From positions 97,046 through 161,045 of IMG/VR virus record IMGVR_UViG_3300036719_002274: a stretch of DNA of 64,000 nt; one strand, given 5' to 3'. Below are positions 1 to 64,000 of this stretch, one piece after another. The notes beneath the pieces were generated by a model. It was not told where the DNA came from and ran no database searches. It saw only the letters and a program-made list of their open reading frames with translations. The position numbers and the translations under genes were made by a program. Numbering within the stretch: the first letter of the stretch is position 1; every line of letters begins with the position of its first letter. This DNA is from a virus.

Positions 1-83
1 AGTCGGAGTTGTTTGATAGTGGTTACGAAGCTGATGAACAGGCAAAGAAAGTTGTTTTCAAGAAGTTTAATGTTAAAGGTTAA
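1..83 (+). CDS. 3' end of an unidentified gene (partial)
   Basis: An open frame enters from the left edge and stops with TAA at 81-83. The visible 26 residues are acidic then basic and end KKFNVKG. It sits 19 nt before the next gene, so both probably belong to one transcript. Too little is present to assign a function. Confidence 0.6.
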   Translation, partial: SELFDSGYEADEQAKKVVFKKFNVKG

Positions 84-102
84 TTAAGAAAGGAATAAAA
101 TT

Positions 103-816
103 ATGAAAGAGTCGAGTACGATTAGTGTGGTAGTTACAAAGGATAATAGCGTTGTGGCACTCTATGGCTATACGCCTGATGAGCAGGGTATCAAGGAAGC
201 TAACGATCGTTACGGAAAACTTAGCACGATTTATCTTGCCAAGTTTGAGTATAACGTTAGTCTCATTAAGTCAATGTACAAAGGTGCTAATGCATCCAAT
301 GTGCGTTATCTACAATCTAAGTATGATGCGAAGCGTTTTGCCAAGATTGTTGATGGTAAGTTTGCAGAGATTAAGGAAGATGGTGTGAATCTTGGTGAAG
401 TGGTCAACGGTCTTATCATCAAGGATATTCCTTATCTTCCTGAGAGTGGTGATTGGAAGGATTGTACCGAAGCGGATTACCAAGGTCTTGTGAAGCCTGT
501 TGAACAGCCTGTGGCAAAGCCTATGGTTTGCAGTATCCACGAGTATATCAAGGATGTTGATGATAACCGTGTTGGTGTGTTCGTTGGTATTGGTGTCTGT
601 GATTCAGGGTTCGATATCGGTTGGAGTAAAGTTAATGTGAACGCAGGTGATGTGTTCGATAAGTATGAAGGATTTAATATCGCTCTTAATCGAGCGCAAG
701 AGTCTAAGCCTTATGAACAGAAGATTGCCGAAGTTCCTGATTCACTTTTGGATTACTACCAGTACTTCCAAGGTCGTTGTCAGCGTTACTTCAAGTGTGA
801 ACAGCTTTTGAAGTAA
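103..816 (+). CDS. hypothetical protein, 237 aa
   Basis: A complete ORF preceded by an AAGGAATAAAA ribosome site. It is soluble, with mixed charge and no signal peptide or membrane segment. I see no catalytic motif. A proline-rich linker near residues 130-140 (PVEQPVAKP) splits it into two likely domains; the second begins MVCSIHEYIK and may be a separate fold. It heads a run of small early-type genes. Function unknown. Confidence 0.85.
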   Translation: MKESSTISVVVTKDNSVVALYGYTPDEQGIKEANDRYGKLSTIYLAKFEYNVSLIKSMYKGANASNVRYLQSKYDAKRFAKIVDGKFAEIKEDGVNLGEVVNGLIIKDIPYLPESGDWKDCTEADYQGLVKPVEQPVAKPMVCSIHEYIKDVDDNRVGVFVGIGVCDSGFDIGWSKVNVNAGDVFDKYEGFNIALNRAQESKPYEQKIAEVPDSLLDYYQYFQGRCQRYFKCEQLLK

Positions 817-832
817 GAAGAAGGATATTAAG

Positions 833-1000
833 ATGCTTGAGATTTTTTACAATTGGTCGTTGATTATGGCGTGGATGATCGCAGTGATTCATGGATTTTG
901 GATTATCTTGCGTTTCATTAGGTCAAAGGATGTACCGTATAACTTTGTACTCTATTGGTTCCTTGTGTCAGTTGCGTGGTTGATTGTGAATCGTGGATAA
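833..1000 (+). CDS. small membrane protein, 55 aa
   Basis: Starts 17 nt after the previous stop with an AAGGATATTAAG ribosome site and ends with TAA at 998-1000. It has two hydrophobic helices, roughly residues 8-27 and 38-53, joined by a short basic loop (RFIRSKD). That hairpin topology is common among small phage inner-membrane proteins. No family recognised. Confidence 0.7.
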   Translation: MLEIFYNWSLIMAWMIAVIHGFWIILRFIRSKDVPYNFVLYWFLVSVAWLIVNRG

Positions 1001-1055
1001 GAAAACCTGAGTATTTCACAGAGTAGTTGACAAATCGATTACTCTGTGAGATACT
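1001..1055 (+). promoter_or_regulatory. sigma70-like promoter with conserved upstream block
   Basis: TTGACA (1027-1032), 17-nt spacer, GATACT (1050-1055). Immediately upstream is a block containing GAGTATTTCACAGAGTAG that recurs nearly unchanged before the promoter at 2022. It drives the small genes from 1106. Confidence 0.75.
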
Positions 1056-1105
1056 TATTAATAGTTGGAAGTAAACAGCAACACATTAACAGGATAGTAA
1101 TAAAG

Positions 1106-1273
1106 ATGAAGAGTTTTCGGGTGTATATTTATAACATTGATGGTGACAAGAATCCAGAGGATATCATTGATACCTACAAGATTTGGGGTATGACGGAGAA
1201 GGAAGTCATGACCAAGCTTAACACAGAGTTGGGTGAGGGTTCAGACGATTGGAGCGTTGAGGAAGTTAAATAA
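1106..1273 (+). CDS. hypothetical protein, 55 aa
   Basis: ATG at 1106 follows AGGATAGTAATAAAG. An earlier GTG in frame lies inside the promoter -10 region, so the ATG is preferred. The product is small and acidic (IDGDKNPEDI, GEGSDDW) and looks like a single alpha/beta domain. First gene after the 1027 promoter. Function unknown. Confidence 0.7.
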   Translation: MKSFRVYIYNIDGDKNPEDIIDTYKIWGMTEKEVMTKLNTELGEGSDDWSVEEVK

Positions 1274-1547
1274 AATTAGGATAAACTTTTGGAATTTGCA
1301 TGGATTTTGGTTCGTATTCTTCATGGCACTCTTTCCACGATTGACAATGTTAGTTACGGGTATTGCATTCATGCCGTATGCAGGATTGTTATATTGGTTT
1401 GGGTGGGTGTTAGCACCTCGATTGACTGTAGCCGTTATTGCTACATTCATGTACTTTCACACTAATCCGATTTTGTGTGTGATTAGTTGGATTTGGGCTT
1501 TGGGTGGAGAATCAACTGAAAAGAAATATGCTTGTAAATGTAAATAG
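1233..1547 (+). CDS. hypothetical multi-pass membrane protein
   Basis: This frame overlaps the previous gene by about 40 nt and stops at 1545-1547. It encodes three to four very hydrophobic segments with aromatic runs (FWFVFFMALF, YWFGWVLA). The start is uncertain: GTG at 1233 gives 104 aa, ATG at 1323 gives 74 aa without the first segment. Codon use resembles its neighbours. Probably a small membrane protein; no family recognised. Confidence 0.55.
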   Translation: MRVQTIGALRKLNKIRINFWNLHGFWFVFFMALFPRLTMLVTGIAFMPYAGLLYWFGWVLAPRLTVAVIATFMYFHTNPILCVISWIWALGGESTEKKYACKCK

Positions 1548-1556
1548 GAGAATATT

Positions 1557-1883
1557 ATGTTAGACCATGAAATTGTTAATTTGACGAATACGATTATGGG
1601 TGTGTTGCGTGAACACGAATCACAAATCACTCACACATCTTCAAAAGATCAAGATGAATTGATGCAAACCTTGGTCAAAGATGGTATTGAATTATTCTTC
1701 AAGAATCAGATTGCAGTGATCTGGACGGTGGAAGATGTTCAGTCCGTGGCAAAAGGTGAAGGCATCGTAATGACCGATGATGAAGCCAATGAGATACTTG
1801 ATCTAATGTTGGGCGATCATGATGCAAATGTTGGATTCAATTGGGATTCAATTCGATATACGGTATTGCATTACAAAGATTGA
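1557..1883 (+). CDS. hypothetical protein with DHDANVGFNWD motif, 108 aa
   Basis: A strong AGGAG site precedes the ATG. It is acidic, soluble and alpha-helical. The C-terminal half reads AIWTVEDVQSV then DHDANVGFNWDSI. From memory, this arrangement (a tryptophan-containing strand, a helix, then a DHDAxxGxNW-like motif) recurs in small uncharacterised phage and plasmid proteins. No biochemical role is known to me. Confidence 0.8.
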   Translation: MLDHEIVNLTNTIMGVLREHESQITHTSSKDQDELMQTLVKDGIELFFKNQIAVIWTVEDVQSVAKGEGIVMTDDEANEILDLMLGDHDANVGFNWDSIRYTVLHYKD

Positions 1884-1921
1884 GAATAAATATTAGTAAC
1901 AGCTAGACGAATGGATTGACA

Positions 1922-1990
1922 AATTAACAAATCAATCGCCAGTAAATCTCCCCTGAAACTGGAAAGCGGGTATTAAGCCTCGCAACCTCC
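1922..1990 (+). other. intergenic stretch with two short stem-loops
   Basis: The 219 nt between 1884 and 2102 hold no convincing ORF. A TTGACA at 1916-1921 has no clear -10 partner. Downstream are two possible hairpins, CCAGT/ACTGG and GCGGG/CCTCGC, followed by the promoter at 2022. This could be a small RNA or an eroded tRNA-type gene. Weak. Confidence 0.25.
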
Positions 1991-1994
1991 TTAT

Positions 1995-2050
1995 AAAAAA
2001 CTTGAGTATTTCATAGAGTAGTTGACAATGGAACGGCTGTAGTGCATACT
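1995..2050 (+). promoter_or_regulatory. sigma70-like promoter with conserved upstream block
   Basis: TTGACA (2022-2027), 17-nt spacer, CATACT (2045-2050), with the same upstream GAGTATTTCATAGAGTAG block as at 1001-1026. It precedes the cysteine-rich gene at 2103 and the tRNA cluster. Confidence 0.75.
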
Positions 2051-2102
2051 TATTAACAGTTGAACGTCATTAGTAACAAATCAAAACGAAAGTGTGAAGA
2101 TT

Positions 2103-2357
2103 ATGTGCGAAGTTAAAACATGTTTGGAATGCAAGAAACTCATCCCCTGTCACAAGAAGGCTGAGAAGCGTGAAATGGTTATTTGTGCGGATTTCATTGA
2201 CATGTATCCTGATGATGATGGTACTCTCACGATGGAAGAGATTCAGGCACTCAATGCCAGTATTCCAGAGGATGTTATTGAACCTGATTATACGGGATGT
2301 GAAGATGATCCTAATGATGTTAATCCTTGTGAGGGTTGTACCCTTTGTGGAGAATAA
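2103..2357 (+). CDS. small cysteine-rich protein, 84 aa
   Basis: ATG at 2103 is preferred over an in-frame GTG at 2094; a purine-rich stretch (AACGAAAGTGTGAAG) precedes it. Cysteines are paired at both ends, TCLECKK near the N-terminus and CEGCTLCGE at the C-terminus, so the termini may jointly bind zinc. The middle is very acidic (YPDDDGTLTMEE) and resembles part of an EF-hand loop but lacks the first ligand. Function unknown. Confidence 0.65.
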   Translation: MCEVKTCLECKKLIPCHKKAEKREMVICADFIDMYPDDDGTLTMEEIQALNASIPEDVIEPDYTGCEDDPNDVNPCEGCTLCGE

Positions 2358-2374
2358 ATAAAATTTAATGTAAT

Positions 2375-2449
2375 GCTCCTAAAACTTTTATGGTGAAGTA
2401 CCAGACTTTTAATCTGGTTAATTCAGTTCAAGTCTGAATAGGAGTACCA
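2375..2449 (+). tRNA. tRNA-Lys(UUU)
   Basis: Full cloverleaf: acceptor 2375-2381/2439-2445 (first pair G-U), D stem ACTT/AAGT, anticodon stem CCAGA/TCTGG with loop CTTTTAA (anticodon TTT at 2408-2410), T stem TTCAG/CTGAA with loop TTCAAGT, discriminator A and encoded CCA. It suits an AT-rich genome that uses AAA heavily. Confidence 0.93.
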
Positions 2450-2470
2450 AAACAATCCAAGAATCCCCAA

Positions 2471-2547
2471 GAGTAACGTGGTAGGGATAAACGAAGCAAC
2501 ACATTCATAGGCTCATTAGTGTTGTTGTGAATGAGACAGGGTTACTC
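2471..2547 (+). ncRNA. candidate structured RNA between tRNA-Lys and next gene
   Basis: A closing 7-bp helix GAGTAAC (2471-2477)/GTTACTC (2541-2547) encloses alternative inner helices CAACAC/GTGTTG and CTCATT/AATGAG. There is no ORF. It could be a leader element for the gene at 2565 or a processed small RNA of the tRNA operon. Identity unknown. Confidence 0.4.
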
Positions 2548-2564
2548 ACACTTTAAGGAATGTT

Positions 2565-2738
2565 ATGAATCGAGAAGAATTTATTAAACAGTTTGTGCTA
2601 AACTATACCGCTATTAAGTTCGCTAACACCAATATTGGGACTCAAAGTTATGTAGATACTAAACGAGCAATTGAGAATGCTACATTTCTCGCTAAATCTC
2701 TCGCATATCGAGTATGGGATGAACTACATAAGGATTAA
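2565..2738 (+). CDS. hypothetical protein, 57 aa
   Basis: ATG at 2565 follows AAGGAATGTT; stop TAA at 2736-2738. The product is a small helical, mildly basic protein with no cysteines or membrane segment. It lies between the tRNA-Lys/structured RNA and another small gene. No family recognised. Confidence 0.65.
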   Translation: MNREEFIKQFVLNYTAIKFANTNIGTQSYVDTKRAIENATFLAKSLAYRVWDELHKD

Positions 2739-2745
2739 ATTTAAT

Positions 2746-2994
2746 ATGAAATATGTTATCGGTGATGATCTTTTTGCAGTAATTTTTAATGAAGCTATTT
2801 CACATGACAAGGTTCGTTGTGGTATGCGTATCACGAGTGCAGGGTTCTGTAGCATAGACCATAGCGGAGAAGATAGGTGTTTTGAAGATGATGTTATTGT
2901 GAAGGTTTGGGGAAAATCGGTCAGTCTAGGACTCGATTCACTTCCTGATGATGCAGAAATTATAAAGCAAACACTCAGTTTTAAAGGATTTTAA
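2746..2994 (+). CDS. hypothetical protein, 82 aa
   Basis: ATG at 2746 begins MKYVIGDDLF. It is a small, apparently beta-rich protein with three scattered cysteines and an acidic stretch (HSGEDRCFEDDV). The stop is only 3 nt before the tRNA-Leu gene, so it is co-transcribed with the tRNAs. Function unknown. Confidence 0.75.
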   Translation: MKYVIGDDLFAVIFNEAISHDKVRCGMRITSAGFCSIDHSGEDRCFEDDVIVKVWGKSVSLGLDSLPDDAEIIKQTLSFKGF

Positions 2995-2997
2995 TTT

Positions 2998-3080
2998 GGC
3001 TACGTGGTGGAATTGGCATACACAAGGGACTTAAAATCCCTCGCTTCGGCATAAGGGTTCGACTCCCTTCGTAGCCACCA
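2998..3080 (+). tRNA. tRNA-Leu(UAA)
   Basis: Class II tRNA. Acceptor GGCTACG/CGTAGCC, D arm with GG in the loop, anticodon stem AGGGA/TCCCT with loop CTTAAAA (anticodon TAA), long variable arm around CGCTTCGGCATA, T stem AAGGG/CCCTT with loop TTCGACT, discriminator A and encoded CCA. The long variable arm and anticodon agree on leucine. Confidence 0.93.
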
Positions 3081-3086
3081 ATTTAT

Positions 3087-3206
3087 GGGAACGACCTATA
3101 TGATAGATATGTTTAGTACTGGACATATTAATTCTATAATGGTAGATAGGTGAAAAGGGGTAGATATACCCAATATGTGGAAGTTCGACTCTTCCCGTTC
3201 CTGCCA
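3087..3206 (+). ncRNA. 120-nt tRNA-like RNA with expanded core
   Basis: Both ends are perfect tRNA: acceptor GGGAACG (3087-3093)/CGTTCCT (3196-3202), discriminator G, encoded CCA, and a T arm GGAAG-TTCGACT-CTTCC (3179-3195). The 85 nt between do not fold into a standard D plus anticodon arm. Instead CCTAT/ATAGG (3095-3099/3146-3150) encloses an ATATGT/ACATAT hairpin, followed by GGGTA/TACCC. No anticodon can be assigned. It may be a tRNA with an insertion, a decayed tRNA, or a tRNA mimic. Confidence 0.6.
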
Positions 3207-3241
3207 ACTTGAAAAGAAAACTTGAGCATTTTAAAACAATA

Positions 3242-3270
3242 TTGACAATTTAATCAGAAAGGTGTAAAGT
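3242..3270 (+). promoter_or_regulatory. promoter placing the start codon at +1
   Basis: TTGACA (3242-3247), 17-nt spacer, TAAAGT (3265-3270). The ATG at 3278 is 7 nt after the -10 box, so the transcript should begin at or next to the start codon. A GAAAACTTGAGCATTTT block upstream resembles those before the 1027 and 2022 promoters. Confidence 0.75.
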
Positions 3271-3277
3271 ATTAATT

Positions 3278-3451
3278 ATGACTATACAAGATGCTAAAGA
3301 GGTGCGTATCGGTGAATCGGTGTTGGTGAATGGTTGTTTGTCAACTGTGCTAAACACTATGCCATTGTCGGCAGATAAGGTGTTATTTGAAGTATGTAAT
3401 AAATATGATGGTGTTATCGATGTAACCCATCAAGAGATTGAATTGTTTTAA
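3278..3451 (+). CDS. hypothetical protein, 57 aa
   Basis: ATG at 3278 lies directly after the promoter with no room for a ribosome site; stop TAA at 3449-3451. It is a small, probably all-beta protein (VRIGESVLVNG, VLFEVCNKYDG). The short beta-rich sequence resembles an SH3-like or OB-like fragment, but no family is clear. Confidence 0.65.
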   Translation: MTIQDAKEVRIGESVLVNGCLSTVLNTMPLSADKVLFEVCNKYDGVIDVTHQEIELF

Positions 3452-3476
3452 GGATAAATTGTGATGTAACAAGTAA

Positions 3477-3662
3477 ATGAAAGCCAAACCAATACCAAAA
3501 GTTTGTAAGTTTTGTGAAGTAGTGCCTGAATTGAAACGAGCGTCTAACCAGTTCAGGTATGAATGTCCTAAGTGCTTCTTATGCACACCTTTATATAAGA
3601 ATAAGGTGAGGGCTAGAGGATATTGGAATAAATTTAATAAGAACTTGAAGAGTGAATTATGA
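3477..3662 (+). CDS. Lar-like zinc-ribbon protein, 61 aa
   Basis: Two CxxC knuckles (CKFCEVVPEL and CPKCFLCTP) are followed by a conserved-looking RARGYWNKF tail. That layout (CxFC...PEL, CPxC, then A/GxxWN) matches the small zinc ribbons annotated as Lar-like restriction-alleviation proteins in many phages. Whether it protects from restriction cannot be told. The stop overlaps the next start by 4 nt (ATGA). Confidence 0.75.
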   Translation: MKAKPIPKVCKFCEVVPELKRASNQFRYECPKCFLCTPLYKNKVRARGYWNKFNKNLKSEL

Positions 3663-3892
3663 AAAAAATTAAAGTAACTGGTTATGTGATTGAGACACCA
3701 GACGGTGATACACTCGATTCAACGTTTGATAATGATCCTACTGAATGTATCGGCAGATTTATGTATAAGTTTAATATCTTCACTAAACTTAATGAAGATG
3801 ATCCATATCTTGATTATATTTGTTGGAATGATTTGTATGAAGATGGGTATCGAGTTGTGCCAGTAACTTTGACAGGAGTTGTAAGCAAATGA
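3659..3892 (+). CDS. hypothetical protein, 77 aa
   Basis: Translationally coupled to the zinc ribbon upstream (ATGA overlap) and to the gene downstream. It is an acidic small protein starting with a basic beta strand (MKKIKVTGYVIETPDGD) with aromatic-rich acidic segments near its middle. No motif recognised. Confidence 0.75.
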   Translation: MKKIKVTGYVIETPDGDTLDSTFDNDPTECIGRFMYKFNIFTKLNEDDPYLDYICWNDLYEDGYRVVPVTLTGVVSK

Positions 3893-4152
3893 GTATGCAC
3901 ATTAACGGTATGCCAATTGAAGTCTTTCGTCAGCAGATTCGTTTCAGCAAGGCGAAGAACATCACAGGTGATGCAGACCTTATCATTGGTGCATCACAGC
4001 CCCTTGACGATCAGATTAAATTTAATGTGAACCCTGTAACTGGTACAATTGAGGTCTTGACAAGTGAAGTGCCTTCTGTTAGTGTTGTACCGATGGTTGA
4101 AGAAGTAAAAGAAATAGTAAATAAAGGAGAAAAAGATGAGCAAAACGTTTAA
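3889..4152 (+). CDS. hypothetical protein, 87 aa
   Basis: Starts within the stop of the preceding gene. The N-terminal half is mixed alpha/beta; the C-terminal 25 residues are valine/glutamate-rich (VVPMVEEVKEIVNKGEK) and probably helical or disordered. The ribosome site of the next gene (AAAGGAG) lies inside its 3' end. Function unknown. Confidence 0.75.
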   Translation: MSMHINGMPIEVFRQQIRFSKAKNITGDADLIIGASQPLDDQIKFNVNPVTGTIEVLTSEVPSVSVVPMVEEVKEIVNKGEKDEQNV

Positions 4153-4330
4153 AACTAAGAATGACCCTTCTTTCCGTATTCCTACTGTTGTGATTGAAGT
4201 TCGTGGTGGAGTTCCTAATATTGTAAGGAAAGATAAATGTATCTCGTTGGTAATCAAGGACATGGATTGTGGTGATGATAATGAGAAACTTGGTAAAGAT
4301 ATCGTATCTCTTTCATATGAGAAAGTTTAA
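4136..4330 (+). CDS. hypothetical protein, 64 aa
   Basis: ATG overlaps the end of the previous gene by 17 nt and has an AAAGGAG site. It is a small basic-then-acidic beta-rich protein (VVIEVRGGVPNIV; MDCGDDNEKLGKD). No recognised family. Confidence 0.75.
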   Translation: MSKTFKTKNDPSFRIPTVVIEVRGGVPNIVRKDKCISLVIKDMDCGDDNEKLGKDIVSLSYEKV

Positions 4331-4339
4331 GAGTACAAT

Positions 4340-4603
4340 ATGTTCCTATTAATTCTAGTTATAGGTGTACTAACTGTATCACAGTATTACATGTGGGGTA
4401 AGATTCTTCGTTATGAAGGCGAAATGCGTATCATGAAGGAAGTTACCTTAAAGTTTATCAAGCGTTATTACAATCAAGATAGTGAATTGTATAAACGTGC
4501 TGACCAGATTGAGCGTACAAAGTGGAGTCCTGATATCATTGAAAACCACATGGCAGAAGGTAATCCACCCGCTGAAACATTGCTTCCTTTCGTAGGGCGA
4601 TAA
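4340..4603 (+). CDS. membrane-anchored protein, 87 aa
   Basis: Residues 1-20 form one uncleaved hydrophobic helix (MFLLILVIGVLTV), followed by a charged helical domain rich in Lys, Arg and Glu. It is likely a type II or N-anchored inner-membrane protein with a cytoplasmic or periplasmic helix bundle. Last gene before the rIIA-region promoter. Function unknown. Confidence 0.7.
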   Translation: MFLLILVIGVLTVSQYYMWGKILRYEGEMRIMKEVTLKFIKRYYNQDSELYKRADQIERTKWSPDIIENHMAEGNPPAETLLPFVGR

Positions 4604-4658
4604 GAAAACATTAAAATTTCACGCAGTAGTTGACAAGTCACAGGGGATAGTTCATACT
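4604..4658 (+). promoter_or_regulatory. promoter of the rIIA/rIIB-like operon
   Basis: TTGACA (4630-4635), 17-nt spacer, CATACT (4653-4658). The upstream GAAAACATTAAAATTTCACGC is a diverged copy of the block before 1027 and 2022. A 52-nt leader separates it from the ATG at 4711. Confidence 0.75.
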
Positions 4659-4710
4659 TATTGAAGTTGAGTGCATAAGGCATCAAACGTAAAACAAGGT
4701 GAGATTAGTT

Positions 4711-6882
4711 ATGATTCAAAATGAGATTAGAAATGTGATCGAGCGTTCAGATAGTTTTCCAGAAAAGACTTTCCAAATTGAGGCATCAGCAAAAGCTTTT
4801 CGTATTCTGTTTGATGGTTTGTACTCTGACAAGCCCACTGCAATCATGCGTGAATTGGGTTGTAATGCCTATGATGCACATGTCACGGCAGGTAAGGCAG
4901 ACTTTAAGTTTGATGTACATCTTCCTAGTACACTTGAACCATTTTTCATGCTCCGTGACTATGGTATCGGGTTGGCACATGAAGACATTGTGACTATCTA
5001 CACGATCTTGTTCAAATCCACCAAGACTAATTCCAATGACCAAGTTGGATGCCTTGGATTGGGTTCTAAGTCTCCTTTCTCGTACACTGATAACTTCACT
5101 GTTATCTCGTATTTCAATGGTGTCAAGACGGTGTATAACATGTTCTTGAATGAGAATGATATCCCTGCTTACGCAACTTTGTTGACTGAGGAAACCACTG
5201 AACACAATGGACTTGAAATAAGTTTCTCTGTGAAACAGCAGGATATCTATACATTTTATTCCAAAGCACGAAGTACCTATACCTACTTCAAGACGAAACC
5301 CAATTTCATTGGACGTACCTGCGACATTCCCGAAGTGACCTACATTCAGAAACGTGATGGTAAGTGGGGTTTGCGTGATGCTGATAGTTGGGGTAATGCC
5401 AATGCAGTTATGGGTAATGTTGCTTATAGCATGGGTGGAGCCGACTTTGATACGCTTACGACAGAAGAAAAGGCTATCTTGAAGTTGAATATCGATATCT
5501 TTTTCAATATCGGTGAATTGGATGTTGCCGCTAGTCGTGAAAAACTTTCATACAACACACAAACCAAGAAAAACATTAAGGATAAACTAACTCTTATTGT
5601 TAAAGAGTTGGCAGAAGAACTTAATAATGAGATTGCCAACTGCAAAAGTCTTTGGGATGCTAAGATTTTGTTGCATGAATTGACCAGTGGTTCCATGAAA
5701 GTTTTCCGTAATATTGTGGAAAATATTTCCGTCACATTCAATGGTGAACCTGTCGGTAAAGAGGAAATTTGTTTCGGTGAGACAGATTATCATTCATTCA
5801 ATGTTACTTCACATCTTTTCACGAAAACTAGACGTTCTAATCGTGATCGTTATGGCTTCAATACGCTTCATTATCTTGTTGCTACAAAGTCACAGAAATT
5901 CTTTGCAGGTGATACCACAAAGAATGTTAAAGCACGTATTACCAAGTACATACAGGAACAGAAAGCTTTGGGTGTGGAAAAGGTTATCGTAAATCTTATT
6001 CACTCTGCTCACCCTGATTTACTTAACGAAGCTGTTAAAGCGTTCAAAGTTAAAATTGGTATGGCAGATGATGTTGTGATTACGCCTGTCAGTGAGTTAC
6101 CTTTTGATAAGGTTGTGCGTTGCTCTAGTCAGTCTAGCGGTGGTGGTGTGTATAACTATAAGAATACCAAGAAGATTTTCAAGTATGTTGGTGGTGGTTA
6201 TAGCGATGGTGACAATTGGGAAGTGGCTGAACCAGAGTTAGATGATGGTGGTGTCTATGTTATCATTAACCGATATCGCATTGACGGTGAGAAGGCACAA
6301 AGCTACCTTGACGAATATGTAAATTTATTCGAAAAGATTAGTGATGAACCTGTCACGATCTATGGTATCAAGTCGAATGAGTATTCAGCTACTTTTGCAC
6401 CTTTGACCAATTGGGTTCCGTTGAAGACCTATACGGAAACTTTGGTTAAGGATTATATCAAAGACAATGAACTTGAAGAGATTGTGAATATCAGTAAGGC
6501 GTATAATAGTGATTCCGTGAAGTGTACGACTGATTTGAATGGTTATCACAATCAAACTGCTCAAAACCGAACATACTTCGAAACTTACATTGATTCACTT
6601 AAAAATCTTGTAAAGTATAAAGATAATATCGAAACGATTCTTGAACTTTTTACGAATAAAGAAATTATTCCTTTCTTGACACCGTATGTAACGCTTGACA
6701 TTGATAAGATTGGTAAGTATCGTGAAACGTTCAAAAGTATGTTTGAAAGTATCGAGATGGATTTCCCAATGATTCGTTTTGCGGATAACTTCAATGCCAA
6801 TGGTTTACAGATTGTGAAAGACTATATTGAAATAATGATTAAAAATTCAGGAATGCTTATTGACAATCCTGCGGTAGCGTGA
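4711..6882 (+). CDS. rIIA: rIIA-like GHKL ATPase-domain protein, 723 aa
   Basis: The N-terminal region has the GHKL (Hsp90/histidine kinase/MutL) ATP-binding signature: N-box MRELGCNAYDAH, then RDYGIGLAHEDI (DxGxG) and GCLGLGSKSPFSY (GxG lid). That order and the size match phage T4 rIIA and its relatives, membrane-associated proteins affecting lysis timing and superinfection or Rex-type exclusion. The downstream neighbour is rIIB-like, which supports the call. ATG 4711 is chosen over GTG 4699 because AAGGTGAG lies at correct spacing. The C-terminal two thirds have no recognisable domain. Confidence 0.85.
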   Translation: MIQNEIRNVIERSDSFPEKTFQIEASAKAFRILFDGLYSDKPTAIMRELGCNAYDAHVTAGKADFKFDVHLPSTLEPFFMLRDYGIGLAHEDIVTIYTILFKSTKTNSNDQVGCLGLGSKSPFSYTDNFTVISYFNGVKTVYNMFLNENDIPAYATLLTEETTEHNGLEISFSVKQQDIYTFYSKARSTYTYFKTKPNFIGRTCDIPEVTYIQKRDGKWGLRDADSWGNANAVMGNVAYSMGGADFDTLTTEEKAILKLNIDIFFNIGELDVAASREKLSYNTQTKKNIKDKLTLIVKELAEELNNEIANCKSLWDAKILLHELTSGSMKVFRNIVENISVTFNGEPVGKEEICFGETDYHSFNVTSHLFTKTRRSNRDRYGFNTLHYLVATKSQKFFAGDTTKNVKARITKYIQEQKALGVEKVIVNLIHSAHPDLLNEAVKAFKVKIGMADDVVITPVSELPFDKVVRCSSQSSGGGVYNYKNTKKIFKYVGGGYSDGDNWEVAEPELDDGGVYVIINRYRIDGEKAQSYLDEYVNLFEKISDEPVTIYGIKSNEYSATFAPLTNWVPLKTYTETLVKDYIKDNELEEIVNISKAYNSDSVKCTTDLNGYHNQTAQNRTYFETYIDSLKNLVKYKDNIETILELFTNKEIIPFLTPYVTLDIDKIGKYRETFKSMFESIEMDFPMIRFADNFNANGLQIVKDYIEIMIKNSGMLIDNPAVA

Positions 6883-6929
6883 TAAAGTATTAGTAACGAG
6901 TGAGACAATAATAACAAAGGAGAATGAAA

Positions 6930-8012
6930 ATGCAAACAGTTGGTTCTATGATTAGTGGCAGTGGTAAGATTACGATCATCATTGGTTCAAAGGTTTATAC
7001 CGTTGAAACCGATCATGTATCATATCAGGACATCCTTGGTGCGCTTCGTACTAAAGATTATTCTGAATTGGAAAACCTTTTGGAAGTGGGTAAGCAGATT
7101 AATAAGTTTGGTGAAGGTAAAGTGCAGGTTATCGATGGGATCATTTATTATGATTCTATGCCCGTACATTCGGCTTTGACTAATCGTATCATCTCTTTGA
7201 TGAACCAGAAGATGCCTTTTGCACCTATGGTTAAGTTCTTTGAGAATCTTATGCTTAATCCGAGCAAGAATACTTGCGATCAAATTTACACGTTCTTGGA
7301 GTTTAATGCACTCCCTATCTGTGAAGATGGTTGTTTCTTCGCTTACAAGCGTGTGACGGAAGAGTTCAAAGACTTTTTTAGTGGTAAATTTGATAACAGC
7401 GTTGGTGCAGTTGTCAAGATGCCTCGTAACCAGTGTAACGATGATATGCACGTTACGTGTTCTACGGGTTTGCATGTGTGTTCAAAAGATTATCTTCCCT
7501 ACTATCAGGGTGGTCAGGGTCGAATGATTATTGTTAAAATTAATCCGAAGGATGTGGTTGCTGTTCCTGTGGATTATAAGAACACCAAGATGCGTTGCTG
7601 TGAGTATACGGTTGTGGCAGAAATTCCTAAGACTATTGAGGAACCTAATAGCAAGGAATACTTCACTGCTCCCTTGTACACTGCAAAGGGTGAAGTCGCT
7701 CAAGCTGTAACGAAAGTTAATAGTCCTGTGGAAGGTGCTGATCCGTATGAACTTGGTAGTGATGCCTTTGATCGTGGTGTGGATGATGATATGAATCCTT
7801 ACGAATTTGGTACGGATGATTATGATACGTGGTTTGAAGGTTATCAAGACGCAGAAAACGATTGTTCTGCTTATGACGAGGAAGAAGATGAAGAAGATGA
7901 TGGTGGCGAGGATACACAAGGTGAGATTGAGTTTGATCGTTCCAAGTCCGATAGTGTTGTGACTACTTATCACAACGTGCGTGATAGTAAGGGTCGTTTC
8001 GTTAGTCGCTAA
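6930..8012 (+). CDS. rIIB: rIIB-like protein, 360 aa
   Basis: ATG at 6930 sits 7 nt after AGGAG; an upstream ATG at 6924 is too close. The core has rIIB hallmarks: LEFNALPICEDGCFFAYKRV, DNSVGAVVKMPRNQ, and STGLHVCSKDYL, a domain shared by rIIB proteins of T4-like and other large phages. The tail (about residues 250-345) is unusually acidic, with a run of Glu/Asp near 320-340, then a basic end (RDSKGRFVSR). It is paired with the rIIA-like gene 47 nt upstream and followed by a hairpin terminator. Molecular function is unknown even in T4. Confidence 0.85.
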   Translation: MQTVGSMISGSGKITIIIGSKVYTVETDHVSYQDILGALRTKDYSELENLLEVGKQINKFGEGKVQVIDGIIYYDSMPVHSALTNRIISLMNQKMPFAPMVKFFENLMLNPSKNTCDQIYTFLEFNALPICEDGCFFAYKRVTEEFKDFFSGKFDNSVGAVVKMPRNQCNDDMHVTCSTGLHVCSKDYLPYYQGGQGRMIIVKINPKDVVAVPVDYKNTKMRCCEYTVVAEIPKTIEEPNSKEYFTAPLYTAKGEVAQAVTKVNSPVEGADPYELGSDAFDRGVDDDMNPYEFGTDDYDTWFEGYQDAENDCSAYDEEEDEEDDGGEDTQGEIEFDRSKSDSVVTTYHNVRDSKGRFVSR

Positions 8013-8021
8013 TAGTTCCCT

Positions 8022-8057
8022 GCGGGGAGTGTGGTGTTACCCTCACCCACTCCCTGC
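8022..8057 (+). terminator. hairpin terminator after rIIB-like gene
   Basis: GCGGGGAGTG on the left arm pairs with CACTCCCTGC on the right, with a small bulge and an A-type mismatch, and a T-rich tract follows (CGTTTCGTTTG). It ends the rIIA/rIIB transcript or attenuates it into 8077. Confidence 0.65.
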
Positions 8058-8076
8058 CGTTTCGTTTGAGGTATAT

Positions 8077-8496
8077 ATGTACTCAGGATATAAAGAGTTT
8101 GAGGTCACATCAAGTCATTATAAATTTTTATTCATAAAGGCTTTGACCAGAGGTTTACATGCATGGGAAGTCGTAGATAAAACCCAATTGGTATCAAGAT
8201 TAGTTAATGTGCGTGATATCAAAGATGGAGAGAATTTTTTAAAATCAATCGGTGCTTGGGAACAGTTTGAGAAAGAATATACAAACATTCCAAAGATTGA
8301 GAATAAAATTACTCCAGAAGATAATTTCAGTGTTGGTACAATTGAGAAAGAAAGTGAGAAGAAAATTATGTCATTGAAGGTTGATGAGAAGATTACACCA
8401 GATAGTGTTGAACAGATTAATCAACAAATTCAAGGCGAAATTAAACGTAGAGGTCGTCCAAAAGGTTCTAAAAATAAATTAAAGGAAGGAAAATAA
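8077..8496 (+). CDS. hypothetical protein with AT-hook tail, 139 aa
   Basis: ATG 8077 follows GAGGTATAT. The N-terminal 70 residues look like a small folded domain (HAWEVVDKTQLV). The rest is charged and helical. The last residues, RRGRPKGSKNKLK, form a textbook AT-hook (RGRP core), which binds AT-rich minor grooves. It is therefore likely a DNA-binding protein. Similar GRPxK segments occur in the genes at 12612 and 16349. Confidence 0.75.
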   Translation: MYSGYKEFEVTSSHYKFLFIKALTRGLHAWEVVDKTQLVSRLVNVRDIKDGENFLKSIGAWEQFEKEYTNIPKIENKITPEDNFSVGTIEKESEKKIMSLKVDEKITPDSVEQINQQIQGEIKRRGRPKGSKNKLKEGK

Positions 8497-8498
8497 TA

Positions 8499-8693
8499 AT
8501 GAGTATATTTGCAAAGCTTGAGAATGGTCGTGTGATAATTTTGAATGAGCGTGGTCAGGGTAATGGTCGTGCATCAGTTGGGAGTGGTTATGTCAGTGTA
8601 CAGGTGAATGGGGATTTCATCATGGCTACACGTAAAGACGGACGCATTGAATTCCTTGATAAACACGCTCAATATACTGGCAGAAGTGCTTAG
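8499..8693 (+). CDS. hypothetical protein, 64 aa
   Basis: A short, glycine-rich, beta-strand protein with alternating Gly/Arg and Val (GRVIILNERGQGNGRA; MATRKDGRIEFL). Starts 2 nt after the AT-hook gene, with AAGGAAAATAATA as its site. No known family. Confidence 0.75.
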   Translation: MSIFAKLENGRVIILNERGQGNGRASVGSGYVSVQVNGDFIMATRKDGRIEFLDKHAQYTGRSA

Positions 8694-8695
8694 TT

Positions 8696-9031
8696 ATGAA
8701 CGATTTACAATACGAGAAATTGTTGAAGAGTTGTACATCAGAGTGTACACATCCGTATTGTTTCTTAAAGATGTTCTTCATGAAGCAACATCCTAGTGAA
8801 CGTGTAGTAGTTCAATTAAAATGTATTGAAATCGCTAAATGGACTTGGAGTTCCGAAATAGGTAAAGATATAGGTTGGGAAGCTACTGGTATGCGGTGGG
8901 TATCTGATGGGTACGCAAAGGCATTTGCTACAGCTTATAATGAGAACGATGAAGTCTTGGCAATATTTAAACTTACAATGGATATTGTCAAAGATGAAAT
9001 GAAAGCCAAGTCAGGGGAAATACAATTTTGA
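8696..9031 (+). CDS. hypothetical protein, 111 aa
   Basis: Starts just after the previous stop. An N-terminal cluster of cysteines and one histidine (SCTSECTHPYC) could bind a metal. The remainder is a helical region with several tryptophans (AKWTWSSEIGKDIGWEATG). Function unknown; coupled to the next gene. Confidence 0.75.
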   Translation: MNDLQYEKLLKSCTSECTHPYCFLKMFFMKQHPSERVVVQLKCIEIAKWTWSSEIGKDIGWEATGMRWVSDGYAKAFATAYNENDEVLAIFKLTMDIVKDEMKAKSGEIQF

Positions 9032-9243
9032 ATGATGATATTGACAATATGGACGTATCGACATTACTTACCGAACAAACACGTTTGTATGAAATTTTAA
9101 ATAAAGGTGATGTCATGAATGATAACCCTTTAATCCCTCGTCTTAAAATGGTGAAAGAAGAGATTGACAGTAGACGAATTGTTGGTAATCTATGTACTGA
9201 TAAGAACATTTTAACTAGGCTTTTAAGGGTGATACATGGATGA
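9028..9243 (+). CDS. hypothetical protein, 71 aa (TTG start)
   Basis: The likely start is TTG at 9028, overlapping the previous TGA, with AGGGGAAA at 7-nt spacing. It encodes a small acidic-to-basic helical protein (STLLTEQTRLYEILNKGD), possibly a helical hairpin. No family recognised. Confidence 0.6.
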   Translation: MNDDIDNMDVSTLLTEQTRLYEILNKGDVMNDNPLIPRLKMVKEEIDSRRIVGNLCTDKNILTRLLRVIHG

Positions 9244-9613
9244 TATAATTACAGAACAGCTTCAAGAGCGTGTGATTAATAAGACACATGAAATGTTTTA
9301 TGTGCTTATGAATAAACTATTCTTAGGTGGTTCGTACTTACAACCATCATTACCTTACATTAAATTTAACTTAAAGGGTAAAACCGCAGGGAAGACTTAT
9401 GTAGAAGATAATGTGATAAAGTTCAATATGTATTTTATTGAACACAATCTTAATGATTTTCTACGTGACACTGTACCGCACGAAGTCGCACATCTTTATG
9501 AATGGTCTATATACCGATCAATTGGACATAAGAAGCATTGGAAAGAATTTATGCAGATGATGGGTGTACTTAATCCGAAGCGTTGCCACTATTATTTAAC
9601 GGTGAAAAAATGA
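9236..9613 (+). CDS. SprT-like zinc metalloprotease-domain protein, 125 aa
   Basis: The motif HEVAHLYEW gives the HExxH zinc site (His82, Glu83, His86), followed by a histidine cluster (IGHKKHWKEF) that supplies the third ligand, as in SprT/Spartan-type zincins. SprT-like proteins in cellular organisms cleave DNA-protein crosslinks. Phage versions are short and uncharacterised. It overlaps both neighbours by a few bases. Confidence 0.8.
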   Translation: MDDIITEQLQERVINKTHEMFYVLMNKLFLGGSYLQPSLPYIKFNLKGKTAGKTYVEDNVIKFNMYFIEHNLNDFLRDTVPHEVAHLYEWSIYRSIGHKKHWKEFMQMMGVLNPKRCHYYLTVKK

Positions 9614-9888
9614 TAACTTGGAGTACAGTATTTGCAGTGGCTATCTTCATAGCGGGTTGGAATGTCAATAATGAAGCCTATAAGTTTCTATTAAGTTATT
9701 TGAAGAATGAATACTTTTGCGCTTTACTTTGTTGGGTGTCTCGTGTTATTATATTGAGTCAGTTGGGTTCTTGGATAATTCCTGTACATCCAATATTCTT
9801 TCAGTATATGATGGGTTGGCATGTGATCGAAGGCGTATTGATGATCTTGATCTTAATTGCAGGAGCTTTTGTAAAGGTGAAAAAATGA
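9610..9888 (+). CDS. membrane protein, 92 aa
   Basis: ATG 9610 overlaps the SprT-like stop. Three hydrophobic helices are apparent (around residues 2-20, 30-50, 65-88), ending KVKK. It is a small polytopic membrane protein of unknown role, in an operon with the next gene (ATGA overlap). Confidence 0.75.
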   Translation: MITWSTVFAVAIFIAGWNVNNEAYKFLLSYLKNEYFCALLCWVSRVIILSQLGSWIIPVHPIFFQYMMGWHVIEGVLMILILIAGAFVKVKK

Positions 9889-10157
9889 TTTTAATAGCAT
9901 ATTTAATTGACTACCCTAATGTGAAAATGCGTATTGATATTGGTATTATTTCACCTGTGAAGGAATTTACTACTAATAATACCATTGAACGATTGGTAAC
10001 ACAGAATGTATCTATTGCACCACATAAGGTGATTAACTGGTGTAAGAAGAATAATCCTAAAATGATTGTTTCTGATATTGACGGTAGCAATGAAATGGTA
10101 TATGATTATTTGAATGGATATGTCGGTGAACAACTTAAATTGAAATTAGAGGAATAA
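9885..10157 (+). CDS. hypothetical protein, 90 aa
   Basis: ATG 9885 overlaps the preceding TGA. It starts with a hydrophobic strand (MILIAYLIDYPNVK) and contains KVINWCKKNNPKMIVSDIDGS. A small soluble alpha/beta protein; no family recognised. Confidence 0.75.
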   Translation: MILIAYLIDYPNVKMRIDIGIISPVKEFTTNNTIERLVTQNVSIAPHKVINWCKKNNPKMIVSDIDGSNEMVYDYLNGYVGEQLKLKLEE

Positions 10158-10158
10158 T

Positions 10159-10377
10159 ATGAAAATTGTAATATTAATGGTATGTTTGATTGGTATCGTA
10201 ATTCCTTTGGCAGGGATTTTAAGTGTTTTTAAGAATTATCAATTTACACCAAAGCACGAATTTTTGAATAAAGTTTACTTTTATAAGGGTATTCTTGTTG
10301 ATGCTATCATTGTGTCAGCGTTGTTGATTATTGGTCAGTATTCTGTTCAATTATTTTTATCGACTTTGGTAAAATAA
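10159..10377 (+). CDS. small membrane protein, 72 aa
   Basis: Two hydrophobic helices (residues 3-23 and 47-68) are separated by a basic loop with YQFTPKHEF. It is an N-in hairpin typical of small phage membrane proteins. Last gene before the promoter at 10381. Confidence 0.75.
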   Translation: MKIVILMVCLIGIVIPLAGILSVFKNYQFTPKHEFLNKVYFYKGILVDAIIVSALLIIGQYSVQLFLSTLVK

Positions 10378-10380
10378 TTG

Positions 10381-10409
10381 TTGACGGATTAATAAAGGTG
10401 TGTTAGAGT
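10381..10409 (+). promoter_or_regulatory. sigma70-like promoter
   Basis: TTGACG (10381-10386), 17-nt spacer, TAGAGT (10404-10409). The same -10 hexamer is used by the promoter at 32780. A leader of about 35 nt leads to the zinc-ribbon gene at 10451. Confidence 0.7.
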
Positions 10410-10450
10410 ATTTACATTGAGTGCGAGAAGTAACAACACAGGAGATAAAG

Positions 10451-10621
10451 ATGATTAAGCAGAAAGTTTGTCCTAAATGTGGGTATGATGTTTATATCAA
10501 AGCTGATCTTAGTTGGGATGAGGTTAAACAGAATTGGGAAGTTGTTTGGACTAACGATCAAATCAGTTGTGCAAGATGTCATAACGAGTTTCGAATAAAA
10601 GATATTAAAGATGTAATGTAA
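10451..10621 (+). CDS. zinc-ribbon protein, 56 aa
   Basis: ATG 10451 follows a good AGGAGATAAAG site. Two CxxC knuckles (CPKCGYD and CARCHNE) about 25 residues apart form a zinc ribbon, with tryptophans between. Such proteins often bind nucleic acid or serve as small regulators. Specific role unknown. Confidence 0.75.
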   Translation: MIKQKVCPKCGYDVYIKADLSWDEVKQNWEVVWTNDQISCARCHNEFRIKDIKDVM

Positions 10622-10868
10622 AGAATGCAGATGGGTTTGTGTGGTTCGGATACAACGAAGTAGATTCGGTAAATAAATCCACACAGATTAATGCGACAGG
10701 GGGAGTTCCAAAGTCTCCCTATGAGGCGAACATAGTAACGAATAAGAGGTCGCTAATACCTCATAAAGTGAACGGGGATTGGTAAGTAGGTGTACAACGC
10801 TTACTGTATTGCTGAACACGACTTTGGTGCAATTTAGTGTTGAAAACGTTAGTGAAAGGAATAAAATT
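10622..10868 (+). ncRNA. 247-nt non-coding, structured stretch
   Basis: There is no ORF of note. Several perfect local helices are visible in order: TGTGTGG/CCACACA with an inner TTCG/CGAA, a GGGAG/CTCCC-type hairpin near 10700, TGAGG/CCTCA with inner GCGA/TCGC, GTAAG/CTTAC, and AACAC/GTGTT. The series suggests a structured small RNA or a long 5' leader for the gene at 10869, transcribed from the promoter at 10381. No known class recognised. Confidence 0.45.
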
Positions 10869-11168
10869 ATGAAATGTATTAAGAAAGAGAATGTTGTAAA
10901 GCGTGTGAAGAATGATTCAGCTACCTACCTTGTTAAACAGGGTTGGGCTTATGTGGCGAAGAAAGAGTGGAAAGTTGCCAAGGCAGGTAAACCCTCAACT
11001 TCACAGGATGAAGCCGTTGTAGAGGATGTGAAGCGTGTTAAAAAGGCCAAGGGAGCAAAGGTCAAGAAGCAGAAGGTGGAAGAGGTTGAAGATACTGTGG
11101 AACCTGTGGTTGCAGATGTTCCCAAGGTTGTGAAGAAAGCTAAGAAAAAGATTTCGATTGAGGTATAA
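10869..11168 (+). CDS. lysine/valine-rich basic protein, 99 aa
   Basis: ATG 10869 follows AAAGGAATAAAATT. The N-terminal 40 residues look like a small beta domain (KNDSATYLVKQGWAYV). The rest is a low-complexity alternation of Lys, Val, Ala and Glu (KKAKGAKVKKQK) with SPxx-free tails. Such histone-like tails suggest nucleic-acid association or crowding, but this is inference only. Confidence 0.7.
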   Translation: MKCIKKENVVKRVKNDSATYLVKQGWAYVAKKEWKVAKAGKPSTSQDEAVVEDVKRVKKAKGAKVKKQKVEEVEDTVEPVVADVPKVVKKAKKKISIEV

Positions 11169-11169
11169 T

Positions 11170-11388
11170 ATGATAAAAGTTACAAAATGGGTTTTAGCTA
11201 CTAAGAAACCAGAATATAGCGATATTAAAAATAGAATGTATCTTAACTGTGTCGATGATAGTTTTGAGGTTGGTGATATAACACATCGCGGATTAGTTTT
11301 GTGTCATACCAGAGAAGGTGCTAGAAATTTAGGTCATGGGTTTTTCGATTTGACACCTAAAAAACTTACATTGACAGTAGAGGATTAA
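11170..11388 (+). CDS. hypothetical protein, 72 aa
   Basis: ATG 11170 follows AGGTATAAT and overlaps nothing; an in-frame TTG lies at 11158 within the previous gene. A small alpha/beta protein with a histidine-containing centre (DITHRGLVLCHTREGARNL). Function unknown. Confidence 0.7.
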   Translation: MIKVTKWVLATKKPEYSDIKNRMYLNCVDDSFEVGDITHRGLVLCHTREGARNLGHGFFDLTPKKLTLTVED

Positions 11389-11389
11389 T

Positions 11390-12280
11390 ATGAACGTATC
11401 AAAAAATGAGATTCCTGTAGTATGGTATGATTTTAGTATTCATTCATGCTCTAGCGCAAAGAAAGCTAAAACCATTTCCAAAGAGACAGAAGAGTTTAAT
11501 ACTTCTGATAATGGAACTGTATCAGCTATGGTATCCATTATCCCTAAGATTTGGGCTAAACCTATCCGTACAATCGAAGGGAAGATTCGTAATCATTTTA
11601 ACCTACATGCTATCCAAATTGGTAACATGTATGCAGTTCCTATCACAACTTACCCTAAGTTTAAACATGACTTGGATATGTTACTTTCAGAACATTATAT
11701 CAAAGTCGAAGCTTTGCTTAAAGTGGCTGAAACGGGTGAACTTTATGAAGTCGCTAAGAAACAATTGAGTAAAATTACTGACAAGGAAAATATCAAGTTG
11801 CCTAGCGTTGAAGAGATTCGTACAGGCTACGGAGTTGATATCAATGTTAATGTGAATTTTGAGTCTGAGCGTACACAGACAGCTTTGAAAGTGTTAGGTA
11901 ACGATATTAAGGATAAGCTTGTGGAAGATGTTAAGGCTAGTGCGGAAGCTAGTGTACGTGATCAACAAAAGGCTATCATGGAAACTATCTTGAATCCTGT
12001 CAAAGCTTTGATTAAGGATATCCAAGATCGTTGTAACCGTGGTGAAGATGATTCCAAGGTTGTTTGGAAGACACTTGTGGATAAGATCAAGCATATTACT
12101 GAGGTTTTGCCACAGTATAATATTAATAATGATCCAGAAGTTTCAAAGATGTTTGACGCTTTGAAAGAGAGTTTCGGCAACTTGGACAAGGAAACTTTGA
12201 AAGTTAGTGCTGATGTCCGTAAGGATGCGGTTGTTAAGGCTGAGAAGATTGCGATGGATTTCTCTAAGATGTTTGCTTGA
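11390..12280 (+). CDS. hypothetical helical protein, 296 aa
   Basis: An N-terminal domain (about 1-110) is followed by long amphipathic helices (VKASAEASVRDQQKAIM; KDAVVKAEKIAMDF) with coiled-coil character. Layout and size recall an uncharacterised phage family with helical C-terminus (DUF3150-like), but I am not certain. Located between a small gene and a membrane protein. No catalytic motif seen. Confidence 0.75.
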   Translation: MNVSKNEIPVVWYDFSIHSCSSAKKAKTISKETEEFNTSDNGTVSAMVSIIPKIWAKPIRTIEGKIRNHFNLHAIQIGNMYAVPITTYPKFKHDLDMLLSEHYIKVEALLKVAETGELYEVAKKQLSKITDKENIKLPSVEEIRTGYGVDINVNVNFESERTQTALKVLGNDIKDKLVEDVKASAEASVRDQQKAIMETILNPVKALIKDIQDRCNRGEDDSKVVWKTLVDKIKHITEVLPQYNINNDPEVSKMFDALKESFGNLDKETLKVSADVRKDAVVKAEKIAMDFSKMFA

Positions 12281-12288
12281 AAGGATTT

Positions 12289-12537
12289 ATGAGTAAAAAG
12301 ATATTATTTAAGAATTTAGTTGCATTATTGGTTACGGGTACATTGGGAAGTTTTTTTATATTTGTGATTATTGGTTTAATGATCTATGCACCACCCTTTA
12401 GAATTTTCAGTATAGTTGCTTTTGCTGTTGCTATGCTTATGTGGGCTATAGTTCGTGTATGTGATATGGTTGCACATTGGAAATATTTTATGAGTGGTAA
12501 AAAATCTTTGAAGAAATTATTGACAGAAGCGGATTAA
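12289..12537 (+). CDS. membrane protein, 82 aa
   Basis: ATG 12289 follows AAAGGATTT. Two strong hydrophobic helices (about residues 8-32 and 40-62) are followed by a basic tail (SGKKSLKKLL). It is a small inner-membrane protein; no holin-specific feature other than topology. Confidence 0.75.
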   Translation: MSKKILFKNLVALLVTGTLGSFFIFVIIGLMIYAPPFRIFSIVAFAVAMLMWAIVRVCDMVAHWKYFMSGKKSLKKLLTEAD

Positions 12538-12611
12538 TAGTGTAACCTATTATCTGTAAGTGAGAGATGTGTTGGTAAACGTGTGTTTAAATGTGAGAGA
12601 AGGAGAAAGAA

Positions 12612-12842
12612 ATGAACTATAGTATTGTTGATGTGAAGAGTGGTAAGAAGGGTCGTCCTGCTAAGTTGGTGAAGTTTACTGATGGTAGCGAGATTATGTT
12701 GAAGGAGTGGATTAAGGTTACTCCCGAAGGTAAGCTCTTTGCCAAGGAACTTCGTAAGGCTAAGAAAGTTGTCGCACAGGTTTCCACACCTGTTGAAGCC
12801 CCTACTGCGCCTGTTGCCGAGTCTGTCGGCATCGGTGCGTAA
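12612..12842 (+). CDS. small basic protein with GRPAK motif, 76 aa
   Basis: A strong GAAGGAGAAAGAA site precedes the ATG. The N-terminus contains KSGKKGRPAKLVKF, resembling an AT-hook-like or basic DNA-contact segment. A beta-strand/helix follows, then a Pro/Ala/Val-rich tail (PVEAPTAPVAESV). It is likely a small nucleic-acid-binding protein. A strong terminator hairpin follows. Confidence 0.7.
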   Translation: MNYSIVDVKSGKKGRPAKLVKFTDGSEIMLKEWIKVTPEGKLFAKELRKAKKVVAQVSTPVEAPTAPVAESVGIGA

Positions 12843-12853
12843 GTAGTATCCAA

Positions 12854-12890
12854 CCCCTGTCTGGTGGTTTACAATATCATCAGACAGGGG
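12854..12890 (+). terminator. strong hairpin terminator
   Basis: Perfect 10-bp stem CCCCTGTCTG (12854-12863)/CAGACAGGGG (12881-12890), extended by further weak pairs, followed by a short T-containing tract (GGGATTTTAAT). It separates the upstream operon from the tRNA-like gene at 12907. Confidence 0.8.
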
Positions 12891-12906
12891 AAGGGATTTT
12901 AATATT

Positions 12907-12990
12907 GCACCCGTAGTCGGACTAGGTTTCTACCCTATGTAACCGTAATTGGAACTGCAACTACAGGTTCGAATCCTGTCGGGTGTACCA
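12907..12990 (+). tRNA. tRNA-like gene, isotype not assignable
   Basis: Acceptor GCACCCG/CGGGTGT (first pair G-U), T arm ACAGG-TTCGAAT-CCTGT, discriminator A and encoded CCA are canonical. The 49 nt between do not give a standard anticodon arm. The best local folds are a minimal D-like TAG/CTA arm, a GGTT/AACC hairpin with a mismatch, and a weak TTG/CAA hairpin. At 84 nt it could be class II. It may be a divergent or decaying tRNA. Confidence 0.6.
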
Positions 12991-13003
12991 TTTGAAAGGA
13001 CTT

Positions 13004-13177
13004 ATGAAACAATATAAACATGTGTTAGATTTTTGTTTTACCGTGGATACTAATATTGGTTATGAGTCCATTCCACGAGAAGTTTTACTTAAAGCTTTGA
13101 AAGATCGTATTAAACGTATTGAAGAGTCTGGTGAAGATACTGGTATTGGACTAGTTGACACAGAAGAGATTAAGTAA
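13004..13177 (+). CDS. hypothetical protein, 57 aa
   Basis: ATG 13004 follows GAAAGGACTT just downstream of the tRNA-like gene. A small helical protein (VLLKALKDRIKRIEES) with an acidic tail. Its stop overlaps the deaminase-like start by one base (TAATG). No family recognised. Confidence 0.7.
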   Translation: MKQYKHVLDFCFTVDTNIGYESIPREVLLKALKDRIKRIEESGEDTGIGLVDTEEIK

Positions 13178-13512
13178 TGACAGCTTCACCCGAATTGGTG
13201 CAACAAGGAATACGTAAAGCTTTAAAAAGTCATTGTCACACTAAGGTAGCTGTGATATGCTTTGATAAGCGTGGTAAATTGCTTGGTGTGGTGGTTAATA
13301 GCCAACGGTTTAATCGTAAGGGTGGAGGTTTTCATGCCGAAATTCAAGCCTTACGTAAGTATGGACAAAGATTATTCAGTATTGTCTTGCTAAGAACAGG
13401 GAAGAGTGGCATACTTAGACCAATTGAATGTTGTCCAGTATGTGCGAAACTTTTAGAAGAGAATAATATTAAAGTAACAACGATTAAAGGAGAGAATTGT
13501 GAAGATAGTTGA
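13177..13512 (+). CDS. cytidine-deaminase-fold protein, 111 aa
   Basis: Contains HAEIQAL (HAE zinc/catalytic motif) and about 35 residues later PIECCPVCAKLL, matching the PCxxC zinc motif of the cytidine/deoxycytidylate deaminase superfamily. The glutamate in HAE is the expected proton shuttle. At 111 aa it is a minimal domain, shorter than dCMP deaminases. The substrate could be a free pyrimidine nucleotide or RNA/DNA; this cannot be decided from sequence. Coupled to its neighbours. Confidence 0.75.
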   Translation: MTASPELVQQGIRKALKSHCHTKVAVICFDKRGKLLGVVVNSQRFNRKGGGFHAEIQALRKYGQRLFSIVLLRTGKSGILRPIECCPVCAKLLEENNIKVTTIKGENCEDS

Positions 13513-13825
13513 AATGGTTGAAGGTGCTTTTAATGGGTTGAATACTCAAATTGAAACTCTTACCAAAGAGCGTAATGAAGCTAGGGAATGGGTTCAAAAG
13601 CTTCAACGTACTACACAGACGTTGACTTGTGTGTATTGTGGGCAAATGTATCCACCTAACACACCTACACACGGTTCAGAAGTCTTGACAGAGCACATCA
13701 AGGTATGTGAAAAGCATCCTATGCGTAAGATTGAGGAAGAGAATAAAGAGTTACGTAAGCGTGTGGCAGAATTGGAAAAAGATTTGGATAGTGCTTACAA
13801 TGAAATGGCAGGAGAGGATATCTAA
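13499..13825 (+). CDS. coiled-coil zinc-finger protein, 108 aa
   Basis: GTG start at 13499 with GGAGAG upstream. It has two coiled-coil segments (about 10-38 and 78-102; ENKELRKRVAELEKDL) flanking a zinc-finger-like core, CVYCGQMYPP then HIKVCEKHP. That core with CxxC...HxxxC/H spacing is familiar from small phage proteins of unknown role. Probably an oligomeric nucleic-acid-binding protein. Confidence 0.75.
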   Translation: MKIVEMVEGAFNGLNTQIETLTKERNEAREWVQKLQRTTQTLTCVYCGQMYPPNTPTHGSEVLTEHIKVCEKHPMRKIEEENKELRKRVAELEKDLDSAYNEMAGEDI

Positions 13826-13826
13826 T

Positions 13827-13991
13827 ATGCTCGGTCTAGGTGGGGATGATAAAGATTCACAACGATTTTGGAATCTAATCGTATTTAAGATGTACGCTAC
13901 TGATGATGAGATTGAAGATATGATGCCTATATTTGGTATTATTATTTTGCTTGTAATCGTCGGTGGATTGATATATCATTTTTGTAAATAA
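13827..13991 (+). CDS. small membrane protein, 54 aa
   Basis: ATG 13827 lies after the previous stop. The N-terminal half is charged and soluble; residues 33-51 form one hydrophobic helix (IFGIIILLVIVGGLIYHF). A C-terminal tail-anchored topology is likely. Function unknown. Confidence 0.7.
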   Translation: MLGLGGDDKDSQRFWNLIVFKMYATDDEIEDMMPIFGIIILLVIVGGLIYHFCK

Positions 13992-14002
13992 GGAGAATTA
14001 AA

Positions 14003-15136
14003 ATGAGTGAGAGAAAATTAGCAAGTATTCAGAAAATTATTGATGTTAAAGCCATTGACGGTGCTGATAAAATCGAACTAGCCTTTGTCAAGGGTTGGCA
14101 AGTTGTTGTGGCTAAGAAGGATGGATTCAAGATTGGTGATTTAGTCGTCTATATCGAAATTGATTCACTAGTACCTGATCGTCCTGAATTTGAATTCCTT
14201 CGTGAGCGTAAGTTCCGTGTAAGAACTATCAAGCTTCGTAAACAGCTTTCACAAGGTCTTATCGTTCCTATTGATACTATTTCTAATTTACGTCATGCTC
14301 TAATTTCATTAAAGACTATTGAAGAGGGTGATGATGTTACAGCACTTATGGGTATCACTAAGTATGATCCACAGGCACAGGAAGAGAAAGCTCTTAGCGT
14401 CCCTAAACACCAGAACAAGGTGCTTAGATACCTTATGAACTTCAAAGCCTTTAGAACGGTTTACTTAAAATTAAATCAAAAGGAGAACGGTTGGCCTGTC
14501 GGTGTTGTCTCTAAGACTGATGAAGAGAATATCCAGAATATGTACAATGTCATTTCTGAGAACTTTGAGAAGAGTTTTTATGTGACTGAGAAGTTAGAGG
14601 GACAGAGTGCGACATTCTATACCACGTTTGAGAAACATTGGGGTTTCAATCGTAAGGTGTTTGGTGTATGCTCTCGTAATATCAAACTTGAGAAACCTGA
14701 CAACTCTAAGTACTGGCAGACCGCAAAGCGATATGATCTTGAGAAGGTTTTAAAGTCTTACAAGTGCCGTGTTGCTATTCAGGGTGAGCAAGTAGGTGAG
14801 GGTATTCAGGGTAATATCTATAAACTTACTGGTGTTGATCTATTTGTATTCAACGTGTATATGGATGGTAAACGTTTAGGTGTAGATGAATTGAAGGCAT
14901 TTTGTGATAAGCATGGTTTAACGACTGTGCCTGTACTTGATGCAAACTTCGTTCCTTCTAAAGAAATAGTTTGCAATACCAAGGATGTTATTGTACATTA
15001 CTTACTTGGATACAGTAATGGGACATCTGTGTTATACAAGACTATGCGTGAGGGTGTTGTTTTACGATTAAATGAGAATCCTAGCGTATCAGTCAAGGCA
15101 CGTAGTCCTGATTACTTAATTAAACATGAGGAATAA
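14003..15136 (+). CDS. RNA ligase, DRB0094-like, 377 aa
   Basis: An N-terminal OB-like domain (IQKIIDVKAIDGADKIELA) precedes a nucleotidyltransferase core. Motif I is EKLEG with Lys197 as the presumed adenylylation site. Later motifs are visible: VCSRN (III), AIQGEQVGEGIQ (IIIa/IV region), MREGVVLRL (IV) and VKARS (V). N-terminal OB plus ligase core is characteristic of the Deinococcus DraRnl/DRB0094 family, which seals nicks in RNA with 3'-OH/5'-PO4 ends. Strong AGGAG site. It fits an RNA-repair role with the kinase, RtcB and KptA genes downstream. Confidence 0.87.
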   Translation: MSERKLASIQKIIDVKAIDGADKIELAFVKGWQVVVAKKDGFKIGDLVVYIEIDSLVPDRPEFEFLRERKFRVRTIKLRKQLSQGLIVPIDTISNLRHALISLKTIEEGDDVTALMGITKYDPQAQEEKALSVPKHQNKVLRYLMNFKAFRTVYLKLNQKENGWPVGVVSKTDEENIQNMYNVISENFEKSFYVTEKLEGQSATFYTTFEKHWGFNRKVFGVCSRNIKLEKPDNSKYWQTAKRYDLEKVLKSYKCRVAIQGEQVGEGIQGNIYKLTGVDLFVFNVYMDGKRLGVDELKAFCDKHGLTTVPVLDANFVPSKEIVCNTKDVIVHYLLGYSNGTSVLYKTMREGVVLRLNENPSVSVKARSPDYLIKHEE

Positions 15137-15139
15137 ATT

Positions 15140-15292
15140 ATGAACAAATCAATGACAATAGCATCTTATGTGATTTTTTACCTAGCATTCGGTTTAATAG
15201 GATTCGGAACTAGTGGAGATGATGGATCAAAATTCCGAGATATCGCAATCTTTTTAATGGGATGGGCTATCTTTATCAGACAAGGGGAATAA
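15140..15292 (+). CDS. small membrane protein, 50 aa
   Basis: ATG 15140 follows GAGGAATAAATT. Two hydrophobic segments flank a polar loop (SGDDGSKFRD). It is in a tight cluster with a lipoprotein-like peptide. Function unknown. Confidence 0.65.
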   Translation: MNKSMTIASYVIFYLAFGLIGFGTSGDDGSKFRDIAIFLMGWAIFIRQGE

Positions 15293-15293
15293 T

Positions 15294-15386
15294 ATGAAAC
15301 ATACAGCAATAATCTTAATACTATTAATTATCTTTGTAATGTTGTTCACTTCTGGTTGTGGATTCATAGTTCTATTTGGTATTTAA
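15294..15386 (+). CDS. lipoprotein-like micropeptide, 30 aa
   Basis: A hydrophobic signal-like segment (IILILLIIFVML) ends in FTSGCG, a plausible lipobox with Cys22. Only eight residues follow the cysteine. Starts 1 nt after the previous stop. Several other genes in the window show the same lipobox form; some phage lipopeptides cause superinfection exclusion or act as spanin subunits. Confidence 0.55.
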   Translation: MKHTAIILILLIIFVMLFTSGCGFIVLFGI

Positions 15387-15387
15387 T

Positions 15388-15660
15388 ATGATAACTGCAT
15401 ACGGTGAAGATATCGCCTTTGCTATGTGCGGTGGGTGTCCTGTGCCGAAAGTGGCAAGGGATGCCTTCTGTCATATGTATAAAGGTAATGATGCTATGGA
15501 ATATGGTAATCTATGTTTATTGCGTGAGATTGAACGTAGACAAAACGGTATATTAAACTTGTCACCATTCCAACCATGTGATAGTGAAGAAGCTAAAGCA
15601 TCTTTGGAACGTCGAAGAGAACGTATTATAGGTAAAGAATGGCAGGAATATTATGGTTAA
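15388..15660 (+). CDS. hypothetical protein, 90 aa
   Basis: ATG 15388 begins 1 nt after the previous stop. An N-terminal cluster, FAMCGGCPVP, then a cysteine-containing helix (RDAFCHMYKGND) could bind metal; the C-terminal half is a charged helix (ERRRERIIGKEW). No family recognised. It overlaps the macro-domain gene by 8 nt. Confidence 0.7.
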   Translation: MITAYGEDIAFAMCGGCPVPKVARDAFCHMYKGNDAMEYGNLCLLREIERRQNGILNLSPFQPCDSEEAKASLERRRERIIGKEWQEYYG

Positions 15661-16183
15661 AATAAAATATGTTGAGGGTGATCTTACTGATCCTATTTCA
15701 CTTGTTAGTGATAATGGAATATTAGTTAGTACGCTTATTATGCATATAGTGAACGATCAAGGTATGATGGGTTCTGGCGTTGCTAGAGCTTTGTATGAAA
15801 AATGGCCTAAAGTTCGTAGTGAATACATTCGATGGTTTAATGAACCGAATACTTTTGATGTTGATACAGCTTTCCGACTAGGTAAGACACAATTTGTGAC
15901 TGTATCCCCACCATCACTATATGATATCGTGGTAGCTAATATGGTAGGTCAACACATGGTTGGTGCTGATGAACATGGTAATCCACCTATCCGCTATGAT
16001 GCCTTGGATAGTTGTTTAACGCATGTTAAGAATTATGCAGAAAGATTTGAATTTTCTGTACATATGCCTTATAAAATGGGTGCAGATCGTGCCAGAGGTG
16101 ATTGGAACAAAATTGTACAGATGGTTGAAGATATCCTTTGCAAAAATGATATCGCTGTGGTAGTCTATAAGTTGAAAGGTTAA
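15653..16183 (+). CDS. macro-domain protein (ADP-ribose-binding), 176 aa
   Basis: The fold signature is visible: EGDLTDP at the N-terminus, then MHIVNDQGMMGSGVARALYE, the macro-domain loop with an Asn/Asp and Gly-rich phosphate-binding segment, then VANMVGQH and MPYKMGADRARGDW. Small stand-alone macro domains bind ADP-ribose and often remove it from proteins, ADP-ribose-1''-phosphate or nucleic acid. In phages they are suspected anti-defence factors. It fits with KptA and NADAR genes nearby, both linked to ADP-ribose chemistry. Confidence 0.85.
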   Translation: MVKIKYVEGDLTDPISLVSDNGILVSTLIMHIVNDQGMMGSGVARALYEKWPKVRSEYIRWFNEPNTFDVDTAFRLGKTQFVTVSPPSLYDIVVANMVGQHMVGADEHGNPPIRYDALDSCLTHVKNYAERFEFSVHMPYKMGADRARGDWNKIVQMVEDILCKNDIAVVVYKLKG

Positions 16184-16184
16184 T

Positions 16185-16352
16185 ATGAAAATAAAAACGT
16201 TATGGATTATCAAAGAGAAGGAATCTGGTGAACATAGATGGTATACGTTCACAAGACAACAAGCCAGAGATACTATTAAGGATTATAGATACTGGAATGG
16301 ATTTAGTGCTAAACAATTAGTCGTTAAGCAAGGAAGGGTATTTGAAGTATGA
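16185..16352 (+). CDS. hypothetical protein, 55 aa
   Basis: ATG 16185, stop TGA overlapping the next ATG. A small basic protein with aromatic residues (HRWYTFTRQQARDTIKDY) that looks like a strand followed by a helix. Coupled to 16349. Function unknown. Confidence 0.7.
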   Translation: MKIKTLWIIKEKESGEHRWYTFTRQQARDTIKDYRYWNGFSAKQLVVKQGRVFEV

Positions 16353-16750
16353 ATATTGAAAATGCAGAAAAACGTAAGCAAGGTCGCCCAAAAGATAATA
16401 CATTTCCTACATTTGTTACATGTCGTGTGACAGGGAAACAAAGTAAAATTAATGTAACACTTTTGCGTAGACAACTCCAAAAGAACGGTAAAACTATTGA
16501 AGAGTATTTGTCAAATTATGTGAGCCGAGAGGGTAAACACATTGAGGAAGATGCCTCAGATACTACACAAGTACTTCCCCCGATCAATCCAGACCTTGGT
16601 AAGGCTATTGAAGTAGAGGAACGAGTATACGATGAAGATACGTTAGAAAAACGTAAAGTCATTATCAAAGATTTGTGGAATAAAATTGCACAACAGCCTC
16701 CTGAATATTATCAGGAACAATTTAAGATTATAGGTTATCGTGGAAAATAA
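16349..16750 (+). CDS. hypothetical DNA-binding-like protein, 133 aa
   Basis: The N-terminus KRKQGRPKDNTF has a GRPK AT-hook core. It is followed by a helix-rich segment (TGKQSKINVTLLRRQLQK; TIEEYLSNYVSRE) resembling a zinc-free MucR/Ros-like or HTH region, but no family is certain. The C-terminal half is acidic then helical. Likely nucleic-acid-associated. Confidence 0.7.
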   Translation: MNIENAEKRKQGRPKDNTFPTFVTCRVTGKQSKINVTLLRRQLQKNGKTIEEYLSNYVSREGKHIEEDASDTTQVLPPINPDLGKAIEVEERVYDEDTLEKRKVIIKDLWNKIAQQPPEYYQEQFKIIGYRGK

Positions 16751-16925
16751 AGTAAGAACCGAACTATTATTACAAACTGCTAACATTAGAACGTTATGCA
16801 ATGAAGTGTTGGATGATTATAACGACAAGAAATTAACACTTGTCGAAATGGATGCCCGTATGGTAGTGTTAAGTAAGAAATTAACCGAGTTGTCAGAAAG
16901 ACTTGAAAATGAAAAATTCGGATAA
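16740..16925 (+). CDS. helical hypothetical protein, 61 aa
   Basis: GTG start at 16740 inside the end of the preceding gene. The entire sequence is predicted helical with heptad leucines (VVLSKKLTELSERLEN). A small coiled-coil protein of unknown role. Confidence 0.6.
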   Translation: MENKVRTELLLQTANIRTLCNEVLDDYNDKKLTLVEMDARMVVLSKKLTELSERLENEKFG

Positions 16926-16977
16926 AGCTATTATTATCATTGTAATCCTTTTACTATTTGGTGTAAAATGTTGCTAA
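16909..16977 (+). CDS. micro membrane peptide, 22 aa
   Basis: ATG 16909 overlaps the end of the previous frame; stop TAA 16975-16977. MKNSDKA then a hydrophobic helix (IIIIVILLLFGV) and a terminal Lys-Cys-Cys. It may be a real micropeptide or a chance frame. It sits directly before the lipoprotein gene. Confidence 0.4.
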   Translation: MKNSDKAIIIIVILLLFGVKCC

Positions 16978-16989
16978 TGTGCGTGTTAT

Positions 16990-17262
16990 ATGAAACTATT
17001 ACAAAGTGTCCTACTATCGATTGTGTTACTTTATTCTGGTGGGTGTGCGGGATATCCATTTGATAACGCTGACCATGAAGCATTGATTTTAATGTATAGT
17101 AGGCAACATGCCATTGAAGAACAAGTGAGACATCAGGCAGAGATTAGTGAAGCGGTAAAAAACTTTCAAATTCAAGCAATTAAAGGTGGCTTTGCTTATT
17201 GGGATGTGGTAGACTATTCAGGACGAGTGGAATTTAAATGGGTTGGACAGAAAAGGAAATAA
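16990..17262 (+). CDS. lipoprotein, 90 aa
   Basis: Signal peptide with lipobox: hydrophobic core SVLLSIVLLY then SGGCAG (Cys19). The mature part begins with an acidic helix (NADHEALILMYSRQHAI) and is largely helical. A small outer-membrane-type lipoprotein; possible roles are Rz1-like spanin or superinfection exclusion, neither proven. Confidence 0.75.
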   Translation: MKLLQSVLLSIVLLYSGGCAGYPFDNADHEALILMYSRQHAIEEQVRHQAEISEAVKNFQIQAIKGGFAYWDVVDYSGRVEFKWVGQKRK

Positions 17263-17263
17263 T

Positions 17264-17728
17264 ATGATTAATTTACAATTAGATATACCTGCATTGGAAC
17301 GATTGATTGGCGATGATAAAGAATTCGAATTGAAGTTGAAGGATGGAGTCATTGCGAATTTCGTTGACAAACATCTTAGAGTTCTTTTGAAGGATGAACT
17401 TATCAAGGCTAAGATTGAGGAAATCACCAAGAAGATTAATGGTGAGGCTGATAAGATCGTTGCCAAGGAATTTGGTAACATGTCTAGTACTGGTTATGGC
17501 TATGCAATCAAATTGAATACGGAGTTTGAGAAGCATCTTAAAAGTCTTATTCGTTCACATGTTGATACTATGGTTTACACTATTATTGATGATAAGGTGA
17601 AAGAGTCTATTGCTAGTATTGATATTGGTGCGTATGCAGACCGTATTATGACGCTTCGTATGAACGAATTGTGTAAAGATGCTATCAACACTAAGGCTAA
17701 AGCGTTGATTGCCAATGCTTTGAAGTGA
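17264..17728 (+). CDS. hypothetical helical protein, 154 aa
   Basis: ATG 17264 follows AAAGGAAATAAT, in place of an upstream in-frame start. Largely helical, rich in Lys, Ile and Ala, with no signal or cysteine pair. It could be a structural or coiled-coil partner. No catalytic motif. Function unknown. Confidence 0.75.
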   Translation: MINLQLDIPALERLIGDDKEFELKLKDGVIANFVDKHLRVLLKDELIKAKIEEITKKINGEADKIVAKEFGNMSSTGYGYAIKLNTEFEKHLKSLIRSHVDTMVYTIIDDKVKESIASIDIGAYADRIMTLRMNELCKDAINTKAKALIANALK

Positions 17729-17737
17729 GGTATATAT

Positions 17738-17881
17738 ATGGACGGTTCAGCATTCAGCGGTATGGGTGAAGTTATTGCAACGATGATGATAGCGTGTGTA
17801 ATATTTGTCCCATTAGGTATATGGAAATGTGTTGACATTATCATCTGGTTATGGCATCATTTTCACATAGTAATTACTTGA
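17738..17881 (+). CDS. small membrane protein, 47 aa
   Basis: ATG 17738 follows GAGGTATATAT; stop TGA 17879-17881. One long hydrophobic segment (VIATMMIACVIFVPLGIW) plus an aromatic/His-rich second segment (IIIWLWHHFHIVIT). It is a micro membrane protein; unknown role. Confidence 0.65.
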   Translation: MDGSAFSGMGEVIATMMIACVIFVPLGIWKCVDIIIWLWHHFHIVIT

Positions 17882-17888
17882 GGTAAAT

Positions 17889-18188
17889 ATGAAAACTAAA
17901 ATAACTAAAATTAGTGCTGTTGATAATCCGCTTGTACCTACTGCAAGTGTTGAACAGTATGAGTGTGGACATCTTAATGACTTGTCACCGTTTGATGGGT
18001 ATTGGGTTACAGGGAAATTGGTTAAACCAATTGTCGTAGGCGAATCTATCCTATTGGAGCGTGATTGTCGAAATGGTGTTAAAGTTGATGGAATGTTTGT
18101 TTCTTCAACGGTTAAAAAAACTGGTAAAAATTATGGTAAGTTGTTTGTATTTACAGATAATTCTATCTATAGAGTTGAGGAAGTATGA
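17889..18188 (+). CDS. hypothetical protein, 99 aa
   Basis: A small beta-rich protein containing YWVTGKLVKPIVVGESI and KYGxx-type strands. It has two cysteines only (YECGH and RDCRN), so a metal site is not clear. The stop overlaps the next ATG. No family recognised. Confidence 0.75.
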   Translation: MKTKITKISAVDNPLVPTASVEQYECGHLNDLSPFDGYWVTGKLVKPIVVGESILLERDCRNGVKVDGMFVSSTVKKTGKNYGKLFVFTDNSIYRVEEV

Positions 18189-18697
18189 AAATTGTACGTG
18201 ACTTTCTAAGAGAGGTTTCGCTTGAAGAGTTCTGTGATGAAAATGATATTGAAATTATCATCCATGAACGTCCTAATGGTAGAGCGACAGGAAACGGCAA
18301 CTTGACTCGCTATTATGGTGGATTACAGAATAATATTAGTACACTCTGTGAAATTATTCGTCCTTCTATATTGAGTGGTGTTGTGGCTAATGGTAATACT
18401 GAGGAAGACGTTTTGAATCAAATAGTAGAAACTATTAGTGAAGAATCTATAACATTTGAAGCGATGAAAAAAGATCGTAGGATTTATAAGGTTCCTCGCT
18501 TAATTTCAGTGTGGACAGTTGATAAGAAATCAATTGCACCACCTGAAGAAAAAACTCATTATAAACCTTCAATTAGTAAAGAAAAATTTGAGAGAAGTTG
18601 TAAAAAGTGTGGATATCTAACTAAGAATGTTAGTCACGGATATTATAAATGTCATTGCGGTGAATGTCCCGCTATAACTAAAAAGATACCAAAATGA
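18185..18697 (+). CDS. hypothetical protein with C-terminal zinc ribbon, 170 aa
   Basis: The first 130 residues form a soluble alpha/beta region without a clear motif. The end contains CKKCGYL then CHCGECP about 17 residues later, a zinc ribbon. Coupled at both ends (ATGA overlaps) to 17889 and the kinase at 18694, so it may be functionally linked to the RNA-repair genes. Confidence 0.75.
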   Translation: MKIVRDFLREVSLEEFCDENDIEIIIHERPNGRATGNGNLTRYYGGLQNNISTLCEIIRPSILSGVVANGNTEEDVLNQIVETISEESITFEAMKKDRRIYKVPRLISVWTVDKKSIAPPEEKTHYKPSISKEKFERSCKKCGYLTKNVSHGYYKCHCGECPAITKKIPK

Positions 18698-19155
18698 AAA
18701 AGAAGCCTGAAATGATTATAATGATGGGCTTACCCGCTTGTGGTAAGAACACTTGGATTAAAAATAACAAGAAGTCTCACGTTGTAGTTGAACTTGATTG
18801 GATTCGTAGACATATCTTTGGACATCAGTATCATAAAGAAGCTGAACCATTTATCATCGGTATGGCGAAAAGTATTACCAGAATGCTTTTATCACAAGGC
18901 AAAGATGTGATTATAAATTCAACTGGTTTGGTGGCACAAATTCGTAATGAGTGGGTGAATATGGCTGATGAATACGAATATACTACCAAAATTGTTTTTA
19001 TTGACATACCCATTATGAAGTGCTATTCTCGTAATAGTAAGCGAGTAGAAGATAAGGTTCCAGAAGAAGTGATTGAACGAATGGGTAACATCTTACAACG
19101 ACCTAATATCTCTTGTATCGATAAAGCCGATAAAATTTTGATTGCGGAAGATTAA
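18694..19155 (+). CDS. P-loop kinase, PNK-like, 153 aa
   Basis: The P-loop MGLPACGKNTW starts near residue 11; downstream are the AAA_33/zeta-toxin-like elements ELDWIRRHIFG, NSTGLVAQIRNEW and VFIDIPIMKCYSRNSKR (lid arginines). The arrangement resembles the kinase half of T4 polynucleotide kinase, which phosphorylates 5'-OH RNA/DNA ends. No phosphatase domain is attached. Directly followed by the RlaP-like gene, supporting a repair role. Other P-loop kinase functions are possible. Confidence 0.72.
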   Translation: MKKKPEMIIMMGLPACGKNTWIKNNKKSHVVVELDWIRRHIFGHQYHKEAEPFIIGMAKSITRMLLSQGKDVIINSTGLVAQIRNEWVNMADEYEYTTKIVFIDIPIMKCYSRNSKRVEDKVPEEVIERMGNILQRPNISCIDKADKILIAED

Positions 19156-19157
19156 TT

Positions 19158-20276
19158 ATGAAGAAAATGACTGTTGAAGATTTGCGAAAGACAGGATACA
19201 TCATCTTTGAATGTATCAGTGGTTCACATGCTTATGGAACCAATATTGAAACCTCTGATACCGATATCAGGGGTATCTATATTTTTCCTGAAAGTGAAAA
19301 GACTTTATTTGACGATCACCAATTGGAAGTCGCTGATGATAAACAGGATATCAAGTTTTTTGAACTACAGAAGTTCATGCAACTTTGCGCTGAAAATAAT
19401 CCCAATGTGTTAGAGCTATTGTTTACTCCCGCTGAGTGCATCATTTATAAGGATGCCCGAATGGATGTATTACTTACCAATAATGAATTGTTTGTAAGTC
19501 AGAAGTCTTACCATAGTTTTAATGGATACGCTTATGCACAGATTCAAAAGGCAAAGGGTAAGAATAAGAAGGTGAATAATCCGAAGCCTGTAGAGCGTCC
19601 TGTCAAGGAAGATTACTGCTTTGTAATTCCAGAGGGAAGGATATACAATCTTCCACCTGCTAGACCTATTAAACTTACTGAAATTACTAGTACTTATGGT
19701 GGCAGTACCGAAGTAGTTCCTTTTGATTTGAGTAAATTTAATTGTGCTAGACTTGAACAAACTGCACATATCTATAGACTTTATTACTACGGTGATGAAG
19801 CTAAAGGTGTGTTTCGTGGTGATGAAAATCTTGTGCCAGAGTCTATCCCATTGGAAGACGAAGTTACTAAGTTTTATGGCTTACTCATTTGGAATGAAGA
19901 TGCCTATAAGCGTGATGTAGCTGAATGGAAGTCTTATTGGGAGTGGAAGAATAATCGTAATGATGCACGTTGGGTGGATCAGGAAAAGGGATTGCTTGAC
20001 TACGATCAAAAGAATATGATGCATTGCATGAGACTAATGTTAAGTGGAAAGAACATCTTGACAAATGGTGTGCCACTTGTTCGATTTGATGGTGAACAGT
20101 TGCAGTATCTACGTGACATTCGTGCAGGTAAGTTTGAATATAATTTTATTATGAACGCTGTTGAAGAAAAGATGAAGGAATTGGAAGTATTAAAGGATAC
20201 TACTAAGCTTCGATATGCTGTTGATAATTACGCAATTAGCGAGATTTACAAAAAGTTGATTTATTACACACTTTAA
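19158..20276 (+). CDS. RlaP-like nucleotidyltransferase, 372 aa
   Basis: The N-terminus has the polymerase-beta-type nucleotidyltransferase motif: SGSHAYGTN then SDTDIRGIY, with two acids of the DxD type. This layout (GSHAYGxxxxxSDxDxRG) defines the predicted nucleotidyltransferases (DUF2204/RlaP-type) found near RNA-repair genes in bacteria and phages. It starts 2 nt after the kinase. The substrate is not known; a role in RNA end processing is inferred from context. Confidence 0.78.
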   Translation: MKKMTVEDLRKTGYIIFECISGSHAYGTNIETSDTDIRGIYIFPESEKTLFDDHQLEVADDKQDIKFFELQKFMQLCAENNPNVLELLFTPAECIIYKDARMDVLLTNNELFVSQKSYHSFNGYAYAQIQKAKGKNKKVNNPKPVERPVKEDYCFVIPEGRIYNLPPARPIKLTEITSTYGGSTEVVPFDLSKFNCARLEQTAHIYRLYYYGDEAKGVFRGDENLVPESIPLEDEVTKFYGLLIWNEDAYKRDVAEWKSYWEWKNNRNDARWVDQEKGLLDYDQKNMMHCMRLMLSGKNILTNGVPLVRFDGEQLQYLRDIRAGKFEYNFIMNAVEEKMKELEVLKDTTKLRYAVDNYAISEIYKKLIYYTL

Positions 20277-20278
20277 TG

Positions 20279-20307
20279 TTGACTATGCTATCTTTGTTTG
20301 GTATCGT
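20279..20307 (+). promoter_or_regulatory. sigma70-like promoter
   Basis: TTGACT (20279-20284) overlapping the previous stop region, 17-nt spacer, TATCGT (20302-20307). The leader to the ATG at 20352 contains GGGATAAAAGA as ribosome site. Confidence 0.6.
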
Positions 20308-20351
20308 ATTTAGCAGTGGTGGAAATAATAACAAACAAAAGGGATAAAAGA

Positions 20352-21107
20352 ATGAAGAAAATTATTGTAATGGTGTTGGCAGTGTTGATGTGTGTCTCGT
20401 ATGCTGATGCTAGAGGTTCAAGTTCTAGTTCACGTTCATCTGGATCACGCTCTTATAGTAGTAAGAGTTCTACCTCTAGTAAATCATATAACTCTTCTAG
20501 TAGGTCTGCAACACCTAGTAAGTCTGTCAGAACCCCTAGCATTACTCCAAGGTCTACACCCGCACCATTGACGATGCCAAAATATAACTCATCTTCAAGT
20601 AAAATTACTCCTAAATATACTCCTGCACCTATTAAAACCTCTTCCCGTAGTTGGTTTAATAAGTCTACTCCAAGTCACTCAACAAGTCGAATGGTTCCTA
20701 ATTATCATCGATCATATTCCTATGACCGTCCTTCCTATACCACACATCATTCATCAGGGTTTGGAATGACTGATTATTTGATGTTGTATATGATTTTTGG
20801 CAATCATAATAACAACTCTACAAAAAGTTATGTAAATAACGCATATCCAGTTGCACCTACACTTGTAACAACTCGTTCAAATGTGGTAACGACCGTTCCT
20901 GCATATCTATGTAATACACAGTATCTTGGAACAGTTGAAGCCGATGAAAGAGTCAATGGAACTTATACCGTGTCTGATGAGACAGCAAGAAAAGTTGAAC
21001 AAAGTAAAAATAGTGTTATGCTTTTCAACGTGGGTATGCTAGTATTGATCGTGTTGGCAGTATTTGGAGTGATTGGTTGGATTGTTTATATTAAAACGAA
21101 AGGATAA
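20352..21107 (+). CDS. secreted/anchored Ser-rich protein, 251 aa
   Basis: The N-terminal signal peptide (MKKIIVMVLAVLMCVSY) is followed by ADARG, a plausible cleavage site. The next about 120 residues are Ser/Thr/Pro-rich and low complexity. A helical region follows and a transmembrane helix near residues 225-245 (MLVLIVLAVFGVIGWIVY) anchors the C-terminus. It is an envelope protein, adjacent to the SPFH gene. Function unknown. Confidence 0.75.
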   Translation: MKKIIVMVLAVLMCVSYADARGSSSSSRSSGSRSYSSKSSTSSKSYNSSSRSATPSKSVRTPSITPRSTPAPLTMPKYNSSSSKITPKYTPAPIKTSSRSWFNKSTPSHSTSRMVPNYHRSYSYDRPSYTTHHSSGFGMTDYLMLYMIFGNHNNNSTKSYVNNAYPVAPTLVTTRSNVVTTVPAYLCNTQYLGTVEADERVNGTYTVSDETARKVEQSKNSVMLFNVGMLVLIVLAVFGVIGWIVYIKTKG

Positions 21108-21204
21108 ACATGCGCTAGATAATAAAGATAAAGTGTGTGAATATGTTGGATAAAGTGTTGATAGTAAATGTATTAAATAAATGTTAGTAAAAGAAAGAAT
21201 AAAA

Positions 21205-22476
21205 ATGAAAACAAAGTTGATTGTGTTGGGATTGTTGACGTTGGTGGTAGTGTGTATTTGTGCGTTGTGGGGTCAGGCTGTTGAACCTGTCATTTCTACG
21301 AAGTTGGCTCTTGCCAATGTGAATGGAACTGATGGCGATTGGCAGACCTTGAACGTGTTTACAGCTAATAAGTTCTTGATTAAGACTGTATTAGTGGCTT
21401 TGCTTGGCATCGTGGCAATGTTTATGTTCCTTCCTAAGAATACTGGTAAGAACGTGAGTATTGTTATTGGTATGCTTATCATTGGTTTGAATACTACTGG
21501 TTGTATGCGACCTTACGATATTCCTGAATACAGGGATGTTAAGCCTAATGAGACAGCTTTCGTCATTCCTTTGGATATTGACGGAAACGGTCAAGTGAAG
21601 TTCAACTCTGCATCATTCTTGGAAACGAAAAAGGTTGCATCTAAGCGTATTCAGGTTATGCATCGTTGGGTACAGGAAGGTCGCTTGATCGCTGATGGTA
21701 AGTATATTCCGACTTCTGTATTGATTATCGTTGATCGTCAACCTGTTACAGAGGAATGGGTTGCAAAAGAAGGTCAGGTAAAGGGTAAAGATAATGCTAT
21801 CTGGACTGAAAGTATGGATTCAGTTGGATTCAGCATGGGTTGGACTTGTACCGCTTATATCAAGGAAGAGGATGCTTCTAATTTCTTGTACTTCTACCCT
21901 AGTTCTGGTTTGAAAGCTGTTATGAATAGTGAAATTCGTGGAAGGGTTCAAATGACTTCTGCTAACTTCTCTGCTCAGTATAAGCTTGACGATTTGCGTA
22001 ATAAGAAGAATGAAATGGCAAAGAAGGTTCAGGAAGATGTTATTGAGTTCTTCAAGACTCGTGGTATCACTATTACAATGGTTGGTATGTTCGGTGGTAT
22101 GACCTATGAAAATCCTAAGATTCAGGATGCTATCGATCAGACCTTTGTAAGTCAGCAGGAAAAGGTTAATGCGTCAGCTTTCTTGGATGCACAGAAGGAT
22201 AAGAATGCTCGTATTAATAGCGAGGCTACGGCACTTGCAGAAGCGTCACGTTCAAAAGCCAAGGGTGAAGCTGATGGTATTGAGTTTATCAATGTCGCAC
22301 TTGCCAAGGCTAATAACAACCCTCAGTTGATTGAGTTGCGTCAAATTGAGGTTGAGAAGGCACGTATCGACAAGTGGAATGGCACGTATCCTAGCACCGT
22401 TGCAGGAGCAGGGGCGCAGACATGGGTAGGATTGTCCCAAAAGGATGAAGTAGCACCTGTAATGCCTAAGAAATAA
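21205..22476 (+). CDS. SPFH/prohibitin-like membrane protein, 423 aa
   Basis: ATG 21205 begins MKTKLIVLGLLTL. Two N-terminal hydrophobic segments and GLNTTGCMRP, which resembles a lipobox after the second, suggest membrane attachment. The middle is a band-7-like domain, and the C-terminal third is a long Ala/Glu/Lys coiled coil (KVNASAFLDAQKDKNARI; SEATALAEASRSKAKGEAD), the hallmark of SPFH/prohibitin proteins, which form membrane-bound rings. Phage homologues occur but their role is not known. A strong terminator follows. Confidence 0.78.
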   Translation: MKTKLIVLGLLTLVVVCICALWGQAVEPVISTKLALANVNGTDGDWQTLNVFTANKFLIKTVLVALLGIVAMFMFLPKNTGKNVSIVIGMLIIGLNTTGCMRPYDIPEYRDVKPNETAFVIPLDIDGNGQVKFNSASFLETKKVASKRIQVMHRWVQEGRLIADGKYIPTSVLIIVDRQPVTEEWVAKEGQVKGKDNAIWTESMDSVGFSMGWTCTAYIKEEDASNFLYFYPSSGLKAVMNSEIRGRVQMTSANFSAQYKLDDLRNKKNEMAKKVQEDVIEFFKTRGITITMVGMFGGMTYENPKIQDAIDQTFVSQQEKVNASAFLDAQKDKNARINSEATALAEASRSKAKGEADGIEFINVALAKANNNPQLIELRQIEVEKARIDKWNGTYPSTVAGAGAQTWVGLSQKDEVAPVMPKK

Positions 22477-22497
22477 CTTTAACCAGAAGTTAGAAGT

Positions 22498-22526
22498 CCC
22501 CTGCCCGAAAGGGTGGTGGATTTTTT
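22498..22526 (+). terminator. intrinsic terminator after SPFH gene
   Basis: CCCCTGCCC (22498-22506), GAAA tetraloop, GGGTGGTGG, then TTTTTT (22521-22526). It is a classic rho-independent terminator, placed just before the promoter at 22528. Confidence 0.85.
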
Positions 22527-22527
22527 G

Positions 22528-22556
22528 TTGACAGTATCACGTTTTTATGAGAGACT
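22528..22556 (+). promoter_or_regulatory. promoter placing the start codon at +1
   Basis: TTGACA (22528-22533), 17-nt spacer, GAGACT (22551-22556). ATG 22563 is 6 nt further, giving a predicted leaderless mRNA. Confidence 0.65.
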
Positions 22557-22562
22557 ATAAAC

Positions 22563-22898
22563 ATGAAGAAGCAGTATAAGAAATCTTGTAAAGAAGTATT
22601 GATTAAATATACTGAACAGGGTTCAGATGCAATTAAACAGGTGATAGTTCACCACACTAGTAAGAGTAAGGCTATATTGGCATGGAAGAAAAGTAATCCC
22701 AATGCTCGATTAGTACCTATGCCATCAAGTGGTGAATATTCTGTAGAGGCTTATACTATAGTAAAATGTTGTAGAACGTGTAAACATTTTCAAGAATATT
22801 GCAATCTATATCCAGACTATCCTTCAAGAGGACAATGTTTAAAAACCACCAACATGATGTTATGGTTTAACGAATGTAAGGATTTTGAGGCTAAATGA
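22563..22898 (+). CDS. hypothetical cysteine-rich protein, 111 aa
   Basis: ATG directly after the promoter; no ribosome site. The N-terminal half is basic and soluble. The C-terminal half has six cysteines with spacing CCRTCKHF...YCNLYP...GQCLK...ECKDF, a likely zinc-binding or disulfide domain. Coupled to the next gene. No family recognised. Confidence 0.7.
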   Translation: MKKQYKKSCKEVLIKYTEQGSDAIKQVIVHHTSKSKAILAWKKSNPNARLVPMPSSGEYSVEAYTIVKCCRTCKHFQEYCNLYPDYPSRGQCLKTTNMMLWFNECKDFEAK

Positions 22899-23032
22899 AA
22901 CCATATAGTGATAAAATTAATCCTAAAGGTATGTCAGGTCGTAGGAAGTCAAAGAATACTGCACATCGTAGACGATCATTAAGAGTTGATAAGAAGTCAG
23001 CAAGACAGGCAGGAAAGAAAAATGAATATTAA
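22895..23032 (+). CDS. very basic peptide, 45 aa
   Basis: ATG overlaps the previous TGA. About a third of the residues are Lys or Arg (GRRKSKNTAHRRRSLRVDKK), so it probably binds nucleic acid or is disordered. It overlaps the start of 23022 by 11 nt. Function unknown. Confidence 0.6.
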   Translation: MKPYSDKINPKGMSGRRKSKNTAHRRRSLRVDKKSARQAGKKNEY

Positions 23033-23489
23033 TCTAAAATATCTAAGATACATTTTAATACATAAGTACTACGTTTTTAAAGCCTGTCTAAAATATGGAT
23101 TGGTTTGGCGAGGGCTTGTACACGATTTATCAAAATTGCGTCCATCAGAGTTTATACCTTATCGTGAATACTTTTATGGAGATTTAAGCAATACTGATGA
23201 ATGTGCAACAAACTTTGATTATGCTTGGAAGTCTCACCAGAAATGTAATAAACATCATCCCCAATATTGGCTATTGAAGAATGATGATGGTAAGCTACGC
23301 CCCTTAGAAATGCCATTGGTATACCGTCAGGAGATGGTAGCAGATTGGAGAGGTGCAGGGATGGCTATCAATAGTAAGGATGAGGTTCTAGCGTGGTATA
23401 CTAAAAATAGGTTGAAAATGATTATTGCGCCTGTTACCAGAGCATGGGTTGAAAATGAAATTGGATATAAAGAAGGAAAGGTAATATGA
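23022..23489 (+). CDS. DUF5662-like protein, 155 aa
   Basis: ATG 23022 has GGAAAGAAAA before it. The sequence shows GLVHDLSKLRPSEF and HQKCNKHHPQYW, which matches the HDxSK and HxxxxHHxxYW pattern of the DUF5662/HD-like family common in large phages. The histidines and aspartate suggest a metal-dependent phosphohydrolase, but no activity is known to me. Confidence 0.75.
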   Translation: MNINLKYLRYILIHKYYVFKACLKYGLVWRGLVHDLSKLRPSEFIPYREYFYGDLSNTDECATNFDYAWKSHQKCNKHHPQYWLLKNDDGKLRPLEMPLVYRQEMVADWRGAGMAINSKDEVLAWYTKNRLKMIIAPVTRAWVENEIGYKEGKVI

Positions 23490-23872
23490 AAACTATAAAG
23501 GGTTGGAAAGTAATTAGAGTAAAAGATAGAAGGTCGGCAGTTACGACAATGGGTTGCACAGAGCAAGGAAAGTATATTTTACATTACCCTGTAGGTGTTA
23601 CAGTTAAACCTAAAGTAGCGGGTACTAAGATATTATTTTTCAAAAAATTAGTACACGCCGAAATCTTTCGAGATATAAATAGTAAAGATTATAACGAACT
23701 TTTTATTGTTCCTTGTATTGCACAAGGGGCTTCAAAAATTAAAATAGTTTCTAATTTAATGCAAATTGATGATTTTTGGAAGCTTAAAAAATCCAAAAAA
23801 GGTGTTGGTTGCTTTAGTTGGATGGCTCCAAGTGGAACATATGGCGCAGATTCAATTAAATGTTTGAAATAA
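23486..23872 (+). CDS. hypothetical protein, 128 aa
   Basis: Coupled by an ATGA overlap. It is a beta-rich, Lys-rich protein with VYxx-type strands (YILHYPVGVTVKPKVAG), reminiscent of the small phage domains of the 'DUF7666' kind, though I am not certain. The downstream 66 nt are AT-rich spacer up to the GIY-YIG gene. Confidence 0.65.
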   Translation: MKTIKGWKVIRVKDRRSAVTTMGCTEQGKYILHYPVGVTVKPKVAGTKILFFKKLVHAEIFRDINSKDYNELFIVPCIAQGASKIKIVSNLMQIDDFWKLKKSKKGVGCFSWMAPSGTYGADSIKCLK

Positions 23873-23938
23873 ATTTGTTTAGGTTGTGGTATTGTTTTAT
23901 CAGCTTGTAGACTAAATAATTGTAGGAGTAATACAATT

Positions 23939-24634
23939 ATGTACATTTACAAGACAACTAACAAATTAAATGGTAAAATTTATATCGGACTTTCAAAGTT
24001 TGCGCCACAAGAAAATCCAGAGTATTTAGGTTCTGGTTATATCTTAAAGAAAGCTATTGAATGTTATGGTGCAGAGAATTTTGTAAAAGTTATTTTAGAA
24101 GAATGTTCTACACAGGAACAGCTATTAGAACGAGAAAGATACTGGATAGCCACATTAAAAGCTAATGACCGCAATGTGGGTTATAATATTTGTGAGGGTG
24201 GAACATGGGGTGACAATTGGACTAATCATCCTAATAAAGAAGAATGGCGCAAAAAACTTAGTGAATCTAATCGTGGCAAGAAGAATGGTAATTATGGTAA
24301 TCGATGGACTGATGAACAGAAAAGAAAAGCATCAGAAAGAGTAAAATTAAATCCTATAGGAATTGATCCTAAAACTGGTGAACACTATACAAAGAATCCT
24401 GAAACTAGAAAAAAATTATCAGATACGAAATTAGGTTTAAATAATCCACACTCAAATTTATGGAAATTAGTATCGCCCATAGGTGAAATTTTTATAATAG
24501 AAGGTGGAATCAAAAAGAAAATTAAAGAATGTGGTTCAGACTATCAACAATTTAAACACGCTTTAATATTACCTGACGGTGGACGAAGAAATCTTAAAGG
24601 TTGGACACTATATAAATTAGAAAAACCAATATAA
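23939..24634 (+). CDS. GIY-YIG homing endonuclease, 231 aa
   Basis: The N-terminus MYIYKTTNKLNGKIYIGLSK is a GIY-YIG nuclease signature, and a catalytic Arg/Glu region follows (LLERERYWIATL). The C-terminal part has NUMOD-like DNA-binding repeats (KRGKKNGNYGN; EQKRKASERV). It is free-standing (Seg-like), not in an intron, and inserted between 23486 and RtcB. AGGAG site present. Confidence 0.85.
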   Translation: MYIYKTTNKLNGKIYIGLSKFAPQENPEYLGSGYILKKAIECYGAENFVKVILEECSTQEQLLERERYWIATLKANDRNVGYNICEGGTWGDNWTNHPNKEEWRKKLSESNRGKKNGNYGNRWTDEQKRKASERVKLNPIGIDPKTGEHYTKNPETRKKLSDTKLGLNNPHSNLWKLVSPIGEIFIIEGGIKKKIKECGSDYQQFKHALILPDGGRRNLKGWTLYKLEKPI

Positions 24635-24637
24635 TTG

Positions 24638-24666
24638 TTGACAATAGCTACGAAATAATGTAGATT
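24638..24666 (+). promoter_or_regulatory. rtcB promoter placing the start codon at +1
   Basis: TTGACA (24638-24643), 17-nt spacer, TAGATT (24661-24666), then 7 nt to ATG 24674. One of the best-formed members of the leaderless class. Confidence 0.8.
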
Positions 24667-24673
24667 ATTACAC

Positions 24674-25864
24674 ATGAAAGAGATTAAAGGACAATTTAAT
24701 ACTGCGAAGGTGTTTGCATCAACAGTCGAACCTTCTTGTGAAGCACAAATTTTAGAGTTATGTAATGAAGAATGGGTATATAACTCTAAAATACGCATTA
24801 TGGCAGACTGTCATTCTGGTAAGGGATGTGTTATTGGTACTACTATGACAATTATTGATAAAATTGTTCCTAATTTAACCGGGGTTGATATCGGATGTGG
24901 GGTTCTTGTGACTAAATTTGATACGCTTTCTTTAACCTTGGAACAGGTTGACTCAATTGTTAAGCGTAACATCCCTATGGGTATGAATTCTCGTCAGTCT
25001 ATGGTGGTTGACTTTACTCCTGAATTGGATAAGGCTATCTGTAAGGAAGCTTTTGATCCTCGTCAGGTTTGTAAGTCCATTGGTTCGTTGGGTGGTGGAA
25101 ACCACTTTATCGAAATTGATAAGGACGATGAGGGTAATTTTTATTTAGTCGTACATACGGGTTCTCGTAACTTTGGTAAGCGTGTTGCTGAACATTACCA
25201 GAACAAGGCTGTTGATTATCATTCCAAGAAGGGTTTGAAGTCTACTCAAGAAATCATTAACGAGTTGAAAGCCAAGGGGTTACAACACATGATTCCTGCT
25301 GAATTGAAGAAACGTAATGCCGTGGCTAACGAAGCTTTGACCTATTTGGAAGGTGACTTGTTTGATTGTTACTTAAACGATATGCATATTGCTCAGAAGA
25401 TGGCAAGTGAGAACCGTAAGGCTATTGCAGATATCTTGTGCCGTACAATGCATATTAAGCCTACTGAACAATTTGAAACGATTCATAACTACATTGATGT
25501 TCATGCTATGATTTTGCGTAAAGGTGCTATCTCTGCGAAAGCGGGTGAAGTGTGCTTAATTCCTATCAATATGCGTGATGGTTCGTTAATCTGTGTTGGT
25601 AAGGGTAACGAAGATTATAACTATTCTGCGCCTCATGGTGCAGGTCGTTTAATGTCTCGTAAACAGGCGAAGCGTGAATTGTCTTTGGAAGGGTTCAAGG
25701 ATACGATGAAGGATATTTATTCATCTACGGTGGGTGCGTCTACGTTGGACGAAGCACCTGATGCTTACAAGCCTATTGCTGAAATCTTGGAGAACATTCA
25801 GGATACGGTTACGGTGTTGAAGCAGATCAAGCCTATTTACAATGTGAAAGCGGAAGAGGAATAA
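24674..25864 (+). CDS. rtcB: RtcB RNA-splicing ligase, 396 aa
   Basis: Family hallmarks are present in order: ADCHSGKG, VDIGCGV (metal site), GSLGGGNHFIE, HTGSRNFGKRV, and SAPHGAGRLMSR with His321 as presumed guanylylation site. Length is close to the usual 400-480 aa. RtcB joins 2',3'-cyclic phosphate or 3'-phosphate RNA ends to 5'-OH ends with GTP and Mn2+, repairing tRNAs cut by anticodon nucleases. No archease gene is evident. Transcribed from a leaderless promoter. Confidence 0.93.
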   Translation: MKEIKGQFNTAKVFASTVEPSCEAQILELCNEEWVYNSKIRIMADCHSGKGCVIGTTMTIIDKIVPNLTGVDIGCGVLVTKFDTLSLTLEQVDSIVKRNIPMGMNSRQSMVVDFTPELDKAICKEAFDPRQVCKSIGSLGGGNHFIEIDKDDEGNFYLVVHTGSRNFGKRVAEHYQNKAVDYHSKKGLKSTQEIINELKAKGLQHMIPAELKKRNAVANEALTYLEGDLFDCYLNDMHIAQKMASENRKAIADILCRTMHIKPTEQFETIHNYIDVHAMILRKGAISAKAGEVCLIPINMRDGSLICVGKGNEDYNYSAPHGAGRLMSRKQAKRELSLEGFKDTMKDIYSSTVGASTLDEAPDAYKPIAEILENIQDTVTVLKQIKPIYNVKAEEE

Positions 25865-25867
25865 ATA

Positions 25868-25990
25868 ATGAAGGTACTACTATGTCTAGTTTGTATTACA
25901 TTTATTACTGGATGTTCGACATACAATAATAGAAAATACATACCAGAAGCGGGTAGTACCGAATTATTTCCAACCCATAGGATAAATTAA
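25868..25990 (+). CDS. small lipoprotein, 40 aa
   Basis: Signal peptide ends FITGCS, a lipobox with Cys16. The mature peptide is 25 residues, polar (STYNNRKYIPEAG). Starts 3 nt after the rtcB stop. A micro-lipoprotein, possibly spanin-like or exclusion-related, but no evidence beyond the lipobox. Confidence 0.65.
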   Translation: MKVLLCLVCITFITGCSTYNNRKYIPEAGSTELFPTHRIN

Positions 25991-25991
25991 A

Positions 25992-26219
25992 ATGAACGAA
26001 GATATTAAACCATTACCATGTCCCTTTTGTGGCGAGATTCTTACATTTCAAATTGATGAAATGGGTGGGGTGTGGTACGAACATAGTGATCGCAATCCTT
26101 ATACTGTCTTTACATATAAGACAAACTATAATGAAGCAAAGCGTTGTGTGTTGTCACATTTTACCTTAGATGGTGATCCAAAAGCTATTAAACAATGGAA
26201 TGATCGAATAAAGGATTAA
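25992..26219 (+). CDS. Lar-like zinc-ribbon protein, 75 aa
   Basis: LPCPFCGEIL at the N-terminus and AIKQWNDRI at the C-terminus match Lar-like restriction-alleviation proteins, and the region between carries one more cysteine (KRCVLSH). The second CxxC is degenerate compared with 3477. Immediately upstream of kptA. Confidence 0.72.
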   Translation: MNEDIKPLPCPFCGEILTFQIDEMGGVWYEHSDRNPYTVFTYKTNYNEAKRCVLSHFTLDGDPKAIKQWNDRIKD

Positions 26220-26220
26220 T

Positions 26221-26799
26221 ATGGACATTCGCAAAGTTAGTAAAATATTGTGTTTAAGTTTACGACATAAACCAGAACTTTTGAAATTGAATATGGATTC
26301 CGAAGGTTGGGTTGATGTCAATGAATTAATCCGCAGATACAATAATTACTATAAGCCTGACACTTACCTTAATAGGAATTTTCTTGATAAGGTGGTTGAA
26401 GAGAACAATAAGAAGCGTTTCGCCTATAGTGATGATGGTACAAAGATTCGTGCCTCTCAGGGACATTCGATTAATATTAATTTGAATCTTCCTGAGAGTG
26501 TTCCAGAAGATATTTTATATCATGGAACAGCTAAACGTTTTCTTAATGGTATCATGAAAGAAGGTTTGAAGAAAATGGAGCGTCAACACGTTCATTTATC
26601 TGACAATCTTAAAACAGCTTATTCAGTAGGTTCACGACATGGAGAACCTATTATTCTTATGGTACATGCGGGTGTAATGCATAAGAATGGGTTTAAGTTT
26701 TACAAATCCGAGAATGGGGTATGGTTGACTGATAATGTTCCGAAACAATATCTTGACTTTGCACCAATAATTGCGTATACTACTGGCTACGGTAAATAA
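26221..26799 (+). CDS. kptA: RNA 2'-phosphotransferase KptA/Tpt1, 192 aa
   Basis: The conserved Tpt1 set is visible: LSLRHKPELL (Arg15/His16), EGWVDVNELI, RASQGHS, LYHGTAKRF and RQHVHLSDN. Tpt1 transfers an internal RNA 2'-phosphate to NAD+, giving ADP-ribose-1'',2''-cyclic phosphate, and can also ADP-ribosylate RNA ends. It matches repair of RNA sealed by T4 Rnl1/plant-type ligases and could feed the macro-domain enzyme. Full length. Confidence 0.92.
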   Translation: MDIRKVSKILCLSLRHKPELLKLNMDSEGWVDVNELIRRYNNYYKPDTYLNRNFLDKVVEENNKKRFAYSDDGTKIRASQGHSININLNLPESVPEDILYHGTAKRFLNGIMKEGLKKMERQHVHLSDNLKTAYSVGSRHGEPIILMVHAGVMHKNGFKFYKSENGVWLTDNVPKQYLDFAPIIAYTTGYGK

Positions 26800-26809
26800 A
26801 GGATAAATT

Positions 26810-27043
26810 ATGGGATATGATTTTACAATAGAGAAGTATTACAAAGTTAAAAAGGAAGGTCGCTATCCTGCACCATGTCCTAGAGATAAAAACGACACTT
26901 GGTTGTTATTTGATGATGATATTTTGACTAAAAATGAAGATGGTACGTTTGCGTGTCAAACAGGTATATGCAGAATTGGCATTATCCTTAAAGATGATGA
27001 AATTGAATATTTTGAGAAACCAGTTAGATTACGTATCGGGTAA
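26810..27043 (+). CDS. hypothetical protein, 77 aa
   Basis: AAGGATAAATT site. A small mixed alpha/beta protein with two cysteines (PCPRDKN and QTGICR), not an obvious zinc site. It lies between kptA and an HTH-like gene. Function unknown. Confidence 0.72.
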   Translation: MGYDFTIEKYYKVKKEGRYPAPCPRDKNDTWLLFDDDILTKNEDGTFACQTGICRIGIILKDDEIEYFEKPVRLRIG

Positions 27044-27051
27044 GGCTTAAT

Positions 27052-27390
27052 ATGAATAACTTTGAAAAACTAGCTAAGAAATCACATGAAGATGCAGTTA
27101 AATTTTGGTCGAGTGTCCCTTGGCATTTGACTAATCAAGAAATTGAACAGGTAATCAATCGACCTTACAACACTATTGCTATGTATCGTAAAAATTATGC
27201 TTCACATACACTTGGTGTTAGGAAGAGTTGGAAACCAAAGGTTCTAAAGCTTATCAAAGGTGACTTAAATTACATTGTAGCTAAGAATTTTGTAGAACAA
27301 GCGAGTGCTAGAGTTGCGGGATATGCTTTAGGCAAACAATTGAAACAGTCTCGTAAACCTAGTTTAATCTATCTCAAATTAAAGGATTAA
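27052..27390 (+). CDS. HTH-like hypothetical protein, 112 aa
   Basis: Residues around 25-45 read LTNQEIEQVINRPYNTIAMY, a plausible helix-turn-helix, followed by basic residues (RKNYASHTLG). The C-terminus is helical and basic. Possibly a small DNA-binding regulator; no family assigned. Confidence 0.65.
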   Translation: MNNFEKLAKKSHEDAVKFWSSVPWHLTNQEIEQVINRPYNTIAMYRKNYASHTLGVRKSWKPKVLKLIKGDLNYIVAKNFVEQASARVAGYALGKQLKQSRKPSLIYLKLKD

Positions 27391-27391
27391 T

Positions 27392-27619
27392 ATGGATTTT
27401 GACACACTACGAAATGATATTGATGAAATGAATAATAGAATTATGGCAGAACTTGATGCAGAGATATCAGATTTTGTTGAATGGTATAGGTTAGTTGAAA
27501 GAATTGGTAAGATCGTTGGTCTTCCTTCATCAAAATTCCCAAAGGGTAATGAGCATATTGTCGAGAAGATTCAAGAGTTGGTGGATGCCAAAAATCGTTA
27601 TACTGATGATGGAAAATAA
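27392..27619 (+). CDS. hypothetical protein, 75 aa
   Basis: Starts 1 nt after the previous stop. Acidic N-terminal helix (NDIDEMNNRIMAELD), then a mixed domain. The stop lies 4 nt before the -35 box of the ligase promoter, so it ends this transcription unit. No recognised family. Confidence 0.7.
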   Translation: MDFDTLRNDIDEMNNRIMAELDAEISDFVEWYRLVERIGKIVGLPSSKFPKGNEHIVEKIQELVDAKNRYTDDGK

Positions 27620-27622
27620 TTA

Positions 27623-27651
27623 TTGACTAATACAATTAAACAATGTAGTCT
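27623..27651 (+). promoter_or_regulatory. DNA ligase promoter placing the start codon at +1
   Basis: TTGACT (27623-27628), 17-nt spacer, TAGTCT (27646-27651), then 7 nt to ATG 27659. A TTG in the -35 box would open a longer frame, but it is promoter sequence. Confidence 0.8.
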
Positions 27652-27658
27652 ATTAAAC

Positions 27659-28786
27659 ATGAATAAAACATATCCAATTATTTACAAAAGAACTAAAACG
27701 TCAGCAATTCAGACATGGCAGATCATAGTCGAGGGTAACACTTATTATACCGTAGATGGTCAAATAGACGGTGTTAAGAGCAAATCTGCGCCTACTGTGT
27801 GTAAGGGTAAGAACATTGGCAAGGCTAATGAGACTTCCGATGAACAACAGGCTATTGCAGAGGCAGAAGCTAAAATTGAAAAGAAGCTTAAAACAGGCTA
27901 TAGTGAAGATATTGCAAATATCGATACCTGTCTAAAGTATTTTGAGCCACAACTTGCTGAAAAGTATATTGAATTTAAGGATAGTGTTGTATTCCCCATC
28001 TTGGCAAGTCGTAAGATCGATGGTGCAAGAATGGTGAATACAGCTACAGCTATTACCACTCGTAAGGGTGAAGATTATCTAAGCTGTCCACATATTCAGA
28101 AGGCACTTAAACCCTTCTTTGCCAAGCATCCTAAAGGTGTGGTTGATGGTGAAATTTATTCACACGGTCAATTCTTTGAGAAGATCATGAGTCTTGTGCG
28201 TAAGAAGAAACCAACACAAGCTGAAATTGATGAAAGTGAGAAGCTTTGTAAATTGTGGATTTTCGATGGTATTGTAGACGATTCAAAGGAAGGTTTTGCA
28301 AAGCGTTTTTCAGACCTTAAACGAGAATTGAAGGCTACTATTGATTCTAAAACACTTGAAAAGTATTTTGTGTTTGTAGAGAATGTAGTAATCAACAGTC
28401 ATGAAGCGTTTGAAGCTGAACATGATAAGTATGCGGGTGAAGGATTTGAAGGTGCAATTCTTCGTTATGCCAATGCTCCGTATTACAATAAGCGTAGTAA
28501 GTATCTTTTGAAGTATAAGCATTTCATTGATGAAGAGTTTGTGATTGTTGATTTTCTTGAAGGTACTGGTTCTGATGCAGGGTTGGCTAGTAAGATCGTA
28601 GTCCGTTTGAAAGATGGTTCAACGTCAGAAGCGGGTATCCGTGGTGATACTGCATACGTCACTCAGTTGTTGAAGGATCGTAAGCATTACATTGGCAAAA
28701 AGGCAACAGTTCGTTATCAGAATTTCACCAAGTATGGTAAGTTACATTTTGGTGTAGCGGTTAATATTGATCGATTTGATATATGA
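27659..28786 (+). CDS. ATP-dependent DNA ligase, 375 aa
   Basis: Nucleotidyltransferase motifs: SRKIDGARM (motif I, Lys119 presumed adenylylation), VVDGEIYS (motif III), LWIFDGI, EGFEGAILR (IV), YLLKYKH (V). The C-terminal OB part continues to about residue 370 (RYQNFTKYGKLHFG). Length fits small phage and viral ATP ligases. ATG 27659 chosen because the upstream TTG is promoter sequence. It seals DNA nicks in replication and repair. Confidence 0.9.
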   Translation: MNKTYPIIYKRTKTSAIQTWQIIVEGNTYYTVDGQIDGVKSKSAPTVCKGKNIGKANETSDEQQAIAEAEAKIEKKLKTGYSEDIANIDTCLKYFEPQLAEKYIEFKDSVVFPILASRKIDGARMVNTATAITTRKGEDYLSCPHIQKALKPFFAKHPKGVVDGEIYSHGQFFEKIMSLVRKKKPTQAEIDESEKLCKLWIFDGIVDDSKEGFAKRFSDLKRELKATIDSKTLEKYFVFVENVVINSHEAFEAEHDKYAGEGFEGAILRYANAPYYNKRSKYLLKYKHFIDEEFVIVDFLEGTGSDAGLASKIVVRLKDGSTSEAGIRGDTAYVTQLLKDRKHYIGKKATVRYQNFTKYGKLHFGVAVNIDRFDI

Positions 28787-29043
28787 GAAACCTACAGTCA
28801 GTTGATTTGAAATTAGGTGAGTTCTACGATGTATCTTATTATAATGGTAAGATTATTAAAACCAGAATGATTAAGGTTACACGTAAAGGATTCAACCTTT
28901 TAAATTTATTGACAAATCGATGTTTATTGCACCGACACTTATACATGACAGGAATGGGTGACAAAGAATTTACTAAGAAGGGGGAAATTTCTGGTAAGTT
29001 TCTCGTTCACAAATTTATTACTGTACATCCTGTAAAAGTATGA
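28783..29043 (+). CDS. hypothetical protein, 86 aa
   Basis: ATG overlaps the ligase stop (ATGA). A beta-rich basic protein (KLGEFYDVSYYNGKIIK; HRHLYMTGMGD) probably of the small SH3-like type. No family recognised. Confidence 0.72.
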   Translation: MRNLQSVDLKLGEFYDVSYYNGKIIKTRMIKVTRKGFNLLNLLTNRCLLHRHLYMTGMGDKEFTKKGEISGKFLVHKFITVHPVKV

Positions 29044-29072
29044 TATGATTATACGAAATAAAGGAGATTCAG

Positions 29073-30107
29073 ATGAACTTAACAAGCATAGAAACATTAA
29101 AAGCCAATTATGATGTTACAGAATTTAAAGAATATGTAATACCGATTCCAGAAAAGCCTACCAAAGGTTTAGTTTTAATTGTGGGTAATAGTGGTAGTGG
29201 TAAGTCTACTATCATTAAGAAGTGGTTTCCTGATGTCGAACCTATCGCCTTCGATAATAAAGTTAGCGTTATTGAGAATTTCAAAACACTTGAAAATGGT
29301 GAAAAACTATTGAAGTCGTTTGGGTTACGTTCCATTCCAACGTGGTTTCGCCCTTTTAGCACTCTTTCAAATGGTGAGGCACATCGAGCCTACTGTGCAA
29401 AGTGTATTGACTCTGGAATAAATTTTATTGATGAATTTACATCTGTTGTAGATCGTGATACTGCGAAATCCTTATCAGCTTCTATTAAAAATTGGTATAA
29501 AGATGGGTTATTAGTTTTAGCAACTTGCCACCATGACGTTGAGGAATGGCTATGTCCTGACGTTATATATGACGCTGATAGGCAAGAGTTCAGAGAAAGA
29601 AGGTATCTTTGGCGACCAAAAATCAAACTTGACATTTATCCATCCACAGTCAAAGATTGGATTTTATTCAAAAAGCATCATTATCTAAGTGGTGACTTAG
29701 CTTCATCCTGTCATTGTTATACTGCTTACATCGGAGAAAAGCCTGTTGGTTTTGTTGGGGTGATACACGGTACTGGTAGAGATATTAAAAGCTATTGGAG
29801 AGAAAGCCGAATTGTCGTGTTACCTGAGTTTCAAGGTTTAGGTATTGGTAAGACGCTTAGTGATGCTATTGCACAGGAATATAAAGATCGAGGGTTAAGA
29901 TATTTCTCTAAAACAGCGCATCCTGTACTAGGCAATTATCGAAATGCTTCTAAATTGTGGAGAGGCACTAGTACTAATGGTAAAGCTAGACCGTCTTATA
30001 TTAAAAAGGATGGTCAAGCAAGAACACATAAAGGATTTGGCACTACAAAGGAATCACTTTTAAGAGATTCAGTACGTGTTTGTTTTTCACATGAATATAT
30101 GGGGTAA
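29073..30107 (+). CDS. ABC-type ATPase fused to GNAT acyltransferase, 344 aa
   Basis: Residues about 30-165 form an ABC-ATPase: Walker A GNSGSGKST (38-46), signature-like LSNGE (98-102), Walker B NFIDE, H-loop ATCHHDV. Residues about 185-300 form a GNAT domain: HHYLSGDLA, RIVVLPEFQGLGIGKTL (acyl-CoA loop QGLGIGK) and SKTAHPVLGN. No membrane domain, so it is not a transporter. This ATPase-GNAT fusion layout resembles the family that includes Mom-type DNA-modification acyltransferases, but that link is inference. Confidence 0.78.
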   Translation: MNLTSIETLKANYDVTEFKEYVIPIPEKPTKGLVLIVGNSGSGKSTIIKKWFPDVEPIAFDNKVSVIENFKTLENGEKLLKSFGLRSIPTWFRPFSTLSNGEAHRAYCAKCIDSGINFIDEFTSVVDRDTAKSLSASIKNWYKDGLLVLATCHHDVEEWLCPDVIYDADRQEFRERRYLWRPKIKLDIYPSTVKDWILFKKHHYLSGDLASSCHCYTAYIGEKPVGFVGVIHGTGRDIKSYWRESRIVVLPEFQGLGIGKTLSDAIAQEYKDRGLRYFSKTAHPVLGNYRNASKLWRGTSTNGKARPSYIKKDGQARTHKGFGTTKESLLRDSVRVCFSHEYMG

Positions 30108-30126
30108 ACTCCATTAGAAAGTTAAT

Positions 30127-30867
30127 ATGAAAGAAGTAAAAATAGTAGCAACTAGCGATATACATGGGGAACTTGAATTCAAGATTCCTTCTGGTGATAT
30201 TTTGACTATTAGTGGTGATATCTGTCCTGTTAATGGCTCACATAATCCGACTAATCAGATGTATTGGCTTAAAAACCATTTCCTACCTTGGACTGACCAG
30301 TTAATTAAGAATAAAGTGGTTAAGCATGTTGTCTTTATTGCGGGGAACCATGATTTCGTCTTTAAAAAGGTTACTACTAATACTACAGGTGATTTCTATA
30401 TGTCGTTACCTGATAATGTACATTTTCTAAACGATTCTGGCGTTGAACTTGAAGGTGTTAAAATCTATGGTACACCGTGGACACCGACCTTTGGTAATTG
30501 GGCGTTTATGACTTGTGAGGAAGCTTTGGATAATATTTATTCTAAGATTCCAGAAGGTTTGGATATACTTTTATCTCATGGCCCTGCTTATGGTTGGAAT
30601 GATGTAATCTTAAAAGGCCCGTATAAAAGTTATTCCAGAGAAGATGAACATATCGGTTCAAAATCTTTGAGAAAACACATACTTAGAGCTAAACCTAAAC
30701 ATTTTTGTTATGGTCACATACATGAGTGTTCACATACTCCGTTAATTATTCCACATATTAACGAAAATATTGAACGGGTATCAGAAACTACTAGTAATTG
30801 TGTTTCTTTGCTTAATGATGATTATGAGATTGAATATCCAACATATCAATTTAATCTTGTAAAATAG
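30127..30867 (+). CDS. calcineurin-like metallophosphoesterase, 246 aa
   Basis: Metal motifs in order: ATSDIHG (D-H), ISGDICP (GD), VFIAGNHDF (GNHD), LLSHGPAYG and CYGHIHE (GHxH). This is a complete metallophosphoesterase of the MPPED-like type. Substrate could be nucleotides or nucleic-acid ends; not determinable. Preceded by the ATPase-GNAT gene. Confidence 0.85.
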   Translation: MKEVKIVATSDIHGELEFKIPSGDILTISGDICPVNGSHNPTNQMYWLKNHFLPWTDQLIKNKVVKHVVFIAGNHDFVFKKVTTNTTGDFYMSLPDNVHFLNDSGVELEGVKIYGTPWTPTFGNWAFMTCEEALDNIYSKIPEGLDILLSHGPAYGWNDVILKGPYKSYSREDEHIGSKSLRKHILRAKPKHFCYGHIHECSHTPLIIPHINENIERVSETTSNCVSLLNDDYEIEYPTYQFNLVK

Positions 30868-30919
30868 GTTTGTACATATCATTATACGATGAAAAAATTA
30901 CAGGAGAAAGTGTATAAAA

Positions 30920-31408
30920 ATGAAAGAAATTAGATACGAAACTAATATACATACATTAAAATTTGATGTACCTAGTATTTTTCTAGCGGGTGTGACTGTT
31001 AGAGGAAATCAAACCCACTTGACTTCATGGCGTTTTGAAGCTATTGAATTATTCAAGTCTAAAGGATTTGATGGCAATTTAATCATTCCTGAATTTATTG
31101 ATAAGACTGAATCTGATAAGTATCGCTATGATTTACCAGTGTGGGAAAATTGTGGACTTTCGAATTCACATGTGATAATGTTTTGGATACCACGAACAAG
31201 AGAATTAATTGGACTTACGACTAATTTTGAAATGGGTTATTGGATGGCTCGACATCGTAGAAAACTTGTCTACGGTAGACCTGATGATTCATTTCGACAT
31301 AATTATAATGATATCATGTGGGTGGAAGATGCTCAACGAGTTGGTGCGTCATGTCCAATTTATAACACTTTGGAGAAGACGGTTGATGCCTCTTTAAAAC
31401 ATTTATGA
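30920..31408 (+). CDS. nucleoside 2-deoxyribosyltransferase-like protein, 162 aa
   Basis: Contains PSIFLAGVTVRGN, VWENCGLSNSHVIMFWIPR and TTNFEMGYWMAR, the features of the nucleoside 2-deoxyribosyltransferase-like family 2 (SIFLAG start; W.PR; TxxEMG with the catalytic Glu). These enzymes cleave or transfer N-glycosidic bonds and some act on nucleotides. A paralogue is at 47234. It may process modified nucleotides or signalling nucleotides. Confidence 0.8.
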   Translation: MKEIRYETNIHTLKFDVPSIFLAGVTVRGNQTHLTSWRFEAIELFKSKGFDGNLIIPEFIDKTESDKYRYDLPVWENCGLSNSHVIMFWIPRTRELIGLTTNFEMGYWMARHRRKLVYGRPDDSFRHNYNDIMWVEDAQRVGASCPIYNTLEKTVDASLKHL

Positions 31409-31638
31409 ATAACCATATTAAAACTTGTCCATATTGTCAAGGTGATGGCGTTGTGACTAAAGATTGGGAAGATATTGAAGTCGGTGATGTAGTTATTTGG
31501 AAAGGTTATGGTAACACTCCATCTTATATAGTAACTGCTATCGAATCAAGAATCCCCATACATAGTTGGATTGTTGAACATGATGGTGATAAGTTTGAAA
31601 TGTATGAAGCTAATTTTGGTGGCTTTGTAAAGGATTAA
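31405..31638 (+). CDS. zinc-finger hypothetical protein, 77 aa
   Basis: The N-terminus TCPYCQGDG is half of a DnaJ-like zinc knuckle; no second CxxC. The rest is a beta-rich domain (VGDVVIWKGYGNTPSYI), perhaps SH3-like. Overlaps the previous stop. Function unknown. Confidence 0.7.
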   Translation: MNNHIKTCPYCQGDGVVTKDWEDIEVGDVVIWKGYGNTPSYIVTAIESRIPIHSWIVEHDGDKFEMYEANFGGFVKD

Positions 31639-31639
31639 T

Positions 31640-32065
31640 ATGCAAACATTTTTACCATCTAATGATTTTATCGAATGTGCTAAAATACTCGATAAACGGA
31701 GACTCAATAAACAGAAGGTTGAATGTTATCAAATATTAAAAACATTGCATCTAGGTGATAATGCTAAAGGTTGGCGTAATCATCCTATTGTTAAAGCGTG
31801 GAGAACACATGAGGAAACATTAATCGAATATTCATTAATTATTGCCAACGAATGTATCAAACGTGGTATGAAGGATACATTAATACCTAAAATTTCAGAA
31901 TTTAAAAATTATTTCAAAAATACTACATATCCTTCTTGGTTAGGTGACGAAGCTTTTCATAACACACATAAATCAAATTTAATGCGTAAAGCACCGGAAT
32001 ACTATAAACAATTCAATTGGAAGGTTCCCAATAATTTACCGTATATTTGGCCTATTGGTAATTGA
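31640..32065 (+). CDS. pyrimidine-dimer-glycosylase/MSMEG_6728-like protein, 141 aa
   Basis: Motifs MQTFLPSNDF, LDKRRLNKQKVECYQIL, NHPIVKAWRTHEETL and HKSNLMRKAPEYYK match the small protein family related to phage T4 endonuclease V (pyrimidine dimer DNA glycosylase) and annotated in bacteria as MSMEG_6728. The catalytic N-terminal Thr of T4 DenV is not obvious here, so DNA-repair activity is only inferred. Confidence 0.75.
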   Translation: MQTFLPSNDFIECAKILDKRRLNKQKVECYQILKTLHLGDNAKGWRNHPIVKAWRTHEETLIEYSLIIANECIKRGMKDTLIPKISEFKNYFKNTTYPSWLGDEAFHNTHKSNLMRKAPEYYKQFNWKVPNNLPYIWPIGN

Positions 32066-32090
32066 CATTCAATAAGAAGGGGTATATGGT
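32062..32090 (+). promoter_or_regulatory. promoter placing the start codon at +1
   Basis: TTGACA (32062-32067) overlaps the previous TGA, 17-nt spacer, TATGGT (32085-32090), 6 nt to ATG 32097. Another predicted leaderless start. Confidence 0.72.
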
Positions 32091-32096
32091 TACGCT

Positions 32097-32492
32097 ATGA
32101 AAATTAACAAAGTAAATATGATTAATGTAAGTGAATGGGATAAGCTCGTAAAGGATACTTATAAGCGACCATATTGCTTCCAACAACAAGATGGGTGTAA
32201 AGATCGAGGAACTTTTCCTATAACTGTACCAGAGTTTGCAGATGATTATGAAAATGATACTGTTCCAGAAGAGGTCAATCACGAAGAAATGGGTGTAAGT
32301 TTTAAGGCATGGCTTAATCGTGACCCCAAATCACCATTGAAAGACGAAGAAGAGGGTAGTGACACAGAACAATGGGAGATTGATATGTGGTGGGATCGCA
32401 ACTTCTATCCTAATATTCAAATGATTGCAAACGATTTACAGGAACGTGGTCTATTAGATGCTGGTGATTATGTGATAAATATTGATTGGTGA
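32097..32492 (+). CDS. hypothetical acidic protein, 131 aa
   Basis: ATG directly after the promoter. Begins with a basic patch and YKRPYCFQQQDGCKDRG, then becomes acidic. This N-terminal signature is familiar from uncharacterised large-phage proteins. The C-terminal half is helical with tryptophans (EIDMWWDRNFYP). Function unknown. Confidence 0.75.
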   Translation: MKINKVNMINVSEWDKLVKDTYKRPYCFQQQDGCKDRGTFPITVPEFADDYENDTVPEEVNHEEMGVSFKAWLNRDPKSPLKDEEEGSDTEQWEIDMWWDRNFYPNIQMIANDLQERGLLDAGDYVINIDW

Positions 32493-32496
32493 AATT

Positions 32497-32778
32497 ATGA
32501 AATGTATACAAACTTACGCAAAATGTCGTTTGAATAAGGGTACTTGTGGTTATAGTTGCAGATATTTGTTAGTAGAGAAACCTATTACAAAAGTTGCCAA
32601 AAAGAAGAAGGTATTTCCTAATGCAAATCTTACCCGTATACCTAAATGGTTTAATTATATGTTTGAATGCACGTTGGAACAATGCCCAACTGCAAGAACA
32701 TTTCCAGAACTTTTGGCCTATAGAGCGTATCTATTAGGTAAGGCTACTGAAAAATATCCTGCGGATTATACGAAATAA
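32497..32778 (+). CDS. hypothetical cysteine-rich protein, 93 aa
   Basis: ATG 32497 lies 4 nt after the previous stop. N-terminal cysteines (MKCIQTYAKCRLNKGTCGY, then SCRYL) and later CTLEQCP suggest a metal-binding or disulfide domain. The middle is lysine-rich. The stop lies 2 nt before the promoter at 32780. No family recognised. Confidence 0.7.
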   Translation: MKCIQTYAKCRLNKGTCGYSCRYLLVEKPITKVAKKKKVFPNANLTRIPKWFNYMFECTLEQCPTARTFPELLAYRAYLLGKATEKYPADYTK

Positions 32779-32779
32779 G

Positions 32780-32808
32780 TTGACTTTGAAATTAGAATAG
32801 CATAGAGT
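32780..32808 (+). promoter_or_regulatory. promoter for a non-coding RNA
   Basis: TTGACT (32780-32785), 17-nt spacer, TAGAGT (32803-32808), same -10 as 10404. The next certain ATG is 289 nt downstream, so it drives a structured leader or RNA. Confidence 0.7.
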
Positions 32809-33090
32809 ATTACTTTCAGAACGAGGTAGGATTAGAAGTGTCCATCCTTTAAAGAGTGAGTCGAATAAAAGGAATAGTTACATATTCATAAATGGGTGAT
32901 CCCGTTTAACACGTTCCAAAAGCGTTAATATGTCCAACATAAATAGACTATTAGATATATGAAGAAGTCTTGGTTGACGGTGTATGAGAAGGTTGGATTA
33001 AATCTACAGCACAACGAAAGTAACGGTAGGCCAAGCTTTAGACTCTTTGGTGTAATAACACAATTCTGAAATTCATTGATAAAATAGAAA
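32809..33090 (+). ncRNA. structured non-coding RNA or long leader, ~280 nt
   Basis: Starts at a clear promoter and is bordered by the gene at 33097. A three-way-junction-like element is visible: ACATATT/AATATGT (outer stem, about 32879-32935) enclosing an AAATGGG-TGAT-CCCGTTT hairpin and a second short hairpin. Downstream AGACT/AGTCT and CTTGG/CCAAG helices follow. One short ORF (32959) overlaps it. No known riboswitch recognised; it precedes the NAD salvage genes. Confidence 0.5.
32959..33069 (+). CDS. possible 36-aa ORF in non-coding region
   Basis: An ATG-started frame without a ribosome site, basic and aromatic (SWLTVYEKVGLNLQHNE). It overlaps the structured RNA, so it may be coincidental or an alternative reading of a bifunctional RNA. 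Low support. Confidence 0.25.
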   Translation: MKKSWLTVYEKVGLNLQHNESNGRPSFRLFGVITQF

Positions 33091-33096
33091 GGAAAT

Positions 33097-33339
33097 ATGT
33101 TTAAATTTAATAAAAAGTTAATTACGGTAGATGAAATTCAAAAAGAGGTTGACACTTATGAATGTTGGTCGGTGGAATGGATATCACATACTGGCGATTA
33201 TTATGCATACAGGAGAAACTGTAAAGAGTTTTTTACCAAAGAAGATGATGCTAATATATTTCACAAGAATATTGTTGACGCAGGTAAACTTCTTAGATAC
33301 AACGCATTAACGGTATATCCTGTTAAAAAAGAAAATTAA
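33097..33339 (+). CDS. hypothetical protein, 80 aa
   Basis: GAAAGGAAAT site. Acidic-and-aromatic small protein (TYECWSVEWISHTGDYYAY). It closes the transcript that begins at the 32780 promoter. No family recognised. Confidence 0.72.
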   Translation: MFKFNKKLITVDEIQKEVDTYECWSVEWISHTGDYYAYRRNCKEFFTKEDDANIFHKNIVDAGKLLRYNALTVYPVKKEN

Positions 33340-33347
33340 AATATTAG

Positions 33348-33376
33348 TTGACTTTGTAACGAAAATAGTAAACAAT
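33348..33376 (+). promoter_or_regulatory. promoter placing the start codon at +1 (copy 1)
   Basis: TTGACT (33348-33353), 17-nt spacer, AACAAT (33371-33376), 6 nt to ATG 33383. Nearly identical to the promoter at 33608. Confidence 0.65.
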
Positions 33377-33382
33377 TGATTT

Positions 33383-33604
33383 ATGAAACGTGGTAAAAAA
33401 TCCTGTACTAATAAGAAAAAATGGGCAGACACCCTTCCAGACCCACAATTTTGCATAAGGTGTAAGAAAAGTGCTGATGGTTATATCTTAAAAGATAGTA
33501 TTTTGGATAGTTATACCACAGAAGGTTCACAACCACCCGCAAAATTGGGCATATGTAAACAATGTAAACAATCGTCTGGAACAAGAATATATTGGTATAA
33601 ATAG
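33383..33604 (+). CDS. zinc-ribbon hypothetical protein, 73 aa
   Basis: ATG right behind the promoter. Two CxxC knuckles (FCIRCKKS and CKQCKQS) about 35 residues apart plus an N-terminal lysine cluster make a small zinc-binding, probably nucleic-acid-contacting protein. It lies just upstream of the NadM-Nudix gene. Confidence 0.75.
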   Translation: MKRGKKSCTNKKKWADTLPDPQFCIRCKKSADGYILKDSILDSYTTEGSQPPAKLGICKQCKQSSGTRIYWYK

Positions 33605-33607
33605 TTG

Positions 33608-33636
33608 TTGACTTTGTAACGAAAATAGTAAATAAT
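33608..33636 (+). promoter_or_regulatory. promoter of NadM-Nudix gene (copy 2)
   Basis: TTGACT (33608-33613), 17-nt spacer, AATAAT (33631-33636). From -35 to -10 it copies 33348-33376 except for one base. Here a 70-nt leader follows. Confidence 0.7.
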
Positions 33637-33638
33637 TG

Positions 33639-33674
33639 AAACATTGCGATAGATAATAGTTATAAGCAATGTTT
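33639..33674 (+). promoter_or_regulatory. 5'-leader hairpin before NadM-Nudix gene
   Basis: Perfect 9-bp stem AAACATTGC (33639-33647)/GCAATGTTT (33666-33674) with an 18-nt loop, right after the promoter and about 30 nt before the ATG. It could protect the 5' end or regulate translation. Confidence 0.6.
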
Positions 33675-33706
33675 AACTGAAATAATAAGATCGAAAGGAA
33701 AATATT

Positions 33707-34615
33707 ATGAAGAAAGTAGAGAAACCTACCGAGGATATCGGAATTGTGATAGGGCGTTTTCAGGTGCATGAACTCCATTCTGCACATTTAGATTTAATTC
33801 AAAGTGTTTGCAATGAACATGAGAAAGTTATTATCTTTCTTGGATTAAGTCCTTTAATGGTTACATCAAATAACCCTTTAGACTTTGAATCCCGTAAACA
33901 AATGATTTTAGAGAGTTTTCCAAAAGTTATTGTAATGTATATTAAAGATAATCCATCTGATGAAGTTTGGTCTAAAGATTTAGATGAAAAAATCCGAGAT
34001 TTAGCAAGTCCTACGCAATCCGTTGTCCTATACGGAAGTAGAGATTCTTTCATTACACATTATTCTGGTAAGTATCGTACACAAGAATTGATGCAGGAAA
34101 CTTATATTTCTGGTTCTGAAATTCGTAAGAATATTTCAAAGAAGGTTAAATCTTCTGCGGATTTCCGAGCAGGGGTGATTTGGGCTTCTGGAAATCGTTT
34201 TCCTACCTGTTTTCCTTGTGTTGATATCGCTATCTTCAATGAAGATTATAGTAAGATTCTATTAGCTAGGAAGGCTAAAGAAACACTCTACCGCTTTGTA
34301 GGAGGCTTCGCAGACCCTAAATCAGACTGTTACGAGACTGATGCCCGTAGAGAGGTTCAAGAGGAAACTGGACTCGAAATTGGGGATTTGAAATATCTTG
34401 GTAGTACTATTATCAACGATTTTCGTTACAGACGAGAAATAGATAAAGTCAAAACACTATTTTTTGTTGGAAAAATCTTATTTGGTCGTCCAGAAGCGAA
34501 TGATGATATCTGTGAAGTCAAATTCTTTGATATTGACAAGCTAACGGCTACTGATATGATTCCTGAACATAAGCCATTATTTGATATGTTACAAAAATAT
34601 TTGAAGAAATCTTAA
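33707..34615 (+). CDS. nadM: bifunctional NMN adenylyltransferase/Nudix hydrolase, 302 aa
   Basis: N-terminal nucleotidyltransferase: IGRFQVHELHSAHLDLI is the GRFQxxxxGH-type motif (here HSAH in place of HxGH), and SGSEIRKNIS is the ISGTxIR counterpart. C-terminal Nudix domain: GGFADPKSDCYE then ARREVQEETGLE, the Nudix box (about residues 200-225). This fusion makes NAD+ from NMN and ATP and hydrolyses ADP-ribose-type nucleotides. NadV follows 245 nt downstream, completing a nicotinamide-to-NAD+ route. Confidence 0.9.
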   Translation: MKKVEKPTEDIGIVIGRFQVHELHSAHLDLIQSVCNEHEKVIIFLGLSPLMVTSNNPLDFESRKQMILESFPKVIVMYIKDNPSDEVWSKDLDEKIRDLASPTQSVVLYGSRDSFITHYSGKYRTQELMQETYISGSEIRKNISKKVKSSADFRAGVIWASGNRFPTCFPCVDIAIFNEDYSKILLARKAKETLYRFVGGFADPKSDCYETDARREVQEETGLEIGDLKYLGSTIINDFRYRREIDKVKTLFFVGKILFGRPEANDDICEVKFFDIDKLTATDMIPEHKPLFDMLQKYLKKS

Positions 34616-34616
34616 A

Positions 34617-34808
34617 ATGAACGACTTATTTGAAAAAGAGCCAATATGCTTTGAAAGTCCTGAAAAGAATGTATGGAAATATATTTTCCACTTTAAAGTG
34701 GCTATAGCGGAAGCAGTATTATACCGTTATAACTCTTTTGAAGATAGGACAGTTCTTTGCGTTTCGGTTTCTAGTGGCTGTAGCGTTGGATTTTTTAGAG
34801 GGTTGTAA
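34617..34808 (+). CDS. hypothetical protein, 63 aa
   Basis: Starts 1 nt after the NadM stop. A small hydrophobic-aromatic protein (VWKYIFHFKVAIAEAVLY) with C-terminal SSGCSVGFF. It has no clear domain; a short AT-rich gap follows before NadV. Function unknown. Confidence 0.6.
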   Translation: MNDLFEKEPICFESPEKNVWKYIFHFKVAIAEAVLYRYNSFEDRTVLCVSVSSGCSVGFFRGL

Positions 34809-34861
34809 GTTATATTTGAAACGAAGAGAAGAATTGAAAAAAGCATTGAAAGGATAAAATT

Positions 34862-36241
34862 ATGGAAAACAACATTATTACATTGACTGATAGTTATAAA
34901 TTTACGCATTTTCAACAGTATCCCAAAGGTACGGAATACATTTACTCATACTTTGAGTCTCGTAATGGAGCCAAGTACAACAAGACTGTGTTTTTCGGTT
35001 TGCAATATTACCTTAAAGCATACTTGCAGGGTACGGTAGTTACTCGTAAGGGTATCGAAAGTGCCGCAAAACTTTGTAAGGCTCACTTTGGTACTGAAAA
35101 GAATTTTAATCGTGAGATGTGGGAATACATACTTGAGAAGTATGATGGGAAGCTACCTATCAGCATCAAGGCAGTACCAGAAGGTACTCCTGTATCAGTT
35201 TCAAACGTTCTTATGACGGTTGTTAATACTGATCCTAAGTGTGCGCCTTTGACGAATCATTTGGAAACATTATTGTCTCAGATTTGGGGAGCTTCGACTG
35301 TCGCAAGTCTTTCCTATGAGACATATAAATTGATTGAATTTTATCGTGATCGCACAGGAACACGTAATGGAATTAAGTTTGGTTTACATGATTTTGGATT
35401 CAGGGGTGTTAGCTCTGTAGAATCTGCTGGTGTGCTTGGTGCAGGACATTTGCTAAATTTTCTTGGTACTGATACCGTAAAGGCTATGGAAGTGGCAATG
35501 GAATACTACAATGCACCACTAGACGGATTGGCATATTCAGTCCCGGCTACTGAACATTCGGTCATGACAGCTAGGGGTAAAGAAGGCGAAGAACAAGTTT
35601 TTGCTGAATTACTTGGTACATATCCAGAAGGTATCTTGAGTGTGGTTATCGATTCTTACGACTATAAGAACTTTGTAAATGTAATTGTTCGTAAGTATAA
35701 GGATGTGATTCTTGCTCGTAATGGTAAGCTTGTTTTACGCCCAGATTCGGGCGATCCCACATCTGTAACAATTGATGTGTTTAATATGGTTGCGGATATC
35801 TTTGGAACAACTAAAAATGACAAAGGTTATAAGGAATTACACCCAAAACTTGGTGTTCTATGGGGTGACGGTATTGATTATGCGGGTATCCGTAGCATCT
35901 TATTCAGTTTGAGTAATAATATGTACTCTACTGATAGTCAAGTTTTTGGTCAAGGTGGAGGCTTACTACAAAAGATCGACAGGGATTTTCAGCGTTTTGC
36001 ATTTAAATCTTCTGCACAATGCCGTGAGGGTGTATGGTACGATATCTTTAAAAATCCTTTGGAAGTTAGTAAGGTTTCCAAGAAAGGTAAGTTGAAACTC
36101 ATTAAAGATGAAAAGGGTGATTTTCATACTGTTGGATTAAGTGATCCTCGTCCTGACGAATTAGTTGAAGTGTTTCGTGATGGTGAAATCCTTAAAGAAT
36201 ATACCTTTGACGAAGTTCGTAAGAATGTTGGAACTTGGTGA
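34862..36241 (+). CDS. nadV: nicotinamide phosphoribosyltransferase, 459 aa
   Basis: Complete NAMPT/NadV: LTDSYKFTHFQQYP near the N-terminus, YSYFESRNGAKY, then KFGLHDFGFRGVSS, VPATEHSVMT, SVVIDSYDY, LVLRPDSGDP and LWGDGIDY. These motifs bind nicotinamide and PRPP. It converts nicotinamide + PRPP to NMN, which NadM adenylates. The pair matches the NARP2-type NAD+ reconstitution pathway described in phages that counter NAD+-depleting defences. GGATAAAATT site. Confidence 0.94.
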   Translation: MENNIITLTDSYKFTHFQQYPKGTEYIYSYFESRNGAKYNKTVFFGLQYYLKAYLQGTVVTRKGIESAAKLCKAHFGTEKNFNREMWEYILEKYDGKLPISIKAVPEGTPVSVSNVLMTVVNTDPKCAPLTNHLETLLSQIWGASTVASLSYETYKLIEFYRDRTGTRNGIKFGLHDFGFRGVSSVESAGVLGAGHLLNFLGTDTVKAMEVAMEYYNAPLDGLAYSVPATEHSVMTARGKEGEEQVFAELLGTYPEGILSVVIDSYDYKNFVNVIVRKYKDVILARNGKLVLRPDSGDPTSVTIDVFNMVADIFGTTKNDKGYKELHPKLGVLWGDGIDYAGIRSILFSLSNNMYSTDSQVFGQGGGLLQKIDRDFQRFAFKSSAQCREGVWYDIFKNPLEVSKVSKKGKLKLIKDEKGDFHTVGLSDPRPDELVEVFRDGEILKEYTFDEVRKNVGTW

Positions 36242-36351
36242 TGAAAAAGGACAATATTCTTAACTACATCAGAAAGCATAAAAAGGTTAAGGGAGTCAAC
36301 AAGAAAACTGTTGACTTCTATACCGAATATAAACCGAATAAGAAGGGTTAA
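36241..36351 (+). CDS. very basic peptide, 36 aa
   Basis: ATG 36241 shares its A with the NadV stop TGA. Lysine-rich throughout (RKHKKVKGVNKK). Probably disordered or nucleic-acid binding. Coupled to NadV and 36354. Function unknown. Confidence 0.55.
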   Translation: MKKDNILNYIRKHKKVKGVNKKTVDFYTEYKPNKKG

Positions 36352-36353
36352 TT

Positions 36354-36776
36354 ATGGCAAATATTCGACAAAGTATTTTAGTTAGAACAGATTTAAACCT
36401 TCCTAAAGGATTATCAGAAGCACAAGTGGCACACATTCATTTTGAGATGTTTAGAAAATTGTTATTAAATGATATTACTAAATCACAGTTAGATAATGAT
36501 TTTAGTGTTAAAGTTACGATAGATAAGTCAATTTTAGAATGGTTAGATAGTCCGTATATTTTTGTACACGGTGTACCAAATATGGAAGTCTTGCGTCATT
36601 TTATTACACAAGCTAATACACTTAAAGTTCCTTATACTGAATGGCGAGATACTATCTATGTAAAAGTATCTGAAACACAAAAGATTGTGGTTGAAGATTG
36701 CTTAGTAGGTGTGGCCTTTTTGGGTGATAGTGACAAGATTCGTGCTATAATTGGTGACTTGCCGTTATTGGGGTAA
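36354..36776 (+). CDS. PTH2-like peptidyl-tRNA hydrolase, 140 aa
   Basis: Opening RQSILVRTDLNLPKGLSEA, then AQVAHIHFEM, matches the PTH2 (archaeal/eukaryal-type peptidyl-tRNA hydrolase) start, where Lys/Arg and Asp are catalytic. A later GVAFLGDSDKIRAII resembles the family's C-terminal strand. PTH2 recycles peptidyl-tRNA after drop-off. A phage copy would help tRNA economy during translation stress. Confidence 0.7.
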   Translation: MANIRQSILVRTDLNLPKGLSEAQVAHIHFEMFRKLLLNDITKSQLDNDFSVKVTIDKSILEWLDSPYIFVHGVPNMEVLRHFITQANTLKVPYTEWRDTIYVKVSETQKIVVEDCLVGVAFLGDSDKIRAIIGDLPLLG

Positions 36777-36780
36777 TATT

Positions 36781-37005
36781 ATGAATATAACCGAAGATAT
36801 GCAATTTTGTAAACGTGAGCCGTATAAGATATCATTTTTTGATAGAATTAAATGTATCTTTGGTAAACATGATTGGGGATATTGGGGTACATTTAATGAT
36901 GAATTTAATTTAGACGATATTACAAATGAAAGAACGTGTATGGTTTGTCGTAAACATCAAACCGAAGTTGATTTAAACCTTTCTATCTGGAAAACTGTGA
37001 AATAA
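36781..37005 (+). CDS. hypothetical protein, 74 aa
   Basis: ATG 36781 follows GGGTAATATT. Aromatic and tryptophan-rich (FGKHDWGYWGTFND), with CMVCRKH near the C-terminus as a single zinc-like knuckle. Function unknown. Confidence 0.7.
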   Translation: MNITEDMQFCKREPYKISFFDRIKCIFGKHDWGYWGTFNDEFNLDDITNERTCMVCRKHQTEVDLNLSIWKTVK

Positions 37006-37006
37006 C

Positions 37007-37360
37007 ATGGATTTACGTATGCCATCACCGACATCTAGCCCATTTGGTAAGCTAATTGAAAAGCCTTTAGCACAAATGGGATACAGACCTTACAACGGTT
37101 CAAATAATCTTTTTGCAAAGACTGTTGGATATACTTTGTTAGTGGTCGATACAAATGACTTGACGCTAACACAGTTCTTTAGTAAGGTAGATGGGAAAGG
37201 TGCAATATATAAGACACATACCATAAGTGAGGAATGTAATATATTGGATCGTATTAAAGATATTGAAAGTTTTGGATGTAAGTATGATTTTTGTTGGAGC
37301 AAGGATTTGAAAGATTTCAGTTTTCTATCAATTTCAGAACAGTTAGGATTTATTTTATGA
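37007..37360 (+). CDS. hypothetical protein, 117 aa
   Basis: Starts 1 nt after the preceding stop. A soluble alpha/beta protein with a hydrophobic strand (GYTLLVVDTNDLTLTQF). No motif recognised. Overlaps the next gene. Confidence 0.7.
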   Translation: MDLRMPSPTSSPFGKLIEKPLAQMGYRPYNGSNNLFAKTVGYTLLVVDTNDLTLTQFFSKVDGKGAIYKTHTISEECNILDRIKDIESFGCKYDFCWSKDLKDFSFLSISEQLGFIL

Positions 37361-37776
37361 AAAATTACATATGGGTTACAGAACAATATTTTAAGAATAA
37401 ATGGAATGTTACTGACGGTGTATTCTTTACTAGAAAGGAAGCAAGACAATTTTGCAAAGCCAATCCTCTCTGCAATTTTAGATATAGAAAATATGTCACA
37501 GAACAGGTTGTAGCACCAGAACCTCCGTTTACACGTTATAATATTAATGATATGGTTATGGTTTATTTAACATCTGAGGGTGCAGAAGAATTGATGAATT
37601 ATAATATAGTACACGCACCAATTTCTACATATCAAACAATACCAACTGGATACAATCCCACTACACGTTTATTTAAGACTGAACTTTGGAATCTTATGCT
37701 TATTTTTGGACGTTTCTTATATATGGGCGGTAGACCTATGTTTATTCAAAACATCATTTGTATTAAGAAAGATTAA
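37357..37776 (+). CDS. hypothetical protein, 139 aa
   Basis: ATG 37357 overlaps the preceding stop. Basic N-terminal region with RKEARQFCKANP then FRYRKYV, C-terminal hydrophobic segment (LWNLMLIFGRFLYMGG) that may touch the membrane. No family recognised. Confidence 0.7.
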   Translation: MKNYIWVTEQYFKNKWNVTDGVFFTRKEARQFCKANPLCNFRYRKYVTEQVVAPEPPFTRYNINDMVMVYLTSEGAEELMNYNIVHAPISTYQTIPTGYNPTTRLFKTELWNLMLIFGRFLYMGGRPMFIQNIICIKKD

Positions 37777-37779
37777 TTT

Positions 37780-37953
37780 ATGAATGAAGATACAACCGAG
37801 TTAAAGAAGGCGATTAATAATCTAATTTGGATGTATAGTCCACAAATGATAACAATCTATAAAGCAGAACAGATTGCTATTGATATCTTGGCTATGATTC
37901 AAAGTGGCTATGATATTCAAGAGGTGCAGGTTTCAAGGATAACACGTTTATGA
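37780..37953 (+). CDS. hypothetical helical protein, 57 aa
   Basis: ATG 37780; TGA overlaps the next ATG. An amphipathic helical protein (TELKKAINNLIWMYSPQMI), possibly a helix hairpin. Function unknown. Confidence 0.65.
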   Translation: MNEDTTELKKAINNLIWMYSPQMITIYKAEQIAIDILAMIQSGYDIQEVQVSRITRL

Positions 37954-38381
37954 GCATAACTAAGGCAATTTCTACTGCTTGGCAGAAAAAAAGAGAACGT
38001 GGACATCAATTTATTTACTGGTGTGTAGATGTTCATGGTGTTATCGTTACCCCTACATACAAGCTTAATAATGATGGTGCATTTTTTTACGAAGTAGGTG
38101 TTGAGGGTTTACAGATGATTTCTTCTGACCCTACCAATAAAATTATTCTATGGAGTTCTTCATATGATGAACCTTTTAAAGCCATAGTTAAACAATTAAG
38201 TTTTCGTAATGTACGAGTTGATTATGTGAACGAAAATCCAGAATGTCCTTCTACAGAACTTTGTGATTTTTCAAAGAAGTTTTACATGGATATTATTTTA
38301 GACGATAAAGCAGGATTCGAACCTAATGAAGATTGGGAACTCATCTATCAATTTCTTAAAAATAAGAAAGATTATGAATGA
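37950..38381 (+). CDS. HAD-like phosphatase-domain protein, 143 aa
   Basis: A HAD-type start, IYWCVDVHGVIVTPTY, is where DxDxT/V would stand: the first Asp is present but the second position is His. WSSSYDE (motif II Ser) and ILDDKAGFEP (motif IV DD) follow. The fold is likely HAD; substitution of the second Asp may reduce phosphatase activity or shift it toward a kinase-like or binding role. ATGA-coupled to neighbours. Confidence 0.7.
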   Translation: MSITKAISTAWQKKRERGHQFIYWCVDVHGVIVTPTYKLNNDGAFFYEVGVEGLQMISSDPTNKIILWSSSYDEPFKAIVKQLSFRNVRVDYVNENPECPSTELCDFSKKFYMDIILDDKAGFEPNEDWELIYQFLKNKKDYE

Positions 38382-38659
38382 AAACTTGGGAAACACGTTT
38401 GAAAGAAGCGGTTCAAAATAAACGCTTTACCAAAGAAGATGTCAAAGAAGCGCAATTGTGGACTACTGATCCTATCTCCGAAATTAAAGATAAGATAGAA
38501 CTTAAAAACAATGACATTAAATTTGGCCCGAAAGATATCTACCTAATCTTAGATGGAATCTTCTTTACCAAAGGTGTCGAAGAGAATGATGTAGCGTTAG
38601 CAGAGGCTTGTTACAAGGGAATTCATAAAAGAGTTGAAAAACTTTACAAAACAGTTTGA
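38378..38659 (+). CDS. hypothetical protein, 93 aa
   Basis: A small Lys/Glu-rich helical protein (WETRLKEAVQNKRFTKEDV), ending TYKTV-like. The stop TGA lies in the -35 box of the radical SAM promoter, so it ends this transcription unit. No family recognised. Confidence 0.7.
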   Translation: MKTWETRLKEAVQNKRFTKEDVKEAQLWTTDPISEIKDKIELKNNDIKFGPKDIYLILDGIFFTKGVEENDVALAEACYKGIHKRVEKLYKTV

Positions 38660-38684
38660 CATTTAATAACGAAAAGGGTAATCT
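38656..38684 (+). promoter_or_regulatory. promoter of radical SAM/tag-protein operon
   Basis: TTGACA (38656-38661), 17-nt spacer, TAATCT (38679-38684), 7 nt to ATG 38692. It is one of the clearest leaderless-class promoters and starts the most unusual operon of the window. Confidence 0.8.
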
Positions 38685-38691
38685 ATTACAC

Positions 38692-39753
38692 ATGAAAGTA
38701 TACAACACAGACAAACTACGAATTTGCAAAAGCGAAGATTATAACTACGTTTTTGACAAGACAAACGGATTCTTCGCTCGTTGGGGTAAAACGAAAGAAG
38801 ACGATCCTCAGTTCGCACCGATGCCTGAAATCCTTGATATCGAAGTGACTACCATTTGTTATGGTGTGCCACATATTGATAAAGAGGGTAAACCTACTCC
38901 CCGTATCCCTTGTAAATTCTGTTACAAGTCAAATACATCGAATGGTGTCAATATGCCTTTCTCCAATTTCAAGATCATCCTTGATAAGATGCCTTGGTTG
39001 CTTCAAGTAGCCTTTGGTGCTGATTCAGAGTGTTCTTCAAATCCTGATATCTGGAAAATGATGGGTTACTGCCGTGAGAAGGGTGTCGTGCCTAATATCA
39101 CTGTAGCTAATATTACTGACGAAACTGCTGACAATTTGAAGAAATATTGTGGGGCTGTTGCTGTCTCTCGTTATGATAATAAAAACCTCTGCTATGATTC
39201 TGTCAAGAAATTAACGGATCGTGGTATGGAACAGATTAATATTCACATTTTGGTGTCTGATAACACCTATGATATGGTTATGGAAACTCTTAAAGACCGA
39301 TTGACCGACAAGCGACTTGAAAAGCTTAATGCCATCGTACTCTTGAACTTGAAACAAAAAGGTCGTGGTGAGGCGTATAACACCCTTACTGATGATAAAT
39401 TCAAGGTGCTTGTAGACTTTGCGTTTGATAATAAGATTACTATTGGGTTTGATTCATGTGGTTGCAACAAGTTTCTACGTGTAATCAAGGATTATCCTAA
39501 TTTTAAAGAAATGGAAATGGTGTCGGAACCTTGTGAGTCAAGTTTATTCAGTTCGTACATTGATGCTAACGGAGATTTCTATCCTTGTAGCTTCTGTGAG
39601 GGACATTGCAAAGGTTGCTTGTCTTGGGAAACTGGTTTAAGCGTGTTGAAGGCTGATGATTTCCTCAAGGATATCTGGCATAATGAGAAGACAAAAATTT
39701 TTAGGGACGTACTTTTGAAAAATGGTCGTAATTGCCCTATGTATAATGTGTAA
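38692..39753 (+). CDS. radical SAM/SPASM-like enzyme, 353 aa
   Basis: The 4Fe-4S motif is expanded: Cys56 (TTICYG), then Cys74 and Cys77 (PCKFCYKS), i.e. C-x17-C-x2-C rather than C-x3-C-x2-C. The C-terminal third has an auxiliary cluster pattern: Cys256/Cys258 (DSCGCNK), Cys281 (SEPCESS), Cys299/302/306/309 (PCSFCEGHCKGC) and Cys348. SPASM-like enzymes modify peptides. ATG 38692 is preferred because the earlier frame start lies in the promoter. Immediately followed by five proteins with the same N-terminal tag, which are candidate substrates. Confidence 0.78.
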   Translation: MKVYNTDKLRICKSEDYNYVFDKTNGFFARWGKTKEDDPQFAPMPEILDIEVTTICYGVPHIDKEGKPTPRIPCKFCYKSNTSNGVNMPFSNFKIILDKMPWLLQVAFGADSECSSNPDIWKMMGYCREKGVVPNITVANITDETADNLKKYCGAVAVSRYDNKNLCYDSVKKLTDRGMEQINIHILVSDNTYDMVMETLKDRLTDKRLEKLNAIVLLNLKQKGRGEAYNTLTDDKFKVLVDFAFDNKITIGFDSCGCNKFLRVIKDYPNFKEMEMVSEPCESSLFSSYIDANGDFYPCSFCEGHCKGCLSWETGLSVLKADDFLKDIWHNEKTKIFRDVLLKNGRNCPMYNV

Positions 39754-39761
39754 GGAGTAGT

Positions 39762-40106
39762 ATGAAAATTCGAAGTGGATTTGTAAGTAATAGTTCAAGT
39801 AGTTCATTCATCGTACAGGCATGTGATGTAGAACGTGCTAAAAGTATGGGTTTAACACTCATTTCAGTTAAAACTCTTAAAGAGTATAATAAAAAGCTTA
39901 CAGAACTTGAAAACTCTAAAGCTGAGATTATGAAGGATGTGCCTAGTTTTCTTGGTGGTGGATATAATTATTATGGATCACAAATTGATATCTTAGGTAT
40001 TGATAATTTGGATGATGCAGATTTCATTTCGGAGCCGTATGACCGTGATGAGGCGTATAGAAGTGGTATGGATGATTATTTTAGCACATTTTTGAGTGAC
40101 TTGTAA
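39762..40106 (+). CDS. tag protein 1 (MKIRSGFVSNSSSSSF), 114 aa
   Basis: Starts 8 nt after the radical SAM stop with AAGGAGTAGT. Opens with the shared tag MKIRSGFVSNSSSSSFIV. The body is helical then Gly/Tyr-rich (LGGGYNYYGSQIDILG) and acidic. No resemblance to the other four bodies. Short, ribosomal, no signal peptide. Candidate substrate or partner of the radical SAM enzyme. Confidence 0.85.
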   Translation: MKIRSGFVSNSSSSSFIVQACDVERAKSMGLTLISVKTLKEYNKKLTELENSKAEIMKDVPSFLGGGYNYYGSQIDILGIDNLDDADFISEPYDRDEAYRSGMDDYFSTFLSDL

Positions 40107-40114
40107 GGAGATTT

Positions 40115-40924
40115 ATGAAAATTAGAAACGGATTTGTGAGTAACAGTAGTTCTAGTAGCTTTGTGGTAGTATTACCTAAAAAGCCTGAATACTGTCAACA
40201 AGTTTATGAAATGTTATTCAATAGTAAGAAAGAGATAATCAAAGAAGAGTATTTAGGTGAATTGGATACTCATCAAATTTCAGAACTCGTATATAGGGAT
40301 TTAGTCAATACTAAATTCAAGAGAGCTACGGTTCAAGAGGTTGCTGACTTATTTTCTGCACGTTATCATTATTGGATCAACGCTAATAGTCTCATGATGG
40401 ATAATAAGGTCGTTGATAAAGACGGTGGAACCTTTTACTGTGCATCCAATAATTTTTGGGGTACTGATAAGAAGTTATTAGAATTATACAAACAATCCGT
40501 TATCAAATGTGACAAAAACTCCAAAATGATTCAGAAACGTGCTAACGAAGTTGAAAAGAATGCACCGAATCGTGTTGAATATGCTTATAAAGACGGAAAG
40601 AATTATAAGGACGTACCTTATACTGATACCCAAATTAAAGCCTATAAGAAATACGAAAAAGAACTTGACTTTTATCAGAAAAATGATAAAGTTTACAAAG
40701 ATTTTATCAAATGGAGAGATAAGATTCATAGGTCTGATTGGGACTTGGAGCATAAATATCGCCATGCGTTAGCTAAAGTAGATGCCAAAGCATTTTTGAA
40801 GGCGTACAAGGGTAAGTTTGTATTCACTACATCTTATTCAGATAATGATGGTTCAATTGGAGCCTTGATGGAGCATGGAAATATTTTTAGAAATGTCGAG
40901 CATGAGCGTATTAGTATGCATTAA
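40115..40924 (+). CDS. tag protein 2 (MKIRNGFVSNSSSSSF), 269 aa
   Basis: The longest of the five. Tag at residues 1-16, then a Lys/Tyr-rich helical body (MIQKRANEVEKNAPNRVEY; KYEKELDFYQKNDKVY), ending ERISMH. Site AAGGAGATT. No catalytic motif seen. The tag differs in codons but not residues from its neighbours, suggesting selection on the peptide. Confidence 0.85.
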   Translation: MKIRNGFVSNSSSSSFVVVLPKKPEYCQQVYEMLFNSKKEIIKEEYLGELDTHQISELVYRDLVNTKFKRATVQEVADLFSARYHYWINANSLMMDNKVVDKDGGTFYCASNNFWGTDKKLLELYKQSVIKCDKNSKMIQKRANEVEKNAPNRVEYAYKDGKNYKDVPYTDTQIKAYKKYEKELDFYQKNDKVYKDFIKWRDKIHRSDWDLEHKYRHALAKVDAKAFLKAYKGKFVFTTSYSDNDGSIGALMEHGNIFRNVEHERISMH

Positions 40925-40935
40925 GAAAGGAAATT

Positions 40936-41235
40936 ATGAAAATTAGACAAGGATTTGTAAGTAACAGTTCTAGCAGTTCGTTCTGCATCTATGGTGCGTA
41001 CCTTGGTGAAGATCGTGATGAAGCAGAAGCTATTGAAGCGAAGATTGGTGAACTTGGATTAAAATTAGAGGTTCATTATGGGGAGTATACTCGATGTGTT
41101 GGACGCTCATGGTGTTCTATCGGAAATGATGAAACTGGTAAAGCATTCAAGGATGGTATTGATGAAGCTGTAACGAAACTTGGTCTTGATGCCAAAAAGA
41201 CCACTACAATCGAAGAGTCTTGGTATAACGGTTAA
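40936..41235 (+). CDS. tag protein 3 (MKIRQGFVSNSSSSSF), 99 aa
   Basis: Tag with Gln at position 5. Body is an alpha/beta domain with an acidic helix (GEDRDEAEAIEAKIGEL) and Cys/Trp-containing centre (YTRCVGRSWCSIGND). Site AAGAAAGGAAATT. Unlike its neighbours otherwise. Function unknown. Confidence 0.85.
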   Translation: MKIRQGFVSNSSSSSFCIYGAYLGEDRDEAEAIEAKIGELGLKLEVHYGEYTRCVGRSWCSIGNDETGKAFKDGIDEAVTKLGLDAKKTTTIEESWYNG

Positions 41236-41244
41236 GGAGAAATT

Positions 41245-41622
41245 ATGAAAATTAGAAACGGATTTGTGAGTAATAGTAGTTCAAGTAGTTTTTGTATCTT
41301 TGGTGTCGAGTTGACCGAAAAGGAATACAAAGCACTTATAGCAAAAGAAATTGCTGCAATGAAAGAAGAAGAGGGTGAAGATTTTGATGAAGAAAGTTGC
41401 GATATCCAAGATATGCTTTCAGAATGCGCCTATATTAAAAAGAATAAGTTAGATATAGTATCAACGTCCTTGGATGGTGTCAGTCTTTGTATTGGATTAG
41501 ATTTATCAGATTCTTCATTAAAAGGTGAAAAACTTATTATTGAACTTACCAGAATTCATAATATTTTAAATCGTGATTATTCCCATGAGGTAGAAATCTT
41601 TTCGGGTGAGACTTATAATTAA
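41245..41622 (+). CDS. tag protein 4 (MKIRNGFVSNSSSSSF), 125 aa
   Basis: Tag followed by CIFGVELTEKEYKAL, then an acidic helical domain (AAMKEEEGEDFDEES) and a beta half. Three cysteines follow the tag (C17, and CDIQDMLSECAY). Site AAGGAGAAATT. Function unknown. Confidence 0.85.
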   Translation: MKIRNGFVSNSSSSSFCIFGVELTEKEYKALIAKEIAAMKEEEGEDFDEESCDIQDMLSECAYIKKNKLDIVSTSLDGVSLCIGLDLSDSSLKGEKLIIELTRIHNILNRDYSHEVEIFSGETYN

Positions 41623-41631
41623 GGAATAAAT

Positions 41632-41964
41632 ATGAAAATTAGAAACGGTTTTGTAAGTAATAGTAGCAGTTCTTCATTTATTTGTTCAGTCTGTGGTGAA
41701 TCTGAAACATATTATGATGGGCTTGAAGAAGCGGGTGCAATACAGTGTGAAGGTCAATGGCATATTTTCCACGAGGATTGTGTCAAGAAATTTGATCTTG
41801 AATTTACGGAAGACCGTAATTATGGTAAATGTGTGACAAGAGCTAGTTGTCCTATTTGTAATCTTTCGGTTCTTCCAGACAGTGACGAGTTGACATTCTT
41901 ACGTGAAAAGTATAAGATGTCTAAAGATGAGATTCTAACAGAGTTACGTAAAACGAAAGGTTAA
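41632..41964 (+). CDS. tag protein 5 with zinc-finger body (MKIRNGFVSNSSSSSF), 110 aa
   Basis: Tag, then ICSVCGES, CEGQWHIFHEDCVKKF and ASCPICN: a CxxC/H/C/CxxC pattern like a small RING- or treble-clef-type zinc domain. Site AAGGAATAAAT. It ends the tag array; the DUF3307-like membrane protein follows 1 nt later. Confidence 0.85.
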   Translation: MKIRNGFVSNSSSSSFICSVCGESETYYDGLEEAGAIQCEGQWHIFHEDCVKKFDLEFTEDRNYGKCVTRASCPICNLSVLPDSDELTFLREKYKMSKDEILTELRKTKG

Positions 41965-41965
41965 T

Positions 41966-42310
41966 ATGAGTTTTGTACTAATCAGTTGGGTATTATTTCT
42001 ACATTTTGTATTTGACTTTATGTGTCAAACCGACAAGATGGCAATTAATAAGAGTAAGTCGTTTAAATGGCTTTTTACACATACCAGTGTATACAGTCTT
42101 ATGGCTTTTCTCGTGGGATTACCTTTTCCATTAGCTATAGGATTCTACTTATACCTCTTTGTTACTCATAGTATCATTGATGGTATCACCTCACGTATAA
42201 CTTCATACTTGTGGGTGAAAGAACAGCGTCATTGGTTCTTTGTAACGATTGGATTTGACCAGTGGTTGCATTATGTGACAATCTTCTGGTTCTTGAGTAA
42301 AGTCATATGA
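41966..42310 (+). CDS. DUF3307-like membrane protein, 114 aa
   Basis: Four hydrophobic helices with HFVFDFMCQTDKMA and KWLFTHTSVYSLMA, THSIIDGITS matching the DUF3307 pattern (HxxxDFxxQ, H..Y). Phage homologues exist in large genomes. A small integral inner-membrane protein of unknown job. It follows the tag array directly and may belong to that operon. Confidence 0.75.
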   Translation: MSFVLISWVLFLHFVFDFMCQTDKMAINKSKSFKWLFTHTSVYSLMAFLVGLPFPLAIGFYLYLFVTHSIIDGITSRITSYLWVKEQRHWFFVTIGFDQWLHYVTIFWFLSKVI

Positions 42311-42855
42311 ATAAAGTTGATGTAAAAAATTATATCGATCCATCTTGGGATGTTTCTGATATTGTAGTGGAAGCATCTCAAGAGTTGGTTGATAAATGGT
42401 TGCCTATGATGAATTATAGTTCTGATTCGTGGAGAAACTTTCATTTTACTGAACAAGATATTACATCACATAGAGATGAAACCAAATATTATGGTAACAA
42501 ATATAAATTACCATCTGTAGATTTAAAAGATAGATTAGAAGTTTCAAAAAATCTAGAATTTTTGGAGTTGGTATATAAAGCTAATTATAAAGAATGTGGA
42601 TTCACCTATAAAGTCCGATGGGCAGTGATGAATTATAGGGGAGATTGTACTAAACGACTACATACTGATGCAGAAGCGTATAAATTGAATGTTAAAGAAA
42701 CCATAGACTTAATTAATTATAATAAAAATTCGATCAACATAATATCTTCTGATATAGAGTACAAACAACGTGAATTGTTGCACACACAAGACGCATTAAA
42801 AAGATTTGAAGAAGCGTTAATTAGATTAAAAGAACAAGAAAAGGATTATGAATGA
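42307..42855 (+). CDS. hypothetical protein, 182 aa
   Basis: ATG overlaps the previous stop. An alpha-helical protein, the C-terminal third a strong coiled coil (DIEYKQRELLHTQDALKRF). No catalytic motif. Coupled to the P-loop gene. Function unknown. Confidence 0.72.
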   Translation: MNKVDVKNYIDPSWDVSDIVVEASQELVDKWLPMMNYSSDSWRNFHFTEQDITSHRDETKYYGNKYKLPSVDLKDRLEVSKNLEFLELVYKANYKECGFTYKVRWAVMNYRGDCTKRLHTDAEAYKLNVKETIDLINYNKNSINIISSDIEYKQRELLHTQDALKRFEEALIRLKEQEKDYE

Positions 42856-43388
42856 GTAAAACAATTGTAGTAAATTTATTTGCAGGTCCGGGAACTGGTA
42901 AATCAACCACTATGGCAGGTGTGTTCAGTGAGTTGAAATTGCGTGGCATTAACTGTGAAATGGCTCCTGAATTTGCCAAGGAAAAGGTTTGGGAAGGCTC
43001 ATTAGGCATCCTTGAGAACCAGATTTATATCTTTGGTAAGCAGTTACACGCTATTCATCGACTATTGGGAAAGGTTGATGTGATTATTACAGATTCACCC
43101 TTGCTATTATCATTGGTTTATGGTAAACATGAAACTGAAACTTTTAAGAAGTTTGTATTAGAGGTGTTTCATAGACAGAATAATGTCAACTATTTCTTGG
43201 AACGTAAAAAGGCTTACAATCCTTCTGGGCGATTACAGACAGAGGAACAAGCGAAGGGTATTGATCGTACTGTATATGATCTTTTAATGGCAAATGATGT
43301 ACCATTCTTTAAGATTCCAAGTTGTAAAGATTCTTTTAGTGTGATTGCTAACGATGTAGAAGAAATGATGAAGGTTCGACATGGATAA
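42852..43388 (+). CDS. P-loop nucleotide kinase-like protein, 178 aa
   Basis: Walker A FAGPGTGKSTTMAG, followed by LKLRGINCEMAPEFAKE and VIITDSPLLLSLVYG (Walker-B-like) and a lid (LERKKAYNPSGR). Such NadR/AAA_28-like P-loop proteins occur in many large phages, often annotated as thymidylate kinase or ATPase. Substrate undetermined; a small nucleoside or nucleotide is likely. Confidence 0.78.
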   Translation: MSKTIVVNLFAGPGTGKSTTMAGVFSELKLRGINCEMAPEFAKEKVWEGSLGILENQIYIFGKQLHAIHRLLGKVDVIITDSPLLLSLVYGKHETETFKKFVLEVFHRQNNVNYFLERKKAYNPSGRLQTEEQAKGIDRTVYDLLMANDVPFFKIPSCKDSFSVIANDVEEMMKVRHG

Positions 43389-43992
43389 TGATATAAATGT
43401 TATGAAAATCAAGCTTTTACACCCTGACGCAAAATGTCCAGTACAGGCGCATCCAAATTCAGACGCAGGTTATGATGTGTTTGCTATCGATGATGGTGTA
43501 GAAAAAATAGAGATTAGAAGGGAATATATAGCTGATAATCCAGTCGCCAACGTAAGAGAAATTTTCATATACAGAGAGTATCGTACTGGATTGGCTATAG
43601 AATTACCTATTGGTTATCATTGTGAATTATTTCCACGTTCATCTATTACTAAAATGGATTTAATGTTGAAAAATTCCATTGGATTAATTGATAATGAATA
43701 TCGTGGTGAATTGATATTCAGGTTTCACCAGTTTCCAATGGTAAATGGTACAAATTCTGTTTACAAAAAGGGTGATAGGATTGGTCAAATTGTCTTGAGA
43801 AAGACTATCCATATGCCTATAATGGTTGTCGATGAATTAAGCGATACGAGTCGTGGTACAGGTGGATTTGGTAGTAGTACAGGTGAATTCCATATCGTGG
43901 CAGGTGCTACAAACGTGGGTAAAAGTTGTTTTAAAAGTGAAGAAGTGAATCCGATTTATAAATCAATTGGTGTAGATACAAGGATGATATAA
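43381..43992 (+). CDS. dut: dUTPase, 203 aa
   Basis: All five dUTPase motifs: SDAGYDVFA (1), PRSSITK (2), IGLIDNEYRGEL (3), GDRIGQIVL (4), RGTGGFGSSTG (5). Length exceeds the common 150 aa because of an insert after motif 1 and a 30-residue C-terminal extension. Hydrolyses dUTP to dUMP. The extension contains GATNVGKS, which looks P-loop-like but is too close to the end to be a real site. Confidence 0.92.
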   Translation: MDNDINVMKIKLLHPDAKCPVQAHPNSDAGYDVFAIDDGVEKIEIRREYIADNPVANVREIFIYREYRTGLAIELPIGYHCELFPRSSITKMDLMLKNSIGLIDNEYRGELIFRFHQFPMVNGTNSVYKKGDRIGQIVLRKTIHMPIMVVDELSDTSRGTGGFGSSTGEFHIVAGATNVGKSCFKSEEVNPIYKSIGVDTRMI

Positions 43993-43994
43993 TT

Positions 43995-44513
43995 ATGAAA
44001 TACAAAAGTGAATTATTAGGTGCAACAGTTTATCCTGAATTAGATGTAATATTCTTCTACGGGGGAATCTTCTCACAATGGGCAGAATGTAAGTTCCATT
44101 GTACAGCATTAAACCTTGAAGTGAATTGTGCTGAACAAGCGATGATGCTTCATAAGGCAAAATTCTTTAAAGATCAGGAAATCTATGATGCCATTCTTGC
44201 AACAGATCATCCTAGAGATCAAAAGGCTTTAGGTCGTATGGTTAAGAATTTTGATCCTATGGCATGGGAAACGGTTGCATTTAATTATGTCAAAGATATC
44301 AATGTTGATAAATTTGGTCAAAATAAGGGATGGAAAGAATTGTTATTCTTGACTGATCCTTACCATTTGGTCGAAGCTTCTCCTACAGATAGAATTTGGG
44401 GTATTGGTATGGGTGAAGATAATCCAGATATTTTGAATGATACGAAATGGGGTAGAAACCTATTAGGTGAAGCTATTGTACAGGCTAGAGTAGAATTGAT
44501 GTTTCCATCCTAA
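43995..44513 (+). CDS. NADAR-domain protein, 172 aa
   Basis: Motifs FFYGGIFSQWAECKF, NCAEQAMMLHKAKFF and DQKALGRMVKNFDP match the NADAR (YbiA-like) family, which hydrolyses ADP-ribosyl-linked substrates or riboflavin intermediates. The glutamate in AEQAMM is the expected catalytic residue. With the macro and KptA genes it supports an ADP-ribose-processing theme. It converges on a minus-strand gene with 29 nt overlap. Confidence 0.85.
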   Translation: MKYKSELLGATVYPELDVIFFYGGIFSQWAECKFHCTALNLEVNCAEQAMMLHKAKFFKDQEIYDAILATDHPRDQKALGRMVKNFDPMAWETVAFNYVKDINVDKFGQNKGWKELLFLTDPYHLVEASPTDRIWGIGMGEDNPDILNDTKWGRNLLGEAIVQARVELMFPS

Positions 44514-44925
44514 GATTAAGATAATAATTAACAACTAAAAATTGTTTGTAATACTCAATGTCTTTTGGTGTAACACGGTTATAAGCAACCCACCCAAAGG
44601 CATTGAGTACTTGTGTCATAACTTGACGCTTACCCCAAGCAATATCATTACGCTTACAAAGATCGTACCAAACATCATTAGCCTTCATTACACCTACATA
44701 ATGGGTGCGATAAAGGATGTCATGTACAATTGCGGCAGGTAATATCTTACCATTAAAAGGTGTTTCGCCTATAATAGACCAAGCAAACCAAGGGATAGAT
44801 GCCCCATCAAAAATAAAACCACGCTTTATAGTAATTTTACCTATAATTGTATCAATAGTGTAATCAGTTAAAAGATAAGCTTCTTTTTCACTAATAAAAT
44901 AAATCTCTGGTGATGGCAAATTCAT
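44485..44925 (-). CDS. DUF1353-like protein, 146 aa
   Basis: Contains RGFIFDGASIPWFAW, AAIVHDILYRT and ANDVWYDLCKR, the signature of DUF1353, a small conserved phage protein found near lysis or tail genes. Histidine and aspartates suggest a hydrolase, function unproven. Ribosome site GAAAGG; overlaps the 3' end of NADAR. First of a minus-strand island. Confidence 0.8.
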   Translation of the reverse strand: MNLPSPEIYFISEKEAYLLTDYTIDTIIGKITIKRGFIFDGASIPWFAWSIIGETPFNGKILPAAIVHDILYRTHYVGVMKANDVWYDLCKRNDIAWGKRQVMTQVLNAFGWVAYNRVTPKDIEYYKQFLVVNYYLNLRMETSILL

Positions 44926-44942
44926 GATCCGTACCTTTCAAT

Positions 44943-44950
44943 TATTTATA
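44943..44950 (-). promoter_or_regulatory. TATAAATA late-promoter-like element
   Basis: The minus strand reads TATAAATA 17 nt before the ATG of the DUF1353-like gene, within the end of 44946. Identical to the T4 late -10 consensus. Needs sigma-55-like factor to be meaningful. Confidence 0.4.
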
Positions 44951-45272
44951 ACTGCTTCACAAAAAGTTTCAAAATAGTTATAACTTCTTCCATAGTAATG
45001 TAATGCTTAATAACCTTTTCTGACTTAATTACCTTAGTTTCAGTCCAATCCTTATGTAAATAATGCACCATCTCGTGTAAGAGTGTAGGGATTACATCAT
45101 AGAATGCTGCTAGTGTGATCGTTTCCTCGTCATAAAAGCCTGTAATGCCTTTTAAATGCTTCTTGAATACGAAGTCAGGCATATCATCTTTTGGTTGTTT
45201 TAAAGCCATTGTGATAGCCTTAATGAGGGTCTTAGCCTGTTTCTCTTTATCCTCTCGTGACTTAGCTTTCAT
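44946..45272 (-). CDS. zincin-like protein (HEMVHYLH), 108 aa
   Basis: LLHEMVHYLHKDW gives HExxH (His66, Glu67, His70) with a third histidine three residues on. A small metallopeptidase-like domain, in the SprT/WLM range. Substrate unknown. Site AAAGGG. It sits in the minus-strand island beside a zinc-ribbon gene. Confidence 0.75.
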   Translation of the reverse strand: MKAKSREDKEKQAKTLIKAITMALKQPKDDMPDFVFKKHLKGITGFYDEETITLAAFYDVIPTLLHEMVHYLHKDWTETKVIKSEKVIKHYITMEEVITILKLFVKQL

Positions 45273-45290
45273 AATAGCCCTTTATAAGGG

Positions 45291-45722
45291 TTAATGCAAA
45301 CTATCGTATACTTTACAGAATTCTTTGAAGGTCATTTTCTCCTTCAAGTTATAAATTTCTTTCATGTTAAAATTTTTATCGTATTGATCCTTGACAGTAC
45401 TGGATAAATGTGGTTTAGTGTCCTTTAAGAATTTTTGTACAACTGGTGGGATTTTCTTCAAAGTTAATGGGTCGTACTTATAGCTTTTATGCTTCTTAGC
45501 GTCATGAATCATTGGTTTGGTACATTCGGGACAGTCTAAGCCATAGAGAAAGGTTTTCATATACATTCTGATGATTTTTTTAAGATCAGGTGTATTATAA
45601 GGCCAAGTTTCTACTCGTGCATCAGCATCAAAGGTTATGCCACAATGTGGACAAGTTGTATCTGCAATCCAAGGCATTTCCTGGATCAATTCTAATTTTG
45701 TATATGGATTTAATATACGCAT
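45291..45722 (-). CDS. zinc-ribbon protein, 143 aa
   Basis: TCPHCGITF and later DCPECTKPM form two CxxC knuckles about 40 residues apart. The remainder is helical and lysine-rich. Ribosome site not obvious; a TAAATACT-type element lies just upstream. Likely nucleic-acid binding, function unknown. Confidence 0.72.
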   Translation of the reverse strand: MRILNPYTKLELIQEMPWIADTTCPHCGITFDADARVETWPYNTPDLKKIIRMYMKTFLYGLDCPECTKPMIHDAKKHKSYKYDPLTLKKIPPVVQKFLKDTKPHLSSTVKDQYDKNFNMKEIYNLKEKMTFKEFCKVYDSLH

Positions 45723-45730
45723 AAAAGTAT

Positions 45731-45871
45731 TTAGTATTTAAAGTTGGTGTTTTGGGGTATCGAATCACCCTTTAATAAATTTTCGTCTATAAATAGAGGT
45801 TGTAAATTACCCCAATGAAAAGCTAAAATTCTACCTGTATTATCATCCAATAAATCGTTCTTAACAAAGAA
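45731..45871 (-). pseudogene. remnant of an HNH homing endonuclease
   Basis: Minus-strand translation gives FHWGNLQPLFIDENLLKGDS, which aligns with FHYTNLQPLWAEENLSKSD at the end of the intact HNH gene at 51090. Only the last 40-45 residues remain and no start is present. A decayed mobile endonuclease. Confidence 0.7.
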
Positions 45872-45874
45872 AGA

Positions 45875-45906
45875 AAAAGAGTCAGAACGTTAATCCTGAC
45901 TCTTTT
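45875..45906 (-). terminator. bidirectional-type terminator hairpin
   Basis: AAAAGAGTCAG (45875-45885)/CTGACTCTTTT (45896-45906), a perfect 11-bp stem with a 10-nt loop, directly after the stop of the FN3 gene at 45927. The minus strand continues T-rich. Confidence 0.8.
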
Positions 45907-45926
45907 CTAATATCTATCAAGGTTTC

Positions 45927-46718
45927 TTAGAATTCGCCTTGAATGTATAAACGTCCATGTTCAAGTTGGGATGTCCAAATACCCCACGTAGGTTGAGCAC
46001 TAGCTTCAACAACCAAAGAAGTCTTACCAACATCATCGGTAGCATATACACCATAGTAATAAGTTTCATCAGAATAAGCCGCAACTGTAAGATCAACTGC
46101 ACTCATAGAAAGTGAAGTTGCTGTATAAACGGCTGTACCCATACCAACGGCTGTCACAGGAGCCACAATGCTTTGTTCAACTGTTACTGTAACCCAATCA
46201 GCGGCGGGATTTGTCCAAGTTAAAGCCACTTGTTTATCACCTGCTGTAGCGGTTAATCCTGTAACAGGATCGGGGGCTGCTGAATCACCTAAAACAACAA
46301 GAACACCCGGATTAGATGTCATAAAATTACCTCTATAAGATGAAGTTTCTGCACCTTGGGTAGTTCCAGCACTTATTTCTGCATAAGCTGTCATATAAGA
46401 AGATAATATAAGATTATCTGTATTTGCATGTAAATAGTCATTATTAACTGTTACTGTATAACCAATATACTCCGTTGTAGAACCATCTACAACTAGTGTG
46501 CGTGGCAATGCTGCACCAGATATAGTAAATGTATAAGCTGTTGGGCTAGAGGACACTGCATTCCCCATAGTCATTTCGTCTATTCGTACTGCCGTTACTG
46601 ATGATACGCTAAGACTGTCTGTTAAACCGAATCGTACTAATCCTTCATATGTCCCACTAGCACCATAGTTTAAAGATTGTCCAGAAATCACTTCCATTGT
46701 TGTTATTTGTATTGCCAT
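45927..46718 (-). CDS. FN3-domain virion/decoration protein, 263 aa
   Basis: An N-terminal beta domain (about 1-150) is followed by a fibronectin type III-like domain: PDPVTGLTATAGDKQVALTW then TYYYGVYATDDVGKTSL. FN3 domains are common on tail or capsid decoration proteins. AGGAG site. It lacks an obvious signal peptide. Structural role inferred from domain and strand with the tail cluster. Confidence 0.75.
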   Translation of the reverse strand: MAIQITTMEVISGQSLNYGASGTYEGLVRFGLTDSLSVSSVTAVRIDEMTMGNAVSSSPTAYTFTISGAALPRTLVVDGSTTEYIGYTVTVNNDYLHANTDNLILSSYMTAYAEISAGTTQGAETSSYRGNFMTSNPGVLVVLGDSAAPDPVTGLTATAGDKQVALTWTNPAADWVTVTVEQSIVAPVTAVGMGTAVYTATSLSMSAVDLTVAAYSDETYYYGVYATDDVGKTSLVVEASAQPTWGIWTSQLEHGRLYIQGEF

Positions 46719-46745
46719 AAAATTATTCTCCTGTTTTCTTATAAG

Positions 46746-46752
46746 TATTTAT
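46746..46752 (-). promoter_or_regulatory. TAAATA late-promoter-like element
   Basis: The minus strand reads GATAAATACTTAT 27 nt before the FN3 gene ATG. Similar to the elements at 44943, 57951 and 62321. Confidence 0.4.
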
Positions 46753-46761
46753 CGAATTTGA

Positions 46762-46789
46762 TTGCAATTTTATGAAAATATGGTAAATT
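46762..46789 (+). promoter_or_regulatory. promoter placing the start codon at +1
   Basis: TTGCAA (46762-46767), 16-nt spacer, TAAATT (46784-46789), 7 nt to ATG 46797. Divergent from the late-like element for the FN3 gene. Confidence 0.6.
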
Positions 46790-46796
46790 ATTACAT

Positions 46797-47234
46797 ATGA
46801 ACACACCAGAATACAAAATTTTAGCAGGATTATCCGTAGATGAGGTACAAAGGCTTGTAAATCAAGCTATTCAGGAAATTGGCAAAGAAGTAACTTTATT
46901 AGGGGGTATGGTAGCAGAAATATATCAAGGATTTCCACCTACGTACTATCAGACCGTTTTAATCACTAATAAATTTAGCGAAGCACTATTAATGGAAAAT
47001 TTTGGCATAGGAATTGATTATAAACGAGAATTGCAACTTTTACACGAAGATAAAGAAAAGTCTACACCTTCTGCAAGTGATCCCTACCCTCTTGAAGTTT
47101 TAACCGAACCTATTAAAGAAGGTGTCATTACTACTATTATACCAGATCATCTTAAAAAATCGAAGAAAAAGAAAGATGTTCCAAAGGTAATACACGAATC
47201 TAATCAACGAACACCTAATTCTTGGGATTTATAA
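46797..47234 (+). CDS. hypothetical protein, 145 aa
   Basis: ATG behind the promoter. An alpha-helical N-terminal half (LSVDEVQRLVNQAIQEIG), then a Pro/Lys-rich disordered tail (KSKKKKDVPKVIHES). No motif. It heads the operon containing the deoxyribosyltransferase and PRTase. Confidence 0.72.
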   Translation: MNTPEYKILAGLSVDEVQRLVNQAIQEIGKEVTLLGGMVAEIYQGFPPTYYQTVLITNKFSEALLMENFGIGIDYKRELQLLHEDKEKSTPSASDPYPLEVLTEPIKEGVITTIIPDHLKKSKKKKDVPKVIHESNQRTPNSWDL

Positions 47235-47707
47235 TGAAAATATTTACACCAGATAATAAACCTGCACAAGGTCGTGGTAAAATTGACCCCTATATGAAGG
47301 CTATTTTCCTAGCAGGGCCAACTCCACGAAGTAATGACGTAAAAGGATGGCGACCAGAAGCTTTAGAAATACTAGAATCTTTTGGATTCGATGGTATAGT
47401 GTATGTACCAGAACGTGCAGATTGGGCTGTTAAATTTAATTATGACGATCAAATTACTTGGGAACTTAATGGCTTAGATTATTGTAATGTTATTATGTTT
47501 TGGATTCCTAGAAATATGGAAACTTTACCCGGATTGACAACTAATGTCGAATTTGGTATGAATATTAAAAATAATAGTGTAATATACGGAAGACCGGATG
47601 GTGCTATTCACACGAAGTATCTTGATACAATTTATCAGTTATATACACAAAGAAATCCTTGTAAAACCCTACAAGAAACTGTAGAATGTACTTTACAAAT
47701 TTTATGA
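47234..47707 (+). CDS. nucleoside 2-deoxyribosyltransferase-like protein, 157 aa
   Basis: ATG 47234. KAIFLAGPTPRSNDVK, NVIMFWIPRNME and GLTTNVEFGMNI align with the paralogue at 30920; the Glu in VEFG is the presumed nucleophile. Overlaps the PRTase start by 4 nt, suggesting a shared nucleobase/nucleotide pathway. Confidence 0.82.
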   Translation: MKIFTPDNKPAQGRGKIDPYMKAIFLAGPTPRSNDVKGWRPEALEILESFGFDGIVYVPERADWAVKFNYDDQITWELNGLDYCNVIMFWIPRNMETLPGLTTNVEFGMNIKNNSVIYGRPDGAIHTKYLDTIYQLYTQRNPCKTLQETVECTLQIL

Positions 47708-48177
47708 GTACTATTAAACATCTCACCTACAAACACATTCATACCACCATTTTAGAGATGGTAGAAATGTTGAAGAAAGCGGAATACACCCCACAGGTTA
47801 TTATGCCTGTTGCTAAAGGTGGTTTAATTCCTGCTGGTTTGCTCGGACAATATTATCCAGATGCTTTATTCTACATAATTCAAACAAAAGGCTATTTAGG
47901 TGTTGACAAAAAGCACGATTCTGTTAAGGTGTTTATACCTAAATCGATAAAGCGTGATATTGACAAGAATGCTAAAATATTGATTGTGGATGATATTTAC
48001 GATACAGGTAGGACGATCACAGAGATTATTAAAGTGTTGAAAGAAAATGGTGTTAAGAATAATATTGCTACCGCAACGTTATATCATAAACAAGAGGCTG
48101 ATGGTACGCCTGATTTCTTTTGTAGGACTGTTAAGAAGGGTACGTGGATAAATTTTCCTTGGGAGTTAAAAATATGA
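47704..48177 (+). CDS. phosphoribosyltransferase, 157 aa
   Basis: PRPP-binding motif ILIVDDIYDTGRTI (about 107-120) and an N-terminal PVAKGGLIPAG are typical of small hypoxanthine/xanthine-type PRTases. It likely salvages a purine base, using PRPP. Coupled to the deoxyribosyltransferase-like gene, so one enzyme may free a base the other re-uses. Confidence 0.85.
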   Translation: MSTIKHLTYKHIHTTILEMVEMLKKAEYTPQVIMPVAKGGLIPAGLLGQYYPDALFYIIQTKGYLGVDKKHDSVKVFIPKSIKRDIDKNAKILIVDDIYDTGRTITEIIKVLKENGVKNNIATATLYHKQEADGTPDFFCRTVKKGTWINFPWELKI

Positions 48178-48260
48178 AACCATTAAGTGAAATGTCGATG
48201 AAAGAAGTTAGGGATAAATATATCAATATCTGGGAACGAAACAAAAGAAGAGATTCTTAA
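48174..48260 (+). CDS. micropeptide, 28 aa
   Basis: ATGA overlap with the PRTase stop. Charged, helical (MSMKEVRDKYINIWERNKRR). Possibly a real coupled microprotein. Weak. Confidence 0.4.
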   Translation: MKPLSEMSMKEVRDKYINIWERNKRRDS

Positions 48261-48293
48261 AATACTTGAATATACAATAATAATGGAGAAATT

Positions 48294-48890
48294 ATGAATA
48301 AGATATCGTTAGAAGATTTTGACATCGTTTACATGGAGATTTTTGATATCCATAACACGCCTTTGTTTGTAGTCCAAGAATCTTATGATGCTTGGATACA
48401 TTATCAGGAATATGCTGAAACTGTAACCGAAGAAGAGAAACAGAAGCATAAATATGTTATCTATGAAGATTTTCCTACAGCCGAATCATGGTTGATTCAT
48501 AAAAAGAAGCGTATGGAAGCTGATAAAAAGCGATATGCCGAACATGCGAAATATATGAAACTTCCTTGGTATGAGAAGCTTTTAACCGAAGATGGTACAT
48601 GTAAGATTAAAGATCAACTTATTGAAGCTTTTATAAATAATAAAGACGGTGAAAAAATAAGACTTAATTTATGTGTATGGAATATTACACCAGATATCCT
48701 ATTTAATGCTATTAAACACTTTGCTCCTTATATTACAGATAGAAAATTCACAGATGAAGAAATTACTGCGTTTCTAAATAGAAATTCAGATGAAATAAAA
48801 GCAATGGGTGCAGGTGTGGCAGGTGACGGTGGCAGAGTGTTGAGAACCTTGAAATGGGTTTGTACATTATTTTATAAAGAAATGGTCTAA
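48294..48890 (+). CDS. hypothetical protein, 198 aa
   Basis: TAATGGAGAAATT site. Soluble, rich in Lys and Glu, with several tyrosines and tryptophans; no cysteine pairs. C-terminal GAGVAGDGGRVLRTLKW is a Gly-rich helix start. No family recognised. Confidence 0.72.
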   Translation: MNKISLEDFDIVYMEIFDIHNTPLFVVQESYDAWIHYQEYAETVTEEEKQKHKYVIYEDFPTAESWLIHKKKRMEADKKRYAEHAKYMKLPWYEKLLTEDGTCKIKDQLIEAFINNKDGEKIRLNLCVWNITPDILFNAIKHFAPYITDRKFTDEEITAFLNRNSDEIKAMGAGVAGDGGRVLRTLKWVCTLFYKEMV

Positions 48891-48891
48891 T

Positions 48892-49266
48892 ATGAATCAA
48901 TTTAAATACAGAGAATTAAAATTTAGAGCGTGGTCAACAAAGAAGAATGAATTCTTAGCCACTGGCTTTCATATCATTGGCGAGACAGTAATGTTTGATT
49001 TATTAAACCAAACTCGTATTGAAGATTTGGATACATTACATGTTCAACAATATACTGGAAGTGTTGATAAAAATGGTGTAGATATCTATGAAGGTGATCT
49101 TGTAGAGCATATATCAGGTAGAATTTGTAACGGTAAAACAGGTGAAGTAATATTTGCTACTGGTTGTTGGATGATTATGGATAATGAAGGTGCATTAAAT
49201 TCGCCTGTATTTGAAACCGCAGGTAATCTAACTGTAGTTGGAAACATTTTCGAAGGAGAGAAATAA
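48892..49266 (+). CDS. YopX-like protein, 124 aa
   Basis: Opens YRELKFRAWSTKKNEFLATG and has QQYTGSVDKNGVDIYEGDLV, the YopX family signature (beta-rich, SPBeta and many phages). Members are uncharacterised. Starts 1 nt after the previous stop. Confidence 0.85.
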   Translation: MNQFKYRELKFRAWSTKKNEFLATGFHIIGETVMFDLLNQTRIEDLDTLHVQQYTGSVDKNGVDIYEGDLVEHISGRICNGKTGEVIFATGCWMIMDNEGALNSPVFETAGNLTVVGNIFEGEK

Positions 49267-49514
49267 TGATTATACATAGAGGAATAGATGGAAAAACAGC
49301 TTTCGTACTCAATAAAAAGGGTGGTATGTTAGCCTATATCGATGAAGATATTGCAAAGATTTTAGACGGTCTTTTTGGTGATAAAAATGGAGCTTGGAGT
49401 ATCCATTCTAAACAAATGCGTAAAGATATGGAAGGTACTGAATTCTGTATCGTTCAAATTACTGATAAAGATAATGACGCTCATACAATCTTCTTTAAGA
49501 TAAATATTGTATAG
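49266..49514 (+). CDS. hypothetical protein, 82 aa
   Basis: Overlaps the YopX stop by one base. A small alpha/beta protein (FVLNKKGGMLAYIDEDI) without known motif. Confidence 0.7.
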   Translation: MIIHRGIDGKTAFVLNKKGGMLAYIDEDIAKILDGLFGDKNGAWSIHSKQMRKDMEGTEFCIVQITDKDNDAHTIFFKINIV

Positions 49515-49523
49515 AGGTACAAC

Positions 49524-49670
49524 ATGACAACAAAATTCACAGAATTATTCAGACAAATCCGTAAGGATATGCCTAAACCAACAAAGAAGATCAAATCTGC
49601 CAAAGACCGTATGCGTGAAGCCGATATGAAAAAGGGTCGTAAAAATTGGAAAGACGATAGAGATGCATAA
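49524..49670 (+). CDS. basic peptide, 48 aa
   Basis: GAGGTACAAC site; stop TAA 49668-49670. Strongly basic and helical (RKDMPKPTKKIKSAKDRM). Overlaps the next gene by 8 nt. Function unknown. Confidence 0.6.
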   Translation: MTTKFTELFRQIRKDMPKPTKKIKSAKDRMREADMKKGRKNWKDDRDA

Positions 49671-49974
49671 AGATAAATCAGTCATACCTAAAGGTGATTA
49701 CTGCTATACAATAAGTCGTGTAGATATGAAGGAAAGTAAAATCTACACAAAAAACTGCCCGTACTATGACTATACGGTATTGTGTGATGTGTTAATCCCA
49801 ACTTGTAAATATCTTGAAAAAATGGGAACACCGGGTTGCACAGATGAAGAATACAAAAGATTACTTGATTTCTACGGGGATCATGATACTCTTAGTAAAG
49901 CAATGCCATTAAGTTTATTATGGGATAGTTGTAAAGAATGTGGTGTAAATGAGTGTGATTGTTTAAATAGTTAG
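49663..49974 (+). CDS. hypothetical cysteine-rich protein, 103 aa
   Basis: Eight cysteines distributed as KNCPYYDYTVLCDVLIPTCK, GCTDE and CKECGVNECDC; likely metal-binding. No recognised family. Confidence 0.7.
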   Translation: MHKDKSVIPKGDYCYTISRVDMKESKIYTKNCPYYDYTVLCDVLIPTCKYLEKMGTPGCTDEEYKRLLDFYGDHDTLSKAMPLSLLWDSCKECGVNECDCLNS

Positions 49975-49988
49975 AAGAAAGAAAACAT

Positions 49989-50810
49989 ATGAATATACTA
50001 AAACGTAAGGATTATCGATTAGTGGTTGTTAGTGACATGCATTGCGGTCACGCAGTGGGTCTAACACATCCAGATTATCAAGGTAAAATTGTATCAGATG
50101 ATGTAGGTAAACGTAATAAACTTAATAATATCCAAAAAGCAATTTGGGATTTTTATGCAACAGAAATAACAAATTTACAAAGAGATAAGAAAATTGATAT
50201 TCTTGTTTCTAATGGTGATGCAATCGATGGTGATGGATGGCGTTCTGGTGGAACTGAATTAATAACTACTGATAGAAATATGCAAGTTCAAATTGCGAAA
50301 AGTGCAATTAAAAGGGCTAATGCAAACACAAATATAATTGTAGCGGGAACCCCCTATCATACTGGTAATGTGGAAGATTTTGAAGAAATTTTAGCACAAC
50401 AAATTAATGGTAAGTTTGAAAATCACGCATGGTTAGATATTAATGGAGTAATTTTTGATATTAAACATAATGTGGGTAGTAGTAGTGTACCTCAAAGTAG
50501 ACAAGCTCCTATTGCTAAAGAAATGATTTGGGCAAAGTTGTGGCAAGAAAAAGAATTGATTCCTAAGCCTGTAAGTTATTTAATTCGATCCCATATACAT
50601 TACTTCAATCTTTTAGATGATGGTGATATGACAGCAATTACAACTCCCGCCCTTCAAGGATTCGGATCAAAGTTTGGTTCAAAAATGTGTAGTGGTATAC
50701 CAACTATCGGTTTCGTTTCTTTCGATATTTTGGCTAATAAAACTGTGATTATGCGTAAACACTTTCTTAATTTAACTACACAAAAGGCAAAGGCAACTTT
50801 GTTCAATTAA
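49989..50810 (+). CDS. metallophosphoesterase-like protein, 273 aa
   Basis: VVVSDMHCGHAVG (D-H), VSNGDAIDGDGW (GD), then VAGTPYHTG where GNHD would be, and IRSHIHYFN (H-H). The fold is calcineurin-like, but the GNHD Asn/His is altered, so catalytic competence is uncertain. Distinct from the canonical enzyme at 30127. Confidence 0.75.
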   Translation: MNILKRKDYRLVVVSDMHCGHAVGLTHPDYQGKIVSDDVGKRNKLNNIQKAIWDFYATEITNLQRDKKIDILVSNGDAIDGDGWRSGGTELITTDRNMQVQIAKSAIKRANANTNIIVAGTPYHTGNVEDFEEILAQQINGKFENHAWLDINGVIFDIKHNVGSSSVPQSRQAPIAKEMIWAKLWQEKELIPKPVSYLIRSHIHYFNLLDDGDMTAITTPALQGFGSKFGSKMCSGIPTIGFVSFDILANKTVIMRKHFLNLTTQKAKATLFN

Positions 50811-51106
50811 TGAACCGATCAGAATATATAAATTCTCCATCAAAGAAGGTTAGGTTAAAATCAATAGAGATTGATACCTTCTTTGATGTCACACCTATAA
50901 ATAATACTATAATACCAAGGGGTTATCATACTGCTATAGAATATGCTGATATGGTAAAAGTATCTGAAAGAACTATCCAACGAAGATTAAAGAGATTATG
51001 GAAACTAGGTAAAATTAAAATAGAATTTTACTACACAAAAAGTATTTTAAATCATAAAATACGTACTCCTTATTATATGGTGGATAAAATTAGCTTATTA
51101 AAATAG
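50810..51106 (+). CDS. HTH DNA-binding protein, 98 aa
   Basis: Starts within the preceding stop. TAIEYADMVKVSERTIQRRL followed by KRLWKLGKIKIEF is a helix-turn-helix with wing-like strand. It may be a repressor or regulator of the neighbourhood. 17-nt tail overlap with the minus HNH gene. Confidence 0.75.
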   Translation: MNRSEYINSPSKKVRLKSIEIDTFFDVTPINNTIIPRGYHTAIEYADMVKVSERTIQRRLKRLWKLGKIKIEFYYTKSILNHKIRTPYYMVDKISLLK

Positions 51107-51674
51107 TATCACTTTTAGATAAATTTTCTTCTGCCCATAGTGGTTGTAAATTAGTATAATGGAAGCATTTCTTTTGCTGTTCAGGATCAGTTAAATCGAA
51201 TGAAGCACATGGTAAAATATGATCAATATGCCAACCAAATTTACCATGATTGTCCCAAGTCATATCATCTCTAAATTGTTTTTCTAAATGCATCATTAAT
51301 GTAGGAATATCACATCCGATTAATTCTTTAGTTGCTTTAGATTTATTTTTACCATTTAAAGCATCACGTATCCTACAACTCAAAATGCTTCTTAATTTAT
51401 AATCAATATCGGTTTGTCTTCTATCTCTCGTATATTTGGTTTGATATTCAGTAATCTTTTTACGATTCTCTTTATCGTATGTTTTATGATAAGCTAAAAC
51501 TTTATCTCTATTATTTTGATAATAACCTTTAACTTTTTCTATAATTTTATCTTTGTTTTTTAAATATTTTAATTTATTTCTAAGACTTATAGCTTCTTTA
51601 TTTTGTTCTCTATATATTTTACTTTTTCTTAAAATTTCTTCTTTATTTTCTTGATAATACGTTTTATTTGACAT
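51090..51674 (-). CDS. HNH homing endonuclease, 194 aa
   Basis: ATG at 51674 with an AAGGAG site. The N-terminal half is a long lysine-rich helical repeat region (KSKIYREQNKEAISL). C-terminal HNH core: GWHIDHILPC, ASFDL and FHYTNLQPLWAEEN. Free-standing, placed between an HTH gene and the CCA enzyme. The 3' part resembles the remnant at 45731. Confidence 0.88.
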   Translation of the reverse strand: MSNKTYYQENKEEILRKSKIYREQNKEAISLRNKLKYLKNKDKIIEKVKGYYQNNRDKVLAYHKTYDKENRKKITEYQTKYTRDRRQTDIDYKLRSILSCRIRDALNGKNKSKATKELIGCDIPTLMMHLEKQFRDDMTWDNHGKFGWHIDHILPCASFDLTDPEQQKKCFHYTNLQPLWAEENLSKSDTILIS

Positions 51675-51777
51675 AATAGCACTCCTTATAAATACTTTGG
51701 TAGCAGGACAGCGAGTATTCACTCCACTTGTTTCAAAGAAGATTCCAGCCTTCTTTGATTACTGCTATAACTATTTA

Positions 51778-51806
51778 TTGACTTGTATAACAAAATCCAC
51801 TATTAT
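51778..51806 (+). promoter_or_regulatory. promoter of CCA-adding-like gene
   Basis: TTGACT (51778-51783), 17-nt spacer, TATTAT (51801-51806). ATG 51821 is 14 nt later; no ribosome site visible. Confidence 0.72.
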
Positions 51807-51820
51807 TGCTAAATATTGAT

Positions 51821-53281
51821 ATGAACACTTTTAACAAACTTTACAACTCTTTGACAGAAGCAGAAATTCGCCAGAAATTGGATAATTTTGAAGGAATCCT
51901 TCACACTAATCCGGATTTAGCTACTGCTATGGAATTATGCAAAGAAATTGAAGCCCTTGAACCTAATGCAGAAGCTTTGGTCGTAGGTGGTTCAGTTCGT
52001 GATTTAATTCTCAAAAAAGCCCCTAAAGATATCGATATTGCTACAAATGTTGATATTGAGAAGATTGCCACACACTTTCATAGTGCTGATATTGGCAAAT
52101 CTAAGGATTTTGGTATCGTAGCTGTCCAATACAAGGGTCAAATCTTTGAAGTAGCTCATTACAGAGAGGATGTTTACACTGGAACGACTGATTCTAGACA
52201 TCCTTCTGGAGTAAATTTAACTAAATCCTTTGAAGCTGACAGTGAACGTAGAGATATTACGATTAATTCGTTAGGTTTGACTACTTCTGGTGAAATCGTG
52301 GATTATCAGGGTGGACTTGAAGACATCAAGAATGGCATCATAAAGGCTGTTGGTAGCCCCAAGGATCGATTTATTGAGGATGCCCTACGCATGATGAGGG
52401 TTGGGCGTTTTATGGCTAGATATGGCTTTAAACTCGATCCTGAGACTAGACAGGCTATTATTGATTTAAAAGACCTTATTAAGAAGGTTTCCCCTGAACG
52501 TATTCGTGATGAATTGTTCAAATCTGCCTCTTCTGGTACAGCTTTGGCTAATTATATTGAACATTTAAAAGACGTTGGACTTTTAGCATTAATTTTACCT
52601 GAAATTGATATTATGGACAAGTACGAGCATACACCTGAAAGTCACCCCGAAGGTGGAGTATTTGCACATACTATTCAAGCTATCAGAAAAAGCCCTAGTA
52701 AGAATCCAATTACAAACATGGCTATCTTATTTCATGATATTGGTAAACCTGCTTCTCAAAGCTTTGATATTGATACGCATAACGTCAAATATCATGGACA
52801 CGATAAGGTTGGTAGTGAAGTCTTTGATAAGGTTGTAAAGCGTTTAAAGTTTACTAACGATCAACGTGACGCTATTTTATTTGCCATTGAGAATCACATG
52901 TTAGCACATCACATGACTGACATGAAGAAGTCACGAATTTTGGATATTCGTCAAAGTCCTCATTGGGAAACACTTAAAGATACAACTTACGCTGATGATG
53001 CGGCTAGAGGTGATAGATTTGATGCAAATGCCTATGCTGACAAGATGAATAAAGTTGAAGACATTGCCAGTAAGTTTGGTGAGAAACAAGCTTTTGAAAA
53101 GCGTATGTCTGGTTACGTAGATGGTCGAATGATTATGAATATCCTTCCTAAGATTAAAGGAACGGATATTGGAGTCATTAAAAATGCTGTACGTGAGTGG
53201 ATTATTTCAAAGGACTTTAATGTACAACCAGAAGAGGTTACAGAATACATTAAAGAATTAGGGAAAAGTCTTAATCTTTAA
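51821..53281 (+). CDS. tRNA nucleotidyltransferase/poly(A) polymerase-like protein with HD domain, 486 aa
   Basis: Class II nucleotidyltransferase head: VGGSVRDLILKKAPKDIDIA (GGSxRD; DxD at Asp70 and Asp72). Neck with ALRMMRVGRFMARYG and RRD-like elements, then an HD domain (FAHTIQAI, LFHDIGKP, YHGHDKVG). This layout is bacterial CCA-adding enzyme with HD tail. It would add CCA to tRNAs; HD may be a phosphohydrolase. TTG at 51806 rejected as promoter sequence. Confidence 0.87.
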   Translation: MNTFNKLYNSLTEAEIRQKLDNFEGILHTNPDLATAMELCKEIEALEPNAEALVVGGSVRDLILKKAPKDIDIATNVDIEKIATHFHSADIGKSKDFGIVAVQYKGQIFEVAHYREDVYTGTTDSRHPSGVNLTKSFEADSERRDITINSLGLTTSGEIVDYQGGLEDIKNGIIKAVGSPKDRFIEDALRMMRVGRFMARYGFKLDPETRQAIIDLKDLIKKVSPERIRDELFKSASSGTALANYIEHLKDVGLLALILPEIDIMDKYEHTPESHPEGGVFAHTIQAIRKSPSKNPITNMAILFHDIGKPASQSFDIDTHNVKYHGHDKVGSEVFDKVVKRLKFTNDQRDAILFAIENHMLAHHMTDMKKSRILDIRQSPHWETLKDTTYADDAARGDRFDANAYADKMNKVEDIASKFGEKQAFEKRMSGYVDGRMIMNILPKIKGTDIGVIKNAVREWIISKDFNVQPEEVTEYIKELGKSLNL

Positions 53282-53285
53282 ACCA

Positions 53286-53627
53286 TTATTCATGGCTGTA
53301 TTTAATCTTGGTATTACCCCAATATTCTTGACAAACCTTAATTTGTTCCATCAATTCAATTGGTTTATTATTAAGCTTACGGTGTAAGGAATCTAAGATT
53401 ATTGCACTCATATCATCTGGATGGTTTATACCAACCCCTTTGAACCATGTAGATAAAATTGAGACAGACCATAGATTCCAATTATTACGAATACTTCTAC
53501 CTAAATTTTGATGATAGCCTGATTGATCAATTTGTTCTTTAATTCGTTTCAAATCATCTTTATGTAAAAGACTCTCAAGAATTATTAATGCGGTGTCTAA
53601 GTCTTTAGGTATTTTATTCATGTCCAT
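53286..53627 (-). CDS. DUF6794-like protein, 113 aa
   Basis: Contains LGRSIRNNWNLW and GINHPDDMSAIIL, with LRxxLHxxL-like C-terminus. This pattern occurs in a small family common in bacteria (DUF6794-like), function unknown. Overlaps 53618 by 10 nt. Confidence 0.65.
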   Translation of the reverse strand: MDMNKIPKDLDTALIILESLLHKDDLKRIKEQIDQSGYHQNLGRSIRNNWNLWSVSILSTWFKGVGINHPDDMSAIILDSLHRKLNNKPIELMEQIKVCQEYWGNTKIKYSHE

Positions 53628-54139
53628 AATGATCCTCTTATTTTCACTAATTTTGTTAATACTGCCTGTGTTTCAATATACAATAACTCTTCAAGTAATG
53701 GTAAACGCTCCCATGCTTCTTGACACTCTTTAGTGCGCTTCATTTGAACTGTTTTACGTTTATCGAGTGCGAATCCACCTGTTGCTCTTTCCAATTCAAA
53801 CCAATTATCTAAAGCGTCCTCAATTTGTTTTAAACGGTTTGGATAATCTTTCCACCATAGGTAAATTTCTTCCATAGATTGTCTAATAACTTTATGTTCA
53901 TCATCAACATTATAATTAACAACCCCATCAACGACTTCTTCATCGTAGAATTTTTTGAAACAATCCATCATACCGTACAAAAGAATATCATCGGTATCAT
54001 GACCACACCAAGGATTCAAAGATGTTTTGATGATGTGGTGTTTACGTATGAAACGCATTTTTAATGCATAGGGTAAATTATATATCTTGTGGTATATAAC
54101 GTAATAAAAATCAACTAATTTTTCCCATTTTTCTTTCAT
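53618..54139 (-). CDS. hypothetical protein, 173 aa
   Basis: Helical and aromatic with PWCGHDTDDILLYGM and DYPNRLKQIEDALDNW. No catalytic motif recognised. Looks like an uncharacterised large-phage family. ATGA-coupled to 54136. Confidence 0.7.
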   Translation of the reverse strand: MKEKWEKLVDFYYVIYHKIYNLPYALKMRFIRKHHIIKTSLNPWCGHDTDDILLYGMMDCFKKFYDEEVVDGVVNYNVDDEHKVIRQSMEEIYLWWKDYPNRLKQIEDALDNWFELERATGGFALDKRKTVQMKRTKECQEAWERLPLLEELLYIETQAVLTKLVKIRGSLWT

Positions 54140-54549
54140 GTGTAGTCCATTTTCATTTTCTTTGCAACAGGTGTCACGATATCATCAAGGGTTAAACCAG
54201 TTGCTACGTCTTCTACTAATTTCTTAATATATTCAGTTTTCTCCAATTTGAGTATAGGGGTACGAATAATACTTGATGTAACTTCGACCATATAACTGTT
54301 AGGGAAAATTAAATCAATATTTTCAACTGCCTTTTCTGTCATATAGGAGATTACGAAACGACCACCTAATGGGCCAGTACAATTAAATACACGTACAGCA
54401 AGATCATCAGGATGCTTAGTATTATTTACACGGCAATCATAATGCCATACTTTAATATCATCTCGCCCTACTACATCATGTGCGATACCTTTATAGATGA
54501 AAATATTTTCACCACAAACTTCACATGTTTTAAAAATTTCCGTATTCAT
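54136..54549 (-). CDS. zinc-binding hypothetical protein, 137 aa
   Basis: CEVCGENIF at the N-terminus and WHYDCRVNN later suggest a CxxC/H/C zinc site. A beta-rich core follows. Function unknown; in an overlapping minus-strand operon. Confidence 0.7.
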   Translation of the reverse strand: MNTEIFKTCEVCGENIFIYKGIAHDVVGRDDIKVWHYDCRVNNTKHPDDLAVRVFNCTGPLGGRFVISYMTEKAVENIDLIFPNSYMVEVTSSIIRTPILKLEKTEYIKKLVEDVATGLTLDDIVTPVAKKMKMDYT

Positions 54550-55037
54550 TAAATTCCTTCATCTTCCATATATTTATAACGTGGGTCTTTATCTGCACAA
54601 GTCTTGCAAAGGGTTTTAAGCCAACCACTTCCACAAATTTTACCATATTCTCCACAATCTTCACAAGTACATGCACTTCGTTCCTCGGCTCTGCTTACAA
54701 TATCTTCAATAATATTATACCAAATTTTACCAGTTTCTTCGTTGTAAGTAATACCCACATCGTCTAATTGTTTAGTGTGCCAGTAGAAACGGAGTGTTGC
54801 AAACTTTTCTTTAACTTGATCTGCAACTAGTTGAATACCAGTGGTATCTGCAATAACTTGAACCTCTTCACAAAGCTTGTTTAAGAGGTCAAACCAACCT
54901 ACGCCACAATTAATGCCCCAAAACATACAACTCTCACTCATATCCTTACTTCTGTCTTGAAATATAATTGGATATTTATCATATAGATATTTTTCCATAT
55001 CCTCGTGTTTATCAAATTTTAATTGTTCTTTATTCAT
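54549..55037 (-). CDS. zinc-ribbon hypothetical protein, 162 aa
   Basis: NCGVGWFDLLNKLCEEVQ and KEKFATLRFYW, then CTCEDCGEYG and LCKTCAD. This W/C layout is familiar from uncharacterised phage proteins that bind zinc. Transcribed from the promoter at 55044. Function unknown. Confidence 0.75.
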   Translation of the reverse strand: MNKEQLKFDKHEDMEKYLYDKYPIIFQDRSKDMSESCMFWGINCGVGWFDLLNKLCEEVQVIADTTGIQLVADQVKEKFATLRFYWHTKQLDDVGITYNEETGKIWYNIIEDIVSRAEERSACTCEDCGEYGKICGSGWLKTLCKTCADKDPRYKYMEDEGI

Positions 55038-55043
55038 ACTAAT

Positions 55044-55071
55044 ATGTTAGCATAAAAGTATGATTTGTCAA
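55044..55071 (-). promoter_or_regulatory. minus-strand promoter placing the start codon at +1
   Basis: On the minus strand, TTGACA (55071-55066), 16-nt spacer, TAACAT (55049-55044), 6 nt to the ATG at 55037. The same leaderless architecture on the opposite strand. Confidence 0.65.
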
Positions 55072-55074
55072 CAA

Positions 55075-55953
55075 TTAAGTTTTTATGCAATATTTGATAA
55101 CAGCATAAGGTTGTAGGTTGTTATGTGCCACACTTCCACCTTGGGATGCAATTCCTACTGAAACAGAGCCACTATAGGAATGGGTGTGGGAATCACCAGT
55201 AGTTGCAATTTCACTTGAATTAAAAGAACTACCAGCCGAAGTTCCTCTTTTAGTATTAGAAGAAACGTTATCACCACCTGCACCACCACTATCAGTCGTT
55301 CCACTAAAAGAACCACTTGCGGCACCACCATGATTATGTGATGGTATTTCTGTTACACCTAATGTATGTGTATTTTCACCACCTGTTTTAGCAATGGCAT
55401 TAAACTCAGTTTGGGATGCGTCATATTGCACTAATGTTTTACCATTAAGATTTGGAACATTGAATGTGTTTATATCAACATTACCCCAAGTTGTTCCTAT
55501 GGCTAAAAAGAGTGTGTTATAAGTAGTCCTACTCAGAGAGCTACCATCACAAGATATCCAGCCTACGGGTGCTGTAGCCATTGCAAACGGCATTATAGCA
55601 CCAGCAGGTACATAATTGGCACCAGATAACGTTATAATATTACCCGACATTGTATTAACTTCTGTGGATAAAGTAATAACATTAGAGGATAACGTACTAA
55701 CATTGGATGTAAGTATATTAAAATCCGTTAAATTAGTTTTACCATCCAACTTATCTTTCAAATCTAATTGATAGTCAATATTACCACCAACGATATTACC
55801 CCATTTTGTAAAACTTGTTGCACTAGTAGGCCATGTTGTAACCGTGGAACCATTAAGCGTCAATTTACCAATATTATCACTAAACCCATTTATAATTAAT
55901 TCTTGATGATAAGTTTTTTGTCTAAATTGTGTTTGTTTATTGTTAATATCCAT
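55075..55953 (-). CDS. tail collar-domain protein, 292 aa
   Basis: A short coiled coil (SNVSTLSSNVITLSTEV) precedes a phage tail-collar domain: GAIMPFAMATAPVGWISCDG, PNLNGKTLVQYDA, IPSHNHGGAASG. The rest is Gly/Ser-rich and ends in LQPYAVIKYCI. This family forms short tail fibres or collar and binds receptors. Neighbours are tail genes. Confidence 0.88.
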   Translation of the reverse strand: MDINNKQTQFRQKTYHQELIINGFSDNIGKLTLNGSTVTTWPTSATSFTKWGNIVGGNIDYQLDLKDKLDGKTNLTDFNILTSNVSTLSSNVITLSTEVNTMSGNIITLSGANYVPAGAIMPFAMATAPVGWISCDGSSLSRTTYNTLFLAIGTTWGNVDINTFNVPNLNGKTLVQYDASQTEFNAIAKTGGENTHTLGVTEIPSHNHGGAASGSFSGTTDSGGAGGDNVSSNTKRGTSAGSSFNSSEIATTGDSHTHSYSGSVSVGIASQGGSVAHNNLQPYAVIKYCIKT

Positions 55954-55977
55954 TGTACACCAGCTTTAGTAAATTTA

Positions 55978-56766
55978 TTAAGCCGTTAAGATATCGTCTT
56001 TAAATTTACCGTGTTCATCACCAGTTTTACAATCAAGTTCAGGTTTCTGATCGTATCCACCTAAACCTAACAATTCTGTGGTACGAAGCATTAAATCTTC
56101 ATAAGTTCCCATAGGACGTTCATCCATAGCTTTCATAAAATAATGACTAAATGCACCACAATGTTGACCATCGATAAAAGCATCAGCACTTGTCTGATTA
56201 CTTCGACACGCTGCCAATAGAATACCTTTATAGCTATCACCAGATACTACTAATGGATTAACTACCGGATTAGTGTTAAATCCAAATAATTTAGTTTCTT
56301 TCAGTTCAGTATTTACGATATAACGAGGACGTTCACCTGCATACCATAAATCACGTAAAGAACCACCAGCATGACAACAATCACTCCACTGTATCCATTT
56401 TACACCATCTTCTAGTTCGTTCATTATTGCTGCCATATAATCATCTCTAATTACGTGTGCATCACTACCATCAAAATCGTCAGGACAATAACATTCATCA
56501 TATCCCATTTTATCACTAGAACGCATAGTTGTACCGTGTCCTGAATACATACTGAAAATCACATCACCACTTTTGGCTTTTTTCGCAATACCACGTAAAG
56601 CGTCTTTCCAATTTCCAGTTGTTAAATCACTATCTCTAAGATCGGTAAAAATTTCGACACCGATTTTTTCTAGACGTTCACGCATAAGTGTTACATCTGT
56701 AATACATCCTGCTAGTTGATTTGCTGTATTTACATAATTTGAAGCTGTCAAAAGTGCATATTTCAT
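55978..56766 (-). CDS. metacaspase-like protease, 262 aa
   Basis: The caspase-fold is clear: MYSGHGTT (catalytic His77) and WSDCCHAGG (catalytic Cys131 before His), with GDVIFSMY and LLAACRSNQTS as surrounding strands. This is the C14 metacaspase/caspase-like pattern. No signal peptide. It lies between tail collar and lipoprotein genes, so it may be virion-associated, a lysis factor, or a counter-defence protease. AAAGGAAAT site. Confidence 0.85.
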   Translation of the reverse strand: MKYALLTASNYVNTANQLAGCITDVTLMRERLEKIGVEIFTDLRDSDLTTGNWKDALRGIAKKAKSGDVIFSMYSGHGTTMRSSDKMGYDECYCPDDFDGSDAHVIRDDYMAAIMNELEDGVKWIQWSDCCHAGGSLRDLWYAGERPRYIVNTELKETKLFGFNTNPVVNPLVVSGDSYKGILLAACRSNQTSADAFIDGQHCGAFSHYFMKAMDERPMGTYEDLMLRTTELLGLGGYDQKPELDCKTGDEHGKFKDDILTA

Positions 56767-56777
56767 ATTTATTTCCT

Positions 56778-57344
56778 TTAAGGTGTTGCAGGTGGAGGGG
56801 GATTATCTACATCAGTATTGTTATTATCCGAATTTACATTTAACACAGTTGTTCCACCACCACTACCACCTGCATTAACTGTTGTATTATTTCCATCTGA
56901 ATTAACATTTACAGCAGTAGTCCCATCACCATTATTAACTGTAACATTAGTTTCTTCTTTACTATTACTGCTATCGAATACTTTTACGGCTCCGTATACA
57001 ATTGTTGTCCATAAACCTGCATCACCTAAAAAGGCAAAAGTAGATGAAACAGGTGCTTCTTTAAATGTTCTGAATCCACTCCAAGTATCGGGATTTAATA
57101 AATCTACAGCAACAAAAGCACCCTTTAAGTCTTGTGTAGGAATAATTCTAACTACACTTCTAGGTGACACACCAGCATTCAATGCTCTTATTTGGTCTGG
57201 ATTATTTCTTGCGATAATCTGTTCTTGAATTGCGTTATCTTTCACTCTACTGGCATTATATGACGAAATTGGCATAAGAACTGCACAACCAGACATATAA
57301 ATCATACCTAAACCCAACATTAAACTTACTAATACATTTTTCAT
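56778..57344 (-). CDS. lipoprotein, 188 aa
   Basis: Signal peptide with lipobox YMSGCA (Cys20). The mature part has a folded N-half and a C-terminal low-complexity region of Asn/Asp/Thr/Gly repeats (NVNSDGNNTTVNAGGSGGG), ending in prolines. AAGGAAG site. Probably an outer-membrane-anchored late protein; a spanin or host-surface role is possible. Confidence 0.8.
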   Translation of the reverse strand: MKNVLVSLMLGLGMIYMSGCAVLMPISSYNASRVKDNAIQEQIIARNNPDQIRALNAGVSPRSVVRIIPTQDLKGAFVAVDLLNPDTWSGFRTFKEAPVSSTFAFLGDAGLWTTIVYGAVKVFDSSNSKEETNVTVNNGDGTTAVNVNSDGNNTTVNAGGSGGGTTVLNVNSDNNNTDVDNPPPPATP

Positions 57345-57392
57345 AGTTTTCTTCCTTTATAATGATTTATCAAATTCATTCGAAATGTCAAG

Positions 57393-57932
57393 TTATTTTT
57401 CAGTTTTAGTTAATGCAGGTATTTGTGATTGTGGGGATTGATGCATACCAATAGGAACTGGTTGATAAATATATTGTGGTGTGGGTGTAAAACTATGAGC
57501 ATTAATCCAAATAATCAATCCACATAATCCACCTAACAATGAAATTAATCCTACGGTATATACAGCATATTTTTTTGGTTCTTTTTTAACATCATCTATT
57601 TTATCTGCCATAGTCTTGTTGTTTAATGTCACTTGTGCGTCCATAGCTCTAAGATTTATTTCAATCTGTGCCATTCTCGCACCACCATCACGTAATTGAG
57701 TTTGTATACTTAACGTACCATTATCAATAAATAATCGCTTATCGATACTGGATAATTGTTTAGTAATACCTGACAAAAGTTCGTTTGTATGGATTTTATC
57801 ATTTTTAATGGTATTAATGTCACTTTTTACATTATTCATATCATCATAAATGCTATCGATAGCTTCTTCCTTTACACAGATATGTTCTCCATTATTTTTA
57901 CGTCTTTCGGTGCCTTTATAATCTTGTTCCAT
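57393..57932 (-). CDS. coiled-coil membrane protein, 179 aa
   Basis: Begins with YKGTERRKNN, a motif common in small phage lysis-region proteins. A long coiled coil (about 20-110) and one transmembrane helix near residues 120-140 (YTVGLISLLGGLCGLIIWI) follow, then a Pro/Gln-rich periplasmic-like tail. Topology fits a spanin or holin-antiholin partner; not proven. AAAGGG site. Confidence 0.75.
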   Translation of the reverse strand: MEQDYKGTERRKNNGEHICVKEEAIDSIYDDMNNVKSDINTIKNDKIHTNELLSGITKQLSSIDKRLFIDNGTLSIQTQLRDGGARMAQIEINLRAMDAQVTLNNKTMADKIDDVKKEPKKYAVYTVGLISLLGGLCGLIIWINAHSFTPTPQYIYQPVPIGMHQSPQSQIPALTKTEK

Positions 57933-57950
57933 AAATATATCCCTTTTAAA

Positions 57951-57958
57951 TATTTATA
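57951..57958 (-). promoter_or_regulatory. TATAAATA late-promoter-like element
   Basis: Minus strand TATAAATA 18 nt upstream of the ATG at 57932, identical to the T4-type late consensus. Located in the 82-nt gap before the fibre gene. Confidence 0.4.
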
Positions 57959-58014
57959 TAATTTTGCACCAATTTAATAGGACTAAAAAATAGTTTTTTT
58001 AATTCTACCTGACG

Positions 58015-61000
58015 TTAATAAACAATCTGACCAGACCACCAATTACCATTATTGCCATTTAACTGAGCACCACCACCAGCTATATTTGCAAAAATTTCAT
58101 AATAGTCAGCGGCGTTAGTCGTTATGTCAACAAATGAATACCCATGTCCTAGTTCTTCACCCAAGTTGGTTGTTCTTTTAGAAAACACGGTACATTTTAA
58201 ACCGCCATTTTTGTAAACATAAATATATGCTATAGAATTGTTAGCCATATCTACATTAAGATTACCAGATATTCTTATCATAACATTTGAAACACCGGGT
58301 ATCCATCTTGCCACCGAATTAGAATACGTTCCACCAACATTCAAGGTGTTATTCGTATATAAAACCTTATCTGTTGTACCACCACCAAATGTCTGTATTG
58401 CCCCACCAACATTCGCAAAGAATTTTCTTGATATTGCAACATTATTCCAAGATTGAGTATTAGACTCAATAATTGCAATTCTATTTGTTGCAGATGTCAC
58501 TTGACCTTGTAAATTGGTTTCAGCTACTATAGCTCTATTTGTTTCTATGTTAATTCTGTTTGAAAGATTAGTCTCAGCTACATACGCACGATTAGTCTCT
58601 ATATTAATTCTGTTACTTAAATTAGTCTCAGCAATATAAGCACGATTTGTCTCAGCATTAATTGAATTATTGAGATTGGTATAATTGTCAATAATTGCAT
58701 TTGTCAACCCTGCTTCGGCAATTATAGCTCTGTTTGTTTCTATGTTAATTCTGTTTGAAAGATTAGTCTCAGCTACATACGCACGATTAGTCTCTATATT
58801 AATTCTGTTACTTAAATTAGTCTCAGCAACATACGCTCTATTTGTCTCTGCAACTAAGTTAGAAGCAGTTGCATAGTACGATGGAATTTGATCACCTAAT
58901 ACATCAGCAGGAAAACGATTAACAATAATCGTGCCATTTGTAGAACTGAAACCACACCATCCAATTTGCTTTGTAACAAATGGAGGTAGTGGAGGTACGT
59001 TAGTAAACCCACCCGCTGTAGTTGCACTAAGATATAATGGTGTACCTGCAATGTACATAGATGTATCAATAGGGGTTGCCTCTGTTGTTCCAATTGCCAT
59101 AACATGAGCCTTGGCACCAGCAGGAACACCATTTTGAGTATTAATAATACCAAGCACTAGTGACTGATCACCCAAAATACAGGTAGCACGTTTGATGTTC
59201 TGTAAATGGTTGGTAGAACCGGGAGTAATGCTTACAACTTCTCCGGGCATCAAAGTATTAGTTTCGGTGTTGTACCCAAGGAAAACTGAATCACGACAAA
59301 TTCTGAATTTTGTGCCAGTTGAGTCTATGTAATAAGGTTGCTCCAATCCAGTAGTATTATCAAGATAAATCTTTATATGACCAACACTAGGTAAATTATA
59401 AGTGATATCGTTCAAACTATTAGGTGTAAACATATCAAGTGCTCCACCTAAAATTATATCACCATTTTGATGCGCTGTATTGATATAATAACTACCATCA
59501 GAACCTTCAGCCGTATAACGTTTTGGATAATAGTTGAAGAAATTCTTCTGAATTATCTCAGTGTCGTATATGCGAATATTGTCGTTAGTTGTAGTAGCCG
59601 CACCAAACCATATGTTAGATGATGAACCACTTATAACTCGTACATGATTATTTCTAATTATAGCAACATTCTCACCTGTTCCATCTTTTGCAAACGCCAT
59701 AAATAAATTACAATTGTTTGTTTCGTCCATGTATAATCTTGTAGCATTACCCATTGACAACGTACTGCCAACTGCGTTGTCATGTGAAACTAGTTTAATT
59801 TTGTTGTTATGCATGTCATTACCGTGGTTTATAATGATATTGAAATTACCCGCAATACATTCATTAATACAGGCAGTGTCCGTATTATCATAGGTATGCA
59901 TCAAACTGATCTCATCATTAGTATCAGTACAATTTAGAATAGACGAAGGAGCAAATGCAGTAAATGTGCTCAATCCTTGGTTATTTGTATCTGTTGTGTG
60001 TGCAAAGATAGAAACGTGGTCAACCGAACCATTAGTAGTTAAAATATTCAACTCATGATATGTCGTTCCATAATCTTCTACCAGTCCTCTTTTAATTAAT
60101 ACAACAGATTTTTCTGAAACTGTATTATCATAATTTGCTCTCAACCAGCATGATCGTATTCCTGCATAAGCATCGTCAGCACCAGCATTAATAACAATAG
60201 ATGGTTCATTATGAGAGAATACAGACAACTTCGCTATTTCTGAACCACTAATATCCATATAATTAGTAGGATAGTATATAGCACCAATAATAATACAGCC
60301 TTGTATGTCTGCACCTTCTAGTGATACATTCTCTTTCATTATGATGTTTGTACCGTTTAAATCATAAACACCGGGGCTAAGTAGAACAATGTATCTGTTG
60401 GTATCATTCGCAGCGGCATTAATGGCGGCTTGAATTGTCTTGAAAGGTAAGGTAGAACTATGCAATTCTGCGGTGGCATCATTACCATTAGGGTCAACGT
60501 ATGCCTTACCTGAATTCATATTATTGATTTTTGAATCAACGTAAAGTTTATTAACAACTTGATCGTCATTAGAAGGTAAGCCAGTAAGACCATCTATAAA
60601 ATAACCACCAGAATTTGGACTCTGTGCTAATATTTGTGTTAATGAGGGAATTGCACCAGACCCACCACCAGAAGAAGTTGAAACATTACCTCTTTGGATT
60701 ATCAATCTTCTATCAATCCATGAATCCGCAGATGTTCTTAAATTAGTATCACCACCCATGAAAATATAAGCAGTACAACGAGGAATATATGGAGCAAACC
60801 CCGGAGGCATATCTGGATCAGCACCAGCAAGAGCATCAGCGTAATTTGTATATGATGCTTGTGGATACATGTATGCCATTTGTTTTGAATTAGCAGCAGA
60901 AAATAGCAAACCACGATACCAGTTACTCTCAACACAAGAAACAAGATTACTACCATTATCCCATTGATCTACAGGTAAATTACTAGCTAACCCAGTTACC

Positions 61001-61794
61001 CACATATCAGTATTTGTTCTATATATAGGGATTAAGAATTTTCCAAGAGCCACATTATATTCAGTTAAATTTTTAGAAGGATGGGTATTAATCTCTATCA
61101 TATTATGGATTTCAGTACCAGCGGTTTGTATGATAGCATTTAAATTGTAATTTGTATAATTAAGTGGACTGAAATTTAATCCATCTACAATTAACGAAGG
61201 GAAGATTTTACGGTGTGCATTATCCATTCTCAAAGGCATTTCACCCATGGGAACAGTATCACCAACATGAAGAATTCTGCCTTGAGCACATGAAACAGTT
61301 ACAACTGGAATAGTATTTTCGATATCAGATAAAGTGTTTACTGTCCATTGCATTTCATATGGATTGTTTACTCTCCAATATCCATAATTTACCCTGTTGT
61401 CGGTAAGTGTGTTACTTCCTGCAACCATATGATAATATCCATGTATAGGAGAATAAACATCACCAGCAGTCCATGCAAACTCCAAACTAGGTAGAACTGC
61501 TTGTGTATAGGTAAATACTGGATAATCTCTTGTAACTCCACGTGCAGCGGAATCTGCTAAAAATCTATCCAAATTGTAACCACCTAATGCTCCAACTTGT
61601 CTAATACCTTCTGATCCTAGTGTGGTAGATTGTAGATCATTAGTGTCTACTTTTTTAGATACTTCTACTGTAAGGTTGCTAACTTGTTCTACTACAATAG
61701 GTAAATCTACCACAGATGGTGTCATTGTAGAACCACCAAAACTGTTTAAAGAAAGAGCTAATACGGCTAATAGTTTGAATAATTGTTTTTTCAT
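58015..61794 (-). CDS. large beta-helix tail fibre/spike-like protein, 1259 aa
   Basis: N-terminus MKKQLFKLLAVLALSLNSF is signal-peptide-like, unusual for a virion protein. From about residue 427, GKAYVDPNGNDATAELHSS then LPFKTIQAAINAA begins a pectin-lyase-like beta-helix. Residues about 979-1101 contain 18-residue repeats (ETNRAYVAETNLSNRINI), probably coiled coil. A C-terminal beta domain with VYKNGGLK follows. AAGGAG site. Fibre/spike role inferred. Confidence 0.8.
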   Translation of the reverse strand: MKKQLFKLLAVLALSLNSFGGSTMTPSVVDLPIVVEQVSNLTVEVSKKVDTNDLQSTTLGSEGIRQVGALGGYNLDRFLADSAARGVTRDYPVFTYTQAVLPSLEFAWTAGDVYSPIHGYYHMVAGSNTLTDNRVNYGYWRVNNPYEMQWTVNTLSDIENTIPVVTVSCAQGRILHVGDTVPMGEMPLRMDNAHRKIFPSLIVDGLNFSPLNYTNYNLNAIIQTAGTEIHNMIEINTHPSKNLTEYNVALGKFLIPIYRTNTDMWVTGLASNLPVDQWDNGSNLVSCVESNWYRGLLFSAANSKQMAYMYPQASYTNYADALAGADPDMPPGFAPYIPRCTAYIFMGGDTNLRTSADSWIDRRLIIQRGNVSTSSGGGSGAIPSLTQILAQSPNSGGYFIDGLTGLPSNDDQVVNKLYVDSKINNMNSGKAYVDPNGNDATAELHSSTLPFKTIQAAINAAANDTNRYIVLLSPGVYDLNGTNIIMKENVSLEGADIQGCIIIGAIYYPTNYMDISGSEIAKLSVFSHNEPSIVINAGADDAYAGIRSCWLRANYDNTVSEKSVVLIKRGLVEDYGTTYHELNILTTNGSVDHVSIFAHTTDTNNQGLSTFTAFAPSSILNCTDTNDEISLMHTYDNTDTACINECIAGNFNIIINHGNDMHNNKIKLVSHDNAVGSTLSMGNATRLYMDETNNCNLFMAFAKDGTGENVAIIRNNHVRVISGSSSNIWFGAATTTNDNIRIYDTEIIQKNFFNYYPKRYTAEGSDGSYYINTAHQNGDIILGGALDMFTPNSLNDITYNLPSVGHIKIYLDNTTGLEQPYYIDSTGTKFRICRDSVFLGYNTETNTLMPGEVVSITPGSTNHLQNIKRATCILGDQSLVLGIINTQNGVPAGAKAHVMAIGTTEATPIDTSMYIAGTPLYLSATTAGGFTNVPPLPPFVTKQIGWCGFSSTNGTIIVNRFPADVLGDQIPSYYATASNLVAETNRAYVAETNLSNRINIETNRAYVAETNLSNRINIETNRAIIAEAGLTNAIIDNYTNLNNSINAETNRAYIAETNLSNRINIETNRAYVAETNLSNRINIETNRAIVAETNLQGQVTSATNRIAIIESNTQSWNNVAISRKFFANVGGAIQTFGGGTTDKVLYTNNTLNVGGTYSNSVARWIPGVSNVMIRISGNLNVDMANNSIAYIYVYKNGGLKCTVFSKRTTNLGEELGHGYSFVDITTNAADYYEIFANIAGGGAQLNGNNGNWWSGQIVY
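58495..58860 (-). repeat. 18-residue (54-bp) repeat array in fibre gene
   Basis: Six or so imperfect copies of a 54-bp unit encode ETNRAxxAETNLSNRINx, each unit with two heptad-like positions. Some copies are near identical at the DNA level, so the array may vary by recombination. Confidence 0.8.
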
Positions 61795-61802
61795 GGTACT
61801 CC

Positions 61803-62294
61803 TTATGCTTTATAATGACCGAACACTACAACATTACCACCAGCAACTGAACCAATGGTGACATTTGTAACAGTTCTTTCAATACTATAAAACGAACCTT
61901 TGGCAATTTCTAAACCAGCGGCTGTAAGGCTACTAAAACTTGTTACTGGATTTGCATAAGAGATATAAATAGAACCAGTTGAACGATTAGATACTTCCAT
62001 AAGGGTAACAGCAGGATCAAATGTTATCATAGATGAAGCATTTGTATTAAATGTTACCAATTGTTCCAAAGTAGTATTAGGTAAACCACCTGATAAAATT
62101 GTTCCAGAAGAATCTCCACCTACACTGTAAACTAATTGAGCATAACGACCTCTTGTTGGTATTGCTGATCCAGTATAACTATTTGTGTAGGTTTCTGGAT
62201 AGTTTGGTAATGTAGATGGATTAAGATAAACGAATTTTCCATCTTCTGCTTGGGATGGTGGATATGGTACACTAAAATCTGCTTGAATTGTCAT
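61803..62294 (-). CDS. virion-type hypothetical protein, 163 aa
   Basis: Acid-poor, Ser/Thr/Gly-rich, beta-type sequence (RYAQLVYSVGGDSSGTIL; SIYISYANPVTSFSS). AGGAG site. No signal peptide. In a run of tail/appendage genes, so probably a minor structural or decoration protein. No family named. Confidence 0.7.
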   Translation of the reverse strand: MTIQADFSVPYPPSQAEDGKFVYLNPSTLPNYPETYTNSYTGSAIPTRGRYAQLVYSVGGDSSGTILSGGLPNTTLEQLVTFNTNASSMITFDPAVTLMEVSNRSTGSIYISYANPVTSFSSLTAAGLEIAKGSFYSIERTVTNVTIGSVAGGNVVVFGHYKA

Positions 62295-62320
62295 ATATTA
62301 TTTCTCCTGTTTCTTTTAAT

Positions 62321-62327
62321 TATTTAG
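62321..62327 (-). promoter_or_regulatory. CTAAATA late-promoter-like element
   Basis: Minus strand TACTAAATAATTA about 27 nt before the ATG at 62294. A weaker match to the other TAAATA elements. Confidence 0.35.
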
Positions 62328-62361
62328 TAAAAATTATGATAATTCTATCACTGTATTTAAA

Positions 62362-62504
62362 TTATGCAACAGGTTCTTCAATAGGATCTACAACTGGTTC
62401 TTCAGGTATAGGATCAGGTTCCACAACAGGTTCTTCAACTACTGGAACTGGATCAGGGGCAAACACTCCAATACTGGGTTGGTTGCTACAAAATCTATGC
62501 TCAT
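62362..62504 (-). pseudogene. frameshifted Pro/Glu-rich short gene (or programmed -1 shift)
   Basis: ATG at 62504 with a perfect AGGAG-6 nt site starts MSIDFVATNPVLEC and stops soon. A second frame, opening near residue 10, reads SIGVFAPDPVPVVEEPVV and continues Pro/Glu/Val-rich to a stop at 62362. A single -1 slip joins them into 47 aa. It may be a mutation, an assembly error or a true frameshift site. Confidence 0.5.
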
Positions 62505-62505
62505 A

Positions 62506-62583
62506 TTAATCTCCTGCTAACAAATGGCTACTATCATACTGACCGATGCCGATGGATTGCAGTATTGAGCGGAGCCAATTCAT
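62506..62583 (-). CDS. possible 25-aa ORF
   Basis: A minus-strand ATG frame without ribosome site (MNWLRSILQSIGIGQYD), ending 2 nt before the frameshifted gene. Low support; could be non-coding spacer. Confidence 0.25.
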   Translation of the reverse strand: MNWLRSILQSIGIGQYDSSHLLAGD

Positions 62584-62594
62584 AGTAGTTTTAA

Positions 62595-64000
62595 TTACAG
62601 TAAAGCGGGTATCAAGTCCACATTCTTCTTGATAGGCGTAAGTTTGAACAACTCCGCACTTTCCTGTGGCGTCAACCCACTCACTCCTGTTTCAATAGCG
62701 TATACCTTGTCTGGTTCTATCTGTATGCTCCCGCTCGACGGGGCGATGAGTGCGCCGCCATCGTCGCGGTAGATTCTCGCTCCCACTAGGCGTACGGGGT
62801 TTGCGGTCACATTATCCAGATTCAAAGTCATAACGGTCGTTACTATCCTGTAATTAACCAAGTCTTCGGCCACACATGTCCCGAAATAGTGGCGTATCCC
62901 GAGTTCTGTCGTAAGATTGAAATGATACCATGCATACATGCGCTGCACCGTCGTGATACCGTCAGGGTCGTCAAGTTCTATCTGAACATCATTGTATGAT
63001 GCCGTAAACTCCGTTATCGCGCTTCCGTCTATACCATTGGACACGTAAACCGTGTCTACCACCTGAGTATCAACAAAAGATGAACCCTGCACACCTGCGG
63101 CACTGTTAAGTTCCAAGCCAAGGTACCCAACCTTCGTTGCCCGCAGGCGTATGGTGTCTCCCTCACTGATACCGACCCCTCCAGTGTAGCTGTATTCGTA
63201 CCCGACCCCAGCCAACACCACGTTCTCGATCTCCGTGTCCGTTGTCACATTGAACAGCTGCACCCGCGATCCAGCCAGCAAGGTTGCGTGGGAGATCGTG
63301 GCGATCTGCGGCGTGGTGTAGTACGTGCCGTCATCGGACTGGAATCGTGCGAATCCCGCGATAGCGTTGTCGGAGCCGTCTACCACACGGACACCCTTCA
63401 AGGATGCTCCTGCTGATCCGAACAGGGTGCCTCTCGACGTTTCCACCTCAGCTCCGACCGCTACGACCATCGCAGGTAGTGCCATGTTGTGATAACCAGT
63501 GACTAGCGAGTATGCGTCCTGCGCTGTATGCCACGAGATATACTGAGCGATCTGCGCAGCCGTGGAACTGTCGGATACCGTTATCGTGATTGAATATTCT
63601 TTGCCTTCCCAAGTTACAGGAGAAGCACCATGGTTGGTTACTGTGATTCCTAATGCCCCTGGGTCTGTATCTGGTATTGCACTATTAGTTTGATTAAGCG
63701 GAAAACTTGCTCCATCTTCTGTAAGTGTAAACGGAGTTTCTACTTCGTTCCAACCTGCTTTACGAACTCTTACTGTGCAAGAAGCATCAGAATACCAAGC
63801 TGGATATAAGTTTGGAGTTGTCGCTGATTTTACATCAAGGAGTTTTCCATTACTATTTTGAAACACAGCACCAAGTGAACCAGCCTGAGTGTTTGACAGA
63901 GCTACTTTAGGTTCATTGTATGGATAAGGATTATCAGTTAGTGTCTGTTGTGTTGTATCACAGAACATAGATACAGCACGAAGTAAATTACTTGTGTTAG
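62595..64000 (-). CDS. tail fibre/appendage protein, partial 5' end
   Basis: The frame is open to the window edge (residues before MFCDTTQQTL continue upstream as SNLLRAVS), so the N-terminus lies outside. At least 468 residues. The sequence is beta-rich with Ig-like and fibre-type segments (WEGKEYSITITVSDSS; YISWHTAQDAYSLV). The stretch about 62640-63600 is clearly GC-rich; both ends return to AT-rich codons. Likely a receptor-binding protein with an acquired central domain. Confidence 0.7.
   Translation of the reverse strand, partial: NTSNLLRAVSMFCDTTQQTLTDNPYPYNEPKVALSNTQAGSLGAVFQNSNGKLLDVKSATTPNLYPAWYSDASCTVRVRKAGWNEVETPFTLTEDGASFPLNQTNSAIPDTDPGALGITVTNHGASPVTWEGKEYSITITVSDSSTAAQIAQYISWHTAQDAYSLVTGYHNMALPAMVVAVGAEVETSRGTLFGSAGASLKGVRVVDGSDNAIAGFARFQSDDGTYYTTPQIATISHATLLAGSRVQLFNVTTDTEIENVVLAGVGYEYSYTGGVGISEGDTIRLRATKVGYLGLELNSAAGVQGSSFVDTQVVDTVYVSNGIDGSAITEFTASYNDVQIELDDPDGITTVQRMYAWYHFNLTTELGIRHYFGTCVAEDLVNYRIVTTVMTLNLDNVTANPVRLVGARIYRDDGGALIAPSSGSIQIEPDKVYAIETGVSGLTPQESAELFKLTPIKKNVDLIPALL
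62630..63600. other. GC-rich mosaic segment
   Basis: Composition visibly switches from AT-rich to GC-rich near 63600 and back near 62630, inside one open frame without frame disruption. Third positions become G/C-rich (e.g. GCC, CTC, ACC codons). Looks like a horizontally acquired fibre domain. Confidence 0.7.

Follow-up and report, generated by a model that had tools for sequence, protein, structure and literature searches.

The window, a 64,000-nucleotide stretch of viral DNA, contains a gene for a radical SAM enzyme with a SPASM-like C-terminal region, followed on the same strand by five genes whose products share their N-terminus. The enzyme (352 aa; positions 38695-39753, plus strand) is identified by its match to phrog_7293 (1.6e-108; function given as unknown in the PHROGs annotation), its score against the SPASM model PF13186, and its cysteine pattern. 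Its reading frame is open from a TTG at 38656, and the ATG at 38695 is the more likely start. The tagged proteins, all encoded on the plus strand, are W1 (114 aa; 39762-40106), which starts MKIRSGFVSNSSSSSFIV and matches phrog_7397 (4.1e-6); W2 (269 aa; 40115-40924), starting MKIRNGFVSNSSSSSFVV; W3 (99 aa; 40936-41235), starting MKIRQGFVSNSSSSSFCI; W4 (125 aa; 41245-41622), starting MKIRNGFVSNSSSSSFCI; and W5 (110 aa; 41632-41964), which starts MKIRNGFVSNSSSSSFICSVCG and has a Cys/His zinc-finger-like body. From the enzyme through W5, the genes are separated by 8, 8, 11, 9, and 9 nt, and a Shine-Dalgarno-like AAGGA or AAGGAG lies in every one of these gaps. An earlier note on this DNA had described a radical SAM gene and five consecutive, closely spaced ORFs starting MKIRxGFVSNSSSSSF (x = S, N, Q, N, N), one with a zinc-finger body. 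ORF coordinates and translations confirm this arrangement, the five lengths, and the close spacing, measured here as 8-11 nt.

Around this locus, a DUF3307 membrane protein is encoded at 41966-42310, one nucleotide 3' of the last tagged gene. Upstream, inspection of the translations by eye points to a possible NAD salvage pair in the region 33707-36241, where an ORF resembling both nucleotidyltransferases and Nudix proteins precedes a nicotinamide phosphoribosyltransferase-like ORF. PHROGs matches to rIIA, rIIB, RNA ligase, RtcB-type ligase, tRNA nucleotidyltransferase, and tail-fibre genes are spread over 4699-8012, 14003-15136, 24674-25864, 51806-53281, and 55075-55953; this is a T4-like gene set.

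The tag is found exactly five times across the 161-kb record and not once in 150 codon-shuffled frames. Pairwise comparison of the five window tags gives 108 base differences, 93 of them in synonymous codons, and serine codons swap between AGY and TCN at equal positions. Thus, the tag is conserved at the protein level and under selection, and is no recent DNA repeat. A chance or low-complexity artefact is ruled out by the codon shuffles together with the synonymous divergence, an RNA or DNA element by the AGY/TCN switching, and a recent gene duplication by the five bodies belonging to five sequence groups. The shared element does not stop at residue 16, as the earlier note had it, but reaches approximately residue 18, with two hydrophobic residues after F16.

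Across 451 distinct tagged proteins, the tag phenylalanine is at residue 7 in 444. The core N10-S11-S12 is essentially invariant, a constancy partly built in since the search patterns demanded these residues, while S13, S14, and S15 accept T, A, C, and others. Exceptions in the core are rare (SNSRSSSF in locus L189). A scan near the enzyme anchored on residues 2-8 alone recovers 240 tags that have the full core and 17 that do not; the variation is at positions 13-16, and the opposite strand gave none. Cysteine is absent from the five window tags and rare at S13 and S14 in others. For KP27-type tagged proteins, the tryptic tag peptide is SGFVSNSSSSSFIVR, with a monoisotopic mass of 1559.76 Da by hand calculation.

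The window enzyme scores 21.4 bits against PF13186, just below the curated cut-off of 21.5, and a Pfam profile search gives no Radical_SAM match; its bacterial homologues pass both models. Among 114 aligned homologues (75 viral, 39 bacterial), the cysteines of the SAM cluster (C55, C73, and C76) are conserved at 0.95-1.00 and those of an auxiliary cluster (C255, C280, C298, and C347) at 0.99-1.00. The cluster motif of the window enzyme is C-x17-C-x2-C, widened relative to the canonical C-x3-C-x2-C. All 39 bacterial homologues have the canonical spacing, whereas the phage spacing ranges from x3 to x17. Cysteines of the second auxiliary cluster (AuxII) are conserved at 1.00 in bacteria versus 0.04-0.08 in phages, and the window enzyme has no such cluster.

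Cultured-phage records with a homologue at approximately 46% identity number 173 and are mostly from Slopekvirus- or Pseudotevenvirus-type phages of Klebsiella, Enterobacter, Cronobacter, and Citrobacter. Homologues at approximately 31% identity are found on seven plasmids of Agrobacterium, Rhodobacter, and Rhizobium. The tree splits cleanly into bacterial-type and phage-type enzymes. In three viral contigs (L132, L134, and L136), the enzyme falls in the bacterial clade and stands beside a bacterial-type tagged protein; these are possibly proviruses carrying the bacterial operon described below, read as a defence operon. In a 180.5-kb record (L108/G021), the enzyme matches as two overlapping pieces near the C-terminus, suggesting a frameshift or sequencing error. 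A 248-kb contig (G012) encodes an enzyme identical to that of the window and has two more tagged genes at 47.7-48.0 kb, on the opposite strand and far from the enzyme.

Enzyme and tag co-occur in both directions. Enzyme loci were gathered without use of the tag, 43 from bacteria and 75 from viruses. The strict tag pattern lies within approximately 8 kb on the same strand in 60 of the 75 viral loci, and 12 of the remaining 15 contigs have the tag or a near-variant somewhere along their length (72/75 in total); the three enzyme contigs without it are fragments of 14.7, 24.6, and 38.5 kb. In bacteria, 39 of 43 loci have a strict-pattern tagged gene immediately before that of the enzyme, and one further locus (L049) adds the variant DYVTNSSSTSY. 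Conversely, a DNA pattern scan for the tag alone returned at least 120 viral stretches. Among the matches listed, the enzyme is present in 36 of 50 tag-picked contigs and in 18 of 33 further ones (six repeats removed). Where these contigs reach at least 150 kb, again among the matches listed, 29 of 37 encode the enzyme; the other eight, without a detectable enzyme, are all linear records that may be incomplete. Other radical SAM proteins are present in some of the tagged contigs that lack the enzyme. Each of 20 whole bacterial genomes with the enzyme contains exactly one tag. Moreover, across 399 Flavobacteriaceae genomes the tag occurs in three, and the enzyme in the same three, adjacent and approximately 0.4 kb apart; two of these were known beforehand and one is new. 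The association of tag and radical SAM gene expected by the earlier note is therefore found from either side; a predominance of tagged proteins lacking the enzyme, the opposite outcome, was sought but not encountered. The idea of one enzyme serving several cargos is supported as well. In each of phages KP27 and GAP161, two tagged genes lie approximately 20 kb away from the enzyme gene, and there are five in Vibrio phage D479. The tag can thus act in trans, distant from the enzyme, as in KP27-like phages. The clean split of the enzyme tree indicates that the enzyme-tag link has survived divergence to approximately 31% identity. Judged from these sequence comparisons, the pairing is real and old.

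The bodies of the 451 tagged proteins form about 125 sequence groups. W5 belongs to group 1 (48 members), W3 to group 3 (33), and W2 to group 4 (30), while W1 and W4 have no blast relative within the tagged-protein set. Tagged proteins from KP27/RB43-like phages are additional matches to the C-terminus of W2; for W5, a tblastn search of cultured phages gave no hit. In AlphaFold2 models of two unrelated tagged proteins, the tag has a pLDDT below 50 and the body is confidently folded, so the tag is predicted to be a disordered tail ahead of a folded body. The W3 model combines a disordered tag with a ferredoxin-like beta-alpha-beta-beta-alpha-beta body, as judged from the order of elements and weak fold matches. 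Fold searches with two tagged-protein models gave nothing below E = 0.001 in the PDB or, for W3, in a viral structure library. Most apparently untagged matches to the bodies are cut by the locus end or carry tag variants; two have decayed tags. One homologue with a decayed tag (L254) shares its contig with the enzyme. Another locus (L198, on contig G028, where the enzyme was not found) has a decayed-tag paralogue (MKIEPSSFVV) near an intact tagged gene, and L146 (contig G004, enzyme likewise not found) appears near-identical to that contig.

In bacteria, the enzyme, at approximately 31% identity to the phage form, closes a four-gene operon whose order is fixed in nearly all loci: an NLR-like STAND ATPase, a small untagged protein, the tagged protein, and the enzyme. 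The ATPases have an invariant GQGKTN P-loop. A NACHT domain is recognized in 12 of 36, and the N-terminal domains are swappable, with a SMEK nuclease in 20 of 36 and a nucleoside-phosphorylase-like domain in two. By hhalign (97.7%), the small untagged protein and the body of the tagged one are remotely homologous, so the tail can be separated from the fold. Neighbouring genes include Septu, HerA, SIR2, and MzaA components as well as transposase genes; these occurrences are anecdotal and suggest a defence-island setting. In contrast to the bacterial operon, phages hold only the enzyme and the tagged proteins.

The operon ATPase resembles Avs2/AVAST and other NLR-like (STAND/NACHT) ATPases in its GQGKTN P-loop, its swappable N-terminal domains, and an Avs2-like similarity in PADLOC. 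However, it is shorter than Avs2, has three partner genes including the enzyme, and scores far under the curated cut-off (55.6 and 69.5 bits versus 1000), so that it is not Avs2 itself. Radical SAM effector genes also occur in vWA-MoxR FtsH ternary conflict systems (PMC7159879). Their ATPase core differs from that of the operon, and the passage on them mentions neither a shared N-terminal tail nor a phage version.

The closest curated families to the enzyme are peptide or cofactor maturases, among them mycofactocin maturase, PqqE, PapB, and the KxxxW maturase. All named NCBIfam equivalogs stay under their curated cut-offs, the best being mycofactocin maturase at 69 bits versus 265, and viperin is rejected at 37.6 bits versus 180. 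With SPASM maturases, the enzyme shares the radical SAM barrel, the auxiliary-cluster cysteines, and adjoining genes with a common conserved peptide. It differs from them in that the phage forms lack the second auxiliary cluster and have the widened cluster motif, and in that it would act on the tails of folded proteins instead of on short precursor peptides. It would be a radical SAM maturase with a dedicated substrate, set apart by a tail that many folded proteins bear and by the occurrence of the same pair in phages and in an NLR-like operon. Sactipeptide or ranthipeptide thioether maturation does not fit, since the five window tags have no cysteine. In anaerobic sulfatase-maturating enzymes, a catalytic-base aspartate directly follows an auxiliary-cluster cysteine. 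Here, Ser299 follows C298 (the same residue in more than 92% of homologues) and the substrate motif of those enzymes is absent, which argues against formylglycine formation. A glycyl radical motif (RxG[FY]V) is dismissed as well, since Asp occupies residue 6, where the motif needs an invariant glycine, in 42 of 43 bacterial tags. By eye, and in sequence only, F7-V8-S9 fits the aromatic-X-X motif of cyclophanes (triceptides).

We propose that enzyme and tag are a dedicated enzyme-substrate pair in which the enzyme would bind the tail and oxidatively modify it, and assign this reading a probability of about 0.62. The first 16-18 residues would form a flexible N-terminal tail recognized by the enzyme, whose SAM-cleaving iron-sulfur cluster would carry out the reaction together with one auxiliary cluster. 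The modification may lie in or beside N10-S11-S12, for example as an oxidized serine or a side-chain cross-link to a neighbouring phenylalanine. The retained cluster and auxiliary cysteines, the co-occurrence, the conserved and predicted disordered tail, the Radical_SAM and SPASM matches of the bacterial enzymes, and the maturases as nearest curated families count in favour of an enzyme acting on the tail. Counted against it are the failure of the window enzyme to match the Radical_SAM model and its score just under the SPASM cut-off, the large contigs without the enzyme, the search bias and exceptions at N10/S11/S12, and the decayed tags. The tag as recognition or modification element, as suggested in the earlier note, remains the best reading for a conserved, predicted disordered segment on about 125 kinds of body; the modification, its site, and its biological purpose are what we infer.

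A near-invariant disordered tail, diverse bodies, and strict co-occurrence would fit equally well if the tag were a docking tail that binds the enzyme and is not its substrate, with the tagged proteins as adaptors whose bodies recognize different targets. This is unlikely in our estimate: the N-S-S core is rich in Ser and Asn and offers few strong binding side chains, bacteria have one tagged protein per enzyme, leaving nothing to choose among, and no targets are known. SPASM enzymes commonly act on leader-bearing peptides, and the nearest curated models are maturases of such peptides; RiPPs likewise combine a constant N-terminus with variable sequence behind it. The tail could accordingly be a recognition leader only, with the modification in the bodies. 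We consider this improbable, as the bodies are predicted folded domains in about 125 groups with no evident common acceptor motif, and an RRE domain is not detected in the window or bacterial enzymes, in which Pfam gives only radical SAM and SPASM regions. The ordinary leader-peptide RiPP that the earlier note had invoked as precedent is not supported, since no leader-binding domain is detected and the cargos are folded proteins mostly of 100-250 aa; viral tagged proteins have a median of 134 aa and two predicted bodies are folded, which does not fit a short precursor of leader and core. Finally, the tail could serve targeting, processing, or assembly independently of the enzyme, the two genes merely travelling together; tags that lie approximately 20 kb from the enzyme, or on some large contigs without it, would fit this. 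Two-way co-occurrence in viruses and in unrelated bacteria with different neighbours, adjacency in the bacterial cases examined, and a link that persists at approximately 31% enzyme identity make this highly improbable.

No Pfam or NCBIfam family covers the enzyme-tag pair, and we found no literature on it in open-licence PMC papers. The string SNSSSSSF is absent from the open-licence PMC literature searched, where papers with similar short strings are probably unrelated. PHROG families 7293 (the enzyme) and 7397 (which matches the tag) comprise the same proteins, both listed as of unknown function, and no link between them or to bacterial operons was found.

Under the proposed tail modification, the tail would be a portable module on many small folded bodies, by which one enzyme marks a whole phage protein set. 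In bacteria, the pair would supply the single marked protein of the operon centred on the STAND ATPase, probably an anti-phage defence system in which the marked protein and its untagged paralogue may be sensor or adaptor subunits. More tentatively, and with the odds against it, phages might mark and deploy: one enzyme would put a new mark on a variable set of small proteins, that mark would also serve bacteria in an NLR-like immune operon, and the phage tagged proteins may be decoys or the bacterial one bait. Enzyme and tagged proteins are encoded by cultured phages, including relatives of the E. coli phage RB43 type, which makes the system directly testable. If the proposed modification is right, it would be a protein modification that reaches many unrelated phage proteins through one tail and would offer a shared handle on hundreds of uncharacterized phage proteins, and bacteria would possess an undescribed NLR-like operon encoding both a radical SAM enzyme and the protein it probably acts on.
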